Assembly (NCBI GenBank): GCA_008501635.1
Contig: QQUJ01000018.1
Coordinates: 1-64,000 of the forward strand
Direction: 5' to 3'
DNA from: Pseudomonadota bacterium
GTDB taxonomy: Bacteria > Pseudomonadota > Gammaproteobacteria > QQUJ01
DNA length: 64,000 bases
Numbering within the stretch: the stretch's first letter is position 1; each line of letters begins with the position of its first letter. The translations under genes were made by a program, and so were the position numbers. Under the pieces are notes generated by a model. The model saw only the letters and a list, made by a program, of their open reading frames with translations. It was not told where the DNA came from and searched no databases. This document shows, piece by piece, positions 1 through 64,000 of the stretch.

Positions 1-301
1 GGCCTTAAACTCGAGCGAATGGGTTCGTCTCTTCCGTCTCATTGTTTCTCTCCAGAGCGTAGCGCTCATCATGGAGGAAGCACTTATCGTCGTCTATTGA
101 CTGTCCAATCAGCGGGGGCCATTTCTGAGCTCCTATATAAAAAATACGGTCCAGCCATAGTGAGAATAAAAAAAATGTCAGATCTTTAGGCGTAAAAAGG
201 GTTTTAAGAAGTGGACCGGAGGGTGAAAAGGGGATGGAGGGAAGAAAGTTTAACCAATTGAGTTAGTCACTTTTTCCCCTTTTTCGGCAACGCAAACGAT
301 C
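1..301. other. AT-rich stretch without a recognisable gene
   Basis: No open frame here looks like a real protein. The stretch is visibly richer in A and T than the genes around it, with runs such as tataaaaaatac near 135-146 and aaaaaaaa near 168-175. It lies downstream of the minus-strand DedA/PAP2 gene. A weak complementarity between 226-234 and 275-283 is separated by about 40 bases and is not convincing as a terminator. Confidence 0.4.
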
Positions 302-2338
302 TCAGTCCGCTTTGTTCGGGATGGCGACGGTTCCCAACAGCCCGACGTGTCCCGACCATCCGGCAGGTTCATGGGTCGGTCGGGTGGGTTGCACTTCGGC
401 AAGCAGCAGGGGACCCAGCTGCGGAAGCAGCGCGGTCAGCGGGGTCTCGAAATCGGTGCGGGTGCGCGGCAGGGTGATCGAGGGGAGTATGGTCACTTCA
501 GTGAGACGGCTTACGTTACCCACGTAAAGCGGGATATCTCCCGGCTGCAACCGGTAGGGTACTTTCCACAGGCGCAGCACCAGGCGTTCACCGGGGACGG
601 TTGAGTGGCGCCACAGGGTCAAGACCTCGTGCTCCCCGTCGTGGATCTGCGGCAGGATGGGAAGCGGCTCGTCGCCTGCGGTACCGAACCAGAGCAGGCT
701 GTCGCGCCAGGTCAGGGGGCGCGCGGTTTGCCAGCCGGCTGTGTCCAGCTGCTGCGCGAGCCGCTCCGGATCGCCGGCCCATTGCAGGGTGAGCGGGTGG
801 TTACGCCGCAGGCGCAGATCGTGACGCAGGCGCGGTAGCTGGCGCCAGTCGCCGGCGAGCCAATCCGCGGTCGTGAAGCTATGCACGGTGCGTTGCACGG
901 CATAGCGCTGCAGGTCGCGAGGCAGGTAGTGGTTCGAGTAGAGCGTGCCGCCGACCATCAAGGCGGCCAACGCCAATGCGCTCAGCTGGCGTCCGCGCCC
1001 GGCGACGGGATCGTGACGGCGAAAGGCGATGCCGAGGACGGTGATCCAGATCAGTCCCAGGGTGAGCCCCCCCAGCACATCCGACAGCCAGTGTGCCCCC
1101 AGATAGAGGCGCGAGGCGGCGATGGCCAATGCGATCAACAGGGCGGCGGTGTAGGGCAGCCAGCGCCAGGCGATGCTGAAATCCCGTGCCGTCAATACCG
1201 CCAGGAAGCCGAACAGGGTGATACCCCGCGTGGCGTGACCGCTCGGGAATGAAGCATCCGGCAGGAAGGCGGCGATGGCCTCGGGGCGTGGTATATCCAG
1301 CAGGCTTTTCAGCAACCAGGGCACCAGCAGCGCGAAGGCAACGGCCCCCAGCCAGTGGGCGCAGGCGATCCAGCGGCGGCGCGCCGAGAGCCAGAGCGTG
1401 ACGATCAGCGCCAGGGCGGCAATGACGGCAAGATCACCCAACTGGGTCAGACGCACCATCAGCACGTCCACCCACGGCGTGCGTAACCCTTGCAGGGTGT
1501 CGTAGAGCGCACGGTCGAGATCCGTGGGCGGCAGACTCTGCAGCGCGCTGCCCAGTATGAAGGAGAACCCCCATACCGCGACCAGCAGCATCAGTGCCCA
1601 GGCGGCGAGGGTGCCGGCGTCCGGTCGCGCCGGATCGATCAGCCCGTGGGTGACGCGTCCCAGCAGCGGGTGCCGTGTACTCCACACCGCCGCGCGGTTG
1701 AGAAAGTCGACGGTATGCGGTTGGAGCAGGCGATAGACACGACGCACCAGCACCACCGAGATCCACACCATTGCCGTGAGGATGAGAATCGCCATCACGA
1801 GACGGCCGCCCACCTCGGAGGCCAATCCCAGCGAGGCGCCGAAGAGTGCACCGGGAAGCAGATAGACCGGCGCCCAAAGCGCGGTGGCGAGAGTGCTGAT
1901 GAGCAGGAAGCGCCAGGTTCGCATGCGCAGCATCCCGGCCACAGCCGGCAGGAGGGGGCGCACCGGGCCGACGAAACGTCCCAGGAAAATGCTCTTACCG
2001 CCGTGGCGATTGATGAAATGCAGGCCGCGTTCGATCAGTTGGGGATGGTTGCGCAATGGCCACATGCGACGCAAGGTCAACTCGTAACGGCGGCCGATGA
2101 AAAAGCTCAGCCAGTCTCCGGCCAGGGCGCCGGCTGCAGCCCAGGCCAGAGTGCTGCCCAGCGGCAGTGCGCCGACAGCGATCAGCGCGCCAACGCCGAA
2201 CAGCAGCGCTGCACCGGGCATCACCAGCCCCACCAGCACCAGTGACTCGGTGAAGGCGATGAAGGCCACCGCCAGCCCGGCGGCGCCGGGATGCGCTGCG
2301 ACCCAGCCGATAAACGCCTGCAGCAGTCCGTCGTCCAT
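302..2338 (-). CDS. DedA / PAP2 phosphatase / LssY-like fusion membrane protein
   Basis: The 678-residue product joins three modules. Residues about 1-200 are a DedA (SNARE-associated) membrane domain, with the family's G-FIGR and GRF-GPVRP-LP-VAG signatures. Residues about 240-440 are a PAP2-type phosphatase domain with the pieces KSLLDIPRP, SFPSGHATR and SRLYLGAHWLSDV, which supply the acid phosphatase active-site Lys, Arg and His residues. Residues about 450-665 resemble the soluble LssY C-terminal domain. DedA proteins are linked to phospholipid flipping and PAP2 enzymes dephosphorylate lipid pyrophosphates, so a role in undecaprenyl-phosphate or phospholipid recycling at the inner membrane is inferred. 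It starts 24 bases after hemL ends and may be co-transcribed with it. Confidence 0.85.
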   Translation of the reverse strand: MDDGLLQAFIGWVAAHPGAAGLAVAFIAFTESLVLVGLVMPGAALLFGVGALIAVGALPLGSTLAWAAAGALAGDWLSFFIGRRYELTLRRMWPLRNHPQLIERGLHFINRHGGKSIFLGRFVGPVRPLLPAVAGMLRMRTWRFLLISTLATALWAPVYLLPGALFGASLGLASEVGGRLVMAILILTAMVWISVVLVRRVYRLLQPHTVDFLNRAAVWSTRHPLLGRVTHGLIDPARPDAGTLAAWALMLLVAVWGFSFILGSALQSLPPTDLDRALYDTLQGLRTPWVDVLMVRLTQLGDLAVIAALALIVTLWLSARRRWIACAHWLGAVAFALLVPWLLKSLLDIPRPEAIAAFLPDASFPSGHATRGITLFGFLAVLTARDFSIAWRWLPYTAALLIALAIAASRLYLGAHWLSDVLGGLTLGLIWITVLGIAFRRHDPVAGRGRQLSALALAALMVGGTLYSNHYLPRDLQRYAVQRTVHSFTTADWLAGDWRQLPRLRHDLRLRRNHPLTLQWAGDPERLAQQLDTAGWQTARPLTWRDSLLWFGTAGDEPLPILPQIHDGEHEVLTLWRHSTVPGERLVLRLWKVPYRLQPGDIPLYVGNVSRLTEVTILPSITLPRTRTDFETPLTALLPQLGPLLLAEVQPTRPTHEPAGWSGHVGLLGTVAIPNKAD

Positions 2339-2362
2339 CGTCTGCGCGCAGCAGTGGTCCGC

Positions 2363-3643
2363 TTACAGGATGCCGAAGACCTCGGCCGCGGCGGTGACCG
2401 TAGCGTCGATGTCGCCGTCGCTGTGGGCCGCGGAGACAAAGCCCGCTTCGTACGCCGAGGGCGCGAGATAGACGCCGCGTTCGAGCATGGCGTGGAAGAA
2501 GCGATTGAAGCGCTCGACATTGCACTCCATCACCTGCTGGTAGCGGCTGACCTCTTGCGCCTGGGTGAAGAAGAGCCCGAACATGCCGCCGACCTGATTG
2601 GTGGTGAAGGGAATGCCTGCGGCGTCGGCCGCGGCCTGCAACCCGGTGGTGAGACGCTCCGTCCTGGCGCCGAGTTCAGCGTGAAAACCGGGGCGCCCCA
2701 GCTCGCGCAGCGTCGTCAGACCCGCGGTCATGGCGATGGGGTTGCCCGACAGAGTCCCCGCCTGGTAGACCGGGCCCAGCGGTGCGATGTGCTCCATGAT
2801 CGCGCGCTTGCCGCCGAAAGCGCCCACCGGCATGCCCCCGCCGATCACCTTGCCGAGGGTGGTCAGATCGGGTTTGACGTTGTAGTACTCCTGCGCGCCG
2901 CCCAGGGCGACACGAAAGCCGGTCATCACCTCGTCGAAGATCAGCACGGTGCCGTGGGCATCGCACACCTCGCGCAGACCCTCGAGAAAACCAGGCTCAG
3001 GCGGGATGCAGTTCATGTTGCCGGCCACCGGCTCGACAATGATGCAGGCGATCTCACTGCCCGCCTCGCTGAAGGCGGCGCGCACCTGGTCGAGGTCGTT
3101 GTAGGCGAGGGTGATGGTGTGCTGCGCCAGGGCGGCGGGCACGCCGGGGGAGGTGGGTACGCCCAGGGTCAGGGCGCCGGAACCGGCCTTGACCAGCAGC
3201 GAATCGGAGTGGCCGTGGTAGCAGCCCTCGAACTTCACGATCTTGTCGCGACCGGTAAACCCGCGCGCCAGACGGATGGCGCTCATGGTCGCCTCGGTGC
3301 CGGAGCTGACCATGCGCACCAGTTCGATGCTGGGAATGATCTGACAGATCAGCTCCGCCATCTCGATCTCGATGGCGGTTGGAGCGCCGAAACCCAACCC
3401 TTGCTTGCACGCCTCGCGCACCGCTTCGATGACACCGGGATGGGCATGCCCCAGGATCATCGGACCCCACGAGCCGACATAGTCGATGTAACGCTCGCCG
3501 TCCTCGCCGTAGACGTAGGGGCCTTCACCGCGGGCGAAGAAGACTGGTGTTCCGCCGACACCGCGAAAGGCACGGACCGGCGAGTTCACCCCGCCGGGGA
3601 TGAAGGCCTGGGCTTGCTCGAAGAGTTCCTGCGATCGGGTCAT
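2363..3643 (-). CDS. hemL: glutamate-1-semialdehyde 2,1-aminomutase
   Basis: This PLP enzyme converts glutamate-1-semialdehyde to 5-aminolevulinate in the C5 haem pathway. The 426-residue product has the family length. The PLP lysine is Lys265 in the GKVIGGG motif, the same number as in E. coli, and FDEVMTGFR and [10 protein letters not shown] are also present. The frame is open a further 65 codons upstream, but that part is antisense-like and lies inside thiE. The ATG at 3643 gives the usual N-terminus (MTRSQELF) and overlaps the thiE stop as ATGA. It is third in the thiD-thiE-hemL run. Confidence 0.96.
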
Positions 3644-4308
3644 GGTTGGTAATCCTGTGCTGTGTTGATGGGTCTTGTGAGCCAGGCGTAGAGCCGGGCA
3701 TAGCGGTCGGCCGCCGCACGCGGATCGGGATCGGCGAAGATTCCGGTGACGACCGCCAGCATGTCGGCGCCCGCCGCCACCAATGCGGCCCCATTTTCGG
3801 GGGTGATGCCACCGATCGCAACCAGGGGCAGTGGACACCGGTGCCGTGCCTGTAGCAGCAGATCGGCGTCGGCTCGCACCGCCTGCGGTTTGGTGGCCGA
3901 GGCGAAGAAACTGCCGAATGCGACATAGTCGGCGCCGCCTGCGCAGGCCGCGGCGGCGCGCGCGAGATCGTTGTAACAGGAGACGCCGATGAGGGCTTCG
4001 GGTCCCAGCTGCGCACGGGCGCGGGGGAGCGCCGTATCGTCGCGTCCCAGATGCACGCCGTGGGCCCCAACCGCAACCGCCAGGTCCAGGTCATCGTTGA
4101 CGATGAGCGGCACGCCGAAGCGTTCGCAAAGCGTGACCAGCGCCGCGGCCTCGTGCAACCGTCGCGCCTGATCGTCGCTCTTATCGCGGTACTGCAGCGC
4201 TCTGGCGCCGCCGAGCAGGGCCGCTTCGCAGGCGACGAGCAGGTCGTTCTCCTGCAACGTGGTGGTGTCGGTAATCGCATAGAGACCGCGCAGGACGAAG
4301 TCGCTCAT
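3640..4308 (-). CDS. thiE: thiamine-phosphate synthase
   Basis: ThiE joins hydroxymethylpyrimidine pyrophosphate and thiazole phosphate to give thiamine phosphate. The product is 222 residues from the chosen ATG at 4308 ([13 protein letters not shown]), which overlaps the thiD stop as ATGA. A start 31 codons further upstream exists but would lie wholly inside thiD. The TIM-barrel phosphate-binding motifs are visible, including QYRDK near the N-terminus, GVHLGRDD in the middle and [10 protein letters not shown] towards the C-terminus. Translation is probably coupled to both neighbours. Confidence 0.95.
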
Positions 4309-5153
4309 TGCTGTTCGTCGCCCCACCGACCTGCCCAGGAGAGTCGGCCCGGCAGATGCTGACCCATGCCGGCACGGAAACCGCCGCTGAGGCTCTGCCA
4401 CGTGTAAGCCTGGCCATTGGCAACCGCGGTTTCGATGTCGTCGCCGCGTGCCAGACGGCCGGCAATGGCGGAGGCCAGCGTGCAGCCCGAGCCATGGTAG
4501 TTATGGGGCAGGCGCCGGCAGCGATAGACCTGCATCAGCCGTCCCAGGCCATAGAGGCGATGAGCGATTTGTGCAGTGCCCTCATGTGTGCCCGTGACCA
4601 GGACGAAACGGCAGCCGGTCTCCAGCAGTTGCTGGGCGCAGGCTTCCAGGGTATCGCCCTCGGGGGCCAGGTGACGCGCCTCGATGCTGTTGGGCGTGAT
4701 CAGTGTTGTCAGCGGTAACAGCAGCGTGGTCAGGGCGTCGGTAAGGTCGCGGGTCGCCAGATCGCTGCCGCCACCGGCGACCAGCACTGGATCCAAAACC
4801 ACGGGCAGTGTGGGGTAGTCACTCAGGATACTGTGGAGGGCGGCCGCGACTGCGGCACTGCCCACCATGCCTATTTTGATGGCCGCGACCGGCAGATCCT
4901 CCAGTACGGCGCGCGCCTGTGCGATGACCAACTCCGCCTCGACGGGCTGGAAGCCCTTCACATCGCAAGTGTCCTGAACCGTCAGCGCGGTTACCACCGT
5001 CGCCGCGTGGCAGCCAAGACTGGAAAGGGTTTCGATGTCGGCCTGGATACCCGCCCCGCCGGTGGGGTCGTGCCCCGACAGGGTCAGTACCACAGGGCGT
5101 TTTTCGGTCCTGATGGGTGCGGGCATGGCGCGTGGAGGTCGTGGAAAAGGCAT
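4305..5153 (-). CDS. thiD: hydroxymethylpyrimidine/phosphomethylpyrimidine kinase
   Basis: ThiD phosphorylates HMP and HMP-phosphate for thiamine synthesis. The 282-residue product has the ribokinase-fold N-terminal signature SGHDPTGGAGIQADI, the substrate loop TALTVQDT, and the late GSGCTLASAIA motif with the anion-hole glycines. It is the first gene of the minus-strand thiD-thiE-hemL run. An internal ATG at 5126 is an equally plausible start because the first nine residues are not conserved. I saw no TPP riboswitch core in the roughly 100 bases upstream. Confidence 0.94.
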   Translation of the reverse strand: MPFPRPPRAMPAPIRTEKRPVVLTLSGHDPTGGAGIQADIETLSSLGCHAATVVTALTVQDTCDVKGFQPVEAELVIAQARAVLEDLPVAAIKIGMVGSAAVAAALHSILSDYPTLPVVLDPVLVAGGGSDLATRDLTDALTTLLLPLTTLITPNSIEARHLAPEGDTLEACAQQLLETGCRFVLVTGTHEGTAQIAHRLYGLGRLMQVYRCRRLPHNYHGSGCTLASAIAGRLARGDDIETAVANGQAYTWQSLSGGFRAGMGQHLPGRLSWAGRWGDEQQ

Positions 5154-5255
5154 TAGTTTAGCACTGGCATTGAAGCCTCCGGCAGAGAATCCCGCTGGTT
5201 AGCGCCACGGAGCCGACTAGACTCTGCTGGAGAGTGTCTTGGAGGACCGCGATCG

Positions 5256-5756
5256 ATGTTCAACCAGGCGCCAGAGGATCAATTCTTGAAGCTGGTGGAG
5301 GCGGCGCGCGCCTATTGCGCGCTGATCGAGCGTCTCGACCGTTTGGAGGCCAAGGATCTGCTCGATTCCGCGGCGCATTTGTTGCTGCGCATTAATGCCG
5401 CGATTATCACGCTGCCAAGACCGCAAGCCGATGGCCCGCTGCACCCGTTGGTCGATATGGAGACCCGCTTCGCGCTGTTTCAACGCATTCGCGATCAGCT
5501 GGGCGAGTGCGACCCCTACTGGATGGAGTACGACCACGCGCTCACCGGACAGCTGCAAAGCGGCAGTCTGGCGGATGATTTGACCGACATCTATTTCGAT
5601 CTGAGGCGCGGACTGCAGCGCCTCGACGAGGGGAGTCCCGCCGCCCCTTTCCGGGCGGTGCGCGACTGGTGCCTCAGTTATGATCTGCATTGGGGTGAGC
5701 ACCTGGTCGACGCCGAGCGCCACATTTATTACCTGATGCGCGATCGATCGCGTTGA
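5256..5756 (+). CDS. DUF5063-family protein
   Basis: This 166-residue soluble, acidic, helical protein has the look of the DUF5063 family, whose function is unknown. It has no signal peptide or membrane segment. Conserved-looking blocks include an N-terminal FLKLVEAARAYCALIE helix, DPYWMEYDH near residue 90 and a C-terminal WGEHLVDAERHIYYLM block. The ATG at 5256 has a GGAGG ribosome-binding site at 5241-5245. The gene stands alone, divergent from thiD and convergent with hemJ. Confidence 0.8.
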   Translation: MFNQAPEDQFLKLVEAARAYCALIERLDRLEAKDLLDSAAHLLLRINAAIITLPRPQADGPLHPLVDMETRFALFQRIRDQLGECDPYWMEYDHALTGQLQSGSLADDLTDIYFDLRRGLQRLDEGSPAAPFRAVRDWCLSYDLHWGEHLVDAERHIYYLMRDRSR

Positions 5757-5858
5757 CGTGGGTGGGTCGACACAGCGCAAACAATTGCCGCTGCAAATGC
5801 GAACCACGCCGTGGTTGTGGCCGGTGGCCTCCTTGGCATCGAAACCTGTTGACGGGCT

Positions 5859-6284
5859 CTAGAACGGTTTCACCACGACCAGGATCACCATCCCGACGAG
5901 AAACAGCACCGGGATCTCGTTAAACCAGCGGAAAAAGACGTGGCTGTGCCGATTGCGATTTTCGCGAAAATCGCGCAGCAGTTTTCCGCAATAGAAGTGA
6001 TACCCGATCAGTCCTACCGCCAACAGCAGCTTCGCATGCAGCCAACCCATGGTGTGGAAAGCGGCCCAGGCGTACTCGAAGAGCAGCCACAGGCCAAAGA
6101 CCACCGTCAGCACCATTCCGGGGGTCGTTATCGCGTAATAGAGTTTGCGCTCCATCACCTTGAACCGTTCGTGGCCCGCCTCGTCCTCGCAGAGTGCGTG
6201 ATAGACGAAGAGCCGCGGCAGGTAAAAAAGTCCGGCGAACCAGGTGACCATGAAGATAACGTGTAATGCCTTGACCCAGAGCAT
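5859..6284 (-). CDS. hemJ: protoporphyrinogen IX oxidase HemJ (CopD-like membrane protein)
   Basis: The product is a 141-residue four-helix inner-membrane protein of the HemJ/UPF0093 family, which oxidises protoporphyrinogen IX to protoporphyrin IX. The N-terminal helix carries the family histidine (LWVKALHVIFMVTWFAGLFY), and the third helix carries KLLLAVGLIGYHFYCGKLL with its conserved Lys and His. Length is typical. It follows the CLC gene by about 20 bases on the same strand. With hemL 2 kb away it is the second haem gene in the window, although the two are not in one operon. Confidence 0.88.
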   Translation of the reverse strand: MLWVKALHVIFMVTWFAGLFYLPRLFVYHALCEDEAGHERFKVMERKLYYAITTPGMVLTVVFGLWLLFEYAWAAFHTMGWLHAKLLLAVGLIGYHFYCGKLLRDFRENRNRHSHVFFRWFNEIPVLFLVGMVILVVVKPF

Positions 6285-6305
6285 CTCTCCCCCTTGGTGC
6301 AGTGC

Positions 6306-7613
6306 TCAATGGCGTTGTGGTGGATTAAGAAACGGCTCTGCCAGAGCCAGGTAGATCGGTTTGCGGCATACGGCCCGCGAGACAATATAGGCCAGGAACG
6401 CGGTGGTCATCAGCGGCAGTAACAGTGCGTGATGGTCACTCATCTCCATGATAACCACAAACGCGGTAATCGGGGTTTGCGCCATTCCACTGAAGAACGC
6501 GACCATGCCGAGCAGCACCAATACCGTGGTATCCACGTGTGGAAACCAGGCGGCGAACGCGGAACCGACGCCGGCGCCTATGCCCAAAGCAGGGCCGAAG
6601 ATCCCCGCCGGTACGCCGCTGAGATACGATGCGAGCGTGGCGATCATTTTGGCGAGGGGAAACAGGAACGTAACGCTGAGTTCCCCCGCGGCGAGTTCCC
6701 TGGCCTGCTGGAAGCCGGTGCCGTGGGTCAGGCCGGCGGTTGCCCAGCCGCACAGCGCAACGATCAGCCCGCACAGCAGAGCGATCACGATACCGCGTTG
6801 CGCCAGCCACGGAGCCACTTTGCAGGAGGTCGCGATCAGCACGAGGCCGAAAAAAGCGCCGAGCAAGCCCCCGCTTATGCCCAGTGTCGGAACGGCCAAC
6901 CAGTCGACGGCGTCGGTCAATTGCGATTCAACGGCGGGAAGCATCTGGTAATTCCCCGCCAGTACCAGTGCGGTGATGCCGGCGATAATCACGGCGCTCA
7001 GCATCAGTCCACTGCTGCGCTCCTCGATCGAGCGGCTCATCTGTTCGATGGCGAACACGATACCGGCGAGTGGGGTATTGAAGGCCGCGGCGATGCCCGC
7101 GGCGCCACCGGCCAGGATCAAACCACGGTGAATGTGGTGGCGGCGGATTCCGCTGCGATCGCCGAATCCGTAGAGCAGCGAGGCGCCGATGTGCACGGTG
7201 GGGGCAAACACTCCCACCGAACCGCCGCAGATCAATGCCAGCCACGTGAGACCGATCTTGCCGACGGCGATGCGCAGCGAAAGCAGCCGCCCGCGCCGGA
7301 TCCTGTCCGGTAGTTGGATGGCGGCGACGACCTGGGGAATGCCGCTGCCTTCAGCGCCGGCGAAAAATCGCCGGGTCAGCCAGGCGGCTGCAGCGAGACC
7401 TGCCGGGGTGATGAGAAAGGGCAGCCACGGTGCCCCCATCATCAGTTGTCGAAATCGGGTTTCGAGAAATTGACCGCCCTGAACGAACACGAAACAGGTC
7501 ACGCCAACGACGACTGCCCCTGCCCAAAAGACCAGCCGATGACGCCAGGCGCGACGCGACAGGATGTGGTAGCGAAAACGGCGCGAGGCGCGGCGGATTG
7601 ATGAATGCATCAA
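6306..7613 (-). CDS. CLC-family chloride channel/transporter lacking the gating glutamate
   Basis: The 435-residue membrane protein has the CLC fold motifs in order: GSGIP at residues 89-93, the helix-N-terminal motif aligned at 134-138, GVPAGIFGPALGIGA around 340, and a late Tyr in RKPIYLALAEP. The canonical GREGP, which holds the external gating glutamate of E. coli ClcA (E148), reads GVFAP here, so the glutamate is Phe136. In the known family, loss of this residue usually abolishes proton coupling and favours passive anion flow; that behaviour is inferred here. There is no C-terminal CBS pair. It sits between pilR and hemJ on the same strand. Confidence 0.88.
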   Translation of the reverse strand: MMHSSIRRASRRFRYHILSRRAWRHRLVFWAGAVVVGVTCFVFVQGGQFLETRFRQLMMGAPWLPFLITPAGLAAAAWLTRRFFAGAEGSGIPQVVAAIQLPDRIRRGRLLSLRIAVGKIGLTWLALICGGSVGVFAPTVHIGASLLYGFGDRSGIRRHHIHRGLILAGGAAGIAAAFNTPLAGIVFAIEQMSRSIEERSSGLMLSAVIIAGITALVLAGNYQMLPAVESQLTDAVDWLAVPTLGISGGLLGAFFGLVLIATSCKVAPWLAQRGIVIALLCGLIVALCGWATAGLTHGTGFQQARELAAGELSVTFLFPLAKMIATLASYLSGVPAGIFGPALGIGAGVGSAFAAWFPHVDTTVLVLLGMVAFFSGMAQTPITAFVVIMEMSDHHALLLPLMTTAFLAYIVSRAVCRKPIYLALAEPFLNPPQRH

Positions 7614-7632
7614 CGATTCAGCGCGGCGGAGA

Positions 7633-8973
7633 TCACTCCAGCCCCAGCTTCTTCAAGCGATAGCGCAGGGCGCGGAATGTGATGCCCAGCTTTTTCGCGG
7701 CGGCCGTCTTGTTCCAACGCGTCTGTTCCAGGGTTTTGAGGATGATCTCCTTTTCCACCTTGTCCATGTAGGGTTCAAGTTGAATCGCTTCGCCGTCGGT
7801 GGAGTCGATCTCAGCCAGAATGGCGTTTTCGGCTAATTCATGCTCCGGCAAGAACAGATCGTCGATATCGATCACGCCGCCTTCGCAAAGAGTGATGGCA
7901 CGTTCCAGGGTGTTCTCCAGTTCGCGCACGTTGCCCGGAAACGTGTAACGTAGCAGCGCGCGCTGCGCCTCGCTGCTGAGTTGGGCGGGGGATTCGCCCG
8001 ATTCGGTTGCCAGGCGGCGCAACATCAGATCGGAAAGCAGAGGGATATCCTCGCTGCGCTCACGCAGTGGCGGCACCTTCAACTCGATGACATTGATGCG
8101 ATAGAAAAGATCCTGCCGGAAGCTGCCATCCTTGACCTGTGCGGCGAGATCCTTATGGGTGGCGCTCAGGATCCGCACATCGACGCCCAATTCTTTCTGT
8201 TCCCCCACCGGGCGCACCGATTTTTCCTGAATGGCGCGCAACAGCTTGACCTGCATATGCAACGGCAATTCGGCGACCTCATCGAGGAACAGGGTGCCAC
8301 CATCCGCGGCCTGGAAGAGTCCGGTCTTGTCCGCCACCGCACCGGTAAAGCTGCCCTTGCGATGACCGAAGAACTCCGATTCCATCAACTCGCCGGGGAT
8401 CGCGCCGCAGTTGACCGGGACGAAAGGACCGCCGGCGCGTGGCCCCTGTTCGTGAATCATGCGCGCCACCAGCTCTTTCCCGACACCCGATTCACCGCTG
8501 ATATACACAGGCGCCTGACTGCGCGCCAGCTTGGTGATGAGACCACGCACGCGTTCAATGCCGCGCGAGTTGCCGGTCAGGGTCAATGTCGGTTCGCTAT
8601 GCTGCTCACCGAGCCGCAAGGCCGTCCCCACCAGCTTGCGCAGAATTTTCAGATCGACCGGCTTGGAGACAAAGTCGAACGCGCCCGCCTTCAACGCCTC
8701 GACGGCGGATTCCATATTGCCGTGTGCGGTAATGACAGCGGTGGGAATCTGCGAGTGGGTTTGTTGGATGTGGCGCACCAGATCGATACCGTTGCCGTCC
8801 GGCAAGCGCATGTCGGTCAGACAGAGATCGAAGTTGTGTTTGTCGAGAAGCTGATGCGCATCGGCGATGGTCATGGCAGCGCGGGTGTCGACATTCATCT
8901 GTGCCAGGGTCATTTCCAGCAGTTCGCAGATATCGGGTTCGTCATCCACAATCAATGCGGTTTGCCGCGTCAT
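7633..8973 (-). CDS. pilR: sigma-54-dependent response regulator PilR
   Basis: This NtrC-type activator is 446 residues. The receiver domain (about 1-120) has the phospho-acceptor Asp54 in CLTDMRLPDG and the switch Lys in FVSKPVD. The AAA+ domain (about 135-375) has Walker A GESGVGKE, a sigma-54-contacting GSFTGA loop and Walker B GGTLFLDE. A Fis-type helix-turn-helix ends the protein (NKTAAAKKLGITFRALRYRLKK). In Pseudomonas, PilR activates the type IV pilin gene. The pilin gene itself is not in this window. It follows pilS by 54 bases and is almost certainly its partner. Confidence 0.94.
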   Translation of the reverse strand: MTRQTALIVDDEPDICELLEMTLAQMNVDTRAAMTIADAHQLLDKHNFDLCLTDMRLPDGNGIDLVRHIQQTHSQIPTAVITAHGNMESAVEALKAGAFDFVSKPVDLKILRKLVGTALRLGEQHSEPTLTLTGNSRGIERVRGLITKLARSQAPVYISGESGVGKELVARMIHEQGPRAGGPFVPVNCGAIPGELMESEFFGHRKGSFTGAVADKTGLFQAADGGTLFLDEVAELPLHMQVKLLRAIQEKSVRPVGEQKELGVDVRILSATHKDLAAQVKDGSFRQDLFYRINVIELKVPPLRERSEDIPLLSDLMLRRLATESGESPAQLSSEAQRALLRYTFPGNVRELENTLERAITLCEGGVIDIDDLFLPEHELAENAILAEIDSTDGEAIQLEPYMDKVEKEIILKTLEQTRWNKTAAAKKLGITFRALRYRLKKLGLE

Positions 8974-9027
8974 CGTTTCACCCTTTATCCAGAGGTGTGT
9001 GAGCTGTTATCAGGATCAGCGCAGATG

Positions 9028-10662
9028 TCATGGGGCGGATTGCGCCCGAGGGAACCGTATTCGAAAGCAACTGCCGCCCCGCGGCTGTGCGATGTAATCG
9101 AGCTTGGCGTCGTTCAACTCACAGAGCTGACGGGCGAGGTAGAGTCCCAGTCCGGTCCCCCGTGTGCGCGTAGTATAAAACGGCTCGAAGATCTGTTGCG
9201 CGGTTTGTGGATCAATGCCCGGGCCCTGGTCGATCACGTCGAGAAACGGGCGGCGCGCGGGCATCTCCATTCCGCCACGCAGCTCGATGCGGGTTTCACC
9301 GCTGGCATTGGCCCCGTGCTCGATCGCATTCTTGCACAGATTCCACACCACCTGGTGCAACTGGTTGGGATCGATCAGCACTTCAAGATCGCGAGGTTGC
9401 ACGTCGATGCGCAGGTGTTCCAGCGGCAGTCCCTCGGCGCTGCAAAACTCATCGCGCAGTTCTTCCAGCCACACATGGAGCGGCAGACGAACGGGGCTGC
9501 TGGTCTGGCGCCGGGAAATCTGGAGTACGTTTTCGATGATAGTGTTCACCCGCTGCGCATTCTCGCCGATTATCCGCGTCAGCCGCTGATCGGTGGCTGC
9601 CAGCGTACTGGATTCGGCCAGCAGTTGGGCCGCGTGACTCAGGGCGCCAAGAGGATTGCGGATCTCGTGCGCAATACTTGCACTCATGCGGCCGAGAGAG
9701 GCCAGTTTTTGCTGCTGGGCCTGATGGCTTACCTGCTTTTGGTCCTCAAGGTAAATAATCGCGTCTTTCGCATCCCGGGCGAGGCGGTTGAACCGCGGCA
9801 TCAGTTCGCTTTGGCCACCCGGCAGGGTAAAGGAGTGCGGGGTATTGAATGGGTTGGTGAGCCATTGCTGCAGTTGGCTGGCAAGTTCAGGGCAGATCTC
9901 AGCGAGCGGCGGCTGACTGCCGCTGATCGGCATGCCGATCAAATGCCAGGCGGCCTGATTCATCAACCGTACGCGCCCGTCCTCGTCGACCACCAGAATC
10001 CCCGATTGCAGTCGCTGGATAATGTGTTCGTTGAGTTGCGAGAGATTTGCCAGGTCGACGCCGCGCTGTTCGGCGAGTTCCTGGCTGTGCTGTACTCGGC
10101 GGGCGAAGGTGTAATCGAGCACAGCAGTGGCAAAGAACGCCGCGCCCAACAGGCCCGCCTGGGTGTAGTGGGTGGCGGTTTGCACCGAGACCAGGTCGGA
10201 GTAGACAGCCTCGGTGAGGACGGCGATTGTTGCCAGCGCAGCATAGACGTAGGTGGCGCTTTTTTTGGTGCTGATCAGCGTTCCGCTGGTGATGGTCACG
10301 ATCAGCAGAATGCCGAGGCCGCTGGAGGTGCCGCCGCTGGCGTGCATCAACAAGGCGATGGCGAGAATATCGACACCCACCAGTGTATTGACCTGGGTGT
10401 TGAAGGTTGGACGCCGTGTGCGGGTGGTGGCGATACTGAACAGCACGCCCGCGAAATAGGCCCAAGCGGTGGTCGCATAGACTGTCGGACGGGAGCTGCC
10501 GAGGAGATCCGGCCCGATGCCGGTAATAAACAGGGTCAGGAAGGCGAGTGCCAGGGTCAGGCGGTAGAGGTTGAGTAGCGTCAGGGTTCGCCAGGGATCG
10601 CGCAGTACCTCAGTGGCCGGCGGTAAATTGGTCGGCGCCTGCTTGTCGGGAATCCGGTTCAT
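9028..10662 (-). CDS. pilS: sensor histidine kinase PilS
   Basis: The 544-residue membrane kinase has a six-helix N-terminal sensor region (about residues 25-190), a PAS-like segment (about 200-310), a HisKA domain with the phospho-histidine in SIAHEIRNPLGALSHAA, and an HATPase domain with N-box WNLCKNAIEHG, DQGPGID and GTGLGLYLARQL. This architecture and the adjacent pilR identify PilS, which senses pilin levels in the membrane in Pseudomonas. The start is ATG at 10662. It is divergent from sucC across a 244-base gap. Confidence 0.94.
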   Translation of the reverse strand: MNRIPDKQAPTNLPPATEVLRDPWRTLTLLNLYRLTLALAFLTLFITGIGPDLLGSSRPTVYATTAWAYFAGVLFSIATTRTRRPTFNTQVNTLVGVDILAIALLMHASGGTSSGLGILLIVTITSGTLISTKKSATYVYAALATIAVLTEAVYSDLVSVQTATHYTQAGLLGAAFFATAVLDYTFARRVQHSQELAEQRGVDLANLSQLNEHIIQRLQSGILVVDEDGRVRLMNQAAWHLIGMPISGSQPPLAEICPELASQLQQWLTNPFNTPHSFTLPGGQSELMPRFNRLARDAKDAIIYLEDQKQVSHQAQQQKLASLGRMSASIAHEIRNPLGALSHAAQLLAESSTLAATDQRLTRIIGENAQRVNTIIENVLQISRRQTSSPVRLPLHVWLEELRDEFCSAEGLPLEHLRIDVQPRDLEVLIDPNQLHQVVWNLCKNAIEHGANASGETRIELRGGMEMPARRPFLDVIDQGPGIDPQTAQQIFEPFYTTRTRGTGLGLYLARQLCELNDAKLDYIAQPRGGSCFRIRFPRAQSAP

Positions 10663-10906
10663 GAGGGGGTGCCCGCGTCTTCGCTTTTCTTTTCTGGGGT
10701 TGCCCGGGGGAATTTAGCTCAACTCATTGTGCTAGTGTGTGTTTTTAGATCGGGGCTTGCAAGGCAATGGCGGTTCAGGGTTTGGTGATAACTGTGTGCA
10801 CGGCGTCGGCTAAGGGCACCACGCGTTAAACTTTGCCTTTAAAGGGCATTTCCGGCAAAATTCCGCGTTCCGCATCCGTTATTGGGGGCATAAGGAGCAT
10901 TTATCG

Positions 10907-12079
10907 ATGAACCTCCACGAATACCAAGCCAAGCAGTTATTCCGCGAGTACGGCCTCCCCGTTTCGGAAGGTTATGCCGCCGCTACCGCGCAGGAGGCGG
11001 CTGAGGCTGCCGACAAGATCGGCGGCAGCAAATGGGTGGTTAAAGCGCAGGTCCACGCCGGCGGCCGCGGCAAGGCAGGCGGGGTCAAGCTGGTCAGCTC
11101 CAAGCAGGAGATCACCGATTTCGCCCATCAGTGGTTGGGCAAGAATCTGGTGACCTACCAGACCGACGCCAACGGGCAGCCGGTCAACAAGATTCTGGTG
11201 GAGTCGTGCACCGATATCGAGCGTGAACTCTATCTCGGTGCCGTGGTTGATCGTTCAACGCGTCGCGTGGTCTTCATGGCCTCCACCGAGGGTGGGGTCG
11301 AGATCGAGAAAGTGGCCGCTGAAACGCCGGAGAAGATACTCAAGGCCGCGATCGACCCGTTGGTGGGAGCCCAGCCCTATCAGGCGCGCGAGATCGCTTT
11401 CAAGATGGGACTCAACGCCGATCAGGTGAAACAGTTCACCAAGCTGTTTCTGGGCCTTTCCAGACTGTTCCACGATTTCGATCTGTCGCTGCTCGAGATC
11501 AATCCCCTGGTGATCACCAGCGAAGGCAATCTGCATTGTCTCGATGGCAAGATCAACGTCGATGGAAACGCGCTGTTTCGCCAGCCGAAGATCCACGAAA
11601 TGCACGATCCTTCGCAGGAGGATCAGCGCGAGGCGCATGCCGCGCAATGGGAACTCAACTACGTGGCCCTCGATGGCAATATCGGTTGCATGGTCAACGG
11701 CGCCGGTCTGGCGATGGGCACTATGGATATCGTCAAGCTCTACGGCGGCGCGCCGGCCAACTTCCTCGATGTCGGCGGCGGTGCCACCAAAGAGCGTGTC
11801 GCCGAGGCGTTCAAGATCATTCTCTCCGACAGTAATGTGAAGGCGGTATTGGTGAACATTTTCGGCGGCATCGTTCGCTGTGATTTGATCGCCGAAGGTA
11901 TTATCGCGGCGGTGAAAGAGGTGGGCGTCGAGGTGCCGGTGATTGTGCGCTTGGAGGGAAACAACGCCGATGCGGGTTCCAAGCTGCTGAAAGAGAGTGG
12001 TCTGGATATTATTGCCGCGACGGGACTGGCCGATGCCGCCCGGCGGGCTGTGGCCGCGGTGGAGGGCAAGGCGTCATGA
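10907..12079 (+). CDS. sucC: succinyl-CoA synthetase (ADP-forming) beta subunit
   Basis: SucC forms the nucleotide-binding half of the TCA-cycle enzyme that interconverts succinyl-CoA and succinate with substrate-level phosphorylation. The 390-residue length is standard. The N-terminal ATP-grasp domain opens with [11 protein letters not shown] and holds the glycine-rich [14 protein letters not shown] loop. The C-terminal ligase domain has [17 protein letters not shown]. An AAGGAG ribosome-binding site lies at 10891-10896. The stop overlaps the sucD start as ATGA, so the subunits are translationally coupled. Confidence 0.97.
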
Positions 12080-12945
12080 GTATCCTGATCGACAAAGAGA
12101 CCAAGGTGATCTGCCAGGGCTTTACCGGCGGCCAGGGAACGTTCCACTCCGAGCAGGCCATCGCCTATGGCACCCAGATGGTGGGGGGCGTTACCCCGGG
12201 TAAGGGTGGCCAGGAACACCTCGGTCTGCCGGTGTTCAATACCGTGCGCGACGCAGTCGAGCAGACCGGTGCCGACGCTTCGGTAATCTTCGTGCCGGCG
12301 GCTTTTTGCAAGGATTCCATCCTGGAAGCGGCCAATGCCGGCATTAAACTGGTCGTCACCATCACCGAGGGCGTGCCGACACTGGACATGCTGGAAGCGA
12401 AGATCCGGTGCGACGAACTGGGTGTGCGGCTCATCGGCCCCAACTGCCCGGGCGTCATCACACCCGGTGAGTGCAAGATCGGCATCATGCCGGGACATAT
12501 TCATCTGCCTGGCAAAGTGGGCATCGTCTCTCGCTCGGGGACGCTGACTTACGAGGCGGTCAAGCAGACTACCGACGCCGGTCTCGGGCAATCCACCTGT
12601 GTCGGCATCGGTGGTGATCCGATTCCCGGCTCCAACTTCATCGATATCCTGAAGCTGTTCCAGGAAGACCCGCAGACGGAAGGTATTGTCATGATCGGTG
12701 AGATCGGCGGGACGGCGGAGGAGGAGGCGGCGGCCTTCATCAAGGCCAACGTCACCAAGCCGATGGTCTCCTATATAGCAGGCGTCACCGCACCCAAAGG
12801 CAAACGCATGGGTCATGCCGGCGCCATCATCGCCGGTGGCAAAGGTACCGCCGATGAAAAGTTTGCCGCGCTGGAGGCCGCGGGTGTTCATACGGTGCGC
12901 TCACTGGCGGAGATCGGTGAAAAGATGAAGGCGCTGTTGGATTAA
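12076..12945 (+). CDS. sucD: succinyl-CoA synthetase alpha subunit
   Basis: SucD carries the phospho-histidine of succinyl-CoA synthetase and binds CoA. The 289-residue product has the N-terminal CoA-binding motif [14 protein letters not shown] and the catalytic histidine in [30 protein letters not shown] is also present. It overlaps sucC by four bases and is followed by a hairpin with a T-run, which ends the sucCD operon. Confidence 0.97.
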
Positions 12946-12974
12946 GTGCCAGACGATCCTCCCCCTAGTTTGCG

Positions 12975-13007
12975 ACAGGCCGCCCTCCGCGCAGCCTGTT
13001 GTTTTTT
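12975..13007 (+). terminator. putative rho-independent terminator of sucCD
   Basis: A six-base stem (12975-12980 with 12994-12999) has a further cgc/gcg pairing inside its loop and is followed within three bases by six T residues (13002-13007). It starts 29 bases after the sucD stop. Confidence 0.6.
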
Positions 13008-13064
13008 AGGGTGCCCGAGTCTAAGGTGTGGCAGCGTTCGCGGCCCCCTGCATAGCGTATTTCG

Positions 13065-15123
<2,059 letters not shown>

Positions 15124-15146
15124 AGCCGATCAGTCACGAACGCGAC

Positions 15147-15180
15147 AAGCCCGGCCGTCGCCGAGACGGCCGGGCTTTGT
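15147..15180 (+). terminator. rho-independent terminator after glnB
   Basis: A perfect 13-base-pair stem (15147-15159 with 15165-15177) has a five-base loop and runs into a short T-rich tail. It begins 24 bases after the glnB stop. Confidence 0.85.
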
Positions 15181-15451
15181 TCTGTCCAGGCCCGATGCCG
15201 GCACAGTGATGCCGGTGTCATTCCCAGCGGTCGGCCCGATATCTCCCTGAGTTATTCTCTCCTCAAGCCGTTGCGTCGGCTGATTTCCAGACAGTTGGCA
15301 GACAAAGCTTTGAGCCCGATTTAGGAATGCCCCATAACTTATTCATTTGACAACATTTTGCCTTGTATTAAACTGATTGACCCTGGCGAATAAATTTCGC
15401 CCTGTTTCCACCGTCTCGCGTTGGAGCACAGAGCAAGAATAACGGTTTGAT
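15181..15451. other. intergenic region upstream of the SPOR lipoprotein gene
   Basis: The space between the glnB terminator and the SPOR lipoprotein gene is AT-rich from about 15,300. It holds TTGACA at 15347-15352 and TATTAA at 15366-15371, but their 13-base spacing is too short for a normal sigma-70 promoter. Some promoter for the next gene must lie here; I cannot place it. Confidence 0.4.
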
Positions 15452-16321
15452 ATGCATTGCACTTTACTCACGCGCTTGCTGTTGATCTTCGGAACCTTCG
15501 CGCTCCTGCTGGCAGGCTGCGCGGCGACCCCGGTAGCGGAAGACGAGTCGCAGTTCCGCAGCGCTGATCTCCTCTATGCCAAGGCCCGCGAGGCTTATCG
15601 CTCGGGCGATTACTATCTGGCCGCGGAAAGGTTGATAGTGCTGGCGCGGCAGGGCGATCCCCGGGGGCAGTATGCGCTGGGTTACCTTTACTATCGGGGT
15701 CAAGGTGTACTGGGAGACAGGGCGCGTGCCATGGAGTTGTTCCGGATGGCAGCCGCGCAAGGCAATGCGAAGGCGAGGCAGGCGCTGGCGTTGCTGGAGG
15801 GACGTGTCGCGGCCAACGCACCACCGGCGGAACGGACCGGGAACACGGTCGCTGTTGTCGAGGCTCCTGCTGCACCTGACCCTCATTCGCCAGCCACGGC
15901 GAGTGCGGAGGTCAGCGTACCACCCGCGCAGGGGTCGACCGAGCCTGTGTTTCAGGCGGCCACCGAGCCCGCTGCGGTAACCAGTGCCGCCCCGGAAGTC
16001 GCTGCGACGGACGATGATGGAGAACCATTTTCAGTCGCCTGGTTGCGGCGCCAGGACAGCTCGCAGTACACCATTCAATTGGTAGGGGGGTCGTCGCGCA
16101 AGAGCCTCGGCGAGTTTGCACAACGAAATCGCCTGGCGGAGCAGAGCGGTGTCGTTGAAACCAGGCTTAACGGCGCGCGCTGGTATGTGGTGTTGTTTGG
16201 ATTATTTGCCGATCTGCCGCAGGCGCGGGCTGCTTTGCAGGGGTTACCGGCCGAATTGCGTCGTGACCGGCCCTGGATTCGACCGCTCCGCGATGTCCTG
16301 GCAAGCCTGCCGGCCTCCTGA
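15452..16321 (+). CDS. Sel1-repeat/SPOR-domain lipoprotein
   Basis: The 289-residue product opens with a lipoprotein signal peptide (lipobox LLAGC, acylated Cys about residue 23). Residues about 38-118 form two Sel1-like helical repeats, seen as GDPRGQYALGYLYYRGQGV and RAMELFRMAAAQGNAKARQAL. A low-complexity Pro/Ala/Glu linker (about 120-205) follows, then a C-terminal SPOR domain (about 207-288, opening SSQYTIQLVGGSSRKSL). SPOR domains bind denuded glycan at the division septum, so a periplasmic envelope role is likely. The particular protein is not one I can name. Confidence 0.85.
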   Translation: MHCTLLTRLLLIFGTFALLLAGCAATPVAEDESQFRSADLLYAKAREAYRSGDYYLAAERLIVLARQGDPRGQYALGYLYYRGQGVLGDRARAMELFRMAAAQGNAKARQALALLEGRVAANAPPAERTGNTVAVVEAPAAPDPHSPATASAEVSVPPAQGSTEPVFQAATEPAAVTSAAPEVAATDDDGEPFSVAWLRRQDSSQYTIQLVGGSSRKSLGEFAQRNRLAEQSGVVETRLNGARWYVVLFGLFADLPQARAALQGLPAELRRDRPWIRPLRDVLASLPAS

Positions 16322-16342
16322 TAGCCCCGTACGCGGATCGCG

Positions 16343-16864
16343 CTAAATCGTGCGGGTGATCTGATCGAGCGGGCGGCGCGGTGTCGGTTCGGGCAGTTCG
16401 GCCGGATAGCCCACGCAAATGATGGCGATGGGCTTCTCCCCGGCCTGCAGATCAAGGACCTTGCTGACCTGTTCCTCGTCAAAATAGCCCACCCACGCCG
16501 TCCCCAGGCCCGCGGCAACAATCGCAAGTTGCGCATACGCGGCTGAGATCGTCGCATCCTGTATGGAGTAGAGGTTTCTACCACGCTCGCCGTACTCTTC
16601 GGCAGCGCGTTGGGTATCGGCGCAGAACACGAGACTCACCGGCGCCTGGCAGAGAAAATCCTGCTCTTTGGTGGCCTTGCACAATGCATCACGGGCATCC
16701 GGATCGCGCACCACCACGATACGGTAGGATTGCAGATCGCCTGCCGTAGGTGCCGCACAAGCCATTTCCAGAATGGCATGCAGCTTCTCCTCCTCGACGG
16801 GCATGTCGGAATGATATTTGCGCACCGAGTGGCGGTGTCTGACGGTTTCGAAAAAATCCCACAT
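16343..16864 (-). CDS. nitroreductase-family flavoprotein
   Basis: This 173-residue protein is a small member of the FMN-dependent nitroreductase family. It has the N-terminal RHSVRKY motif that contacts FMN phosphate, the ACAAPTAGDLQSYRIVVV segment, and the glycine-rich AAGLGTAWVGYFDEEQV loop. The natural substrate cannot be told from sequence. It begins 38 bases after bamD on the same strand and may be read from the bamD transcript. Confidence 0.88.
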   Translation of the reverse strand: MWDFFETVRHRHSVRKYHSDMPVEEEKLHAILEMACAAPTAGDLQSYRIVVVRDPDARDALCKATKEQDFLCQAPVSLVFCADTQRAAEEYGERGRNLYSIQDATISAAYAQLAIVAAGLGTAWVGYFDEEQVSKVLDLQAGEKPIAIICVGYPAELPEPTPRRPLDQITRTI

Positions 16865-16902
16865 GGTCTCCTGCTCCCCAATCTCGGTGTCGGTGCGCGG
16901 CT

Positions 16903-17697
16903 CTAGTTGGAGTTGCTGCTGTCTTTGCCTTGTGGTTCGATCTCCCCCAGACGGTCCGGGAAGTTGCGCGCCAGTACGCGGCGCGCGTCATTGGCCAGGT
17001 TGTGCAGCTCCAACGCATTGTAGGCCCGAATCATCAGCAGCAGGGCTTCGGGAACAGCCGGCGTCTGCTGATAGTTTTCGATGACATGGCGTGCCCGGTT
17101 GGCTGCTGCTACGTATGCGCGGCGATCCAGGTAGTACTGACCCACGTGGACCTCGTGCAGGGCCAGCGTGTTGCGCAGATAGACCAGCCGTTTGTTGGCA
17201 TCGGCGGCGTAGCGGCTCTCCGGGAACTTTTCGATGAGCGCTTCGAAATCACGATAGGCATCGCGTGCCGCCTGTTGGTCACGCTTGGAGTAAGTGTCCT
17301 CCAACCAACGGTCAAGAAAACCAACGCCACGATTGAAATTGGCGAGACCCTTCATGTACATCGCGTAATCGACATAGGGATGCAGGGGGTTGATCTTGAT
17401 GAAGCGCTCGGCCGCGGCGATGGAAGAGTCGGGCTCGTCGTAGCGGTAATAGGCGTAGATGATTTCCAGCTGCGCCTGTTGCGCATAGCGGCCAAAGGGA
17501 AATCGGGACTCCAGTGTTTCGTAGTACTTGATCCCCTTCTGAAACTCGCCGGCTTTCACCGCCGCTTTGGCTTCGGTGTAGAACTGGGCGGCGGTCCAGT
17601 TACGGGTGATGTCTTCCTCTGGGGTAGAGGCGCAGCCCGCCAGGAGGGTGACCAGCATTGTGATGACGACAGATCTGAACGAGTGTGAGATTTCCAT
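16903..17697 (-). CDS. bamD: outer membrane protein assembly factor BamD
   Basis: BamD is the essential TPR lipoprotein of the BAM complex that folds beta-barrel outer-membrane proteins. The product is 264 residues from ATG 17697, with a lipobox LLAGC and TPR repeats (for example QFYTEAKAAVKAGEFQKGIKYYETL and SRYAADANKRLVYLRN). An upstream extension of 25 codons lacks a signal-peptide character and would run into the promoter of the divergent rluD. A TATACT hexamer on the minus strand (17739-17734) could be its -10 element. Confidence 0.95.
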   Translation of the reverse strand: MEISHSFRSVVITMLVTLLAGCASTPEEDITRNWTAAQFYTEAKAAVKAGEFQKGIKYYETLESRFPFGRYAQQAQLEIIYAYYRYDEPDSSIAAAERFIKINPLHPYVDYAMYMKGLANFNRGVGFLDRWLEDTYSKRDQQAARDAYRDFEALIEKFPESRYAADANKRLVYLRNTLALHEVHVGQYYLDRRAYVAAANRARHVIENYQQTPAVPEALLLMIRAYNALELHNLANDARRVLARNFPDRLGEIEPQGKDSSNSN

Positions 17698-17792
17698 CAA
17701 ACGCCTTGGGAACCTGGAGCTTATCAAGGGCGCAGTATACCCTATCCCGAAACCCCGCAAAGTTGTTGTCATTGCCAGACCCGCAAACGACC

Positions 17793-18755
17793 GTGCCCAT
17801 CATCGAATTGCATGCTGAGATTCCCGAGCGCCTGGGCGGCAGGCGTCTGGATCAGGCGCTGGCCGAACTTTTTCCGGAGTATTCGCGGGCCCGACTGCAG
17901 TCCTGGGTCAGGGCCGGGCAGGTGCATGTCGACCAACAGATATCGCGCCCGCGGGACAAGGTCGCAGGGGGGGAACTGGTCCATGTGCGGGCGGAGATTG
18001 AATCCGCGTCGCCGCTGCGGGCCGAGGCAATTCCTCTGGACATCAGGTACGAAGATGCCGCCCTGTTGGTGATCAACAAGCCGGCAGGTTTGGTGGTCCA
18101 TCCGGCTGCGGGCAATCCGGACGGCACCTTGCAGAACGCACTGTTGCACCATTGCCCGGCGCTGGCGACCGTACCGCGTGCCGGAATCGTTCATCGCCTC
18201 GATAAAGAAACCAGTGGTCTGCTGGTGGTTGCGAAGACCCTTGAGGCGCATACCGATTTGGTGCGCCAGCTGCAATCGCGCAGCGTGGGACGCGAGTATC
18301 TGGCGCTGGTGAACGGCGTGTTGGCCGCGGGAGGCACGGTGGACGCCCCTTTGGGCCGACACCCGGGTGATCGTAAACGCATCGCCGTGATCGCAGGTGG
18401 CCGTCATGCGGTGAGCCACTACCGGGTAGAAGAACGGTTTCGCGCCCACACTCTGGTGCGTGTGCGCCTGGAGACCGGACGCACCCATCAGATACGCGTG
18501 CACATGGGACACATCCACCACCCGCTGGTCGGTGATCCTGTCTATGGTGGACGTCTGCGGATCCCCAAGGGGGCGGGCGATGCACTGGCGACGGCGTTGC
18601 GGGGTTTTCGCCGCCAGGCATTGCACGCAACGCGCCTGACGCTGTGCCATCCCGTCAGCGGTGAAATCCTCTCCTGGGAGGTCTCGCCACCCGAGGATTT
18701 CTGCGCCGTGCTCGGTACGCTAAGGAGCGATGCGGCCGAGGCGAACATCCGGTGA
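17793..18755 (+). CDS. rluD: 23S rRNA pseudouridine synthase RluD
   Basis: RluD makes pseudouridines in helix 69 of 23S rRNA. From GTG 17793 the product is 320 residues. It has an N-terminal S4 domain (LGGRRLDQALAELFPEYSRARLQSW) and the catalytic Asp in the HRLDKETSGLLVVAKT motif. GRTHQIRVHMGHIHHPLVGDP lies near the C-terminus. Alternative starts are TTG 17772 and ATG 17685; the last would overlap the region just upstream of bamD. The GTG choice matches the spacing from start to the S4 domain in E. coli. The pgeF start overlaps its stop. Confidence 0.93.
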   Translation: MPIIELHAEIPERLGGRRLDQALAELFPEYSRARLQSWVRAGQVHVDQQISRPRDKVAGGELVHVRAEIESASPLRAEAIPLDIRYEDAALLVINKPAGLVVHPAAGNPDGTLQNALLHHCPALATVPRAGIVHRLDKETSGLLVVAKTLEAHTDLVRQLQSRSVGREYLALVNGVLAAGGTVDAPLGRHPGDRKRIAVIAGGRHAVSHYRVEERFRAHTLVRVRLETGRTHQIRVHMGHIHHPLVGDPVYGGRLRIPKGAGDALATALRGFRRQALHATRLTLCHPVSGEILSWEVSPPEDFCAVLGTLRSDAAEANIR

Positions 18756-19492
18756 GCAGGCGTCATCCCGCGTGGATTCGACCTGATTGGCCGGCACCGG
18801 CGCAGGTCAGAGCGTTTGCCACCACGCGCCTGGGCGGAGTGAGCGAACCCCCTTACGCCAGCTTCAACCTGGGTGATCATGTCGGTGACGATCCCGACCA
18901 TGTGGCGCGCAATCGCAAGCGGTTGCGCGATCTCCTGCAGTTGCCCGCCGAACCCTGTTGGCTGAATCAGGTTCACGGTCGTGACGTGGTGGAGGCGGGC
19001 AATGGCGCTGCCTTCCAGGCCGATGGCGCATGGACCGCTGCCCGGGGAACGGTATGCGCTGTGCTGACGGCGGACTGCCTGCCGGTGCTGCTCTGCGATC
19101 GGCAGGGGCGCCGTGTCGCCGCGCTGCATGCCGGCTGGCGTGGACTGGCGGCAGGGGTGCTGGAGGCGGGTGTCGAGGCGCTTGGCTGCCGTGGCGGGGA
19201 GGTGATGGCGTGGTTGGGTCCCGCCATCGGTCCGCTGGCTTTTGAAGTAGGCGAAGAGGTGCGGGCGGTCATGGTGGATCACGATACCCAGGCCGCGGCG
19301 GCCTTTACGGCGAACCGCAGCGGGCATTGGCTGGCGGATCTCTACGCCCTGGCCCGCCAGCGGCTGGAAGCGTGTGGCGTCGAGGCGGTTTATGGGGGAG
19401 ACCGTTGCACGCATACCGAGCGCGATCACTTCTTCTCCTATCGACGCGATGGTGTAACGGGCCGTTCGGCGAGTCTGATCTGGCTGGCGTAG
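18752..19492 (+). CDS. pgeF: PgeF/YfiH-family laccase-domain protein (polyphenol oxidase, purine nucleoside hydrolysing)
   Basis: The 246-residue product carries the metal-site motifs of the YfiH family: NQVHGRDV with the first His, TADCLPVLL with the Cys, and HAGWRGLAAGV with the second His. Family members have been reported as copper-type polyphenol oxidases, purine nucleoside phosphorylases, and peptidoglycan-quality enzymes in E. coli. The GTG start overlaps the rluD stop (GTGA), so the rluD-pgeF pair is translationally coupled. This pairing is conserved in many gammaproteobacteria. Confidence 0.9.
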   Translation: MSRRHPAWIRPDWPAPAQVRAFATTRLGGVSEPPYASFNLGDHVGDDPDHVARNRKRLRDLLQLPAEPCWLNQVHGRDVVEAGNGAAFQADGAWTAARGTVCAVLTADCLPVLLCDRQGRRVAALHAGWRGLAAGVLEAGVEALGCRGGEVMAWLGPAIGPLAFEVGEEVRAVMVDHDTQAAAAFTANRSGHWLADLYALARQRLEACGVEAVYGGDRCTHTERDHFFSYRRDGVTGRSASLIWLA

Positions 19493-19552
19493 GGGTCGGA
19501 TGTCGGAGGGCGGGTGACGCCTGCTTTGCGTGCGGGTTACCATCGGGACCCA

Positions 19553-19715
19553 AGGGAACCTCTGATTAAATCGTGTTCAGTGATTCTGTTGTCCGGAAGC
19601 GGCGATTTCAGTGTTGGAGAGCTTGGCAATAGCGGGCTATTACCCGCACTTTCCGCCTTGAACTCGCTGCCTCTGAACACCACTCTTATCTGAACAGATT
19701 TAATCAGAATTCCCT
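19553..19715. mobile_element. miniature inverted-repeat element (MITE-like), copy type A
   Basis: The ends are an imperfect inverted repeat: 19553-19580 (agggaacctctgattaaatc...) against 19690-19715. There are about 25 matching positions allowing a two-base indel. The 163-base element has no coding capacity. A secondary pair gtgttcag/ctgaacac (19573-19580 and 19673-19680) lies inside. A central hairpin of aatag/ctatt type is at 19625-19644. No clear target duplication is visible. It sits between pgeF and the SYLF gene. Confidence 0.65.
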
Positions 19716-19742
19716 AAATCAGATCAGTTGCGGAGGAGCGCC

Positions 19743-20282
19743 ATGAAGTTGATGCAATGGACAATTGCCAGTCTGTGCCTGGGTTTGGTGCTGAGCCCGG
19801 CTCAAGCAGCCTCCAAGGCCGAGATCAATGCCAAGGTCAACGCGACCATCAAGACCTTTTACGCGGAGGTCAAGGGTGGGCGCGAGCTGGCGGGGAAAGC
19901 CGCCGGCATGCTGGTGTTTCCGGAGGTGGTGAAAGCCGGCATCGGGATCGGTGGGGAATACGGCGACGGGGCATTGCGCGTGGGTGGCAAGACGCTGGGT
20001 TACTACAACACCGCCGCCGCCTCGATCGGATTGCAGCTCGGCGTGCAGGTCAAATCGCAGATCATCCTCTTCATGACCGAGAAGGCGCTACGGGATTTTC
20101 GCAATAGCGATGGGTGGAAGGCCGGGGTGGACGGCAGCGTGGCGCTGGCCACCCTGGGCGCGGGTGGTGAGATCGATACCGAAACCACGAGAAAACCGAT
20201 TATCGGCTTCATTTTTTCCAACAAGGGTCTGATGTACAACCTCACCTTCGAGGGCTCGAAAATCACCCGTATCAAGCGCTGA
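19743..20282 (+). CDS. SYLF-domain (YSC84-like) secreted lipid-binding protein
   Basis: This 179-residue protein has a Sec signal peptide (cleavage near AQAAS, residue about 22) and then a SYLF domain. Its family marks are AAGMLVFPEVVKAGIGIGGEYGDGALRVGG and the C-terminal KPIIGFIFSNKGLMYNLTFEGSKITRI. Family members bind phosphoinositides or other lipids in eukaryotes; the bacterial role is unknown. ATG 19743 is chosen over an ATG 15 bases upstream because GGAGG lies at 19731-19735 at proper distance. Confidence 0.88.
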   Translation: MKLMQWTIASLCLGLVLSPAQAASKAEINAKVNATIKTFYAEVKGGRELAGKAAGMLVFPEVVKAGIGIGGEYGDGALRVGGKTLGYYNTAAASIGLQLGVQVKSQIILFMTEKALRDFRNSDGWKAGVDGSVALATLGAGGEIDTETTRKPIIGFIFSNKGLMYNLTFEGSKITRIKR

Positions 20283-20315
20283 AATTTGCGCGGCAGCGGT
20301 GCTGAGGAGAATTGA

Positions 20316-20837
20316 GTGAAACACTGGTACATGTTGACGCTGGTCGGCGAGGATCGTCCCGGCATCGTCGCCAAAGTCACCGCTGCGCTGTTTGAGGGTG
20401 GTTGCAATCTGGGTGAAGCGTCGATGATGCGCCTCGGCGGCAGCTTTACCACCATGCTGATGGTCAACAGCGACGGCGCTGCGAAACAGGTGCAGACCAT
20501 GCTCGCCCCGGTGGTGGAGTCGCTGGGCTTGCACCTGCATATTGATGCCATTGCGGGGCAGTTGCACCAGCATGTTCTACCGGATGTGCGCATCACTGTC
20601 TCCGGCGCTGACCGGGCCGGCATCGTCGCCCAGGTGACCGGCGCCTTGGCCGGGGCCGGCCTGAATATTCTTGATCTGGAGTCTGACGTGGCGGGTACGG
20701 CCGAGTCGCCGATCTACATCATGCACATCGAAGGCGTTGCCACCGAGGGTGTGGGTGCACTCGAGTCAGCGGTGGACGTGATCGCCCGGGAGGGGGTCGA
20801 CATCAGCATCTCCTCCGTCGATACACTCATCGGTTAA
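20316..20837 (+). CDS. ACT-domain regulator, GcvR-like
   Basis: The 173-residue protein consists of two tandem ACT domains, about residues 4-80 (LVGEDRPGIVAKVTAALFE) and 92-170 (SGADRAGIVAQVTGALAGAGLNIL). This layout matches the glycine cleavage system regulator GcvR, which senses glycine and binds GcvA in E. coli. No GcvA or gcv operon is in the window, so the target is unknown. The GTG start has GAGGAG about ten bases upstream. The def gene starts four bases after its stop. Confidence 0.85.
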   Translation: MKHWYMLTLVGEDRPGIVAKVTAALFEGGCNLGEASMMRLGGSFTTMLMVNSDGAAKQVQTMLAPVVESLGLHLHIDAIAGQLHQHVLPDVRITVSGADRAGIVAQVTGALAGAGLNILDLESDVAGTAESPIYIMHIEGVATEGVGALESAVDVIAREGVDISISSVDTLIG

Positions 20838-20840
20838 GCG

Positions 20841-21380
20841 ATGGCGGTGCTTGATCTACTGGTGTATCCGGATGCGCGTCTGAAGCAGTTGTCGACACCG
20901 GTTGCAACCATCGATGACGAGTTGTGGAAGTTTGTCGCCGACCTCGAAGCAACCCTGCGCGCCGGCCCTGGCGGAGTGGGTATCGCGGCTCCGCAGGTGG
21001 GCCGTTTTCAACGCATTGCGATCGTCGATATTTCCGCCAGGCCAAAACTCAGGAATCACGGCCGCATGGTGCTGATCAATCCAGAGATCATCGAGTGGGA
21101 GGGCCTGGCCGTGGGCCGCGAAGGGTGTATGTCGGTACCCGATTACACCGGGAACGTGGTGCGCGCCGAGCGCATTGCGCTCCAGGCGCTGGACGAACGC
21201 GGCGAATTGCGCCACTACCGGATGGAGGGGTTCGAAGCGCGTGCCGTGCAGCACGAAATCGACCATCTCGATGGGTTGCTGTTTCTCGATCGCCTGGTCA
21301 GCCGCCGCAATGACCTGTTTCGCCGCAAGGTCTATCGGAAACCCAAGGTGCCGGTCAAAGCGGCCCACGGAGGACAATGA
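20841..21380 (+). CDS. def: peptide deformylase
   Basis: This metalloenzyme removes the N-formyl group from new proteins. All three conserved motifs are present in the 179-residue product: GVGIAAPQVG (46-54), EGCMS with metal ligand Cys96, and QHEIDH with His138, catalytic Glu139 and His142. It is located apart from fmt, which is its common neighbour elsewhere. Its stop overlaps the start of the MFS gene. Confidence 0.96.
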   Translation: MAVLDLLVYPDARLKQLSTPVATIDDELWKFVADLEATLRAGPGGVGIAAPQVGRFQRIAIVDISARPKLRNHGRMVLINPEIIEWEGLAVGREGCMSVPDYTGNVVRAERIALQALDERGELRHYRMEGFEARAVQHEIDHLDGLLFLDRLVSRRNDLFRRKVYRKPKVPVKAAHGGQ

Positions 21381-22684
21381 GCATCACCACCGGTTTGGTA
21401 GCCCGGCGCGAAATCTGGGCTTGGGCGAGCTTCGACTTTGCCAACTCCGGTTACACCACGGTGGTGCTGACCGCTGTCTACAACGCCTATTTTGTCGCCG
21501 TCATCGCGGGTCCCGCGGCCGGGTTTGCGCCCGGCCAGGGGACGCTGCTGTGGACGCTGGCCATCGGTACCGCCAACGGTTTGGCGTTGCTCACCGCGCC
21601 GTTGCTGGGGGCGCTGGCCGATCACGGTGCTCATAAAAAGCGGTTTCTCCTGATTGCGACGCTGGGGTGCGCCCTCTTTACCGCTGCCCTGGGATTGGCG
21701 GGGCCCGGCGAGGTGGGCTGGGCGGTGGCGCTGGTGATCGGTTCGGCGTTTATGTTTGCGGTAGGCGAGAATCTGATCGCCGCCTTTCTGCCCGAGATTG
21801 CCCCTCCCGAGCAGATGGGTCGCATCTCAGCTTTCGGGTGGGCGATCGGCTACGTTGGGGGCGTGCTGGTACTGGGCGCCTGTCTCGGCTATCTCTTCTG
21901 GGCCCGGGGGGCGGGGCACGGGGCCGAGCAGTACGTGCCGGTGATCCTGCTGATCGTCGCGGTCTGTTTTCTCGCGGCCGCCCTTCCGACCTTCCTCTGG
22001 CTACGCGAGCGTGCGGTGCCCGACACGTTGCGGCCGGAGCGGTTCGTGGTCTATTTCGGTGAAGGCTGGCGCCGTGTGGGCCGCACCCTGCACGAGAGGC
22101 ACCGGTTTCGCGATCTGTTCCGGTTTCTCTTCACGCTGGTGCTCTATCACTCGGGTATCGCGACCGTGGTGGTTCTGGCCGCCGTCTACGCACAGGAGGT
22201 GATGGGTTTCGAACAGAGCGAGACCATCGGGCTGATTCTGGTGGTCAACGTTACTGCGGCGGTCGGCGCCTTTGTCTTCGGGCGCGTGCAGGACCGGCTG
22301 GGTTCCCTGCCCACGCTCTCGCTCACGCTGGTGATCTGGATAGCCGCCACGGTACTCGCTTACGCCGGGACTAGCCGCGCCGGATTCTGGGTGGTTGCCA
22401 ATCTGGTGGGCATCGCGATGGGGGCGAGCCAGTCCGCCGGACGCGCCCTGATCGGACAATTCACCCCGCCGCGCCGCACCGCCGAGTTCTTCGGACTGTG
22501 GGGCCTTGCCGTCAAGCTCGCCGCGATAATCGGGCCGGTAAGCTACGGCGTGATCGGCTATCTGACCGGAGGCAATCACCGCCTGGCCATCCTCTCGACC
22601 GTGACCTTCTTCGTGCTCGGTCTGGTATCGCTGTGGGGGATCGATGAACAGCGCGGACGCGCCGCGGCGCGAGCAGATTCTTGA
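21377..22684 (+). CDS. MFS permease, UMF1/Atg22-like family
   Basis: The 435-residue protein has about twelve transmembrane segments. It carries the UMF1-family N-terminal signature EIWAWASFDFANSGYTTVV and the family's TAPLLGALADHGAHKKRFL loop. The Atg22/UMF1 class includes vacuolar amino-acid exporters in yeast; bacterial substrates are not known. It overlaps def at its start and the acyltransferase gene at its stop (TTGA), so the three genes form a coupled run. Confidence 0.87.
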   Translation: MSITTGLVARREIWAWASFDFANSGYTTVVLTAVYNAYFVAVIAGPAAGFAPGQGTLLWTLAIGTANGLALLTAPLLGALADHGAHKKRFLLIATLGCALFTAALGLAGPGEVGWAVALVIGSAFMFAVGENLIAAFLPEIAPPEQMGRISAFGWAIGYVGGVLVLGACLGYLFWARGAGHGAEQYVPVILLIVAVCFLAAALPTFLWLRERAVPDTLRPERFVVYFGEGWRRVGRTLHERHRFRDLFRFLFTLVLYHSGIATVVVLAAVYAQEVMGFEQSETIGLILVVNVTAAVGAFVFGRVQDRLGSLPTLSLTLVIWIAATVLAYAGTSRAGFWVVANLVGIAMGASQSAGRALIGQFTPPRRTAEFFGLWGLAVKLAAIIGPVSYGVIGYLTGGNHRLAILSTVTFFVLGLVSLWGIDEQRGRAAARADS

Positions 22685-23430
22685 GTCCAGTGGGTGTGCT
22701 GGTTGGCTTTGCGACGCTGGCCCTGCTGTGCCTTGGGCTGGCATGGATCGCGTTGCCGCGCTGGTTGCACCAGCTGGAATGTCGGGCGGGTACTGACTGG
22801 GGGGCGCGCGGGCTCAATCGCATCGACGGACTGATCCGGCTGTTTTGCCGGCGCTACCACCGGCTGCGTGCGGATACGGTGCCGTTGCCGAGTCACGGCG
22901 GTGCGATCGTCGTTGCCAACCACGTTTCCGGTCTTGATCCGCTGCTGTTGATTGCCTCCTCTCGACGCCCGTTGCGATTCATTATTGCGCGTGAACAGTA
23001 CCAACGGCTTGGGCTGCACTGGCTGTTCCGCTGGGGCGGCTGCATTCCCGTCGATCGCGCGGCGCGCCCGGAGCGCGCGTTGAGAGACGCGCTGCGGGCG
23101 TTGCGTTCCGGCGAGGTAGTCGCGCTCTTTCCCCACGGTGGTATCCATCTGGATCATGAACCGCACCGCAAACTGAAGGGGGGCGTCGCGGCATTGGCCC
23201 GCCTGACGGGGTGCCCGGTGGTGCCGCTGCGCATCGAGGGAGTGCGTGGACAGGGGTTTGTGGTCGCCGCCTTGTGGCTGCGCAGCAGAGCACGCCTACG
23301 GGCCTTTCCGTTACTGCAGTGCGAGGCGGGAGAGGAGCACGCGTTTCTGCATCGATTGGCGGGGCAGATCGAAGGACACTGGCAGCGCCAGCATCGTGGC
23401 CGGCCACCGCAGGGCACCCATGCCTCTTGA
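22681..23430 (+). CDS. PlsC-like lysophospholipid acyltransferase
   Basis: This 249-residue protein of the glycerol-phosphate acyltransferase superfamily has an N-terminal membrane helix (about 4-26) and the catalytic HX4D box His81-Asp86 (ANHVSGLDPLLL). It also has GGCIPVDR (block II) and a C-terminal PVVPLRIEG block. Block III is altered: FPHGG at 150-154 instead of the usual FPEGT. Its substrate is therefore uncertain (lysophosphatidate or another acyl acceptor). The TTG start overlaps the upstream MFS stop. The clpB heat-shock promoter overlaps its 3' end. Confidence 0.85.
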   Translation: MSPVGVLVGFATLALLCLGLAWIALPRWLHQLECRAGTDWGARGLNRIDGLIRLFCRRYHRLRADTVPLPSHGGAIVVANHVSGLDPLLLIASSRRPLRFIIAREQYQRLGLHWLFRWGGCIPVDRAARPERALRDALRALRSGEVVALFPHGGIHLDHEPHRKLKGGVAALARLTGCPVVPLRIEGVRGQGFVVAALWLRSRARLRAFPLLQCEAGEEHAFLHRLAGQIEGHWQRQHRGRPPQGTHAS

Positions 23431-23453
23431 ATTCAGGGCGTAAAGCCCTATCT
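23426..23453 (+). promoter_or_regulatory. sigma-32 heat-shock promoter of clpB
   Basis: CTTGAA at 23426-23431 and CCCTATCT at 23446-23453 are separated by 14 bases. This fits the E. coli heat-shock consensus (CTTGAAA, 11-16 bases, CCCCATnT) with seven of eight matches in the -10 box. The -35 element overlaps the stop codon of the acyltransferase gene. An inverted repeat agggc/gccct (23435-23439, 23445-23449) lies in the spacer. Confidence 0.85.
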
Positions 23454-23500
23454 GTAGAGTAGATTTCGGCGCACCGAACAGACGACAGAGGGTTTTACGG

Positions 23501-26092
<2,592 letters not shown>

Positions 26093-26100
26093 ACGCGCTG

Positions 26101-26140
26101 AAGGCTCGCCATGGTAGTGAAGAGCGTGGCGAGCCTTTTC
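26101..26140. terminator. bidirectional terminator between clpB and the HDOD gene
   Basis: A perfect 11-base-pair stem (26101-26111 with 26127-26137) is followed by TTT on the plus strand and AA-rich sequence on the other side. It sits in the 58-base gap between two convergent genes. Confidence 0.75.
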
Positions 26141-26150
26141 CAAAGGCTGG

Positions 26151-27359
26151 TTACTGGCCGCGCAGGCAGTGGCAGAACTCGTTGGTCCAGATCTGCGCTT
26201 CCAACTGCAGGCGCATCAGATCGAGTCCCTGCAGCGGCAGCGATACGTCGCTCCAGTCGGGCTTTCCATCCTCAGCGCTGATGACCCATTTCAGCAGCTC
26301 CCCGTAGGGGCCTTCGTGGACAAGCAAGGCGCGCACGATCTCTTCGTGGAGATTCAGCGGTGCTATGAACTGCTCCATCTCGCAATCGAAAAGTGCATCG
26401 AGCACCGAGAATAACCCTACCAGATAGTATTGCGGTGCATTGGGACGCTTCAATGCCTGTGCAAGCGTCTCGGCGAGGTGTGCCCGGTAGGCGCCGAGTG
26501 GCAGGATTTCCCGGGGACGGAAATCCACCGAGTTCATTACGATGACGGTGGCCCAGTTCTTTATGCGTTGCAGGCCAAAGAAATTCACACCGTGGTGGAT
26601 GGACTCCACGCGACTGGGTGAAACGAAGAACGCGGAGTTGAGGAGTTTCAGCAGTTTGTAGGTCAATGTTGTATCGCAACTGATGATTCGTTCGACGTCG
26701 TTGACGTCGACGTCGGGATTTTGCAGTTGGGCGAGCAGGCGCAACGATCCAACCTGGCTTGCCGGAAGCGAGCGCTGCGCTTTGACCTCGGGACGTTTCC
26801 AGAACCGGCCGGAGAACCACGTCGTGGAAGGGTTCTCGACGCAGCCCTGAAACTCTTCCCGGGTATCGATCTGGGTCGACCATAAAGGCGCATGTGCTGG
26901 AGAACCTGTGGTGTCTGACGCGGAGGTTTTCCCCTTGACTGCCCAGAATTTCGGTTTCAACTCCATCTCGCCCGGTCCGGTTCCACGGTCCAGGATGTAT
27001 TCAAAACCTTGTTGAGCGAGCGTGGCAAGGGATCCGCGATAGTCGTCAATTGCGGTTTTGCCACCTTTGATACGCAGAATCTTTGTGGGCAGAGGCCAGG
27101 GCAGGTCGAGCAGTGCGTCCAGGGACTGCGCAGGTACATCCACAACGGTCGGTAGTGTCCCGAAAACCGGGTCTTCGGTTACCTCGTTGAGCAGCCGCAA
27201 ACCCTGTTCGAGCGCCGCGGGTGTGAATGGCGATTGTGGATCGCATGATAGAAAAGTGAGCGCTGTTGCAACCATCTCCAACTCCCGGTTGAAGATGGGC
27301 TCCCTGCGAAGGACGCCGCACGATGGAATATTCTCTTGTGATTCGCCCATGTTGGCCAC
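26151..27359 (-). CDS. EAL-HDOD (YuxH/CdgJ-type) signalling protein with degenerate EAL domain
   Basis: The 402-residue protein begins with the YuxH-type entry motif REPIFNRELEMVATALTF. This leads into an EAL-fold domain (about 18-180) that lacks a recognisable EAL tripeptide and the metal-binding residues, so it is unlikely to cleave cyclic-di-GMP. An HDOD domain follows (about 190-400), with LLAQLQNPDVDVNDVERIISCDTTLTYKLLKLLNSAFF and IHHGVNFFGLQRIKNW. Related proteins such as Vibrio CdgJ affect motility and adhesion. It lies alone, convergent with clpB and next to sugar-precursor genes. Confidence 0.85.
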   Translation of the reverse strand: MANMGESQENIPSCGVLRREPIFNRELEMVATALTFLSCDPQSPFTPAALEQGLRLLNEVTEDPVFGTLPTVVDVPAQSLDALLDLPWPLPTKILRIKGGKTAIDDYRGSLATLAQQGFEYILDRGTGPGEMELKPKFWAVKGKTSASDTTGSPAHAPLWSTQIDTREEFQGCVENPSTTWFSGRFWKRPEVKAQRSLPASQVGSLRLLAQLQNPDVDVNDVERIISCDTTLTYKLLKLLNSAFFVSPSRVESIHHGVNFFGLQRIKNWATVIVMNSVDFRPREILPLGAYRAHLAETLAQALKRPNAPQYYLVGLFSVLDALFDCEMEQFIAPLNLHEEIVRALLVHEGPYGELLKWVISAEDGKPDWSDVSLPLQGLDLMRLQLEAQIWTNEFCHCLRGQ

Positions 27360-27467
27360 AGTGATCGAGGAGTGTTGGGGGAGGTATACCGCAAAGGGAT
27401 GGACGTTTCCACTGTGTGGATCACTTGGCTGGGGATTGTTCTTCGCCAGGTGCTTGCGCCGACCTAC

Positions 27468-28478
27468 TTAACTGTTGCCGTAATAGTCCAGATACCAGTC
27501 GACAAATGCCTTGATGCCGGCCTCGACCTGTGTGTCGGGCTTGAAGCCGACACCCGCCTCCAGGGCGGTGGTATCCGCGAGCGTCGCAGGAACATCCCCA
27601 GGCTGCATGGGCAGCAAATCCAGTTGAGCCTTTTTGCCCAAGCATTTCTCCAGTGTCTCGATGTAGTGCATCAGCGACACCGACTGGTTGTTGCCGATAT
27701 TGAATACGCGCCATGGCGCGTAGCTGGTGGCCGGATCGGGCGCGTCACTCGACCACTCGGGATTGGCAGCGGCGGTGCTGTCGATGGTGCGAACGATACC
27801 TTCGACGATGTCGTCGATGTAGGTGAAGTCGCGTACCATCTGGCCGCGGTTGAAAACCGGAATGGGTTCGCCGGCCAGGATACCTTTGGTGAATTTGAAC
27901 AGGGCCATGTCGGGTCGTCCCCAAGGCCCGTAAACGGTAAAGAAGCGCAACCCGGTGCTGGGCAGCTTGAAGAGGTGAGCATAGCTGTGTGCCATCACTT
28001 CATTGGCTTTTTTGGTGGCGGCGTAGAGCGATACCTGGTGATTGCAGCCGTCGTGTTCGGAAAACGGCTGCTGGGTGTTGGCACCATACACGGAGCTGGT
28101 GGAGGCGTAGACCAGGTGTTCGACCGCAGTGTGTCGGCAACCCTCAAGAATATTTCCAAAGCCGACAAGATTGCTATCGATGTAGGCGTAGGGGTTCTCG
28201 ATCGAGTAACGCACCCCGGCCTGTGCTGCGAGATGCATCACGCGATCGAAGCGCTCTGCCGCGAACAACCTGGCCATTCCTTCACGGTCTTCGATATCGA
28301 GTTTGACGAAACGGAACCGATCATTGCCGGCCAGGCGCTTGAGTCGGGTCTCCTTCAAAGAGACGTCGTAATAGTCGTTCAGGTTGTCGAGGCCGACGAC
28401 CTCGTCGCCACGCTCGACAAGGCGCAGAGACAGGGCGTTACCGATGAAACCTGCCGCGCCGGTGATCAGTATCTTCAT
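27468..28478 (-). CDS. UDP-glucuronate 4-epimerase-like SDR enzyme
   Basis: This 336-residue extended SDR has the NAD-binding [11 protein letters not shown] motif (about 7-17), YxxxK as YAATKKANE (about 148), and the sequence [18 protein letters not shown], typical of CapI/Gla UDP-glucuronate 4-epimerases. These interconvert UDP-glucuronate and UDP-galacturonate for capsule or exopolysaccharide. UDP-N-acetyl-uronate is also possible given the TviB-type dehydrogenase immediately upstream on the same strand (27-base gap), which should supply its substrate. Confidence 0.88.
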
Positions 28479-28505
28479 AGCGATAATCTCAATTTTGATC
28501 GGGGA

Positions 28506-29786
28506 TCAGAGGCGCCACACCGAAAAACCCATCTGCTCAAGGGCCTCGCGGTCAAGGGCGGATTTGACATCGACAAAGGCAGCCGGACTTGCTGCTAAAG
28601 CCTGAAAATCGGACAGCGGTAGCTGCAGGTAGTGTGCGTGAGCGACACACAGCACGATGGCCTGCAGATCTTTCAGATCCTCCCATTTCGCAAGTTGCAG
28701 CCCGTACTCGTGCTGTACCTCGTGTGGGTCGGCCATGGGATCGTGGACCAGGACATTGACGCCAAAAGACTGCAGCTCCTCCACGACGTCTATGACACGG
28801 GAGTTGCGCGTATCGGGGCAGTTCTCTTTGAATGTTACCCCGAGTACCGCAATTCGCGAGTCCTTGACGCAGTGCCCGTTTTTTATGACCTGCTTGATCG
28901 CCTGTTCAGCAACGAACTTGCCCATGCTGTCGTTGATATGCCGGCCGGCCAGAATCACCTGCGGGTGATAGCCCACCATCTCGGCCTTGTGCGTCAAATA
29001 GTAGGGATCGACCCCGATGCAGTGTCCGCCAACCAGCCCCGGACGGAAGGGCAGAAAGTTCCATTTGGTGCCTGCTGCCTGCAGCACCTCCGTGGTATCG
29101 AGGTCCAGTTTGCTAAAGATGAGCGCCAATTCATTCATCAGGGCGATGTTGAGATCACGCTGGGTGTTCTCAATGACCTTGGCCGCCTCGGCCACTTTGA
29201 TGCTGGATGCACGATGTACGCCCGCGGTGACGACCTGCTCGTAAAGCTGCGCAACCTTTTCCAGGGTTGCCGCATCGTCACCCGATACCACTTTAACAAT
29301 CGTCTCGAGGCGGTGCTCCTGGTCGCCCGGATTGATGCGCTCGGGTGAATAACCGACATGGAAGTCTTCCATCCAGCGCAACCCTGAATTCTGTTCCAGC
29401 ACCGGGACGCAGATCTCCTCCGTTGCGCCTGGATAGACGGTGGACTCATAGATGACCGTGGCGCCGCGGCGCATATGCTGGCCCACGGTGCGGCTGGCCG
29501 CTATCAGAGGAGAGAAGTCGGGTTGATGGGCGCTGCCGATAGGGGTGGGCACCGCTACGATAATGAGTTCAGCCTCGCTGAGTATCGCCGGGTCGGTCGA
29601 GCAGCGCAGCCGCTTTGCCGCACGCAGCGACTCCTCGCTCACCTCTCCGGTAGGGTCGCAATAGCGCAGATAGCTTTCGACCTTGGCGGTGTTGGGATCA
29701 AAACCCACGGTGGGGCGAAGCTTGCCGAGCGCGACCGCCAAAGGCAGCCCTACATAGCCGAGACCAACGACGGCAACGGTTTCCAT
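28506..29786 (-). CDS. tviB: nucleotide-sugar 6-dehydrogenase, TviB/WbpO type
   Basis: The 426-residue NAD enzyme oxidises a UDP-hexose at C6 to the uronate. It has the Rossmann motif VGLGYVGLPLAVALG near the N-terminus, YESTVYPGATEE, AEAAKVIENTQRDLNIALMNEL, and the catalytic cysteine in GGHCIGVDPYYLTHK. The pattern follows Salmonella TviB, a UDP-N-acetylglucosamine dehydrogenase of Vi antigen synthesis, rather than Ugd. Substrate assignment is by resemblance only. The downstream epimerase completes a two-step pathway. A GAGAGGAA ribosome-binding site precedes ATG 29786. Confidence 0.9.
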   Translation of the reverse strand: METVAVVGLGYVGLPLAVALGKLRPTVGFDPNTAKVESYLRYCDPTGEVSEESLRAAKRLRCSTDPAILSEAELIIVAVPTPIGSAHQPDFSPLIAASRTVGQHMRRGATVIYESTVYPGATEEICVPVLEQNSGLRWMEDFHVGYSPERINPGDQEHRLETIVKVVSGDDAATLEKVAQLYEQVVTAGVHRASSIKVAEAAKVIENTQRDLNIALMNELALIFSKLDLDTTEVLQAAGTKWNFLPFRPGLVGGHCIGVDPYYLTHKAEMVGYHPQVILAGRHINDSMGKFVAEQAIKQVIKNGHCVKDSRIAVLGVTFKENCPDTRNSRVIDVVEELQSFGVNVLVHDPMADPHEVQHEYGLQLAKWEDLKDLQAIVLCVAHAHYLQLPLSDFQALAASPAAFVDVKSALDREALEQMGFSVWRL

Positions 29787-29899
29787 GGCGAATAATTCCT
29801 CTCCAGCATCGTTTTCAAAGGCTCTTTAGAGTTGGAGACTGAAGGAACGTAATGTTTTTTCCAGCCTCGCTTTTCGAGCGGTTTCTACAAAGAGCGGCG

Positions 29900-29908
29900 A
29901 TTATAGCA
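29900..29908 (-). promoter_or_regulatory. extended -10 promoter of the tviB-epimerase operon
   Basis: On the minus strand the sequence reads TGcTATAAT (29908 down to 29900), a perfect extended -10 element. The best -35 candidate at 17-base spacing is GATGTT (29928-29923), which is poor, as is usual for extended -10 promoters. The predicted start near 29893 leaves a leader of about 105 bases before tviB. Confidence 0.6.
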
Positions 29909-30158
29909 ACTGGGATGCAGAAAACATCGGTGAATACACCTGTGATCAATCAGTTTGTCTGATGCCAGCTGCCACTTGGCTAATGGTCAGATCGTTTAAA
30001 CAGCAAGATTTTGGGCAGGGTAGAGAACGGTTCTTGTATCGTCAGTCAAGATTAGATACGTTCGACTGGCTCAGGGCCTGTTAACACTATGCGGATGCCC
30101 GGTGTTGGCCCTCTTGATGAGACCAGACAAAACGCAGGGTCGATCAGCGGGAGTTAGT
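29909..30158. other. intergenic region between tviB and the unknown protein gene
   Basis: Apart from the tviB promoter at its left edge, this divergent AT-rich spacer shows no gene. Sequence at 30061-30089 (ttcgactggctcagggcc, then tgttaacacta) has the look of a transposon-end or dispersed-repeat fragment, but no partner repeat is present in the window. Confidence 0.35.
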
Positions 30159-30536
30159 GTGGAAGACGACAATCTCGAACCCTCAGGCGCGGATCTTCAG
30201 CTGGAAGCCGAGATTCCGAAGCCGCGCGCGCGGAGCGGCAAGCGCTTGCCCGCCGAGGGCCCCGTGGTGATTCAACCTTTGCAGTGGTTGCTCGAGGATC
30301 GTCGTCCGGAAGGTTATGTCCAGACGACGGATTTGCGACTGCGGGCCAAGGCGCTGGGCGTGCGTTATCAGGATGTCATCCCCCCCTACTTGCGCCGCCC
30401 GTGGCGAGGATTGCTGAAAAAGGCCAAAACCCGCGGTTTGACTGAGGCCGAGTGCCGCCGGGTCAGTGAGTACTCCATCATCATTGCGCATAAATTGCGT
30501 AAAGCTATCGAACTGCGAACACCGCCCAAGGAGTAG
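30159..30536 (+). CDS. hypothetical basic protein, not recognised
   Basis: I do not recognise this family. From GTG 30159, with GGGAG at 30149-30153, the product is 125 residues; upstream starts at 30102 and 30117 are possible. The first 30 residues are polar and low-complexity. The rest is basic and probably helical, with no signal peptide or membrane segment. Distinctive blocks are IQPLQWLLEDRRPEGYVQ, DVIPPYLRRPWRGLLKKA and a C-terminal YSIIIAHKLRKAIEL helix. Codon use matches the neighbouring genes, which favours a real gene. It is convergent with galE. Confidence 0.6.
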   Translation: MEDDNLEPSGADLQLEAEIPKPRARSGKRLPAEGPVVIQPLQWLLEDRRPEGYVQTTDLRLRAKALGVRYQDVIPPYLRRPWRGLLKKAKTRGLTEAECRRVSEYSIIIAHKLRKAIELRTPPKE

Positions 30537-30550
30537 CGGCGCAAAGCGTA

Positions 30551-31537
30551 TCAGTCGGTGTTCAGTTTCTTCTCCCAGGCCAGCGATGTGCGGACGATGG
30601 TTTCCAGCGAGTCGTAGCGGGGAGACCAACCCAGGACCTTTCGCACCCGATTGGCTTTCGCGACCAGTGTAGCGGGGTCACCTGCACGCCGCGGTTGTTC
30701 ATTGACGGGTAAGGCGTGCCCCGCGACTTTTTCGACCATCCCAATCACTTCGCGCACGCTGTAGCCGTGACCGTAGCCGCAGTTCAACGTCGTGGAGAGC
30801 CCTCCTTTACGAAGATAGTCCACAGCCTTGAGATGGGCGTCGGCAAGATCCTCGACATGGATATAGTCCCGTACGCCGGTTCCGTCCGGGGTTGCGTAGT
30901 CGGTACCGAAGACCGCCAACTGCTTGCGTTTGCCTACGGCCGCTTCGCAGGCGACTTTGACCAGCAGAGTGGCCTTGGGCGTCGACTGTCCGATACGGGC
31001 CTGAGGATCGCAACCTGCAACATTGAAGTAGCGCAGCGCGACGTAGCGCAGATCGGTGGCCGCAGCGAGGTCACGCAGCATCCATTCGCTCATTAGTTTC
31101 GAGGTGCCGTAGGGGTTGATGGGAGCGGTGGGGGAACTTTCTTCCGCGAGCCCGTCGGGCGGTATGCCGTAGACCGCGGCGGTGGAGGAGAAAACAAAGT
31201 GGCTCACACCGGTTTCGCTGCAGCACTGCAGGAGGTTGCGGGTCGAACAGGTGTTGTTGCCGTAATACTTGAGTGGATCGGCGACGGATTCGGGAACGAT
31301 GGTATGCGCGGCGAAGTGCAGTACGGTTTCGACATCGTGCTCACGCAGAAGTCTCAGTACCGTTGCTCGATCGCCGGTATCACCGACAATCAGTTCGCCA
31401 TGCAGCACGGCATCGCGCCGGCCGGTCGACAGATTGTCGAGAATAACCAACCGTTCGCCGCGTTCCCCCAATTGCCTGACCACATGACTGCCGATGTAGC
31501 CGGCACCACCTGTGACTAGAATACCGCGCTGCCCCAC
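30551..31537 (-). CDS. galE: UDP-glucose 4-epimerase
   Basis: GalE interconverts UDP-glucose and UDP-galactose. The product is 328 residues from GTG 31537, with TGGAGYIGSH (about 8-17), STAAVYGIP, and YxxxK as YGTSKLMSE. The GTG is chosen because GAGGAG lies six bases upstream; the open frame continues 21 codons further with no homology. It belongs to the nucleotide-sugar block and is divergent from manC across 134 bases. Confidence 0.93.
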   Translation of the reverse strand: MGQRGILVTGGAGYIGSHVVRQLGERGERLVILDNLSTGRRDAVLHGELIVGDTGDRATVLRLLREHDVETVLHFAAHTIVPESVADPLKYYGNNTCSTRNLLQCCSETGVSHFVFSSTAAVYGIPPDGLAEESSPTAPINPYGTSKLMSEWMLRDLAAATDLRYVALRYFNVAGCDPQARIGQSTPKATLLVKVACEAAVGKRKQLAVFGTDYATPDGTGVRDYIHVEDLADAHLKAVDYLRKGGLSTTLNCGYGHGYSVREVIGMVEKVAGHALPVNEQPRRAGDPATLVAKANRVRKVLGWSPRYDSLETIVRTSLAWEKKLNTD

Positions 31538-31620
31538 GTGTCGCTCCTCTCCAGGATCGCGGTTCAAGCGCCGCGAGCGCCCGAGTGTAACCCAGGCCAT
31601 CCGGCAGGCGCGACCCTGGT

Positions 31621-31648
31621 TATAATGGCGTTGGCTCCACTGGAGCCA
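31621..31648 (+). promoter_or_regulatory. -10 element and dyad in the manC leader
   Basis: A perfect TATAAT lies at 31621-31626 but without a convincing -35 box. Immediately downstream, tggctcc (31632-31638) and ggagcca (31642-31648) form a perfect seven-base-pair hairpin with a three-base loop. This lies at or just after the predicted start point, a position suited to an operator or a leader hairpin. Confidence 0.4.
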
Positions 31649-31671
31649 TCCAAAAAAAGGAAGTCGTAATC

Positions 31672-33090
31672 ATGATCGTACCCGTCATACTCTCAGGTGG
31701 ATCCGGCAGTCGTCTTTGGCCGTTGTCGCGCGAGCTTCACCCGAAGCAGTTTCTTCCCCTGGTGGAAGAGCGCAGCATGCTGCAGCAAACGGTACGCAGG
31801 CTCGACGGGCTGGAAGGCGTTGGGCAACCGCTGGTTGTCTGCAATGAAGAGCATCGTTTTCTGGTGGCCGAACAGCTGCGTCGCGCCGATCGGCCACCCT
31901 CCGTGATTCTGCTGGAGCCGGAAGGGCGCAATACCGCGCCGGCCATTGCGCTGGCCGCGTTGCATGCATTGCTGGATCAAGAGGATCCACTGCTCCTGGT
32001 GCTGCCGGCCGACCATGTGATACGCGATGAGGAAGCGCTGCGCCGGGCGATTGCCACCGCGGCACAGGCCGCTGCACAGGGGGATCTGATTACGTTTGGC
32101 GTCGTACCGGACAAGGTGGAGATCGGATACGGTTATATTCGGTTTGCCGGGACGCCTGATGATACAAGTCGCGCCTACCCGGTGGCGGAGTTCGTGGAGA
32201 AACCCGATTTCGCGACTGCCGAAGGCTACGTGCGCTGTGGCGAATACCTTTGGAACAGCGGCATGTTCGTCTTCAAGGCGGCACGTTATCTGGAAGAGCT
32301 CGAACGGCACGCTCCCGCGATCGCCGCAGCCTGCCGCGACGCTTTCGCCAAGCGGAGCGGGGATCGCGATTTCGTTCGTCCGGATGCCGTCTGCTTTAAA
32401 TCCTCGCCCGCGGATTCCGTGGATTTTGCAGTGATGGAGAAGGCCGACAGGGTAAAAGTCGTTCCTTTGTCAGCGGGATGGAACGACGTGGGCGCGTGGT
32501 CGGCGCTGTGGCAGATCGGAAAGCAGGATGCCAACGGAAACGTGATGCAGGGCGATGTGCTCATCGAGGATACGCGGGACAGCTACCTTCACGGCAGCAG
32601 TCGTCTGATCGCCACGGTCGGGCTGCGCGACTGCGTCGTGGTCGAGACGGCGGATGCGGTGCTGGTGGCACACAAGGATCGAGTCCAGGAGGTCAAGAAA
32701 CTCGTCACTCAGTTAAAGACTGACGGGCGTACCGAGGCGACGTTGCATCGGCGGGTATACCGGCCCTGGGGCAGCTACGAAGGGGTAGATCAGGCCGAGC
32801 GCTTCCAGGTCAAGCGTATTACCGTTAATCCCAATGCATCACTGTCGTTACAGATGCATCATCATCGCGCCGAGCACTGGATCGTAGTGCGTGGCACAGC
32901 ACGGGTGACACGCGGCGATGAGGTGTTTCTCCTGGGAGAGAACGAATCGACCTTCATACCCCTGGGAGTACGCCACCGCCTGGAGAATCCCGGGAAGGTG
33001 GCGCTTGAGCTGATCGAGGTGCAATCCGGCACTTACCTGGGCGAGGATGACATTGTGCGGTTCGATGACGTCTACGGGCGTGATAGCTAG
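31672..33090 (+). CDS. manC: mannose-1-phosphate guanylyltransferase / mannose-6-phosphate isomerase
   Basis: This bifunctional enzyme makes GDP-mannose. The 472-residue product has the nucleotidyltransferase N-terminal motif LSGGSGSRLWPLSRELHPKQ (about 8-27) and the sugar-binding FVEKPD (about 177). A C-terminal cupin type-II isomerase domain (about 360-470) has RPWGSYEGVD, LQMHHHRAEHWIVV and VRHRLENPGKV. The length and layout match AlgA/CpsB/ManC. No phosphomannomutase or GDP-mannose user is in the window. An AAGGAA ribosome-binding site precedes ATG 31672. Confidence 0.95.
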   Translation: MIVPVILSGGSGSRLWPLSRELHPKQFLPLVEERSMLQQTVRRLDGLEGVGQPLVVCNEEHRFLVAEQLRRADRPPSVILLEPEGRNTAPAIALAALHALLDQEDPLLLVLPADHVIRDEEALRRAIATAAQAAAQGDLITFGVVPDKVEIGYGYIRFAGTPDDTSRAYPVAEFVEKPDFATAEGYVRCGEYLWNSGMFVFKAARYLEELERHAPAIAAACRDAFAKRSGDRDFVRPDAVCFKSSPADSVDFAVMEKADRVKVVPLSAGWNDVGAWSALWQIGKQDANGNVMQGDVLIEDTRDSYLHGSSRLIATVGLRDCVVVETADAVLVAHKDRVQEVKKLVTQLKTDGRTEATLHRRVYRPWGSYEGVDQAERFQVKRITVNPNASLSLQMHHHRAEHWIVVRGTARVTRGDEVFLLGENESTFIPLGVRHRLENPGKVALELIEVQSGTYLGEDDIVRFDDVYGRDS

Positions 33091-33119
33091 GCCGTTCCAC
33101 CTGCGACGCTGCGCGAACG

Positions 33120-34304
33120 CTATTCGGATCGGGAGATGGGACGCTCGCGAATCGTGGCCTGTACCGCGAAACGTTCTCCGGCGCGGGATGCGCTGATCAG
33201 AATGCGCGTGCCGGGCTGTTGGCGGGTTACGCGATCCAGCACCGAGCGCGTGTTAGGAATCGGTTCTCCGTCGATGTGCGTGAGCAGATCACCGGGTTGA
33301 ATACCGGCCAGGTGGGCCGGGCCATCCCGCACCAGATTGGTGACGACGACACCTTGCACGTTCTCGAAGCCCTGGGAGGCGGCGATCTCCGGGGGCAGGT
33401 CGCGCGCTTCTATGCCCAGCCAACCGCGCACCACACGACCCTGCTCGATGATCTGCCGCATCACATCGGCTGCCAGCTGAGCGGGTATCGCGAAGCCTAT
33501 TCCCTGCGAGCCACCCGAGCGGGAAAAGATCGCCGTGTTGATGCCCACCAACTCTCCCCGCAGGTTGATCAGAGCACCCCCTGAGTTGCCAGGATTGATG
33601 GCGGCATCGGTCTGAATGAAGTTTTCAAAGGTGTTGATGCCCAGCCGGTTGCGACCGGTCGCGCTGGCAATCCCCATGGTCACCGTTTGTCCAACGCCAA
33701 AAGGATTGCCAATCGCCAGCACCAGATCGCCAACCCGCAACAGATCGGAATTGCCGAGCGTAATGCTGGGCAGGCCGTCGAGCGGGATCTGCAACACCGC
33801 CAGATCCGTTTCCGGGTCGCTGCCGGCCAGCTGCGCGACCTCGGTGCGCCCGTCCCTTAACAGTACAACGACATCATCAGCCCCCTGAATGACGTGATAG
33901 TTGGTCAGTATGTAACCCTGGGGGCTGATGATGACGCCTGATCCCAGGCTGTTTTGCATCCGCTCCTGGGGGGCAGGGAGGTTGTTGCCAAAAAAACGGC
34001 GGAACACGGGATCGTCGAGCAGCGGATTGCTGCGTTCCCTCACCAGTTTCTGGGTGAAGATGTTGACCACAGACGGCGCCGCTGCCTCCACCGCTGCGGC
34101 AAATGACAGATCCCGGATATTGGCGGCGGCGGTTGGCGCGGCGGCACCGGGTGGCACGGCGCCCGATGGTGGAGCCCGACGGATCTCGACGGTGGGGCGC
34201 TGGTTACCGAGGAGTTCCGGATTGAGAAACAGAATGACGAAGGCCGCTGCAAGGCCTACCGTGGCGGCCTGTAAGAAAAAGCGAAGGGTTTGGTTGATTC
34301 TCAT
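33120..34304 (-). CDS. degS: DegS/AlgW-type periplasmic serine protease
   Basis: The 394-residue protein has an N-terminal membrane anchor (about 10-28), a trypsin-like domain with triad His137 (TNYHVI), Asp167 (ETDLAVL) and Ser241 (GNSGGALI), and one PDZ domain (about 290-385, opening RGWLGIEARDLPPE). One PDZ with an uncleaved anchor is the mark of DegS/AlgW, which cleaves the anti-sigma factor RseA/MucA when misfolded porins accumulate. The linker (about 35-65) is rich in Pro and Ala. The neighbouring nif3-like gene is divergent, an order also seen in pseudomonads. Confidence 0.93.
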   Translation of the reverse strand: MRINQTLRFFLQAATVGLAAAFVILFLNPELLGNQRPTVEIRRAPPSGAVPPGAAAPTAAANIRDLSFAAAVEAAAPSVVNIFTQKLVRERSNPLLDDPVFRRFFGNNLPAPQERMQNSLGSGVIISPQGYILTNYHVIQGADDVVVLLRDGRTEVAQLAGSDPETDLAVLQIPLDGLPSITLGNSDLLRVGDLVLAIGNPFGVGQTVTMGIASATGRNRLGINTFENFIQTDAAINPGNSGGALINLRGELVGINTAIFSRSGGSQGIGFAIPAQLAADVMRQIIEQGRVVRGWLGIEARDLPPEIAASQGFENVQGVVVTNLVRDGPAHLAGIQPGDLLTHIDGEPIPNTRSVLDRVTRQQPGTRILISASRAGERFAVQATIRERPISRSE

Positions 34305-34396
34305 TGCGGCGGGTAATCTGGGGTACAGGGCAATACATTATTCGGTTCCGCCAGGTTCGTAGCAACCCTACGCAAGTGACCATGGAGTCTTGATCG

Positions 34397-35155
34397 ATGA
34401 TCGAACGAAGCGCATTGCTGGGCTATCTGGCTGATCTGTTGCAGATTCACGCCTATGACGATTACGCCCCCAACGGCTTGCAGGTGGAGGGTCGTGCCAC
34501 CGTCCAGCGCCTGTTGACCGGCGTGACGGCCAGCCAGGCACTGCTGGAGGCGGCTGTTGAGTTTGGCGCCGATGCGCTGCTCGTGCATCACGGCTATTTC
34601 TGGAAGGGCGAGGATCCGGTTGTGACGGGCATGAGACGACAGCGGCTTAAACTGTTGCTTGATAACGACATCAACCTTCTTGCCTACCATCTCCCGTTGG
34701 ATGGGCATCCGGAGTTGGGAAACAACGCGCAACTCGCCAGGCGGTTGGGCATCGAAGTAACGGGTAGAGTGGCGGGTCAAAACGGACCAGAGCTGGTTTT
34801 TCAGGGCCGACTGACCCCGCCATCCACACCCCGGGAGTTCGGCGCGCGCCTGGCATCCGCCCTGGGACGAACGCCACTCCATATCCCGGGCGGCGGTGAC
34901 CGCATTGCAACCATCGGCTGGTGCACCGGTGCGGCGCAGGGGATGATCGAGCTCGCGGCGGCGGCGCGATTGGACGCCTATATCAGCGGTGAGATTTCGG
35001 AACCCACAGTCCATGCCGCACGAGAACTCGGTATCCACTATTTCGCTGCCGGGCATCATGCCACCGAGCGAGGTGGGGTGGAGGCTCTCGGCACGCATCT
35101 GGCTGAGCGCTTTCAGCTGGAGCATCGATTTGTCGATATCGACAACCCTGCATAG
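34397..35155 (+). CDS. Nif3-like dinuclear metal-binding protein (YbgI family)
   Basis: This 252-residue member of the Nif3/GTP cyclohydrolase I type 2 family has metal-ligand histidines in ALLVHHGYFW, AYHLPLDGHPELGNN and a C-terminal GHHATERGGVEAL. Family crystal structures are hexameric rings with two metals per subunit. The physiological reaction is unsettled. It lies between degS and petABC, a conserved neighbourhood in gammaproteobacteria. Confidence 0.92.
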   Translation: MIERSALLGYLADLLQIHAYDDYAPNGLQVEGRATVQRLLTGVTASQALLEAAVEFGADALLVHHGYFWKGEDPVVTGMRRQRLKLLLDNDINLLAYHLPLDGHPELGNNAQLARRLGIEVTGRVAGQNGPELVFQGRLTPPSTPREFGARLASALGRTPLHIPGGGDRIATIGWCTGAAQGMIELAAAARLDAYISGEISEPTVHAARELGIHYFAAGHHATERGGVEALGTHLAERFQLEHRFVDIDNPA

Positions 35156-35277
35156 GCATGTGTAAAGCATGGCGAACATCTACCCCTATCGAGAGGTGTG
35201 TTTTGCTGGATTTTCCGTCTAAGTTCGCGCATTGCGAGCCGTTTTACTCGATTTTGGTTGGAATCCAAGGTGCTTTC

Positions 35278-35306
35278 TTGACCCGACCTGGCACATTCCC
35301 GATAAT
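35278..35306 (+). promoter_or_regulatory. sigma-70 promoter of petABC
   Basis: TTGACC (35278-35283) and GATAAT (35301-35306) are separated by 17 bases; each hexamer matches consensus at five positions. The predicted start near 35313 lies about 90 bases before petA. No other genes lie in this 249-base gap. Confidence 0.7.
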
Positions 35307-35404
35307 CGCGGCTGTTTTTGCATCTGTGCCGTCTATGCGCTCACGCCAGTGCGCGATTGCATTCACAGCGCTCCCGTGAGCGACCCAACCTTGGAGTGAT
35401 CCGG

Positions 35405-36001
35405 ATGAGCAGTATCGTGGCTGTCGACCCCGGCCGACGTCGATTCCTCACTGCCGCCACATCGGTAGTTGGAGCAGTTGGGACAGCGTTTGCCGTTGTT
35501 CCCTTTCTCTCTTCGTTGCAACCCAGTGCCCGCGCCCGGGCGGCCGGTGCGCCGGTCGAGGCGGACATCTCGAAGTTGGAACCCGGCGCGATGATCGTCG
35601 TTGAATGGCGTGGCCAGCCGGTCTGGATCGTGCGCCGTACCGAAGAGAATCTTGCGGATCTGTCGGGTTTGACCGATATCCTTGCCGATCCCGACTCGGA
35701 GAAACGGCAGCAGCCTGAATACGCCAGGAACGAGTACCGCTCCATCAAGGCGGAGTACGCAGTGTTGATCGGTATTTGCACCCACCTCGGCTGTTCGCCC
35801 ACTTTTCGCCCCGAAATGGCCCCCGCCGATCTCGGCAGCGACTGGAAGGGTGGCTTTTTCTGTCCCTGCCACGGTTCGAAGTTCGACCTCGCCGGTCGGG
35901 TCTACGCCGGAGTGCCGGCACCCACCAATCTGGTGGTTCCTCCGTACCATTTCCTCAGCGATACCCGCATTCTGGTGGGTGAAGACAAGGGAGCCGCCTG
36001 A
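35405..36001 (+). CDS. petA: ubiquinol-cytochrome c reductase Rieske iron-sulfur subunit
   Basis: The Rieske subunit of the bc1 complex passes electrons from quinol to cytochrome c1. The product is 198 residues from ATG 35405. It opens with a twin-arginine-type RRRFLTAATS signal-anchor and ends in the cluster-binding pair CTHLGC and CPCHGS that ligate the 2Fe-2S centre. A GGAG site sits about ten bases before the start. The frame is open 29 codons further upstream without homology. The stop overlaps the petB start (TGATG). Confidence 0.96.
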   Translation: MSSIVAVDPGRRRFLTAATSVVGAVGTAFAVVPFLSSLQPSARARAAGAPVEADISKLEPGAMIVVEWRGQPVWIVRRTEENLADLSGLTDILADPDSEKRQQPEYARNEYRSIKAEYAVLIGICTHLGCSPTFRPEMAPADLGSDWKGGFFCPCHGSKFDLAGRVYAGVPAPTNLVVPPYHFLSDTRILVGEDKGAA

Positions 36002-37233
36002 TGGACGAGAAGAGTAGCGGCCTGCTTGGCTGGATTGATGAGCGTTTCCCGCTCAGCAAGACGATGCGCGAGCATCTGACCGAGTATTACGCCCCCAAGA
36101 ACTTCAATTTCTGGTACTTCTTCGGCTCCCTGGCGATGCTGGTGCTGGTGATTCAGATTGTCAGCGGTATCTGGTTGGCCATGAGCTACAAACCGGATGC
36201 TCGCGAAGCCTTCGCCTCGGTCGAGTACATCATGCGCGACGTGGAATGGGGTTGGCTGCTCCGCTATATCCACTCCACCGGAGCGTCGGCCTTTTTTATC
36301 GTGATCTACCTGCACATGCTGCGCGGCCTGATGTACGGTTCGCACCGTAAGCCGCGGGAACTGCTGTGGATCATCGGTGTGGTCATCTACCTGGCGATGA
36401 TGGCTACGGCGTTCTTTGGCTACCTCCTCCCCTGGGGCCAGATGTCGTTCTGGGGCGCGCAGGTCATCGTCAATCTGTTTGCTGCCGTGCCCTTCGTGGG
36501 CGAGGAGCTGGCGATATGGATTCGCGGTGACTTCGTGATATCCGACGTCACTCTGAATCGCTTCTACGCCTTCCATTTCGCGGTACCGTTCATTCTGGCA
36601 GCCCTGGTCTTTATTCACATCGTTGCGCTGCACAAGGTGGGTTCGAACAATCCGGATGGCATCGAGATCAAGAACAACAAGGGCGCGGACGGCAAACCGA
36701 AAGACGGTATTCCGTTTCATCCCTACTACACGGTCAAGGACATCGTGGGTGTGGCTGGATTCCTGATCCTCTTCTGTGCAGTGATATTTTTTGCACCCGA
36801 GATGGGTGGTTATTTCCTGGAGCCACCCAACTTTGAGCCCGCCGATCCGCTGAAAACCCCCGAGCATATTGCGCCGGTATGGTACTTCACCCCCTTCTAC
36901 GCGATGCTGCGGGCGGTGCCGCCGATGTTCGGCTCCCAGTTCCCGGGTGTATTGGTGATGTTTGCCGCGATAGCCATTCTCTTTCTGCTCCCGTGGCTGG
37001 ATCGCAGCGCGGTGAAATCGATTCGTTACAAAGGCGTGCTGTCCAAAGTGGCGTTGGCGATTTTCATCATCTCTTTCGTAATTCTGGGATGGTTGGGAAC
37101 GCAGCCGGTGACCGTGCTGTACACCTTCCTGGCGCAGGTTTTCACTACGCTCTATTTTCTCTTCTTCTTACTGATGCCGTGGTACAGCAAGATCGATAAA
37201 ACCAAGCCGGTTCCGGAGAGGGTGAGCAAATGA
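36001..37233 (+). CDS. petB: cytochrome b of the bc1 complex
   Basis: The 410-residue membrane subunit carries the two b haems and the quinone sites. Haem-ligand histidines are visible in RYIHSTGASAFFIVIYLHM and in the later RFYAFHFAVPFILAALVFIHI helix. The quinol-oxidation PEW loop is here PVWYFTPF, with V where E is common in shorter alignments. About eight transmembrane segments are predicted. The start overlaps petA and the stop overlaps petC. Confidence 0.96.
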   Translation: MDEKSSGLLGWIDERFPLSKTMREHLTEYYAPKNFNFWYFFGSLAMLVLVIQIVSGIWLAMSYKPDAREAFASVEYIMRDVEWGWLLRYIHSTGASAFFIVIYLHMLRGLMYGSHRKPRELLWIIGVVIYLAMMATAFFGYLLPWGQMSFWGAQVIVNLFAAVPFVGEELAIWIRGDFVISDVTLNRFYAFHFAVPFILAALVFIHIVALHKVGSNNPDGIEIKNNKGADGKPKDGIPFHPYYTVKDIVGVAGFLILFCAVIFFAPEMGGYFLEPPNFEPADPLKTPEHIAPVWYFTPFYAMLRAVPPMFGSQFPGVLVMFAAIAILFLLPWLDRSAVKSIRYKGVLSKVALAIFIISFVILGWLGTQPVTVLYTFLAQVFTTLYFLFFLLMPWYSKIDKTKPVPERVSK

Positions 37234-37964
37234 AGAAGTTATTCATAACGTTGTTGGCCTCACTGTTCCCGGTTCTTGCGCTGGCCGCCGGCGGAGGTGT
37301 CCATCTCGACAAGGCGGGAATCGATCCCACGGATCAGGAGTCGTTGCAGCGCGGAGCGCGGCTCTTTGTCGATTCCTGCTTGAGCTGTCATTCAGCCAAG
37401 TTCATGCGCTATAACCGCATGGCCGCAGACCTGGGCATCGACGAGCAGACCCTGATCAGTGAATACATGGTGGCCGTCGAGAAACCCGGTGACACGATGC
37501 GGGTTGCCATGACCGACGAAATGGCCAAGCAGTGGTTCGGCACCAAGATTCCGGATCTCTCGCTGGTGGCACGCTCGCGCGGCATTGACTGGCTCTATAC
37601 CTACCTGCGCTCTTTCTATGTCGATGAAAAGCGCCCATTCGGCGTCAACAACGCGGTGTTCAATGGTGTCTCAATGCCCCACGTGATGTGGGAGCTTCAG
37701 GGTTGGCAGAAGGCTGTTTTCAAGACCGGGCCGGACGGAAAAGCCACCGATCAGATTGAAAAACTCGAGTTGGTCACACCAGGCTCAATGAGTACCGCTG
37801 AGTTCGATACCGCAATGCGCGATCTGGTCAATTTCCTCTCCTACGTGGGTGAGCCGATCCAGAATACCCGCCGCGAGCTCGGCATCTGGGTGATGGGTTT
37901 TCTGGTGATCTTCTTTGTCGTCGCGTATCTGCTCAAAAAGGAGTACTGGCGGGATATCCACTGA
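37230..37964 (+). CDS. petC: cytochrome c1 of the bc1 complex
   Basis: The 244-residue subunit has a signal peptide, the haem attachment motif CLSCHS (about residues 50-55), an RSRGIDWLYTYLRSFY block, and a C-terminal membrane anchor (about 218-236). It receives electrons from the Rieske protein. It is the last gene of petABC and is followed 19 bases later by a strong terminator. Confidence 0.96.
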   Translation: MKKLFITLLASLFPVLALAAGGGVHLDKAGIDPTDQESLQRGARLFVDSCLSCHSAKFMRYNRMAADLGIDEQTLISEYMVAVEKPGDTMRVAMTDEMAKQWFGTKIPDLSLVARSRGIDWLYTYLRSFYVDEKRPFGVNNAVFNGVSMPHVMWELQGWQKAVFKTGPDGKATDQIEKLELVTPGSMSTAEFDTAMRDLVNFLSYVGEPIQNTRRELGIWVMGFLVIFFVVAYLLKKEYWRDIH

Positions 37965-37983
37965 TAAAGGATCGAAGCGGTAT

Positions 37984-38018
37984 AAAGAGACAGGGGCCTT
38001 TGGGCCCCTGTCTCTTTT
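37984..38018 (+). terminator. rho-independent terminator of petABC
   Basis: A perfect 15-base-pair stem (37984-37998 with 38003-38017) has a four-base loop. The right arm ends in TTT and is followed by one more T, so the hairpin could work on both strands. Confidence 0.85.
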
Positions 38019-38057
38019 ATGGTTGTCGGCCCCATTGCCCAGCGGGTCTATCCATCG

Positions 38058-38066
38058 TGATACAAT
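38058..38066 (+). promoter_or_regulatory. extended -10 promoter of sspA
   Basis: TGaTACAAT at 38058-38066 is a near-perfect extended -10 element just downstream of the petABC terminator. TTGCCC (38035-38040) is the closest -35 candidate but is 20 bases away. The leader to sspA would be about 30 bases. Confidence 0.5.
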
Positions 38067-38102
38067 GCCCTCCTTTACGCGAACATACTGGAGATGCGTT
38101 CC

Positions 38103-38729
38103 ATGGGCGTGGTTGCCAATAAGCGGTCTGTGATGATGTTGTATTCCGATCCTGTCTGCGCATACAGCCACCGTGCTCGGATTGTGTTGGCCGAAAAGGG
38201 AATCAATGTTGAAGTCCACTTCGTCGATTCAGCCCATTTGCCGGAAGACGTAATCGATCTCAACCCCTATCAGACGCTGCCCACGCTGGTCGATCGCGAT
38301 CTGGTCCTCTACGATGCACGGGTCATCATGGAGTATTTGGACGAGCGCTTTCCGCACCCACCGCTGATGCCCGTCGATCCGGTCTCCCGGGCGAAATCCC
38401 GCCTGGTCATGTACCGCATCGAGCGGGACTGGTTCAGTCTGTTACCCGATCTCGAGTCCTCAGGGGAGAAGAAATCCGCCAAGGCGCGGCAGCTGTTGCG
38501 CGAAAGCCTGACTTCGAGCGCCGATGTTTTTTCGGCGATGCGCTTCTTCCTCAACGAGGAGTTCACGCTGGTTGACGCTTGCCTGGCCCCACTGCTGTGG
38601 CGGTTGCCAAAATACGGGGTGGAACTGCCTGCCTCGGCGAAGCCGGTTCTACAATATGCCGAACGGATTTTTAATCGCGGTTCATTTCAGGACAGTCTCT
38701 CCGAAGCCGAGCGTGAAATGCGCGAGTAG
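38103..38729 (+). CDS. sspA: stringent starvation protein A
   Basis: SspA is a glutathione-transferase-fold protein that binds RNA polymerase under starvation. From ATG 38103 the product is 208 residues and its start (MGVVANKRSVMMLYSDP) lines up with E. coli SspA. The blocks RIVLAEKGINVEV, IDLNPYQTLPTLVDR and IMEYLDERFPHPPLMPV are conserved. An ATG nine bases upstream is less likely because GGAG at 38090-38093 is best spaced for 38103. sspB follows, as in most gammaproteobacteria. Confidence 0.95.
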   Translation: MGVVANKRSVMMLYSDPVCAYSHRARIVLAEKGINVEVHFVDSAHLPEDVIDLNPYQTLPTLVDRDLVLYDARVIMEYLDERFPHPPLMPVDPVSRAKSRLVMYRIERDWFSLLPDLESSGEKKSAKARQLLRESLTSSADVFSAMRFFLNEEFTLVDACLAPLLWRLPKYGVELPASAKPVLQYAERIFNRGSFQDSLSEAEREMRE

Positions 38730-38827
38730 GCAACGAGCCTGATACCCCGTGGCACCGCGAACTTCCTGACACGTTCCGTTAGCGTCAACGCTCTCTGTGG
38801 TCGGTATTGTCTGTGAGCTTTCCGGAA

Positions 38828-39202
38828 ATGACATCCAGTCGTCCCTACCTGATCCGCGCGCTTCATGAGTGGATCGTCGATAACAATATGACCCCTTATG
38901 TACTGGTGGATTGCCGGTTGCCTGAGGTGTGCGTGCCGATCGAGCATGTCAGTGACGAGCGTATTGTGCTCAATGTCAGTCCTGCCGCCACGCAGGGGTT
39001 GGTGCTGGGGAACGGGCAAGTCAGCTTCAGTGCGCGTTTCGGCGGCAAGGCGCAGAAGGTCGAATTTCCGACGCACGCCGTACTGGCCATCTATGCGCGC
39101 GAGAACGGCCGTGGCATGGTCTTTAGCAACGAATCAGACGAACCATCACCGGATCCCAGCGACGGCGGGGATGAAAAACCCAGGCTCCGGGTGGTCAAAT
39201 GA
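38828..39202 (+). CDS. sspB: ClpXP adaptor SspB
   Basis: SspB delivers ssrA-tagged proteins to ClpXP. The 124-residue product has the substrate-binding domain (RPYLIRALHEWIVDN near the start, RFGGKAQKVEFPTHAVLAIYARENG later), an acidic linker and the C-terminal ClpX-docking tail PRLRVVK. ATG 38828 is chosen; TTG 38807 and GTG 38813 would add five to seven residues. The ribosome-binding site is weak for all of them. It follows sspA by about 100 bases. Confidence 0.94.
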   Translation: MTSSRPYLIRALHEWIVDNNMTPYVLVDCRLPEVCVPIEHVSDERIVLNVSPAATQGLVLGNGQVSFSARFGGKAQKVEFPTHAVLAIYARENGRGMVFSNESDEPSPDPSDGGDEKPRLRVVK

Positions 39203-39241
39203 GCGCCTGAATCGCTTTTCGTGTTTCCGCGGAGACAGTCA

Positions 39242-39736
39242 GTGATTGAGATCGTCATCGCCGATATCACCACGCTCGATACCGATGCCATCGTCAACGC
39301 CGCCAACGAGAGTCTGTTGGGCGGCGGCGGCGTGGATGGCGCGATCCACCGTGCTGCCGGGCCGGCGCTGATCAGGGCCTGCCGCACACTCGGTGGTTGC
39401 CCGACCGGGGAGGCGCGGATTACCCCTGGGTTCGATCTCAAGGCGCGTTGGGTGATCCATGCCGTAGGCCCGGTGTGGAAAGGTGGCCAGCACGGTGAAG
39501 CCGAACTTCTCGGTAGCTGCTACAACAACGCACTCGCGTTGGCTCTCGCGTATGACTTAAAGAGCGTTGCGTTCCCGGCGATAAGTACCGGTGTCTTTGG
39601 TTACCCGAAGGAGGAGGCCGCGACGATCGCGATTGGCGCAATGCGCGCCAGGGAGGCACAGCTCGACCGCATCATAGTCTGCTGTTTCAGCTCAAGCGAC
39701 GCCGAACGCTACCACCGCACGCTCGCGTGCCGGTAA
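39242..39736 (+). CDS. ymdB: macrodomain O-acetyl-ADP-ribose deacetylase
   Basis: This 164-residue macrodomain protein matches E. coli YmdB. ADP-ribose-binding motifs are [25 protein letters not shown] (about 18-42), the [12 protein letters not shown] block, and [16 protein letters not shown] (about 115-130). It hydrolyses O-acetyl-ADP-ribose in known members; E. coli YmdB also modulates RNase III. The GTG start at 39242 has GGAGA just upstream. It follows sspB by 39 bases. Confidence 0.92.
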
Positions 39737-39799
39737 TCGGCACAGCGCGCCAGGCCGCTGGGCTCACAGAGCGCTGTTCGTCCGGCGTCACTGCCGATG

Positions 39800-39861
39800 A
39801 CCTCTGAGCGATGCGGCCCTTGTTGTGCTGCGCGAGGGCCCTCTCCGGGAAGCTCAGAGGT
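39800..39861. repeat. nested inverted repeat at a convergent gene junction
   Basis: A ten-base perfect outer stem (39800-39809 with 39852-39861) encloses an inner six-base stem (39815-39820 with 39835-39840). It overlaps the last bases of dolP and lies after ymdB. No T-run follows, so a terminator role is possible but unproven. Confidence 0.35.
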
Positions 39862-40432
39862 ATTCGAAGAGGGCGACCACCCTGTGTACGCCTGAGACCT
39901 GGCGCGCTTCGTTTATCGCGGCGCTGCCTTCCTGGCGGTTGACCAAACCCATGAGAAATACCGTGTTGGCTTCCGTCACTACCTTGATGCGGGTCGGGTC
40001 AAAACCTTCAATTTTGATCCCGAAGAGACTTGATTTGACCTTGGTCGTGATCCAGGTGTCCTTGGTGCGTGCTCCCAGCGAACTGTTTGGCCCCACGACC
40101 AAATGATTCATGACGCGGTTAACATTTTGGGTCGCGGCCGCGAGCCTTTCGGCTTCGACCTTCAATGCGGGTGTTCCCACCTCGCCGCTCAACAGCACAT
40201 TGAGATTATAACTTGTGACGTTGATGTGCGAGTTCCCGCTCAGGCGTTGACTGGCACCGATAGCATTGTTGATCTTGAGCTCTATGCCCTGGTCATCGAC
40301 GACAGTTCCGGCCGTGCGACGATCGTGAACGACGGCTGCTCCCGTTGCAGCACCGCCGACTACCGCGGTTGCGCAGCCGGTGACGGTACCGATGATCAGG
40401 AGCAGCGTGATCAGATGGGTAAGATTTTTCAT
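39854..40432 (-). CDS. dolP: BON-domain outer-membrane lipoprotein DolP
   Basis: The 192-residue product has a lipoprotein signal (lipobox VTGC) and two BON domains (about 45-110 and 120-190), seen as IELKINNAIGASQRL and WITTKVKSSLFGIK. E. coli DolP (YraP) localises to division sites and supports outer-membrane integrity and BAM activity. In E. coli the order is lpoA-yraN-diaA-dolP; here diaA is missing and dolP follows yraN by 40 bases. A start four codons upstream (40444) is possible. Confidence 0.9.
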   Translation of the reverse strand: MKNLTHLITLLLIIGTVTGCATAVVGGAATGAAVVHDRRTAGTVVDDQGIELKINNAIGASQRLSGNSHINVTSYNLNVLLSGEVGTPALKVEAERLAAATQNVNRVMNHLVVGPNSSLGARTKDTWITTKVKSSLFGIKIEGFDPTRIKVVTEANTVFLMGLVNRQEGSAAINEARQVSGVHRVVALFEYL

Positions 40433-40472
40433 CGTTTTATCCATGTGTTGTTAGACGCGGGTGAAGTTTGAA

Positions 40473-40835
40473 TTACGTTCCAAAGGCATTTGGAATCCAC
40501 TCGATAGCGTTAGGTTCCGTAACCGCTACGATATCGAATCGGGCAGGTCGGCGCCGCAGTGCCGCATGTCTTTGCAGAAAATGCTCCGCGGTGGTGATCA
40601 GGCGCTGACGTTTCCGTTGATCGACGGAGGCCGCCGGTCCGCCAAAGAGGCTGTTGCGACGAAAGCGCACCTCGACGAATACGACGGTTTCAGTATCGAA
40701 CATGATCAAATCAATTTCGCCATAGCGGCAGCGAAAATTGCGTTCGACGAGACACAGCCCAGCCCCTTCCAGATACTCCAGCGCCTGCTGCTCCGCACGT
40801 GCTCCGGTGCGCTGTCTGGGTGTCGGTTGTGTCAC
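40473..40835 (-). CDS. yraN: YraN family endonuclease-like protein (UPF0102)
   Basis: The 120-residue protein has the UPF0102 signatures GARAEQQALEYLEGAG, LVERNFRCRYGEIDLIMFD and VVFVEVRFRRN. The E-D-ExK arrangement of a Holliday-junction resolvase-like fold is visible. Its function is not established. GTG 40835 is preferred over ATG 40922 because the latter would overlap the lpoA 3' end and add 29 unconserved residues. Confidence 0.88.
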   Translation of the reverse strand: MTQPTPRQRTGARAEQQALEYLEGAGLCLVERNFRCRYGEIDLIMFDTETVVFVEVRFRRNSLFGGPAASVDQRKRQRLITTAEHFLQRHAALRRRPARFDIVAVTEPNAIEWIPNAFGT

Positions 40836-40851
40836 GGCCCTGCTTGACTCC

Positions 40852-42822
40852 TCACGAGGGGTTGGACGCAGGTACCACAGCAGGCGTCTCTTGTTGAGGT
40901 TCCTCCGCCACCGGCCGACCATCGATCAGCGTTGGAGCGAAGCCAATCAGGTCCGGAGCGCCCTGCCGAAATCGCGCCCATGCCAGCCGACGGTGGATAC
41001 GCCCGCGTTCGTCGATGGAAATCTGGCCGGTCTCCCCCTCATAGCGCTCTTCTGGATAGGTCTGCAACCACTCCAGATAGGGGATTAAACGATAGGCATC
41101 GAAACCCATGGCATAGAGCCGGCTGAATCGTTCCTGTGCCTCGGGCCATGCCTTGGCAATCTGGGTGCGCTGGATCACCGTCGCGCGTTCGACTCCCAAT
41201 GTCCAAGGGGTATCGCCGAACAGCAGGTCATCCATGTCGCGGTCGGCGGCTCGATCCACCTTGCCGGTGAAGATGTGGCTGGTGGCGATTACCGGGACAT
41301 CCCTGGCGTGGTGAAATTTGAGCTGCGGTCGGATTTGGCGCGCCTGGCGGGGAAAGGCGCCGAGAAACAACACATCGACATCCTGGCGGCGGCGGGGCTC
41401 GAATTTGATCTCCGTACCCAGGGTGCGGCGCAGATTGGTACGCCGTGTTTCGCTTTCGTTCAGATCGAACAGGGCCTTGATGGGATTGGAGTAGTCGTTT
41501 TTGGTGGAGTCGTAGCTTTGCTGTTCGAGGACGATTCCCCCCAGGGCTTCCCAGCGCTCGCGAAAACTTGTCGCGATCCGCGAGCCCCACAAGCCGTCGG
41601 GTACCAGAATCAGCGCTCGCGTATGGCCCTCGATCCACGCGCGTTCCGCTGCCTGGCGTGCCTCCGCCTCGGGCGGCAGTCCGAACTGATAAAGGTTGGT
41701 CGGCAACGGAACGGTATCTGCGAGTTCGGCCTGGTTGAGCGCCAGCACCGGAACGGGTAAGGCATCGCTGCGCGCAACGGCCGTTACCGCGTTCTTGCTG
41801 AGCGGTCCGACGATCAACTGCGCACCCTCTGCGACCGCCTGCTGCAAGGTCACGACCGCATTGCTGCCATCAGCCGCGACATCGTAAAACCGCAGAATCG
41901 GGCGTTCCGGATAGGTGTCGCTGTAAAAGGCGGTCAGCAGACCGTCGCGCACCGCGATCGCGGGTTCAGCGAAAGGGCCGGTGCTCGGGAGGAGTACCGC
42001 CACCTGAGTGGGGCGCAGGGGCTCAACGGCGAGACGGGCACGCAGCCGATCGATTGTCTGTGGCAGGACCGGATGATCGGGGAACCGGGCACGCCATTCG
42101 GTAATGCTGCGCTGGAACTGTGCCGAACCGCTGGGGGCCTTGGCGATCCGGGTCAGCTCGAGCCAGCCGGCGAGCACATCGGGGGCCAACACCTGCATCT
42201 GCTCCAGCGCCTGATCCGTCAGGGGCGAAAGCGTCTGCAGAATCAGCGCCTGATTGTCTGCGATCACGGCATTGTCCACCAGCAGACCCTCCAGAAGGAG
42301 CAGTTCGTTGGCCGCTTCCAGCGCGTTGCCGCTCAGCGCGTAGGCCTCCGCCCGCAGTCGGTGGAGTCGCAGCATCAGCGCCTGGGTAAGCCGAGTTCCC
42401 GGTTCAGGCATGGTTAACTGCTGCAGCGCCAATTCGGCGCGGGAGCGTTTCAGCGCCAGATCGCCGACCGCCAAGCGCAGGCTGAATTCCAGCAGGGGGG
42501 TGGGGGCAGGCGGTTTGAGTTGCTGCAGCACCTGATCGGCGGTGCTCAATTCACCCGCGCGAATCAGCAGCTCGCCGGCCTGGAGCGTGAGTTCAAAGCG
42601 CGTCTCGAGGTTGTCAGCCTCGCGCGCAAGACCCAGATACTGCCGCGCGGCGCCCAGCAGGTCGCCTTCGTTTTCGAGCGCGCGCGCGCGCTCCAGGTCC
42701 ACTGTCTCCGGAATCCCGAGGGGCGGTGTCTCCTTGACCGGCGTTGCACATCCTGCAACAGTAGCGAGGAGCAGCACCCCACAGATTTCTCCCCAACGGT
42801 TCATGGCGCTCCCAAAATGCAC
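40852..42822 (-). CDS. lpoA: penicillin-binding protein activator LpoA
   Basis: LpoA is the outer-membrane lipoprotein that reaches through the periplasm to activate PBP1A. The 656-residue product has a lipobox (VAGC, Cys about residue 25), an N-terminal TPR-like helical region (about 30-270) and a C-terminal periplasmic-binding-protein fold (about 280-625, opening QVAVLLPSTGPFAEPAIAVRDG). Length and layout fit E. coli LpoA. It is divergent from rsmI across 103 bases and leads the yraN-dolP run. Confidence 0.92.
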   Translation of the reverse strand: MHFGSAMNRWGEICGVLLLATVAGCATPVKETPPLGIPETVDLERARALENEGDLLGAARQYLGLAREADNLETRFELTLQAGELLIRAGELSTADQVLQQLKPPAPTPLLEFSLRLAVGDLALKRSRAELALQQLTMPEPGTRLTQALMLRLHRLRAEAYALSGNALEAANELLLLEGLLVDNAVIADNQALILQTLSPLTDQALEQMQVLAPDVLAGWLELTRIAKAPSGSAQFQRSITEWRARFPDHPVLPQTIDRLRARLAVEPLRPTQVAVLLPSTGPFAEPAIAVRDGLLTAFYSDTYPERPILRFYDVAADGSNAVVTLQQAVAEGAQLIVGPLSKNAVTAVARSDALPVPVLALNQAELADTVPLPTNLYQFGLPPEAEARQAAERAWIEGHTRALILVPDGLWGSRIATSFRERWEALGGIVLEQQSYDSTKNDYSNPIKALFDLNESETRRTNLRRTLGTEIKFEPRRRQDVDVLFLGAFPRQARQIRPQLKFHHARDVPVIATSHIFTGKVDRAADRDMDDLLFGDTPWTLGVERATVIQRTQIAKAWPEAQERFSRLYAMGFDAYRLIPYLEWLQTYPEERYEGETGQISIDERGRIHRRLAWARFRQGAPDLIGFAPTLIDGRPVAEEPQQETPAVVPASNPS

Positions 42823-42925
42823 GGCCTAGCGTCAGCGAGGCCTGTAAGGAAACAGATGATAGCGCGACGGGGAAGTCGGCGACCACCGACGTCCATCGCA
42901 AAACACAAAACTCCAAGGCTCATTC

Positions 42926-43783
42926 ATGGTGTCGGAAACCATTCTGCCGGGTACGCTTTATATTGTCGCTACGCCCATCGGTAATCTTGCCGACTTTTCC
43001 CTGCGTGGCATTGCAGTGCTCCAGGGGGTGGCGCTGATCGCCGCCGAGGATACGCGCCACAGCCGACCGTTGCTGCGCCACTTCTGTGTTCATACCCCCG
43101 TCCTGGCGCTGCATGAACATAACGAGCGCGAGGTGACCGCTAAGCTTTTGACACGTCTTCAGGCGGGAGATCCGGTGGCACTGATCTCGGATGCCGGCAC
43201 ACCACTGGTCAGCGATCCCGGATTTCATCTGGTGGGCGGTGCGCGGTCCGCCGGGATTCGAGTGGTGCCTATCCCAGGTCCCAGCGCCGCTGTCTGCGCA
43301 CTGTCGGCCGCGGGATTGCCATCGGACCGTTTTGTTTTCGAGGGTTTCCTGCCGGCGAAACAGGCGGCCCGCTGCCAGCGGCTTGAGGCCCTGGTTCGGG
43401 AAACACGAACCCTCATCATCTACGAATCGAGTCACCGCATAGTTGCCGCGCTGAGTGATATGGCGAAGATTCTGGGGAAGGGTCGGGCGGCGGTGGTGGC
43501 TCGCGAGCTGACCAAACGCTTCGAGACCATTCGCGATGGAACCCTCGGAGCTTTGGCCCGGTGGGTGGCAGACGATCCCGATCAACAGCGAGGCGAGTTT
43601 GTTGTCCTGATCCGGGGTGCAGAAGCTGCGGATGATGAGACCGGCCTTGAGGAGGAGCGCGTACTGAAGATTCTGCTCGAAGAGTTGTCGGCCAAACAGG
43701 CTGCGCTCATTGCAGCGCGGATCACCGGAGGTCGCCGAAATCGACTCTACGCACTGGCGCAAACTCTGAAACCGAAGGTGTGA
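42926..43783 (+). CDS. rsmI: 16S rRNA 2'-O-ribose C1402 methyltransferase
   Basis: RsmI methylates C1402 in the decoding centre, working with RsmH, which is encoded 1.5 kb downstream and methylates the same base at N4. The 285-residue product has the tetrapyrrole-methylase fold signatures TLYIVATPIGNLADFSLR, AAEDTRHS, ALISDAGTPLVSDPG and PIPGPSAAVCALSAAGLP. The start is ATG 42926. A 14-base gap separates it from the small membrane protein gene. Confidence 0.95.
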   Translation: MVSETILPGTLYIVATPIGNLADFSLRGIAVLQGVALIAAEDTRHSRPLLRHFCVHTPVLALHEHNEREVTAKLLTRLQAGDPVALISDAGTPLVSDPGFHLVGGARSAGIRVVPIPGPSAAVCALSAAGLPSDRFVFEGFLPAKQAARCQRLEALVRETRTLIIYESSHRIVAALSDMAKILGKGRAAVVARELTKRFETIRDGTLGALARWVADDPDQQRGEFVVLIRGAEAADDETGLEEERVLKILLEELSAKQAALIAARITGGRRNRLYALAQTLKPKV

Positions 43784-43797
43784 TAGGGTAGCGCGCC

Positions 43798-44163
43798 ATG
43801 ATTGGGAAGATCCTCTTTACCATCGTTGTCATCCTGGTGGTGCTGGTGATTGCCCGCGGCCGTCTGCGCGGAAAGACGGCCACGGGGAGCGCCACGCCGC
43901 AGGTTCCAATGCCAAAATGGCCGCGGTTTATCGCCTACGGATTTTTGGCAACGGTCATCGGGGTAGGCGTGACCTTTTACTATCTCGACTGGCAGGAACG
44001 TAACGAAGTCCTGTCGGTGAAGGTCATCAACAGCCGCACGGGCCTCACAACCCAATACCACGTAAGCCGCGGCGAGATGCGCGGCCGAACCTTCACCACG
44101 CTGGACGGCGTGACCGTGACCCTCGCTGAAGAGGAGCGCGTCGAAGTGGTAGGGCGCCAGTAG
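43798..44163 (+). CDS. small membrane protein of unknown function
   Basis: I do not recognise this 121-residue protein. It has two predicted membrane segments (about 3-20 and 46-62) separated by a Pro- and Lys-bearing loop. The hydrophilic C-terminal domain (about 63-121) is rich in charged residues (LDWQERNEVLSVKVINS, EMRGRTFTTLDGVTVTLAEEERVEVVG). It resembles a short regulator or assembly factor rather than an enzyme. It lies between rsmI and rnpB and probably shares the rsmI transcript. Confidence 0.6.
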   Translation: MIGKILFTIVVILVVLVIARGRLRGKTATGSATPQVPMPKWPRFIAYGFLATVIGVGVTFYYLDWQERNEVLSVKVINSRTGLTTQYHVSRGEMRGRTFTTLDGVTVTLAEEERVEVVGRQ

Positions 44164-44173
44164 CCGGCCATCC

Positions 44174-44202
44174 TTGCCACGCAGGTAGCCTGGGGCTACT
44201 GT
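44174..44202 (+). promoter_or_regulatory. candidate promoter of rnpB
   Basis: TTGCCA (44174-44179) and TACTGT (44197-44202) are 17 bases apart, and the predicted start near 44209 coincides with the expected 5' end of RNase P RNA. The -10 hexamer is weak. Confidence 0.5.
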
Positions 44203-44209
44203 AGGGATG

Positions 44210-44550
44210 AGAGTCGGCCAGACAACCGCTGTGCTTTGTCACGGAGGAAAGTCCGGGCTCCATAGGGCAGGGTGCCAGGTAACGCCTGGGAGGCGCGAGC
44301 CTACGGAAAGTGCCACAGAAAACATACCGCCAAAGTCCTTCGGGACCGGTAAGGGTGAAATGGTGCGGTAAGAGCGCACCGCGCCGCCGGCAACGGCGGT
44401 GGCAGGGTAAACCCCACCCGGAGCAAGACCAAATAGGGGGGCGATAGGTGCGGCCCGCACTGTCCCCGGGTAGGTCGCTTGAGGTGTGCGGCGACGCACA
44501 TCCCAGATGAATGGTTGTCCACGACAGAACCCGGCTTATCGGCCGACTCT
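44210..44550 (+). ncRNA. rnpB: RNase P RNA, bacterial class A
   Basis: The ends pair as the P1 helix (agagtcggcc at 44210-44219 with ggccgactct at 44541-44550). The conserved core elements are present: gaggaaagtccgggctcc near 44255-44272, the ggtaacgcc segment near 44278, and the 3' acagaacccggcttatcgg element near 44523-44542. The length of 341 bases fits gammaproteobacterial type A RNA. This RNA matures tRNA 5' ends with RnpA. Confidence 0.95.
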
Positions 44551-44719
44551 CCCTTTATTCCGCACCGAACCACCCCTCCCGCGACTTAATGTCGTCATTT
44601 AGCTTAACCCGTCAACCTTATGAAATAGCTCGATATTGATGGGCTGTTTCGTGCGTGTGTCAGCTACGTGCACAGGTCACAAAATGCTCGTAAACCCCTG
44701 TTCTTGTGGAGAAAACGCC

Positions 44720-44749
44720 TTGACACAATGCGTTTTGGATACCTATAGT
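44720..44749 (+). promoter_or_regulatory. sigma-70 promoter of the division and cell-wall cluster (Pmra)
   Basis: TTGACA (44720-44725) and TATAGT (44744-44749) are spaced 18 bases. The -35 is perfect and the -10 has one mismatch. It is the only strong promoter I see before the whole mraZ-ftsZ run. The MraZ operator starts ten bases downstream. Confidence 0.8.
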
Positions 44750-44758
44750 GTGAAAATG

Positions 44759-44783
44759 TGGGACAAAGTGGGTCAGAATGGGA
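44759..44783 (+). promoter_or_regulatory. MraZ operator: three TGGGN direct repeats
   Basis: TGGGA (44759-44763), TGGGT (44769-44773) and TGGGA (44779-44783) are separated by exactly five bases each. This is the MraZ box described for E. coli and mollicutes. It covers the predicted transcription start, consistent with autorepression. Confidence 0.85.
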
Positions 44784-44793
44784 AATGATCCAT

Positions 44794-44812
44794 CTCCGCC
44801 TCCGGGGCGGAG
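44794..44812 (+). repeat. hairpin in the mraZ leader
   Basis: ctccgcc (44794-44800) and ggcggag (44806-44812) form a seven-base-pair stem with a five-base loop. It lies 13 bases before the GGGGG ribosome-binding site of mraZ (44826-44830), so it may stabilise the transcript or tune translation. Confidence 0.45.
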
Positions 44813-44836
44813 GAACCGAATAAAAGGGGGCAAAAC

Positions 44837-45289
44837 GTGTTCAGGGGCGTCAACACGCTCAATCTCGATGCCAAAGGTAGGTTGGCGATTCCGACGCGCT
44901 ACCGCGAGCCGCTGCAGGAGCAGAGCAACGGATCGTTGGTGATCACCGTCGATCCCGACCATTGCCTGTTGGTGTATCCCTTGCCGGCGTGGATTGAGAT
45001 TGAACGCCAATTGATGCGGCTGCCGGCGCTGGATCCCGAGGTGCGGCGCATGCAGCGTCTCCTGGTCGGTCACGCCGCAGATTGCGAGATCGACAGCAGC
45101 GGCCGTGTCCTGCTGCCCCCGCCGTTGCGTGAATTTGCCAAACTCGATAAGCGCGTCGTGCTGGTCGGGCAGGGCAATAAGTTTGAGTTGTGGGAGGAAT
45201 CAGCCTGGAACGCGCGTCGCGAGACGTGGCTTGCCGATGGTTTGGGCGGGTCGGAGTTGGGTTCCGGTCTTGAGACGCTCTCGTTGTAA
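44837..45289 (+). CDS. mraZ: transcriptional regulator MraZ
   Basis: MraZ is an AbrB-fold repressor of its own operon and also interacts with RsmH. The 150-residue product has two copies of the family repeat, opening FRGVNTLNLDAKGRLAIPTRYRE and later DCEIDSSGRVLLPPPLREFA. The GTG start follows a GGGGG site by six bases. Its binding sites lie about 55-80 bases upstream. The five-base gap to rsmH suggests coupled translation. Confidence 0.96.
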   Translation: MFRGVNTLNLDAKGRLAIPTRYREPLQEQSNGSLVITVDPDHCLLVYPLPAWIEIERQLMRLPALDPEVRRMQRLLVGHAADCEIDSSGRVLLPPPLREFAKLDKRVVLVGQGNKFELWEESAWNARRETWLADGLGGSELGSGLETLSL

Positions 45290-45294
45290 GGGCG

Positions 45295-46227
45295 ATGGCC
45301 GAGGCACTCGCCCATCGTCCGGTGCTTCTGCAGGAAGTGCTGGAGGCGCTGATGATGAAAGCTGACGGCATCTACGTGGACGGTACTTTCGGGCGGGGTG
45401 GTCACAGCAGGGCCATCCTCCAGTGTCTGGGCCCGCAGGGGCGATTGATCGCCATCGACAAGGATCCGGCGGCAATCGAGGTGGGAAGAAACGAGTTTTC
45501 TGCGGATCGACGGTTTTCCATACATCGGGGGTCGTTCGCAATGCTAGAGCGGATGCTCGGGCAGGAGGGAGTCAATAAGGTCGATGGCATTTTGCTGGAC
45601 CTTGGGGTCTCCTCGCCTCAGTTGGATGACCCGAACCGGGGTTTCAGTTTCTACCACGATGGCCCTCTGGATATGCGCATGGACCCGGAGTCCGGGCGCG
45701 GCGCGGCGGAGTGGTTGGCGCGGGCCCCGGAACAGGAGATCGCCCAGATCCTCAAAGAGTATGGCGAGGAGCGCTACGCCAAACGCGTGGCGCGGGCGAT
45801 AGTGAAGGCACGCCGCGAGGCGCCCATCGTTACCACCGGCAAGCTGGCCGAGATCGTCGCTGCCGCCAATCCGCGCTGGGAACCGGGAAAACATCCGGCC
45901 ACCCGCAGTTTCCAGGCGATCCGCATCTTCATCAACCGCGAACTGGACGATCTGCGGTCAGGTCTCGAGCAGGCCGTCGAACTGCTGCCCAAGGGCGGGC
46001 GTCTGGCGGTGATCAGTTTTCATTCGCTGGAGGACCGCATCGTCAAGCGCTTCATGCAGCGCGAGGCAAGAGGTGGTGACCTGCCGCCGGATCTGCCCTT
46101 GACCCAGGCTCAGCTCGCCGTACGGCTGCGCCCGGTGGGTAAAGCGATCCGCGCCGGAGCGCAAGAGGTGGAGCAAAACCCGCGCGCCCGTAGTGCCATG
46201 CTGCGGGTTGCGGAGCGCGTGTCATGA
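45295..46227 (+). CDS. rsmH: 16S rRNA N4-cytosine(1402) methyltransferase
   Basis: RsmH (MraW) makes m4C1402, completing m4Cm with RsmI. The 310-residue product has the SAM motif YVDGTFGRGGHSRAIL (about 28-43), ILLDLGVSSPQLDDPNRGFSF, and the C-terminal LISFHSLED-type motif read as AVISFHSLEDRIVKRFM. The start is ATG 45295. The ftsL start overlaps its stop (ATGA). Confidence 0.97.
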   Translation: MAEALAHRPVLLQEVLEALMMKADGIYVDGTFGRGGHSRAILQCLGPQGRLIAIDKDPAAIEVGRNEFSADRRFSIHRGSFAMLERMLGQEGVNKVDGILLDLGVSSPQLDDPNRGFSFYHDGPLDMRMDPESGRGAAEWLARAPEQEIAQILKEYGEERYAKRVARAIVKARREAPIVTTGKLAEIVAAANPRWEPGKHPATRSFQAIRIFINRELDDLRSGLEQAVELLPKGGRLAVISFHSLEDRIVKRFMQREARGGDLPPDLPLTQAQLAVRLRPVGKAIRAGAQEVEQNPRARSAMLRVAERVS

Positions 46228-46496
46228 GCCGCTTTGCGCGTGTCGCCATGGCGCTGCTGATCGGTGCGGTATTGGGGTCGGCGCTCGGCGTGATCTATGC
46301 CAAGCATCAAACCCGCAAGTTGTTTGTCGAGCTGCAGGGAGTGCAGAAATCGCGGGACGATCTGCAGATCGATTGGGGGCGGCTGCAACTCGAGCAGGCG
46401 ACCTGGGCGACCCATGGCCGGATCGAGAGCGTTGCCCGCGAGCGCCTGGAGATGCGCATTCCCACTCCCGACCACGTAGTGATCGTGAAACGATGA
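46224..46496 (+). CDS. ftsL: cell division protein FtsL
   Basis: This 90-residue bitopic protein has a short cytoplasmic tail, one membrane segment (about 5-23) and a periplasmic coiled-coil heptad region (about 28-75, with KLFVELQGVQKSRDDLQIDWGRLQLE). FtsL joins FtsB and FtsQ and activates FtsWI. Length and position between rsmH and ftsI are diagnostic. It overlaps both neighbours by four bases. Confidence 0.94.
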   Translation: MSRFARVAMALLIGAVLGSALGVIYAKHQTRKLFVELQGVQKSRDDLQIDWGRLQLEQATWATHGRIESVARERLEMRIPTPDHVVIVKR

Positions 46497-48208
46497 ATCG
46501 AGACCAAGTCCCCAATCCAAGCTATCGCTGGCGCCGTGCCCTGGTGCTCTCGATGCTGGGGGCTGCCGTGGGGCTGCTGGTCTGGCGCGCCGTGGATCTG
46601 CAGATCTTCAACAAGGCGTTCCTTCAGGAACAGGGCGATGCGCGCCATCTGCGGACGGTGCCGATTTCTGCACACCGTGGTGTGATTACCGACCGTAACG
46701 GCGAGGCTCTGGCCATCAGTACGCCGGTCGATTCGGTGTGGGCGCAGCCCGATGCACTGTTGGCGGACAATCGGGCGTTGATTCGTGTCGCGCGCAAACT
46801 CGACCTCGATCCTAACGCCGTAAAACGCCTGCTGGAAGAGCGGCGCGATCGCGAGTTTGTCTACCTCAAACGCCATGCGACTCCGGATCTCGCGCGTCAA
46901 GTCCAGGCGCTGGAAGCGCCCGGTGTATTTCTGCAGCGCGAATACAAGCGCTACTACCCGATGGGCGAAGTGACGGCGCACCTGATCGGATTCACCAATG
47001 TGGACGATCGCGGCCAGGAGGGATTGGAACTCGCCTACGATGATCACCTGCGCGGCACCCCGGGGGCCAAACGTGTGATCAAGGATCGTCTCGGGCGCAT
47101 CGTCGAAGATGTCGAGAGCATCAGCGTGCCGCGACCCGGGCGCGACCTCTCCCTCAGTATCGATCGGCGCATACAGTACCTCGCCTACCGTGAGTTGAAG
47201 GCCGCGGTTGCGGCCAATCGCGCGCGTTCAGGTTCATTGGTGATGCTGGATGTGACCACCGGCGAGGTTCTGGCGATGGTCAATCAGCCGGCCTACAACC
47301 CCAACAACCGTGGCGATCTCAAGCCTTCACATATGCGCAATCGCGCCGTCACCGATGTCTTTGAACCGGGTTCCACCGCCAAGGCCTTCACCGTGGCCGC
47401 AGCGCTTGGGTCGGGTCGCTATCACCCCGATACCGCCATCGATACCACACCCGGCTGGCACAAAGTGAGCGGCAAGATGATCCGTGATTCGCGCAACCTG
47501 GGGGCGATCGATCTGGCCACGGTGTTGAGCAAATCCAGCAACGTGGGCGCCAGCAAGATCGCGCTCACCCTGCCGCCCGAGAGTCTCTGGTCGGTGTTCA
47601 CCCAGGTTGGCTTCGGAACGCAGTCGGGGATCGGTTTTCCGGGTGAGTCGACCGGATCGCTGGCGCATTACTCCACCTGGCGCCCCATCGAGCAGGCAAC
47701 CCTCTCCTATGGTTACGGGCTCGCCACGACCGCTCTGCAGTTGGCCCATGCCTATAGCGCTATTGCGGCTGATGGCGTGTTGCGCCCGTTGGGCCTGGTG
47801 CGGGTCGGTGTAGCGCCGGCCGGTGAACGCGTCGTCGCCAAACGCGTCGCGCGCCAGCTACGCGAAATGCTGCAGGCGGTGGTGGGTCCAGAAGGCACAG
47901 CGCCAGGCGCGCAGGTGGCCGGTTACCGTGTTGCGGGCAAGAGCGGTACGGTGCACAAGTTGGTCAACGGCGCGTATTCGGAAGATCAGTATGTGGCGAT
48001 CTTCGTTGGTATCGCGCCTCTGAGTGATCCGCGTCTGGTGAGCGTTGTGGTCATCGATGATCCACGCGGTGAAAAGTACTACGGCGGGCAGGTCGCGGGT
48101 CCCGTCTTCTCGCGGGTCATGGCCGGCGCGCTGCGCCTGCTCGACGTGGCCCCCGATGATCTGCCCGCGCTGCAAACGCAGATGGCGCGCAGCGAGGTCG
48201 AGCGATGA
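46493..48208 (+). CDS. ftsI: septal peptidoglycan transpeptidase FtsI (PBP3)
   Basis: FtsI cross-links septal peptidoglycan. The 571-residue product has one N-terminal membrane helix (about 15-35), a dimerisation/pedestal domain (about 55-230), and a transpeptidase domain with SxxK at Ser294-Lys297 (EPGSTAKAF), SSN in LSKSSNVGA, and KSGT in AGKSGTVHK. ATG 46493 overlaps the ftsL stop. The frame is open 300 bases further upstream over ftsL, but that segment is not protein-like. Confidence 0.97.
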   Translation: MNRDQVPNPSYRWRRALVLSMLGAAVGLLVWRAVDLQIFNKAFLQEQGDARHLRTVPISAHRGVITDRNGEALAISTPVDSVWAQPDALLADNRALIRVARKLDLDPNAVKRLLEERRDREFVYLKRHATPDLARQVQALEAPGVFLQREYKRYYPMGEVTAHLIGFTNVDDRGQEGLELAYDDHLRGTPGAKRVIKDRLGRIVEDVESISVPRPGRDLSLSIDRRIQYLAYRELKAAVAANRARSGSLVMLDVTTGEVLAMVNQPAYNPNNRGDLKPSHMRNRAVTDVFEPGSTAKAFTVAAALGSGRYHPDTAIDTTPGWHKVSGKMIRDSRNLGAIDLATVLSKSSNVGASKIALTLPPESLWSVFTQVGFGTQSGIGFPGESTGSLAHYSTWRPIEQATLSYGYGLATTALQLAHAYSAIAADGVLRPLGLVRVGVAPAGERVVAKRVARQLREMLQAVVGPEGTAPGAQVAGYRVAGKSGTVHKLVNGAYSEDQYVAIFVGIAPLSDPRLVSVVVIDDPRGEKYYGGQVAGPVFSRVMAGALRLLDVAPDDLPALQTQMARSEVER

Positions 48209-49737
48209 TGGCGGCTCCGGTGCACCACCACGAGCGTTATCTCAGCGAGTTGCTGCAGGGTGTCGTCGCAATCCCAGCCTGTGAAGATGTGGTGGTTTCC
48301 GGGGTGCAGATCGACAGCCGCATCGTGCGCCGTGGAGACCTGTTCCTGGCTTGCAGGGGCGGCAGGACGCACGGCGTTGACTACATCTCCGAAGCCCTGC
48401 GTCAGGGTACCGTGGCCATCGTCTACGACCCGGAGGGCGCCAACGGCGTACACCCGCTCGGTGTGCCGGCGATCGCCGTCGCGCAGTTGAGCGATAAGGT
48501 TGGCTTGATCGCCGATCGATTCCACGGACACCCCTCGGCGGCACTGCAGGTGATCGGCATTACCGGCACCAACGGCAAGACCTCGTGCTGTCACTACCTC
48601 GCTCAGGCGCTGAACCACAAGGACGCCGCGTGCGGCGTTATCGGAACGCTGGGTAACGGGCTTTTCGGCGCGCTGGATCCGGGCGTCCATACCACACCTG
48701 ACGCCTTGACCGTGCACGCGACCTTGAGCGATCTGCGCCAGAAGGGTGCCCACGCCGTGGTGATGGAGGTCTCCTCCCACGCGCTGAATCAGGGACGAGT
48801 GGGGGGCGTGGCTTTCGATGCCGCAGTTTTCACCAATCTGTCACGCGACCATCTGGACTATCACGGTGACATGGCGAGTTATGAAGCCACCAAGCGCCGG
48901 CTCTTCCATTGGCCGGATCTGGGTTGCGCCGTGATCAACGCTGACGACAGTGCCGGTCGGCGGTTGCTGCGCGACCTGCCGCCCGTGGTGCGCGCCGTCG
49001 CCTACAGTCTGAACGCTGAAGCCAACCAGTCGCTCGGCACCACCGCGGCCGGGTGTCCGATCAGACACTTGTGGGCGACGGAGGTGACGCTTTCGTCGGA
49101 CGGACTGAGGATGGAAGTCGATGGCGACTGGGGCCGGGCGGTACTCGGTGCGCCTTTGTTGGGGCGTTTCAATGCCAGCAACCTGCTCGCTACGCTGGCG
49201 ACACTGCTGGCCCAGGAGTGGACACTGGAGCAAGCCGTGCAACGTCTCGCCGGGACCCGCGCCGTGGCCGGGCGGATGGAGCGCTTTTCCGCGGCGGGTC
49301 GTGCGCTTCTGGTGGTGGATTACGCCCACACACCCGATGCGCTGGAGCAGGCGCTGCTTGCGGTGCGCGAACACACGCAGGGAATGCTGTGGTGCGTGTT
49401 CGGTTGTGGAGGAGAACGTGACCAGGGCAAACGGCCGCAAATGGGCGCGATTGCCGAGCGGCTCGCCGATCGTGTGGTGATCACCGACGACAACCCGCGA
49501 GGAGAGAAGGGCGACGCCATCGTTGCCGATATCCGTGCGGGATTGAGCGAGCCGGGCAAGGCGCTGGTGGAACGCGATCGCCAGCGTGCCGTTCACGCCG
49601 CCTATGCCGCTGCGGAGGCGTGCGATGTGGTGCTGGTCGCCGGCAAGGGGCATGAGAACTACCAGGAGGTCGCAGGACGGCGTATGCCCTACAGTGACCG
49701 GACGCTCGCCGCCCAATTGACGGGAGGCGGCGCATGA
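48205..49737 (+). CDS. murE: UDP-MurNAc-L-Ala-D-Glu:meso-diaminopimelate ligase
   Basis: MurE adds the third peptide residue in the cytoplasm. The 510-residue product has the ATP loop GITGTNGKTSC (about 115-125), YSLNAEA mid-region, the HTPDALEQAL block, and the DNPRGEKG motif that marks meso-diaminopimelate rather than lysine enzymes. It overlaps ftsI and murF by four bases each. Confidence 0.97.
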   Translation: MMAAPVHHHERYLSELLQGVVAIPACEDVVVSGVQIDSRIVRRGDLFLACRGGRTHGVDYISEALRQGTVAIVYDPEGANGVHPLGVPAIAVAQLSDKVGLIADRFHGHPSAALQVIGITGTNGKTSCCHYLAQALNHKDAACGVIGTLGNGLFGALDPGVHTTPDALTVHATLSDLRQKGAHAVVMEVSSHALNQGRVGGVAFDAAVFTNLSRDHLDYHGDMASYEATKRRLFHWPDLGCAVINADDSAGRRLLRDLPPVVRAVAYSLNAEANQSLGTTAAGCPIRHLWATEVTLSSDGLRMEVDGDWGRAVLGAPLLGRFNASNLLATLATLLAQEWTLEQAVQRLAGTRAVAGRMERFSAAGRALLVVDYAHTPDALEQALLAVREHTQGMLWCVFGCGGERDQGKRPQMGAIAERLADRVVITDDNPRGEKGDAIVADIRAGLSEPGKALVERDRQRAVHAAYAAAEACDVVLVAGKGHENYQEVAGRRMPYSDRTLAAQLTGGGA

Positions 49738-51137
49738 TGATTGCCACCAGTCTCAGCGACACCGCGCACATGTTGGGCCTGGATCCCCCGGTACACGATG
49801 TCCGCTATACCGGGGTCAGCACCGATACGCGGCATTTGACAGCGGGGTCGATGTTCGTCGCCCTGCGCGGACCCCGTTTCGACGGTAACGATTACCTGGA
49901 ACAGGCGGCGGCTCAAGGGGCTGTCTGCGCCCTCGCCGATCGCCGGCGCGACACCGGGTTGCCGCTGCTGGCGGTAGAGGACACGCGCCGCGCCCTCGGG
50001 CAACTGGCTGCCGCGTGGCGACGCCGATTTCGCCTCCCGGTCATCGGTGTAACGGGCAGTAACGGCAAGACCACCGTCAAGGAGATGCTGGCCGCCATCT
50101 GTACCCAATGCGCGCCGACCCTGGCCACCAAGGGGAATCTGAACAACGAGATCGGCGTGCCGCTGACGCTGCTCGAACTGGGTTCGCAACATCGTTACGC
50201 GGTGATTGAGATGGGCGCCAGCGCGCCGGGAGAAATCGCCTATCTGGCCGAGATCACACTGCCCGATGTGGCTGTGGTCAACAACGCGGCGGCAGCCCAC
50301 CTTGAGGGTTTTGGTTCGCTCGATGGCGTGGTGCGCGCCAAGGGCGAGATCTACACCCGGCTGCCCGAGCACGGTGTTGCCGTCATCAATGCGGATGATC
50401 CGGGTGCGCCTGTCTGGCACGAACTTGCGGGACAGCGTCGTCGGCTGACCTTTGGCAGCGGTCCGGATTGCGATGTGCGGCTGGATGAGAGCGCGCTCTC
50501 GTTGACCCTGGGGGACGAAGGCTTCGTCTCCTGCCTGGGGATCGACACGCCGGAGGGTCCGCTGCAACTCCGGCTGCCCCTCGCCGGGCGTCACAATGCT
50601 TTCAACGCGGTGGCGGCTGCGGCAGTCGCACTGGCGGCTGAGATTCCGATCAACGCCATCGCGGCTGGACTCGGCCAGGTCCGGGCGGTCACCGGAAGGC
50701 TGCAGTATCGCGCCGGCCGCCAGGGATTGCGGCTGATCGACGATACCTATAACGCCAACCCGCACTCGCTCGCAGCCGGTATCGATGTCCTGACGGTGTG
50801 TCCCGGTGAGCGCTGGCTGGTGCTGGGCGATATGGCGGAACTGGGTACCGACGGAGTGGCGCTGCACACCGCGGCCGGGCGTTATGCCCGTGCTGCCGGC
50901 ATCGAACGACTTTGTGCGCTGGGTCCTCTTGGCCGCCACGCCGTTCATGCCTTCGGCAAGGGTGCCAACCACTACCCCAATCATGAACTGCTGATCGAGG
51001 CTTTGCTGCGCCACCTTCCACCCCAGGCCACCGTACTGGTCAAGGGATCGCGCAGCATGCGTATGGAGCAGGTCGTCAAACAGTTGGTCGCTAACGGTAA
51101 GGATATGCCGAGCGACGACGCGAAGAGGGGGCGTTGA
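49734..51137 (+). CDS. murF: UDP-MurNAc-tripeptide:D-Ala-D-Ala ligase
   Basis: MurF adds D-Ala-D-Ala to complete the pentapeptide. The 467-residue product has GVTGSNGKTTVKEMLA (about 104-119), the NNEIGVPLTLLEL segment, and DDTYNANPHSLAAGIDVL in the C-terminal domain, which is the MurF-specific signature. It overlaps murE by four bases and is followed by mraY after three bases. Confidence 0.97.
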   Translation: MMIATSLSDTAHMLGLDPPVHDVRYTGVSTDTRHLTAGSMFVALRGPRFDGNDYLEQAAAQGAVCALADRRRDTGLPLLAVEDTRRALGQLAAAWRRRFRLPVIGVTGSNGKTTVKEMLAAICTQCAPTLATKGNLNNEIGVPLTLLELGSQHRYAVIEMGASAPGEIAYLAEITLPDVAVVNNAAAAHLEGFGSLDGVVRAKGEIYTRLPEHGVAVINADDPGAPVWHELAGQRRRLTFGSGPDCDVRLDESALSLTLGDEGFVSCLGIDTPEGPLQLRLPLAGRHNAFNAVAAAAVALAAEIPINAIAAGLGQVRAVTGRLQYRAGRQGLRLIDDTYNANPHSLAAGIDVLTVCPGERWLVLGDMAELGTDGVALHTAAGRYARAAGIERLCALGPLGRHAVHAFGKGANHYPNHELLIEALLRHLPPQATVLVKGSRSMRMEQVVKQLVANGKDMPSDDAKRGR

Positions 51138-51140
51138 CGC

Positions 51141-52223
51141 ATGCTGCACGCACTGACTGATTACCTCTCCAATTACTACAGCGCCTTCAACGTCTTTCAG
51201 TACCTGACGTTTCGCGCCATTCTCGGCGTGCTGACCGCGCTGCTGATCTCCTTCGTGGTCGGTCCCTTCATGATCGCCCATCTCAGTTTTCGTCAGATCG
51301 GGCAGCAGGTGCGCGATGACGGCCCGCAAACCCATTTCTCCAAGGCCGGGACTCCGACCATGGGAGGGGCGTTGATTCTGGTGGCGATCGCGGTGAGCAC
51401 GCTGTTGTGGTCCGATCTCAGCAACCGCTACGTCTGGATCGTGCTCTCCGTGACGCTGGCTTTCGGCGCGATCGGCTGGGTGGATGATTACCGCAAGATC
51501 GTCTACGGCAACAGTCGCGGACTCTCTGCACGCAGCAAATATGTCTGGCAGTCGTTGGCGGGGCTGGTGACAGCGCTGCTGCTCTACTTCTCGGCCAGTA
51601 ATCCGGCGGAGACTCAGCTGATCGTTCCGTTCTTCAAGGAAGTCGTTCTCGATCTGGGCTGGGTGTTCGTCGTACTGGCCTACTTCGTCATCGTCGGTTC
51701 CAGCAATGCGGTCAATCTAACCGACGGTCTCGACGGTCTGGCGATCCTGCCCACCGTATTGGTGGCCGGCGCGTTGGGTATTTTCGCCTACACCTCGGGC
51801 AACGTGAACTTTTCGAGTTACCTGCTCGTTCCCTATCTGCCTGGAGTGGGCGAGGTGGTGATCTTCTGCGGTGCATTGGTGGGGGCCGGATTGGGGTTTC
51901 TCTGGTTCAACGCCTACCCGGCGCAGGTTTTTATGGGTGACGTGGGCGCATTGGCCCTGGGCGCAGCGCTTGGCGTGTTGGCCGTGGTGGTGCGCCAGGA
52001 GTTGGTGCTGCTGATCATGGGCGGCGTGTTCGTGGTGGAGACCGTTTCGGTCATCCTCCAGGTCGCCTCGTTCAAGCTCACCGGGCGGCGCATCTTCCGC
52101 ATGGCACCGCTGCATCACCATTTTGAACTGAAGGGCTGGCCCGAGCCGCGGGTCATTGTCCGCTTTTGGATTATCACCGTCATTCTGGTGCTGATCGGCC
52201 TGGCCACTTTGAAGTTGCGCTGA
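51141..52223 (+). CDS. mraY: phospho-MurNAc-pentapeptide transferase (lipid I synthase)
   Basis: MraY moves phospho-MurNAc-pentapeptide to undecaprenyl phosphate to form lipid I. The 360-residue protein has about ten membrane helices. Catalytic aspartates are visible in GWVDDYRKI and in the [10 protein letters not shown] loop. The HHHFELKGW motif near the C-terminus and the GTPTMGG loop near residue 75 are intact. The start is ATG 51141 after murF. Confidence 0.97.
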
Positions 52224-52229
52224 GACGGG

Positions 52230-53651
52230 ATGAACGCGGTGGGTTTGGCAAGCGGGAACAACGGGATCGAGAGAGAAAGACTGGCGTGGGCAATGCAGAG
52301 TAACGGTCAACAAAGCGCGCCCTGGAAACAGTGGCGGCGGGTGCTGGTGGTCGGCCTGGGCAAGACCGGCTTGAGCTGTGCCCGCTATTTGAGTGCACGT
52401 GGACTGGAAGTCGCCATTACCGACAGCCGCATGCAACCACCGGCATTGGAGGCCGTGCGCGAGTGGCTCCCCGATGCAGCGCTGTTTCTCGGCGGCTTTG
52501 CCGCCGAGGCGTTCGCTGCGGCCGATGCCGTGGTGGTGAGCCCGGGCGTGTCGTTGCGCGAACCGCTGCTGGCGCAAGCGTTGGAGCAGGGCACGCCGGT
52601 GCTGGGTGATGTGGATCTGTTTGCCGCCGAGGCCGGCGCACCGGTCGTTGCGGTCACCGGTTCCAATGGCAAGAGCACCGTCACCACCCTGGTGGGCGAG
52701 ATGGCGCGCCACGCCGGTCGCCGCGTTGGGGTGGGCGGCAATTTGGGTACCCCTTTGCTGGAGTTGCTCGATCCGGCGTTGGAGCTGTATGTGATCGAGC
52801 TGTCCAGCTTCCAACTGGAAACCGCGCACGCGCTCAACGCCAGCGCGGCGGTGGTACTCAACATCAGCGAAGATCACATGGACCGCTACGGCGATCCGGC
52901 GGAATACCGCGCCGCCAAGGAGAGAATCTATCGCGGTGATGGGGTGATGGTTATCAACTCCGACGATCCCCAGGTCGTGGCGATGGTCCTGCCCGGTCGG
53001 CGCTCGATCACCTTCACGCTGGGCACGCCGAAGGCCGATGGTTACGGGCTTGGGCAGCGCGCCGGCGGCCGTTGGCTGATGCGGGGCAGGCAGCCTGTGC
53101 TGGGGGTTGACGAGTTGCGCATGGCCGGTCGCCACAATGTCGCCAATGCGTTGGCAGCCCTGGCGCTCGGCGAGGCGGTGGGTCTGCCGCTGGAACCGAT
53201 GGTGGCGGCGCTGCGCGAGTTCCCGGGCCTGCCGCATCGCTGCCAATTCGTGGCCGAGATCGCAGGTGTGGCCTGGTACAACGACTCCAAGGCGACCAAT
53301 GTCGGCGCCGCCGTTGCCGCCCTGGAGGGCTTCGAACGACCCCTGATCCTGATTGCGGGCGGCGATGCCAAAGGAGCCGATCTGACGCCTTTGCAGGCGC
53401 CGGTCGAGCGCCACGCCCGCGCGGTCGTGTTGTTGGGCCGCGACGCGCCGCGATTGGCGGAAACGCTCGGGCAATGTGTCCCGTTGCACCGGGTCGAATC
53501 GGTTGAGGAGGCGGTGCGGGTGGCGGTATCCCTGGCGCGATCGGGTGACGCGGTACTGCTGGCGCCTGCCTGCGCCAGTCTCGACATGTTCCGTAACTTC
53601 GAGGAACGAGGCGATCGGTTTACCGCCGCGGTGCGGGGGCTGGCGCCATGA
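52230..53651 (+). CDS. murD: UDP-MurNAc-L-alanine:D-glutamate ligase
   Basis: MurD adds D-glutamate. The 473-residue product has VLVVGLGKTGLSCARYL (about 38-54), the ATP loop VTGSNGKSTVTTLV (about 145-158), and the NDSKATNVGAAVAAL block. An internal ATG at 52293 would give 452 residues, nearer to E. coli length, and the first 21 residues are not conserved; either start is possible. The stop overlaps ftsW. Confidence 0.95.
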   Translation: MNAVGLASGNNGIERERLAWAMQSNGQQSAPWKQWRRVLVVGLGKTGLSCARYLSARGLEVAITDSRMQPPALEAVREWLPDAALFLGGFAAEAFAAADAVVVSPGVSLREPLLAQALEQGTPVLGDVDLFAAEAGAPVVAVTGSNGKSTVTTLVGEMARHAGRRVGVGGNLGTPLLELLDPALELYVIELSSFQLETAHALNASAAVVLNISEDHMDRYGDPAEYRAAKERIYRGDGVMVINSDDPQVVAMVLPGRRSITFTLGTPKADGYGLGQRAGGRWLMRGRQPVLGVDELRMAGRHNVANALAALALGEAVGLPLEPMVAALREFPGLPHRCQFVAEIAGVAWYNDSKATNVGAAVAALEGFERPLILIAGGDAKGADLTPLQAPVERHARAVVLLGRDAPRLAETLGQCVPLHRVESVEEAVRVAVSLARSGDAVLLAPACASLDMFRNFEERGDRFTAAVRGLAP

Positions 53652-54853
53652 GCGTAGTAATGACCACCCGGGCCCTGCGCTCCGCGCCACGCAGTCTGCC
53701 GGTGAACGACCCGCTGCGTCTGGATCCGTGGCTGTTGGGTGCGGCTGCCGTTCTGCTGGCGCTCGGCTGGGTAATGGTCGCCTCGGCGTCGATCACCATC
53801 GCCGATCGCAGGTTCGGCCAGCCCCTCTATTACCTGCTGCGTCATAGCGTCTTCCTGGGTATTGGCCTGGCGGCGGCCTGGATGATGTTCTGCACGCCTC
53901 TGGAGGTTTGGCGGCGCGGTGCTCCGGCACTGCTGCTGGCGGGCGTCGTGATGCTGGTCCTGGTATTGATCCCCGGCGTTGGCCGCGAGGTCAACGGCAG
54001 TATGCGCTGGCTGCGCGTCGGTCCGGTGGGGCTGCAGCCCTCCGAATTGGTCAAACTTTTCATGGTGCTCTTCGTCGCGGGTTACCTGGTGCGTCGTGGT
54101 GACGAACTACGGGAACAGTTGAGCGGTTTTCTGAAACCCTTGATGGTGGTCGCTGCCGTCGGGGTGCTGCTGCTGCTGGAACCGGACTTTGGCGCGACCG
54201 GTGTGTTGATGGTGACCGTGATGGGGATGCTGTTCCTGGGCGGAGTGAAGTTCTGGCAGTTTCTGGTGCTGCTGGCGGCGGGTATGGCCGGTGCCTGGTA
54301 CCTGGTGATCAGCTCCCCCTACCGCCTGGAGCGGCTGACCACGTTCCTCAATCCCTGGGCCGACCCCTTCAACAGCGGCTTTCAACTGACCCAGGCGCTT
54401 ATCGCCTTCGGTCGTGGCGAGTGGCTTGGGGTCGGTCTCGGCGCAAGCGTGCAGAAACTGTTCTACCTGCCCGAGGCACATACCGATTTCCTCTTTGCCG
54501 TACTCGCTGAGGAGCTCGGTCTGCTGGGAGCATTGGGGGTTGTGGCGCTCTTCTCGGTACTGATCTGGCGCATGTTTGTTATCGCTGCGCGCGCCCAGCG
54601 CAGCGGCGGACTGTTCGGGGCCTACGCTGCGTGGGGCGTCGGCATCTGCATCGGGTTGCAGGCACTCATCAATATCGGCGTCAACATGGGCGCGCTGCCC
54701 ACCAAGGGACTGACCCTGCCGCTGATGAGCTACGGGGGAACCAGCATCATCGTCGCCTGCGTGATGGTGGCGCTGGTGCTGCGCGTCGATCTGGAGAGTC
54801 GCGAAGCGGAACAGGCCGGGCGCGGTGAGGAGGCCACATGGCGGGCGGCGTGA
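53648..54853 (+). CDS. ftsW: septal peptidoglycan glycosyltransferase FtsW
   Basis: FtsW is the SEDS-family polymerase that works with FtsI. The 401-residue protein has about ten membrane segments. Its catalytic aspartate lies in the loop around LLLEPDFGATGVL, and the family signature PEAHTDFLFAVLAEELG and the LPLMSYGGTSI end motif are present. It overlaps murD by four bases and murG by 16. An internal ATG at 53660 is also possible. Confidence 0.96.
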   Translation: MSVVMTTRALRSAPRSLPVNDPLRLDPWLLGAAAVLLALGWVMVASASITIADRRFGQPLYYLLRHSVFLGIGLAAAWMMFCTPLEVWRRGAPALLLAGVVMLVLVLIPGVGREVNGSMRWLRVGPVGLQPSELVKLFMVLFVAGYLVRRGDELREQLSGFLKPLMVVAAVGVLLLLEPDFGATGVLMVTVMGMLFLGGVKFWQFLVLLAAGMAGAWYLVISSPYRLERLTTFLNPWADPFNSGFQLTQALIAFGRGEWLGVGLGASVQKLFYLPEAHTDFLFAVLAEELGLLGALGVVALFSVLIWRMFVIAARAQRSGGLFGAYAAWGVGICIGLQALINIGVNMGALPTKGLTLPLMSYGGTSIIVACVMVALVLRVDLESREAEQAGRGEEATWRAA

Positions 54854-55968
54854 TGATCATGGCCGGTGGCACCGGGGGGCATGTGTTTCCCGCCCTGGCG
54901 GTGGCCGGGTGGCTGCGCGAGCGCGGTGTCGAGGTGACCTGGATGGGCACCCAAGCCGGATTGGAGGCGCGGGTGGTGCCCGCGGCCGGTATTCCGATCG
55001 AGTGGGTGCAGGTTACCGGTTTGCGCGGCAAGGGGATGATCGGGTGGCTGCTGGCGCCGGTGCGTCTGCTGCGAGCGCTCATGCAGGCGCTGGCGATTCT
55101 GCGTCGCTGCCGCCCGCGCGCGGTGCTTGGCATGGGCGGTTTCGTCACCGGGCCAGGGGGATTGGCAAGCTGGTTGCTGCGTACACCGCTATTGATTCAC
55201 GAGCAAAACGCGATTCCCGGACTGACCAATCGGCTGCTGGCCCGCATGGCCAAGCGGGTGATGGAGGCGTTCCCCGGAACTTTTGTACCCAGTCCCAAGG
55301 TGGTGAGCACCGGCAACCCCGTTCGTCCTGAGATTGCGGCCCTGCCGGAACCGGCGTTACGCGGCGCAGCGACCGGCAAGCCGCTGCGCCTGCTGGTGCT
55401 GGGTGGCAGCCGTGGGGCCGTAGCTCTCAATCGCGTCGTGCCCGAGGCTGTGGCCGCCTTGGCGCCGCAGTGCAGACCCGAAATCTGGCACCAGGTGGGA
55501 GAGCGCCAACTCGAGCAGGGGCGTGCCGCGTATCGCGACGCCGAGGTCGAGGCCCGGGTGGAGTCGTTCATCGGGGATATGGCGCAGGCCTACGGTTGGG
55601 CAGATCTGGTGTTGTGCCGGGCGGGCGCCCTGACAATTGCGGAACTCACCGCCGCCGGTGTGGCCGCATTGCTGGTGCCCTACCCGCACGCGGTGGACGA
55701 CCATCAGAGCGCCAATGCCCGCTGGCTGGTAGCGCAGGGCGGGGCGGAACTGATTCCCCAGCCACTGCTCTCTGCGGGACTCCTGGCCGAACATCTGCAA
55801 CAGCTCGATCAGGATCGGGAGCGGCTGCTGGCAATGGCGGAGGCGTCGCGCCGCGTCGCCCAGCCCGAGGCGACCGATCGGGTCGGAACGCAGTGTCTGA
55901 GTCTCGCCGGGTTGGAGGCGCGCCTGGCGAGCACTGCGTCGGATCAGGGGGTGCATCATGGCGCCTGA
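54838..55968 (+). CDS. murG: UDP-GlcNAc:lipid I N-acetylglucosaminyltransferase
   Basis: MurG converts lipid I to lipid II on the inner face of the membrane. The 376-residue product has the first G-loop [16 protein letters not shown] (about 8-23), [24 protein letters not shown] and the second G-loop [17 protein letters not shown]. The ATG at 54838, inside the ftsW 3' end, has GAGGAG five bases upstream and the best N-terminal fit. ATG 54853 is the alternative. Confidence 0.96.
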
Positions 55969-57403
55969 GAATACGACCCGGGTATCGGTGGGTGTCGATT
56001 GGATTCGCCGGATCAGCAACATTCATATGGTCGGCATCGGCGGCTCGGGCATGGGTGGGATCGCCGAGGTGCTTCTCAATCTTGGCTACACGGTTAGCGG
56101 CTCGGATCTCGCCGAAAACGCGGTGACTCGCCACCTCGCCGCGCAAGGCGCGCGCATCTTCCAGGGGCATGAGGCGCGCAACGTGAGCGATAGTGACGTG
56201 GTGGTGATTTCCAGCGCCATCAAACAGGACAATCCCGAGGTGCAGGCGGCGCGGGCCGCGCGGATCCCGGTAATACCCCGTGCCGAGATGCTGGCTGAAC
56301 TGATGCGCTTTCGCTATGGCATTGCTGTGGCCGGAACGCATGGCAAAACCACGACCACCAGTTTGATCGCGAGCCTTTTGGGTGAAGGGGGGCTCGATCC
56401 CACCTTCGTGATCGGTGGCCGGCTGAACAGTGCCGGCAGCAGCGCCCGGCTCGGTGCCGGTCGCTACCTGGTGGCCGAGGCTGACGAGAGCGATGCCTCC
56501 TTTCTCTATCTGCAGCCGATGCTGGCGGTGGTGACCAACATCGACGCCGATCACATGGAGACCTATCAGGGGGACTTCGATCAGCTGCGCGAGACCTTCC
56601 TGGAGTTTCTTCACCACCTGCCTTTTTATGGTCTGGCGGTGATGTGCATCGATGATCCCGAAGTGAACGGCATTTTGCCGGAGATATCCAAGCCGCTGCT
56701 CACCTACGGTACCGACGCACGTGCCGACGTTCGCGCCATCGACATTCGCCAGGATGGGCTGCGCACACGCTTCACGATTCACCGCGCGGGGCGCGCGGAG
56801 CCCCTGGCGGTGACGCTCAATTTGCCCGGGCGCCACAATGTGCTCAATGCCACAGCGGCCATCGCCGTCGCACAGGAGGTGGGTGTCAGCGACGCGGCGA
56901 TCCTGCGCGCGCTCGATGCCTTCCAGGGTATTGGCCGACGGTTCCAGCTCAACGGTGAGATCGATCTGCCCTCCGGCCGGGTGATGCTGGTCGATGACTA
57001 CGGTCATCATCCGCGCGAGATTGCGGCCACACTGGAGGCCCTGCGCAGCGGGTGGCCGGAGCGGCGCGTGGTGGTTGCCTTTCAGCCCCACCGCTACACC
57101 CGGACACGTGCGCTCTTTGAGGATTTTGCGCAGGTGCTCTCCAGTGTCGATGTACTGCTGCTGACCGAGGTCTACGCCGCGGGCGAGGCACCGCTGGCGG
57201 GTGCCGACGGCCGTACCTTGTCGCGCGCCATCCGCGCCCGCGGTCAGGTCGATCCCATCTTCGTCGAGGAGGTGCGCCAGTTACCCGAGGTGCTGCCCGG
57301 TGTGCTGGAGGATGGCGACATCCTGTTGACCCTGGGCGCCGGGGACATCGGTGCCGTCGCAGCTGGTCTCGCCGCTGCTCTCACCCAGGGGGCCAGGTCG
57401 TGA
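55958..57403 (+). CDS. murC: UDP-MurNAc:L-alanine ligase
   Basis: MurC adds the first peptide residue. The 481-residue product has the UDP-binding [18 protein letters not shown] (about 27-44), the ATP loop [12 protein letters not shown] (about 127-138), and the late [10 protein letters not shown] and [11 protein letters not shown] motifs. It overlaps murG by 11 bases and murB by four. Confidence 0.97.
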
Positions 57404-58281
57404 ATGCGATGCGCGGCAATCTGCTCCATAACGAGCCTTTGGCGCGGCATACCAGTTGGCGGATTGGCGGGCCGGCCGAACGCTATTACGAACCCAAGGA
57501 TATTGCCGATCTCGCGGAGTTCCTGCAGCAACTCACCGACGAGGAACCGGTTTTCTGGTTGGGGCTGGGCAGCAACCTGCTGGTTCGTGATGGCGGGGTC
57601 GCAGGCACCGTGATCGCCGCATTCCGAGCGCTGGGAGGAATGGTACGAATCGATGCGCAGCGGGTGCGGGTGGAGGCAGGTGTGGCGTGCCCCCAAGTGG
57701 CCCGTTTCTGCAGTCAACAGGAATTGTGCGGTGTTGAGTTCCTCGCCGGCATACCGGGAACCATGGGCGGCGCGCTGGCCATGAATGCCGGGGCTTTTGG
57801 CGGAGAGACCTGGACACACGTCGAATCGGTGGAGGTTGTCGATCGCCAAGGTAATCGTCGAACACGTCATCCCGCCGACTATCGCATTGGTTATCGCAGT
57901 GTTGATGTCCCCGCCGGCGAGTGGTTTGTGGCCGCGGTGCTGAGGCTTGAGCGCGGAGACAGCGCACAGGTTGCGGATCGCATACGGACCCTGTTGGAGA
58001 AACGCAAGGCGACACAACCGCTCAACCTACCCAGTTGTGGCTCGGTGTTTCGCAATCCGCCCGGCGACCACGCGGCGCGCCTGATAGAGACCGCGGGGCT
58101 GAAGGGGCTGCGGATCGGCGATGCCTGTGTTTCAGAAAAACACGCCAACTTCATCGTCAATCTGGGTAAGGCATGCGCTGCGGATGTCGAGCGGCTTATC
58201 GAAACCGTGATCGTGCGGGTACAGGAGCATCACGGTGTCACCTTGGCGCCGGAGGTGCGCATCGTGGGCAGGGCGGCGTGA
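57400..58281 (+). CDS. murB: UDP-N-acetylenolpyruvoylglucosamine reductase
   Basis: MurB reduces enolpyruvyl-UDP-GlcNAc to UDP-MurNAc using FAD and NADPH. The 293-residue product is the short type II form. It has [13 protein letters not shown] near the N-terminus, [36 protein letters not shown], and the catalytic serine in [10 protein letters not shown]. The GTG start overlaps the murC stop (GTGA); an ATG three codons downstream is possible. Placement between murC and ddl is common in non-enteric gammaproteobacteria. Confidence 0.96.
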
Positions 58282-58294
58282 GGGGGTGCGGGCT

Positions 58295-59257
58295 TTGAAG
58301 GCACAGAGCGCCAGCGATTTTGGCAAAGTCGCCGTTCTGATGGGCGGGCGCTCGGCCGAGCGCGAAGTGTCGTTGAAGAGCGGTGCGCAGGTGCTGCGCG
58401 GGCTGCTGAACCGTGGCATCGATGCGCATGGCGTCGATGCGCAAAGCAGTGTGTTGGATCAGCTCGCGGCAGGAAAATTCGATCGGGTCTTTATCGTGCT
58501 GCACGGTCGCGGCGGGGAAGACGGCGTGCTCCAGGGCGCATTGGAGACCATCGGGTTGCCCTATACAGGGAGTGGTGTCCTGGCGTCGAGCCTGGGCATG
58601 GACAAGTGGCGCACCAAGCTCCTGTGGCAGGCGTTGGGGCTGCCGGTGCCCGTCTACGAGGTGTTGGATGAGCGCAGCGATTTCGATGCCGTGGAGCGCG
58701 TGCTGGGATTGCCACTGTTCGTCAAGCCGTCCAACGAGGGGTCGAGTGTGGGTATATCCAAAGTCAAACACACCGGCGAACTCCAGCGTGCATACGAACT
58801 GGCGGCGCAGTACGACACAACGGTGTTGGCGGAGCGGTTTGTCTCGGGTGGTGAGTACACGGTTGCGATCCTCGACGGTGAGGCGCTGCCGGTGATTCGC
58901 ATCGAAGCCGCGGTGGAGTTCTACGACTACGATGCCAAATATCTGCGTGATGACACCCGCTATTACTGTCCGTGCGGCCTGCCGGATAAAGCCGAGCAGC
59001 GCCTCCATGAACTGGCGTTGGAGGGCTTCGCGGCCCTGGGTGGCGCGGGGTGGGGTCGTGTTGATTTTCTCCTCGACAGCCACGGCCATCCCTATCTCCT
59101 TGAAGTCAACACCGTGCCCGGCATGACCGATCACAGTTTGGTGCCGATGGCTGCCCGTGCGGCGGGGATCGAGTTCGATGAACTGGTGTGGAGGATTCTC
59201 GAGACCAGTCTCGAACCGCGGCGCAGTTGGGTTCCTGGCCGAGAAGGGCAGAGGTGA
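58295..59257 (+). CDS. ddl: D-alanine:D-alanine ligase
   Basis: Ddl makes the D-Ala-D-Ala dipeptide used by MurF. The product is about 320 residues with [17 protein letters not shown] at the start, [12 protein letters not shown], the ATP-grasp [17 protein letters not shown] block, and the [15 protein letters not shown] end motif. TTG 58295 is chosen because GGGGG sits eight bases upstream. GTG 58286 is the alternative. The stop overlaps the ftsQ start (TGATG). Confidence 0.95.
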
Positions 59258-60090
59258 TGGGGCAGCGCCGCACTCAGGCCAGACGGCACGACGAGCGTGC
59301 ACCGTCGCGCTGGCGACCGTATTTCAAGTGGGCGGCGGTGTTGCTGCTGGTGGTGGCTCCCACGGCTATGGCACTCATTCAGAGCACGCGTTGGGTGGTT
59401 GATCCGGCCACTTTTCCGGTGCACAGCGTAAGGGTGGAGGGTGACTTTCAGTATCTGGTGCGCACTGAGCTGCAACAGGCGGTGAATGAACACGTGGGAA
59501 GTGGGTTGCTGTGGGTCGATGTCGAGGCGGTGCGCCGCGGTGTGGAAAGCCTGGCCTGGGTGCAGCGTGCCAGCGTGCGACGGATTTGGTCCGAGGGATT
59601 GGTCGTCCATGTCACGGAGCAGCGGCCCTACGCGAAGTGGGTGCCAGGCGGGTTGGTGAACAGTGAGGGAACCGTGTTTGCCGCGGCCACGGGCACAGGA
59701 CCGGTGGGGTTACCGGAATTCAACGGTCCGCCGGGATTGTCTGCGGTTGTCACTCAACGTTATCGGGAGTTCGCGTCCCTGGTGGCGGAGAGTGGCTCAA
59801 GTGTTCAGAGCATTGAGCTTGACGAACGCAATGCCTGGCGCGTCCAGCTGTCCAGTGGTGTGACGCTGGATCTGGGACGCGAAGATGTTTCGCGACGGCT
59901 GGCCCGATTTGCGCGTTACTACACCTCCGTTCTGAGCAAAGAGCAACGCGCGGTGACACGCGTTGATCTGCGCTACGCGAATGGGTTTGCCGTCGAGTTT
60001 TCTGCGCCACCGCTGAGTTCGGTGGAGCAGCCTGCAAATCGGCAAAGTGGATTGTTAAAGGGAGATTTGGCGAATGCCAAAAAAGTCTGA
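59257..60090 (+). CDS. ftsQ: cell division protein FtsQ
   Basis: FtsQ is the bitopic scaffold of the FtsQBL complex. The 277-residue product has a basic cytoplasmic tail, one membrane segment (about 25-42), a POTRA domain (about 55-125, FPVHSVRVEGDFQYL) and a beta domain. ATG 59257 overlaps the ddl stop with GAGG just upstream; the frame is open 23 codons further without conservation. Confidence 0.94.
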   Translation: MGQRRTQARRHDERAPSRWRPYFKWAAVLLLVVAPTAMALIQSTRWVVDPATFPVHSVRVEGDFQYLVRTELQQAVNEHVGSGLLWVDVEAVRRGVESLAWVQRASVRRIWSEGLVVHVTEQRPYAKWVPGGLVNSEGTVFAAATGTGPVGLPEFNGPPGLSAVVTQRYREFASLVAESGSSVQSIELDERNAWRVQLSSGVTLDLGREDVSRRLARFARYYTSVLSKEQRAVTRVDLRYANGFAVEFSAPPLSSVEQPANRQSGLLKGDLANAKKV

Positions 60091-61309
60091 AAAGAACCTC
60101 ATCGTCGGTCTCGATATCGGGACCGCCAAGGTGGTGGCCATTGTTGGTGAGGTGAACGCGGAGGAGGGGGTGGAGATCATCGGTATCGGCTCTCATCCTT
60201 CACGCGGATTGAAGAAGGGTGTGGTCGTCAATATCGATTCCACCGTGCAGTCGATCCAGCGTGCGGTGGAAGAGGCGGAATTGATGGCGGGTTGCCAGAT
60301 CAATTCGGTTTTCGCGGGTATTGCCGGTAGCCACATCCGCAGTCTCAACTCGCACGGCATCGTTGCGATCCGTGATAAGGAGGTGGCGCCGAGCGACGTC
60401 GAGCGGGTGATCGATGCAGCCCGTGCGGTGGCCATTCCCGCCGACCAGAAGATCCTCCATATCCTGCCCCAGGAATTCATCATCGATCATCAGGAGGGGA
60501 TTCGAGAGCCCGTCGGGATGGCCGGGGTGCGCCTGGAGGCCAAGGTCCACATGGTCACCGGCGCGGTGAGTGCGGCACAGAACATCATCAAGTGCGTGCG
60601 CCGCTGCGGACTGGAGGTCGATGACATCATTCTCGAACAACTCGCCTCGAGCTATGCGGTTCTCACCGACGATGAAAAAGAGCTGGGCGTCTGCCTGGTG
60701 GACATGGGGGGCGGCACCACCGATATCGCAGTGTTCACCGAGGGCGCCATTCGCCACACCTCGGTGATTCCCATCGCCGGCGACCAGGTGACCAACGATA
60801 TCGCCGTCGCCCTGCGTACGCCGACCCAGCACGCCGAAGAGATCAAGATCAAATACGCCTGCGCGCTGGCGGAACTGGCCTCGCCCGATGAAACCATCGA
60901 AGTGCCAAGCGTCGGCGAGCGCCCCCCCCGGCGTCTGGCGCGGCAGACACTGGCAGAGGTTGTGGGTCCGCGTTATGAGGAGCTCTTTTCGCTCATTCAA
61001 TCGGAGTTACGGCGCAGTGGTTTTGAGGATCTGATCGCCGCCGGAGTCGTTTTGACCGGTGGCTGCGCCAAGATGGAGGGCGTTGTCGATCTCGCCGAGG
61101 AGATTTTCCACATGCCGGTACGACTCGGAAATCCACAATACGTCGCCGGGCTGTCCGAGGTGGTGCACAACCCGATCTATTCCACAGGCGTAGGCCTGTT
61201 GCTGTTCGGTCAACACAACCGTGCTGGCGATGCCCTGCGCGCACCTATCGGTACGGGAGTAAAGGGTGTCTGGACACGGATGAAGAGTTGGTTTCAGGGG
61301 AATTTTTGA
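60074..61309 (+). CDS. ftsA: cell division protein FtsA
   Basis: FtsA is the actin-like protein that ties FtsZ to the membrane. The 411-residue product has the phosphate-1 motif VGLDIGTAKVVAIVGE, the phosphate-2 region VDMGGGTTDIAVF, GVVLTGGCAKMEGV, and a C-terminal amphipathic membrane-targeting helix (GVWTRMKSWFQGNF). A GGGAG site precedes ATG 60074, which lies inside the ftsQ 3' end. Confidence 0.97.
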   Translation: MPKKSEKNLIVGLDIGTAKVVAIVGEVNAEEGVEIIGIGSHPSRGLKKGVVVNIDSTVQSIQRAVEEAELMAGCQINSVFAGIAGSHIRSLNSHGIVAIRDKEVAPSDVERVIDAARAVAIPADQKILHILPQEFIIDHQEGIREPVGMAGVRLEAKVHMVTGAVSAAQNIIKCVRRCGLEVDDIILEQLASSYAVLTDDEKELGVCLVDMGGGTTDIAVFTEGAIRHTSVIPIAGDQVTNDIAVALRTPTQHAEEIKIKYACALAELASPDETIEVPSVGERPPRRLARQTLAEVVGPRYEELFSLIQSELRRSGFEDLIAAGVVLTGGCAKMEGVVDLAEEIFHMPVRLGNPQYVAGLSEVVHNPIYSTGVGLLLFGQHNRAGDALRAPIGTGVKGVWTRMKSWFQGNF

Positions 61310-61350
61310 GTGTTTCTGGGAAGCCGTTCCCCCCAGTGTGAAGTGGAGCG

Positions 61351-61365
61351 GAAGCGAAGCGAAGC
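61351..61365 (+). repeat. short tandem repeat in the ftsA-ftsZ spacer
   Basis: Three direct copies of gaagc lie in the 110-base gap between ftsA and ftsZ. No clear promoter hexamers are visible around it. Confidence 0.4.
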
Positions 61366-61419
61366 GTCGTTGTGCACGGTACCGGCCGGTCAGTCACAAC
61401 ATACCGAGGAGGAAATGTC

Positions 61420-62565
61420 ATGTTTGAGTTGATGGATGCCTATCCGCAGAACGCGGTGATCAAGGTGTTAGGTGTCGGTGGTGGCGGGGGAAATGCAGTG
61501 CGCCACATGCTGGGCGCCAATATAGAAGGTGTTGAGTACATCTGTGCCAATACCGATGCGCAGGCCCTGAAGAACTTCGAAACAGCTACGATGATGCAGC
61601 TCGGGGGGGGGATTACCAAAGGGCTGGGCGCTGGTGCCGATCCGGAAGTCGGGCGCCAGGCTGCACTGGAGGATCGGGATAGGATCCAGGATCTCATTGA
61701 AGGGACCGATATGGTCTTCATCACCGCCGGTATGGGTGGCGGTACTGGGACCGGCGCTGCACCCGTTATTGCGCAAGTCGCCAAGGAGTTGGGGATTCTT
61801 ACCGTTGCGGTGGTAACGAAACCGTTTCCATTCGAGGGGCGTAAGCGTATGACGGTGGCCGAGCATGGTATTGCAGAGCTGACGCAGCACGTCGATTCCC
61901 TGATCACTATTCCCAACGAGAAGTTGCTGACCGTGCTGGGGAAGGATCTCAGTCTGCTGGAGGCCTTTCGGACTGCCAATGATGTATTGCTCGGCGCGGT
62001 GCAGGGTATTGCAGAACTCATTACACGGCCTGGATTGATCAACGTGGATTTCGCCGACGTTCGCACCGTGATGTCGGAGATGGGCATGGCGATGATGGGG
62101 TCGGGGTCGGCCAGTGGTGAGGATCGTGCCCGTATCGCGGCGGAGTCGGCGATCGCGAGTCCACTGCTCGAGGATGTCAATTTGGCGGGAGCGCGTGGCA
62201 TTCTCGTCAACATCACTGCCGGAATGAATCTTTCAATAGGTGAATTCGATGCGGTCGGTAACACCGTCAAGGAGTTCGCGTCGGACGATGCCACCGTGGT
62301 TGTAGGTACCGTTATCGATGAGAACATGAGCGATGAGCTGCGGGTAACCGTGGTGGCAACCGGACTCGGGGCGCGCAAGACCACAGCAAAAGAACCTCCG
62401 GTGAAACTGGTGCAGCAGGCGGCCGGGGCAGAGGTGGATTTTCGTGAGCTCGAACGCCCGACAGTGATTCGCAATCAAGCGGCCGCCGACTCCGGACGCG
62501 CTTCATTGCCCGAGGACCTCGAGTATTTGGATATACCCGCCTTTTTGCGGCGGCAGGCTGATTAG
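61420..62565 (+). CDS. ftsZ: tubulin-like cell division GTPase FtsZ
   Basis: FtsZ polymerises into the Z ring. The 381-residue product has the nucleotide-binding [16 protein letters not shown], the tubulin signature [13 protein letters not shown], the synergy-loop [11 protein letters not shown], and the conserved C-terminal peptide [10 protein letters not shown] that binds FtsA and ZipA. ATG 61420 has a strong GAGGAGG site. The frame is open 16 codons upstream without conservation. Confidence 0.98.
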
Positions 62566-62673
62566 ATGGTTTGCTGGCTTCGCTTTCCGGCCTCTCAATG
62601 GGCGTGTAACTAGGCCCGGGAGGAATGATGGTCCGAGTGTGGCGGTATCCTCCACTGCCATGCTCGGCCTTCT

Positions 62674-62943
62674 CTAGAACCTATCTCAGAATCCCCCGCG
62701 AGTTGTGCCGGTCGCTCGCGGTTTCAGCGCCAGGCGCGGCGAGCGTGGTTGGGTCATTCCCAATGAGCGAGCCGCAACACCGCGCTGGAGCCACGAGCGC
62801 CCGGCCCTTCGGGTTGGCCCCAGAGGTGCGCTGGCGGTGTTCTCGACTTGCCAATAGCGTTGCTATTGGCTGCGCCTTCGGGCCTACCCAGCGCACCTCT
62901 GGGGCTCAACACAGCACGCGGGGGATTTTGAGATAGGTTCTAG
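62674..62943. mobile_element. miniature inverted-repeat element (MITE-like), copy type B
   Basis: The ends form a 27-base inverted repeat with one mismatch (62674-62700 with 62917-62943, ctagaacctatctca...). The outermost CTAG on both sides is palindromic and could be a target duplication. Two internal structures are perfect: a 17-base-pair stem (62818-62834 with 62888-62904) and a nine-base-pair hairpin (62850-62858 with 62862-62870, three-base loop). The 270-base element has no believable gene. It lies between ftsZ and lpxC. Confidence 0.8.
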
Positions 62944-63033
62944 TTTTTGGTCGAACCAACCGACTTTTGCACATATCAGCATCCCTGTTTAATCAGAGGG
63001 TTACAGCTGATTTGTTTTGTGATTTGTTTCACT
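62944..63033. other. remainder of the ftsZ-lpxC gap
   Basis: The 541-base gap from 62566 to 63106 holds the inverted-repeat element, about 100 featureless bases before it, and this AT-rich stretch after it leading into the lpxC promoter. I saw no gene and no clear ftsZ terminator. Confidence 0.4.
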
Positions 63034-63061
63034 TTGCTTGCATAAAGTCGTGTGCTACCAT
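63034..63061 (+). promoter_or_regulatory. candidate lpxC promoter
   Basis: TTGCTT (63034-63039) and TACCAT (63056-63061) are 16 bases apart, and TG one base before the -10 (63053-63054) makes an extended -10 element. The predicted leader to lpxC is about 40 bases. Confidence 0.5.
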
Positions 63062-63106
63062 CCACGCGGATTTATGCCCATGATAAAAAAGGGGGGAAGT
63101 CACTTC

Positions 63107-64000
63107 GTGATCCGGCAACGGACTTTAAAGAACGTTATTCGTGCGACTGGGGTGGGTCTGCATACCGGGGAAAAGGTCTATCTGACCCTTCGTCCGGCTG
63201 CGCCTGACACCGGCATCATCTTTCGCCGTGTCGATCTGGAACAGCCGATGGATATCAAGGCCAGCCCGGAAAACGTGGGTGACACGTGCCTTTCGACAAC
63301 GCTCGTTAAGGGCGATGTGCGTATTTCCACTGTCGAGCACCTGCTGTCCGCATTCGCCGGTCTTGGAATCGATAATGCTTACGTCGATGTCAGCGCGCCG
63401 GAAGTTCCCATCATGGACGGCAGCGCAGGACCGTTTGTTTTTCTGCTGCAGTCGGCGGGAATAGAAGAACAGAACGCACCGAAACGTTTTATTCGCATCA
63501 GTCGTACGGTAGAAGTGCGGGATGGGGATAAATGGGCGCGTTTTGAGCCCTATGATGGATTCAAAGTTTCCTTTGAAATCGACTTCAACCACCCGGTATT
63601 CGATGGTCGCCGTCAAACAGCCTGTATCGATTTCTCCACCACCTCGTTCATTAAAGAGGTCAGTCGTGCGCGCACCTTTGGATTCCTAAGCGATATCGAG
63701 CGCCTGCGGGAGCGCAAGTTGGCGCTGGGCGGGAGTCTTGACAACGCGATCGTTGTTGATGAGTTTCGCGTAGTGAACGAGGATGGACTGCGTTACGAGG
63801 ACGAGTTTGTAAAGCATAAAGTATTGGATGCGATTGGGGACCTCTATCTGCTCGGACGCAGCCTGATAGGCGCATTTCACGGCTACAAGTCCGGTCATGG
63901 ACTCAATAACCAGTTGTTGCGGGCCTTGATGGCGGAAGAGTCCGCGTGGGAACTTGTGACATTTGAGGATTCGGAGAAGCTGCCGATATCTTATGTCAGG
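63107..64000 (+). CDS. lpxC: UDP-3-O-acyl-N-acetylglucosamine deacetylase (3' end cut by window)
   Basis: LpxC does the committed step of lipid A synthesis. The 298 codons seen cover nearly the whole protein, which is about 305 residues in E. coli. Zinc-site motifs are [10 protein letters not shown] (first His) and [11 protein letters not shown] (second His and Asp). The ATGVGLHTG start and the [12 protein letters not shown] catalytic-His region are also present. The GTG start at 63107 gives MIRQRTLKN, matching E. coli, with GGGGGG upstream. The stop lies past position 64000. Confidence 0.96.

Follow-up and report, generated by a model that had tools for sequence, protein, structure and literature searches.

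Why do two MITEs with unrelated ends, lying in the same window (the whole stretch of DNA that was analysed, 64,000 nucleotides), carry a similar hairpin at their center? The first-pass annotation suggested a common functional module, perhaps an RNA hairpin or a protein-binding site, captured by different elements. Our analysis leads us to lean, without firm conviction, towards a reading in which this hairpin forms the tip of a folded module that is conserved and strand specific, resides in non-autonomous transposons, and most likely acts as RNA.

Core shared by the type A and type B elements

The two elements, called type A and type B, have the following features in the window.

Type A
19553 to 19715, no strand: MITE of about 163 bp, with AGGGAACCTCTGATTAAATC-like ends and more than 20 copies in the genome
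19553 to 19572, plus strand: left TIR, AGGGAACCTCTGATTAAATC, from end comparison
19608 to 19663, minus strand: core with helix 1 and helix 2 (model R2, 60.0 bits, E value 2.4e-14; flank test)
19616 to 19621, no strand: helix 2 arm pairing with 19649 to 19654, register from the core alignment
19624 to 19644, minus strand: helix 1, GGTAATAGC/GCTATTGCC on the minus strand (string check and R2)
19649 to 19654, no strand: helix 2 arm pairing with 19616 to 19621, register from the core alignment
19696 to 19715, minus strand: right TIR, imperfect, read by eye

Type B
62674 to 62943, no strand: MITE of 270 bp, from its TIRs and many other copies in the genome
62674 to 62707, plus strand: left TIR (CTAGAACCTATCTCAGAATC...), with 34-nt arms that are 91% complementary
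62803 to 62816, no strand: GGCCCTTCGGGTTG, a small hairpin upstream of the core, read by eye
62834 to 62890, minus strand: core (model R2, 56 positions), without helix 2 (28.8 bits, E value 1.4e-5, partly by construction)
62850 to 62870, minus strand: helix 1 hairpin, GCCAATAGC/GCTATTGGC, with the minus-strand loop AAC (string check and R2)
62910 to 62943, minus strand: right TIR, partner of the 34-nt left arm

In helix 1 of type A, a U.G pair on the minus strand corresponds to C.A on the plus strand. A small hairpin of the GGCCCTTCGGGTTG type was also noticed by eye upstream of the core at two loci of other genomes (L350 and L352). The gene downstream of the type B element is presumably lpxC-like. 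Both elements satisfy the MITE criteria of a length below 500 bp with TIRs (163 bp for A and 270 bp for B) and of many dispersed copies. As to a target-site duplication, CTAG- or TTAA-like flanks were seen by eye in several copies, without regularity.

The strings on which the proposal of a shared hairpin rested are present exactly as read, namely, gccaatagc-gtt-gctattggc at 62850 to 62870 in type B and cttggcaatagcgggctattacc at 19622 to 19644 in type A. Both elements are multicopy in their own genome (3.93 Mb), where full or partial copies of type B are numerous. The pattern CAATAGC-N0-6-GCTATT gives 52 matches there, compared to 2 for a reversed-pattern control; since type B sites match on both strands, these correspond to 31 distinct places, 30 of which fall by their coordinates within A, B, or a remnant of A, the exception being C29:151616.

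R2, a covariance model derived from 33 foreign cores, is significant in the window only at A and B, in both cases on the minus strand, the next match having an E value of 0.13. Since the cores behind R2 had been found with patterns of the A/B hairpin, the hairpin part of these matches is expected and not fully independent. Outside the seed (GCA...AAG), the flanks of A were equalled or outscored by 1 of 60,000 random places (possibly A itself), and those of B by 992 of 60,000 (p of about 0.017); on the opposite strand, the flanks of neither element stood out from random places. Furthermore, of 28 hairpin-only matches in three other genomes (a palindromic match entering the count once per strand), 20 carry CTT ahead of the hairpin and TGC following it at the same spacing, which is found also in B and A, the A copy of the window having CGC for TGC. 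It follows from the flank scores and from these bases that the shared unit exceeds the hairpin, clearly for A and more weakly for B. Thus, a hairpin common to two elements with different ends is confirmed, and much of a 56-nt core is common to them as well.

Thirty loci were fetched per element in the genome of the window, and R2 was run on 29 of type B, 23 of type A, and 1 type-A-like remnant (L087), leaving about 10 further B-like partial matches out of the count. The core was found (E value below 0.01) in 22 of the 23 type A loci and in the remnant, the only miss being a centerless piece (L053), and in 22 of the 29 type B loci, the misses being centerless pieces (L018, L023, and L028 to L030), a center-deleted copy (L021), and a degenerate copy (L027). 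The locus of the remnant (C15, positions 1 to 320) is the start of a contig and opens with the right end of the multicopy IS5-like IS described below, immediately followed by the right half of the type-A-like element; apparently, the IS was inserted into the core.

In the same genome, palindromic mini-elements of about 60 to 80 bp with type B ends and without the core lie at C10:642335, C23:16282, C30:182871, C5:56661, C29:102815, and C30:56056 (L326, L327, L328, L322, L338, and L339, respectively). R2 found no core in the five of these six that were included in its run, L322 being outside it. The existence of at least six small core-less elements with type B ends implies that those ends can have moved without a core in cis. 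Copies lacking the hairpin, or an absence of covariation, would have counted against the initial proposal; copies of the first kind do exist, in the form of L021 and at least six core-less elements with type B ends, and covariation is present, as described below.

Covariation of the core

On the strand opposite the one read in the first-pass annotation, the consensus of the 33 cores is UCAAGGC-[6]-YGCA-[SN U/C AAUAGC]-nn-[GCUAUUGNS]-AAG-[6]-AACGCAGA. A structure of 14 pairs was evaluated on these foreign cores: 94.2% of the cells pair, compared to 75.1% (sd 1.3) after shuffling, the covariation score is 0.531 versus 0.181 (none of 500 shuffles as high), and both-sided changes occur in 85 cells versus 28.5. 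When the partners are slid by 1 to 3 columns, pairing falls to 26 to 45%.

In a structure-free test on 56 representatives (picked by a 75% identity cut), the six best pairs of columns at least 4 columns apart are pairs of the core. A tree-aware permutation null was applied to 36 representatives, for which 39 of 209 cores without the GTT/GCC flanks had been dropped (every type B core, those of the Acidovorax kind, a small number of others, and chance matches of the pattern). E values of at most 0.01 were reached by three core pairs and by one outer pair (L-18:R+18), each of the seven top-scoring column pairs is a nested pair of the hairpin, and several true pairs are individually nonsignificant. 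Helix 1 and helix 2 both covary. The covariation of helix 2 is free of search bias, since this helix lies outside every search pattern, whereas in helix 1 the inner six pairs are almost constant and belonged to the search patterns, which makes them uninformative in this respect. The check proposed at the outset, i.e., a covariance model examined for compensatory changes, is thus positive, and the criterion of a structured RNA, covariation beyond phylogeny and shuffling, is met, type B alone being without helix 2.

As regards the unpaired positions, search patterns or filters acted in part on the loop bases and on the GTT/GCC flanks, whose conservation is therefore partly ascertained. Unbiased support comes from the CTT and TGC of the 20 hairpin-only matches and from the position just outside helix 2, which is T/G in 180 of the 209 unfiltered cores.

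These data bear on two other readings. It could be hypothesized that the dyad AATAGCnnGCTATT is a site in double-stranded DNA, bound by a dimeric host protein, and that the outer pairing merely reflects the inverted-repeat nature of MITEs. The near invariance of the inner six pairs of helix 1 would agree with this (even if they are inside the search pattern), as would type B, which retains little beyond helix 1 and the loop bases. Nevertheless, a double-stranded site leaves the covariation of helix 2 and the strand asymmetry described below unexplained, and distant families change the dyad with compensation, as judged by eye (AATGGC/GCCATT and others), so that we regard it as rather unlikely. 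We consider still less probable a functionless by-product of mutation, in which template switching, known to perfect quasi-palindromes, would preserve the pairing, and strand-biased C-to-T changes would yield the G.T pairs. Such a process should erase the internal loop, yet CTT and TGC persist in the hairpin-only matches, and the unpaired T/G outside helix 2 is likewise kept.

Strand asymmetry of the fold

The structured-module reading gains from the fact that the core does not fold equally on its two strands. Among the 36 representatives, helix 2 has 21 cases of A.C on the shown strand (i.e., G.U on the other) and 5 of G.T (p of 0.0025), an asymmetry present both in the pattern-selected half (11 versus 2) and in the other half (10 versus 3), and in the same direction in the 56 representatives before the flank filter (35 versus 12). 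The outer two pairs of helix 1 show no such wobble asymmetry (1 versus 1, or 5 versus 1 the opposite way), and the innermost variable pair of this helix (22 versus 1) was excluded as evidence because the patterns fixed its 5' base and one of them fixed the partner to A/G.

Predicted folding energies point in the same direction, all the values reported here being predictions. For whole elements of three end types, the reverse strand is more stable in 97 of 98 (GGAACC, with means of -78.0 kcal/mol on the reverse strand and -56.9 kcal/mol on the other), 17 of 17, and 14 of 14 cases. When the core is taken with flanks of about 60 nt, the reverse strand is better in 19 of 22 loci with other ends (1 of 23, L364, left out since no core was found in it), in 14 of 14 from another class, in 19 of 22 of the genome's own type A, and in 7 of 7 Pseudoalteromonas loci. 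The consensus of 55 elements reaches -69.9 kcal/mol on the reverse strand and -17.1 kcal/mol on the shown one, and its 60 pairs comprise, over the 55 elements, 2674 Watson-Crick, 371 G.U, 78 A.C, and 167 other cells, a count favoured by having predicted the structure on that same strand. The type A copy of the window (L031) is an exception (-64.5 kcal/mol shown versus -63.6 kcal/mol reverse), and type B has no preference for the reverse strand, which is better in 1 of 7 full elements and 5 of 17 core-centered copies. Type B keeps helix 1 and the CTT and TGC bases and has not kept helix 2; it is an outlier and may represent a lineage in which the fold is being lost or only its tip was kept.

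Covariation and one-strand folding point to a structured RNA and do not exclude folded single-stranded DNA. The latter is the main rival, and it assumes that one strand folds during replication or transfer and that an enzyme recognizes the fold, as occurs with attC sites and with the hairpins of IS200/IS605. With DNA energy parameters, the fold is strand specific too (reverse strand better in 53 of 55), and the conserved unpaired bases also speak for this reading. On the other hand, the G.U cells exceed the A.C ones (even if structure prediction favours that strand), IS5-family transposases match two of the end types, and no overall bias was found relative to the replication fork (73 copies with and 77 against it, covering 150 of 153 copies in 13 single-contig genomes chosen for having matches, the fork direction being derived from the position of dnaA and an assumed opposite terminus), although a single genome, G569, gives 14 versus 4. 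Overall, we deem folded single-stranded DNA unlikely, while still a serious contender.

A model based on read-through from neighboring genes was also considered and rejected. The orientation of the core relative to flanking naive ORFs is unbiased (48 versus 33, p of 0.12) in a sample of 131 non-B cores, each separated from the locus ends by 700 bases or more, which further includes 27 divergent and 15 convergent arrangements, 6 cores in ORFs, and 2 at edges. Nothing therefore indicates a role for read-through in one direction, and we do not favour the view that the element is kept as a cis-regulator of host genes.

End types and probable IS5-family partners

The core lies in the middle of mini-transposons whose ends are of at least five kinds, namely, GGAACCTCTGAT, GGGCACCTCTAT, GAGACCTTTGC, GAACCTATCTCA (type B), and the AACCTGA type of Pseudoalteromonas, besides further elements with GC-rich ends that are less well bounded (several ends by eye). 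In elements with GGAACC ends, from other genomes and from the window's own, the size is 158 to 161 bp in 95 of 100. The proposal of a module common to elements whose ends are unrelated is hence supported, and with more types of element than the two initially noticed; the direction of transfer, transcription, and the binding partner are not shown.

For two foreign end types, a candidate partner transposase was found. An IS of 1204 bp with the ends GAGACCTTTGCACGA (L295) and one of about 1250 bp with the ends GGGCACCTCTATTTAGT (L296) have TIRs nearly identical to those of the core elements in their respective genomes, and their transposases score above the NCBIfam cutoff for IS5 (NF033581). Type A has a similar IS: several contigs of its genome end in a multicopy IS5-like IS (e.g., C10:1-405 and C3:1-225; L314 and L315), which appears to break the assembly at these points. 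The ends of this IS, of which only the outer parts are seen, differ from the type A pattern by 2 to 3 mismatches in 20 bases, and its protein fragment resembles the transposase of L295. In the same genome, PF01609 finds 5 DDE transposase matches, partial or interrupted. No partner transposase was found for the type B ends.

The core elements differ from these IS5-family ISs in that the latter carry a transposase and no significant R2 match (none in L295, best E value of 0.13 in L296), and none of 19 loci with IS5-transposase similarity has a core inside an IS, the start of C12 being a place where a type B element lies beside an IS end. A search for a parent IS containing the core was unsuccessful. 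The scan for TIR pairs gave a single 1.6-kb pair, in L180, a locus that contains two core-bearing elements.

These findings are relevant to the idea that the core is a residue of the interior of a parent transposon, which would fit the common description of MITEs as deletion derivatives of ISs in the part of the review seen by us (PMC10969869). Two full-length ISs with near-identical ends lack the core, so that, within what could be seen of them, it is not a remnant of these ISs; none of the 19 transposase-like loci carries it within an IS; and at least five end types share it. We give this explanation hardly any credence.

Distribution of the core in other genomes

In a set of 94 genomes (one per family, with that of the window among them), G056 is the one further genome in which the bare hairpin pattern shows a strong enrichment (61 matches versus 1 for the control); there, the hairpin lies mid-element in two MITE families with different ends; further such families were seen in G082 and G092. 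Two differently ended families of G056 (L136 and L138) have a similar insertion of about 50 bp at the same spot of the core, which suggests exchange between families or a site preference.

At E values up to 1e-3, a first covariance model, R1, had matches in 52 of 369 genomes when run on the class, including the four used to build it. For R2, which was run on the phylum, the matches at E values up to 1e-4 lie in 56 of 398 genomes, with 23 from the same class (own included) and 33 from another class, all of one family. A pattern scan of named genomes gave at least 117 stretches. Among the matches listed are Thiotrichales, Sedimenticola (with S. selenatireducens DSM 17993), Thiodiazotropha, tubeworm symbionts, Methylophaga, Methylococcaceae, Nitrosomonas, Comamonas, Acidovorax, Polaromonas, and records titled only Gammaproteobacteria or Proteobacteria. 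The core is thus seen in Gammaproteobacteria, in Burkholderiales (to which we take Comamonas and its relatives to belong), and in another class. In the 13 single-contig genomes mentioned above, there are 1 to 46 copies each. The genomes sampled include metagenome bins, and copies inside one genome are related.

Concerning mobile replicons, a BLAST search with a Polaromonas core gave 45 places on six records of large plasmids from Pseudoalteromonas, with seven places on the large plasmid of Pseudoalteromonas sp. Bsw20308, and R2 matches all seven loci fetched from these records; a Comamonas element partially matches two plasmids. No match was obtained for type A, type B, and an Acidovorax element in plasmids, for a GGAACC element in phages, or for a core in E. 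coli.

The more distant families of the core (L350, L351, L352, L364, L365, L366, and L368) have an altered AATAGC/GCTATT stem, mostly with compensation, and yet other ends.

Comparison with known families and putative role

MITEs are usually regarded as inert leftovers of ISs. Here, many lineages keep a folded core and a strand-specific structure despite differing ends, which argues that the interior of the element does something.

On the minus strand of the window, the module has the order AAGGC, helix 2, YGCA, helix 1 (SN[U/C]AAUAGC nn GCUAUUGNS), AAG, the second arm of helix 2, and AAC, and in most elements of three end types, the remainder of the sequence extends it into a single predicted hairpin of about 159 nt. 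If the structured-RNA reading is correct, a transcript of the reverse (minus) strand would fold in this way, its transcription being inferred, and a protein would recognize helix 1 and the internal loop, a binding that is inferred as well. Since the same core occurs in elements with very different TIRs, a host factor conserved over a wide range is a more probable partner than a single transposase. The elements would be moved by resident IS5-family transposases through their short TIRs, at least where a matching IS was found, i.e., for two end types, with a similar IS for type A. The computations show the sharing, covariation, and strand asymmetry of the core, together with ISs that have near-identical ends and lack it; a benefit to the element, like its transcription and protein binding, is inferred.

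A larger hypothesis, which we advance tentatively and which could well prove wrong, is that the core is a mobile structured RNA domain, of about 56 nt within an element-long hairpin, and a conserved unit that spread through Proteobacteria by swapping or evolving its DNA ends to suit the resident transposases, with a conserved host protein as partner. In the CORE-SINEs of animals, a central core is conserved and the ends change to match partner elements. Here too, the core is kept while the ends differ; in contrast, SINEs are retrotransposons with polymerase III promoters, whereas the present elements are DNA, with two end types matching IS5-family ISs. If the hypothesis holds, the core would be a bacterial counterpart of CORE-SINEs.

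No Rfam 15 family reached the cutoff for the core in the window or at 17 other loci, and relaxed scans gave only hits far below the cutoff at five loci and nothing for type A. Among the matches listed in full-text searches of the literature, none describes the shared core, and a description may exist elsewhere. Of these matches, the closest published works are a report on Coxiella MITEs that yield sRNAs (PMC5896051) and a review on MITEs (PMC10969869), and a Porphyromonas MITE paper contains GAGACCTTTGC (PMC4596501), each of these sources having been available to us only in part. QMITE1 and QMITE2 of Coxiella burnetii, whose loci give sRNAs, resemble our elements in being small, with TIRs, many copies, and a long hairpin, but the portion of the report available describes no core common to MITEs with different ends (PMC5896051). 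GTAG- and CGTC-tagged REPs, as far as the accessible part of their description goes, share a short conserved palindrome with many intergenic copies, but are 20 to 40 bp long and tagged at one end, unlike the present elements with long TIRs (PMC3733652). By eye, neither a GTAG nor a CGTC tag is found at the foot of the hairpin in the 33-core consensus. In integron attC sites, one strand folds with conserved unpaired bases, and the inverse core sites are RYYYAAC and GTTRRRY. The core is similar to attC in having a fold and conserved unpaired bases on one strand, and RYYYAAC...GTTRRRY boxes were not seen in its consensus on inspection by eye.

The sequence model ties together intergenic repeats of many Gammaproteobacteria that are unannotated in the records examined, and it allows a search for the putative RNA and for its protein partner. 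Elsewhere in the window, positions 44210 to 44554 of the plus strand correspond to an RNase P RNA of class A.
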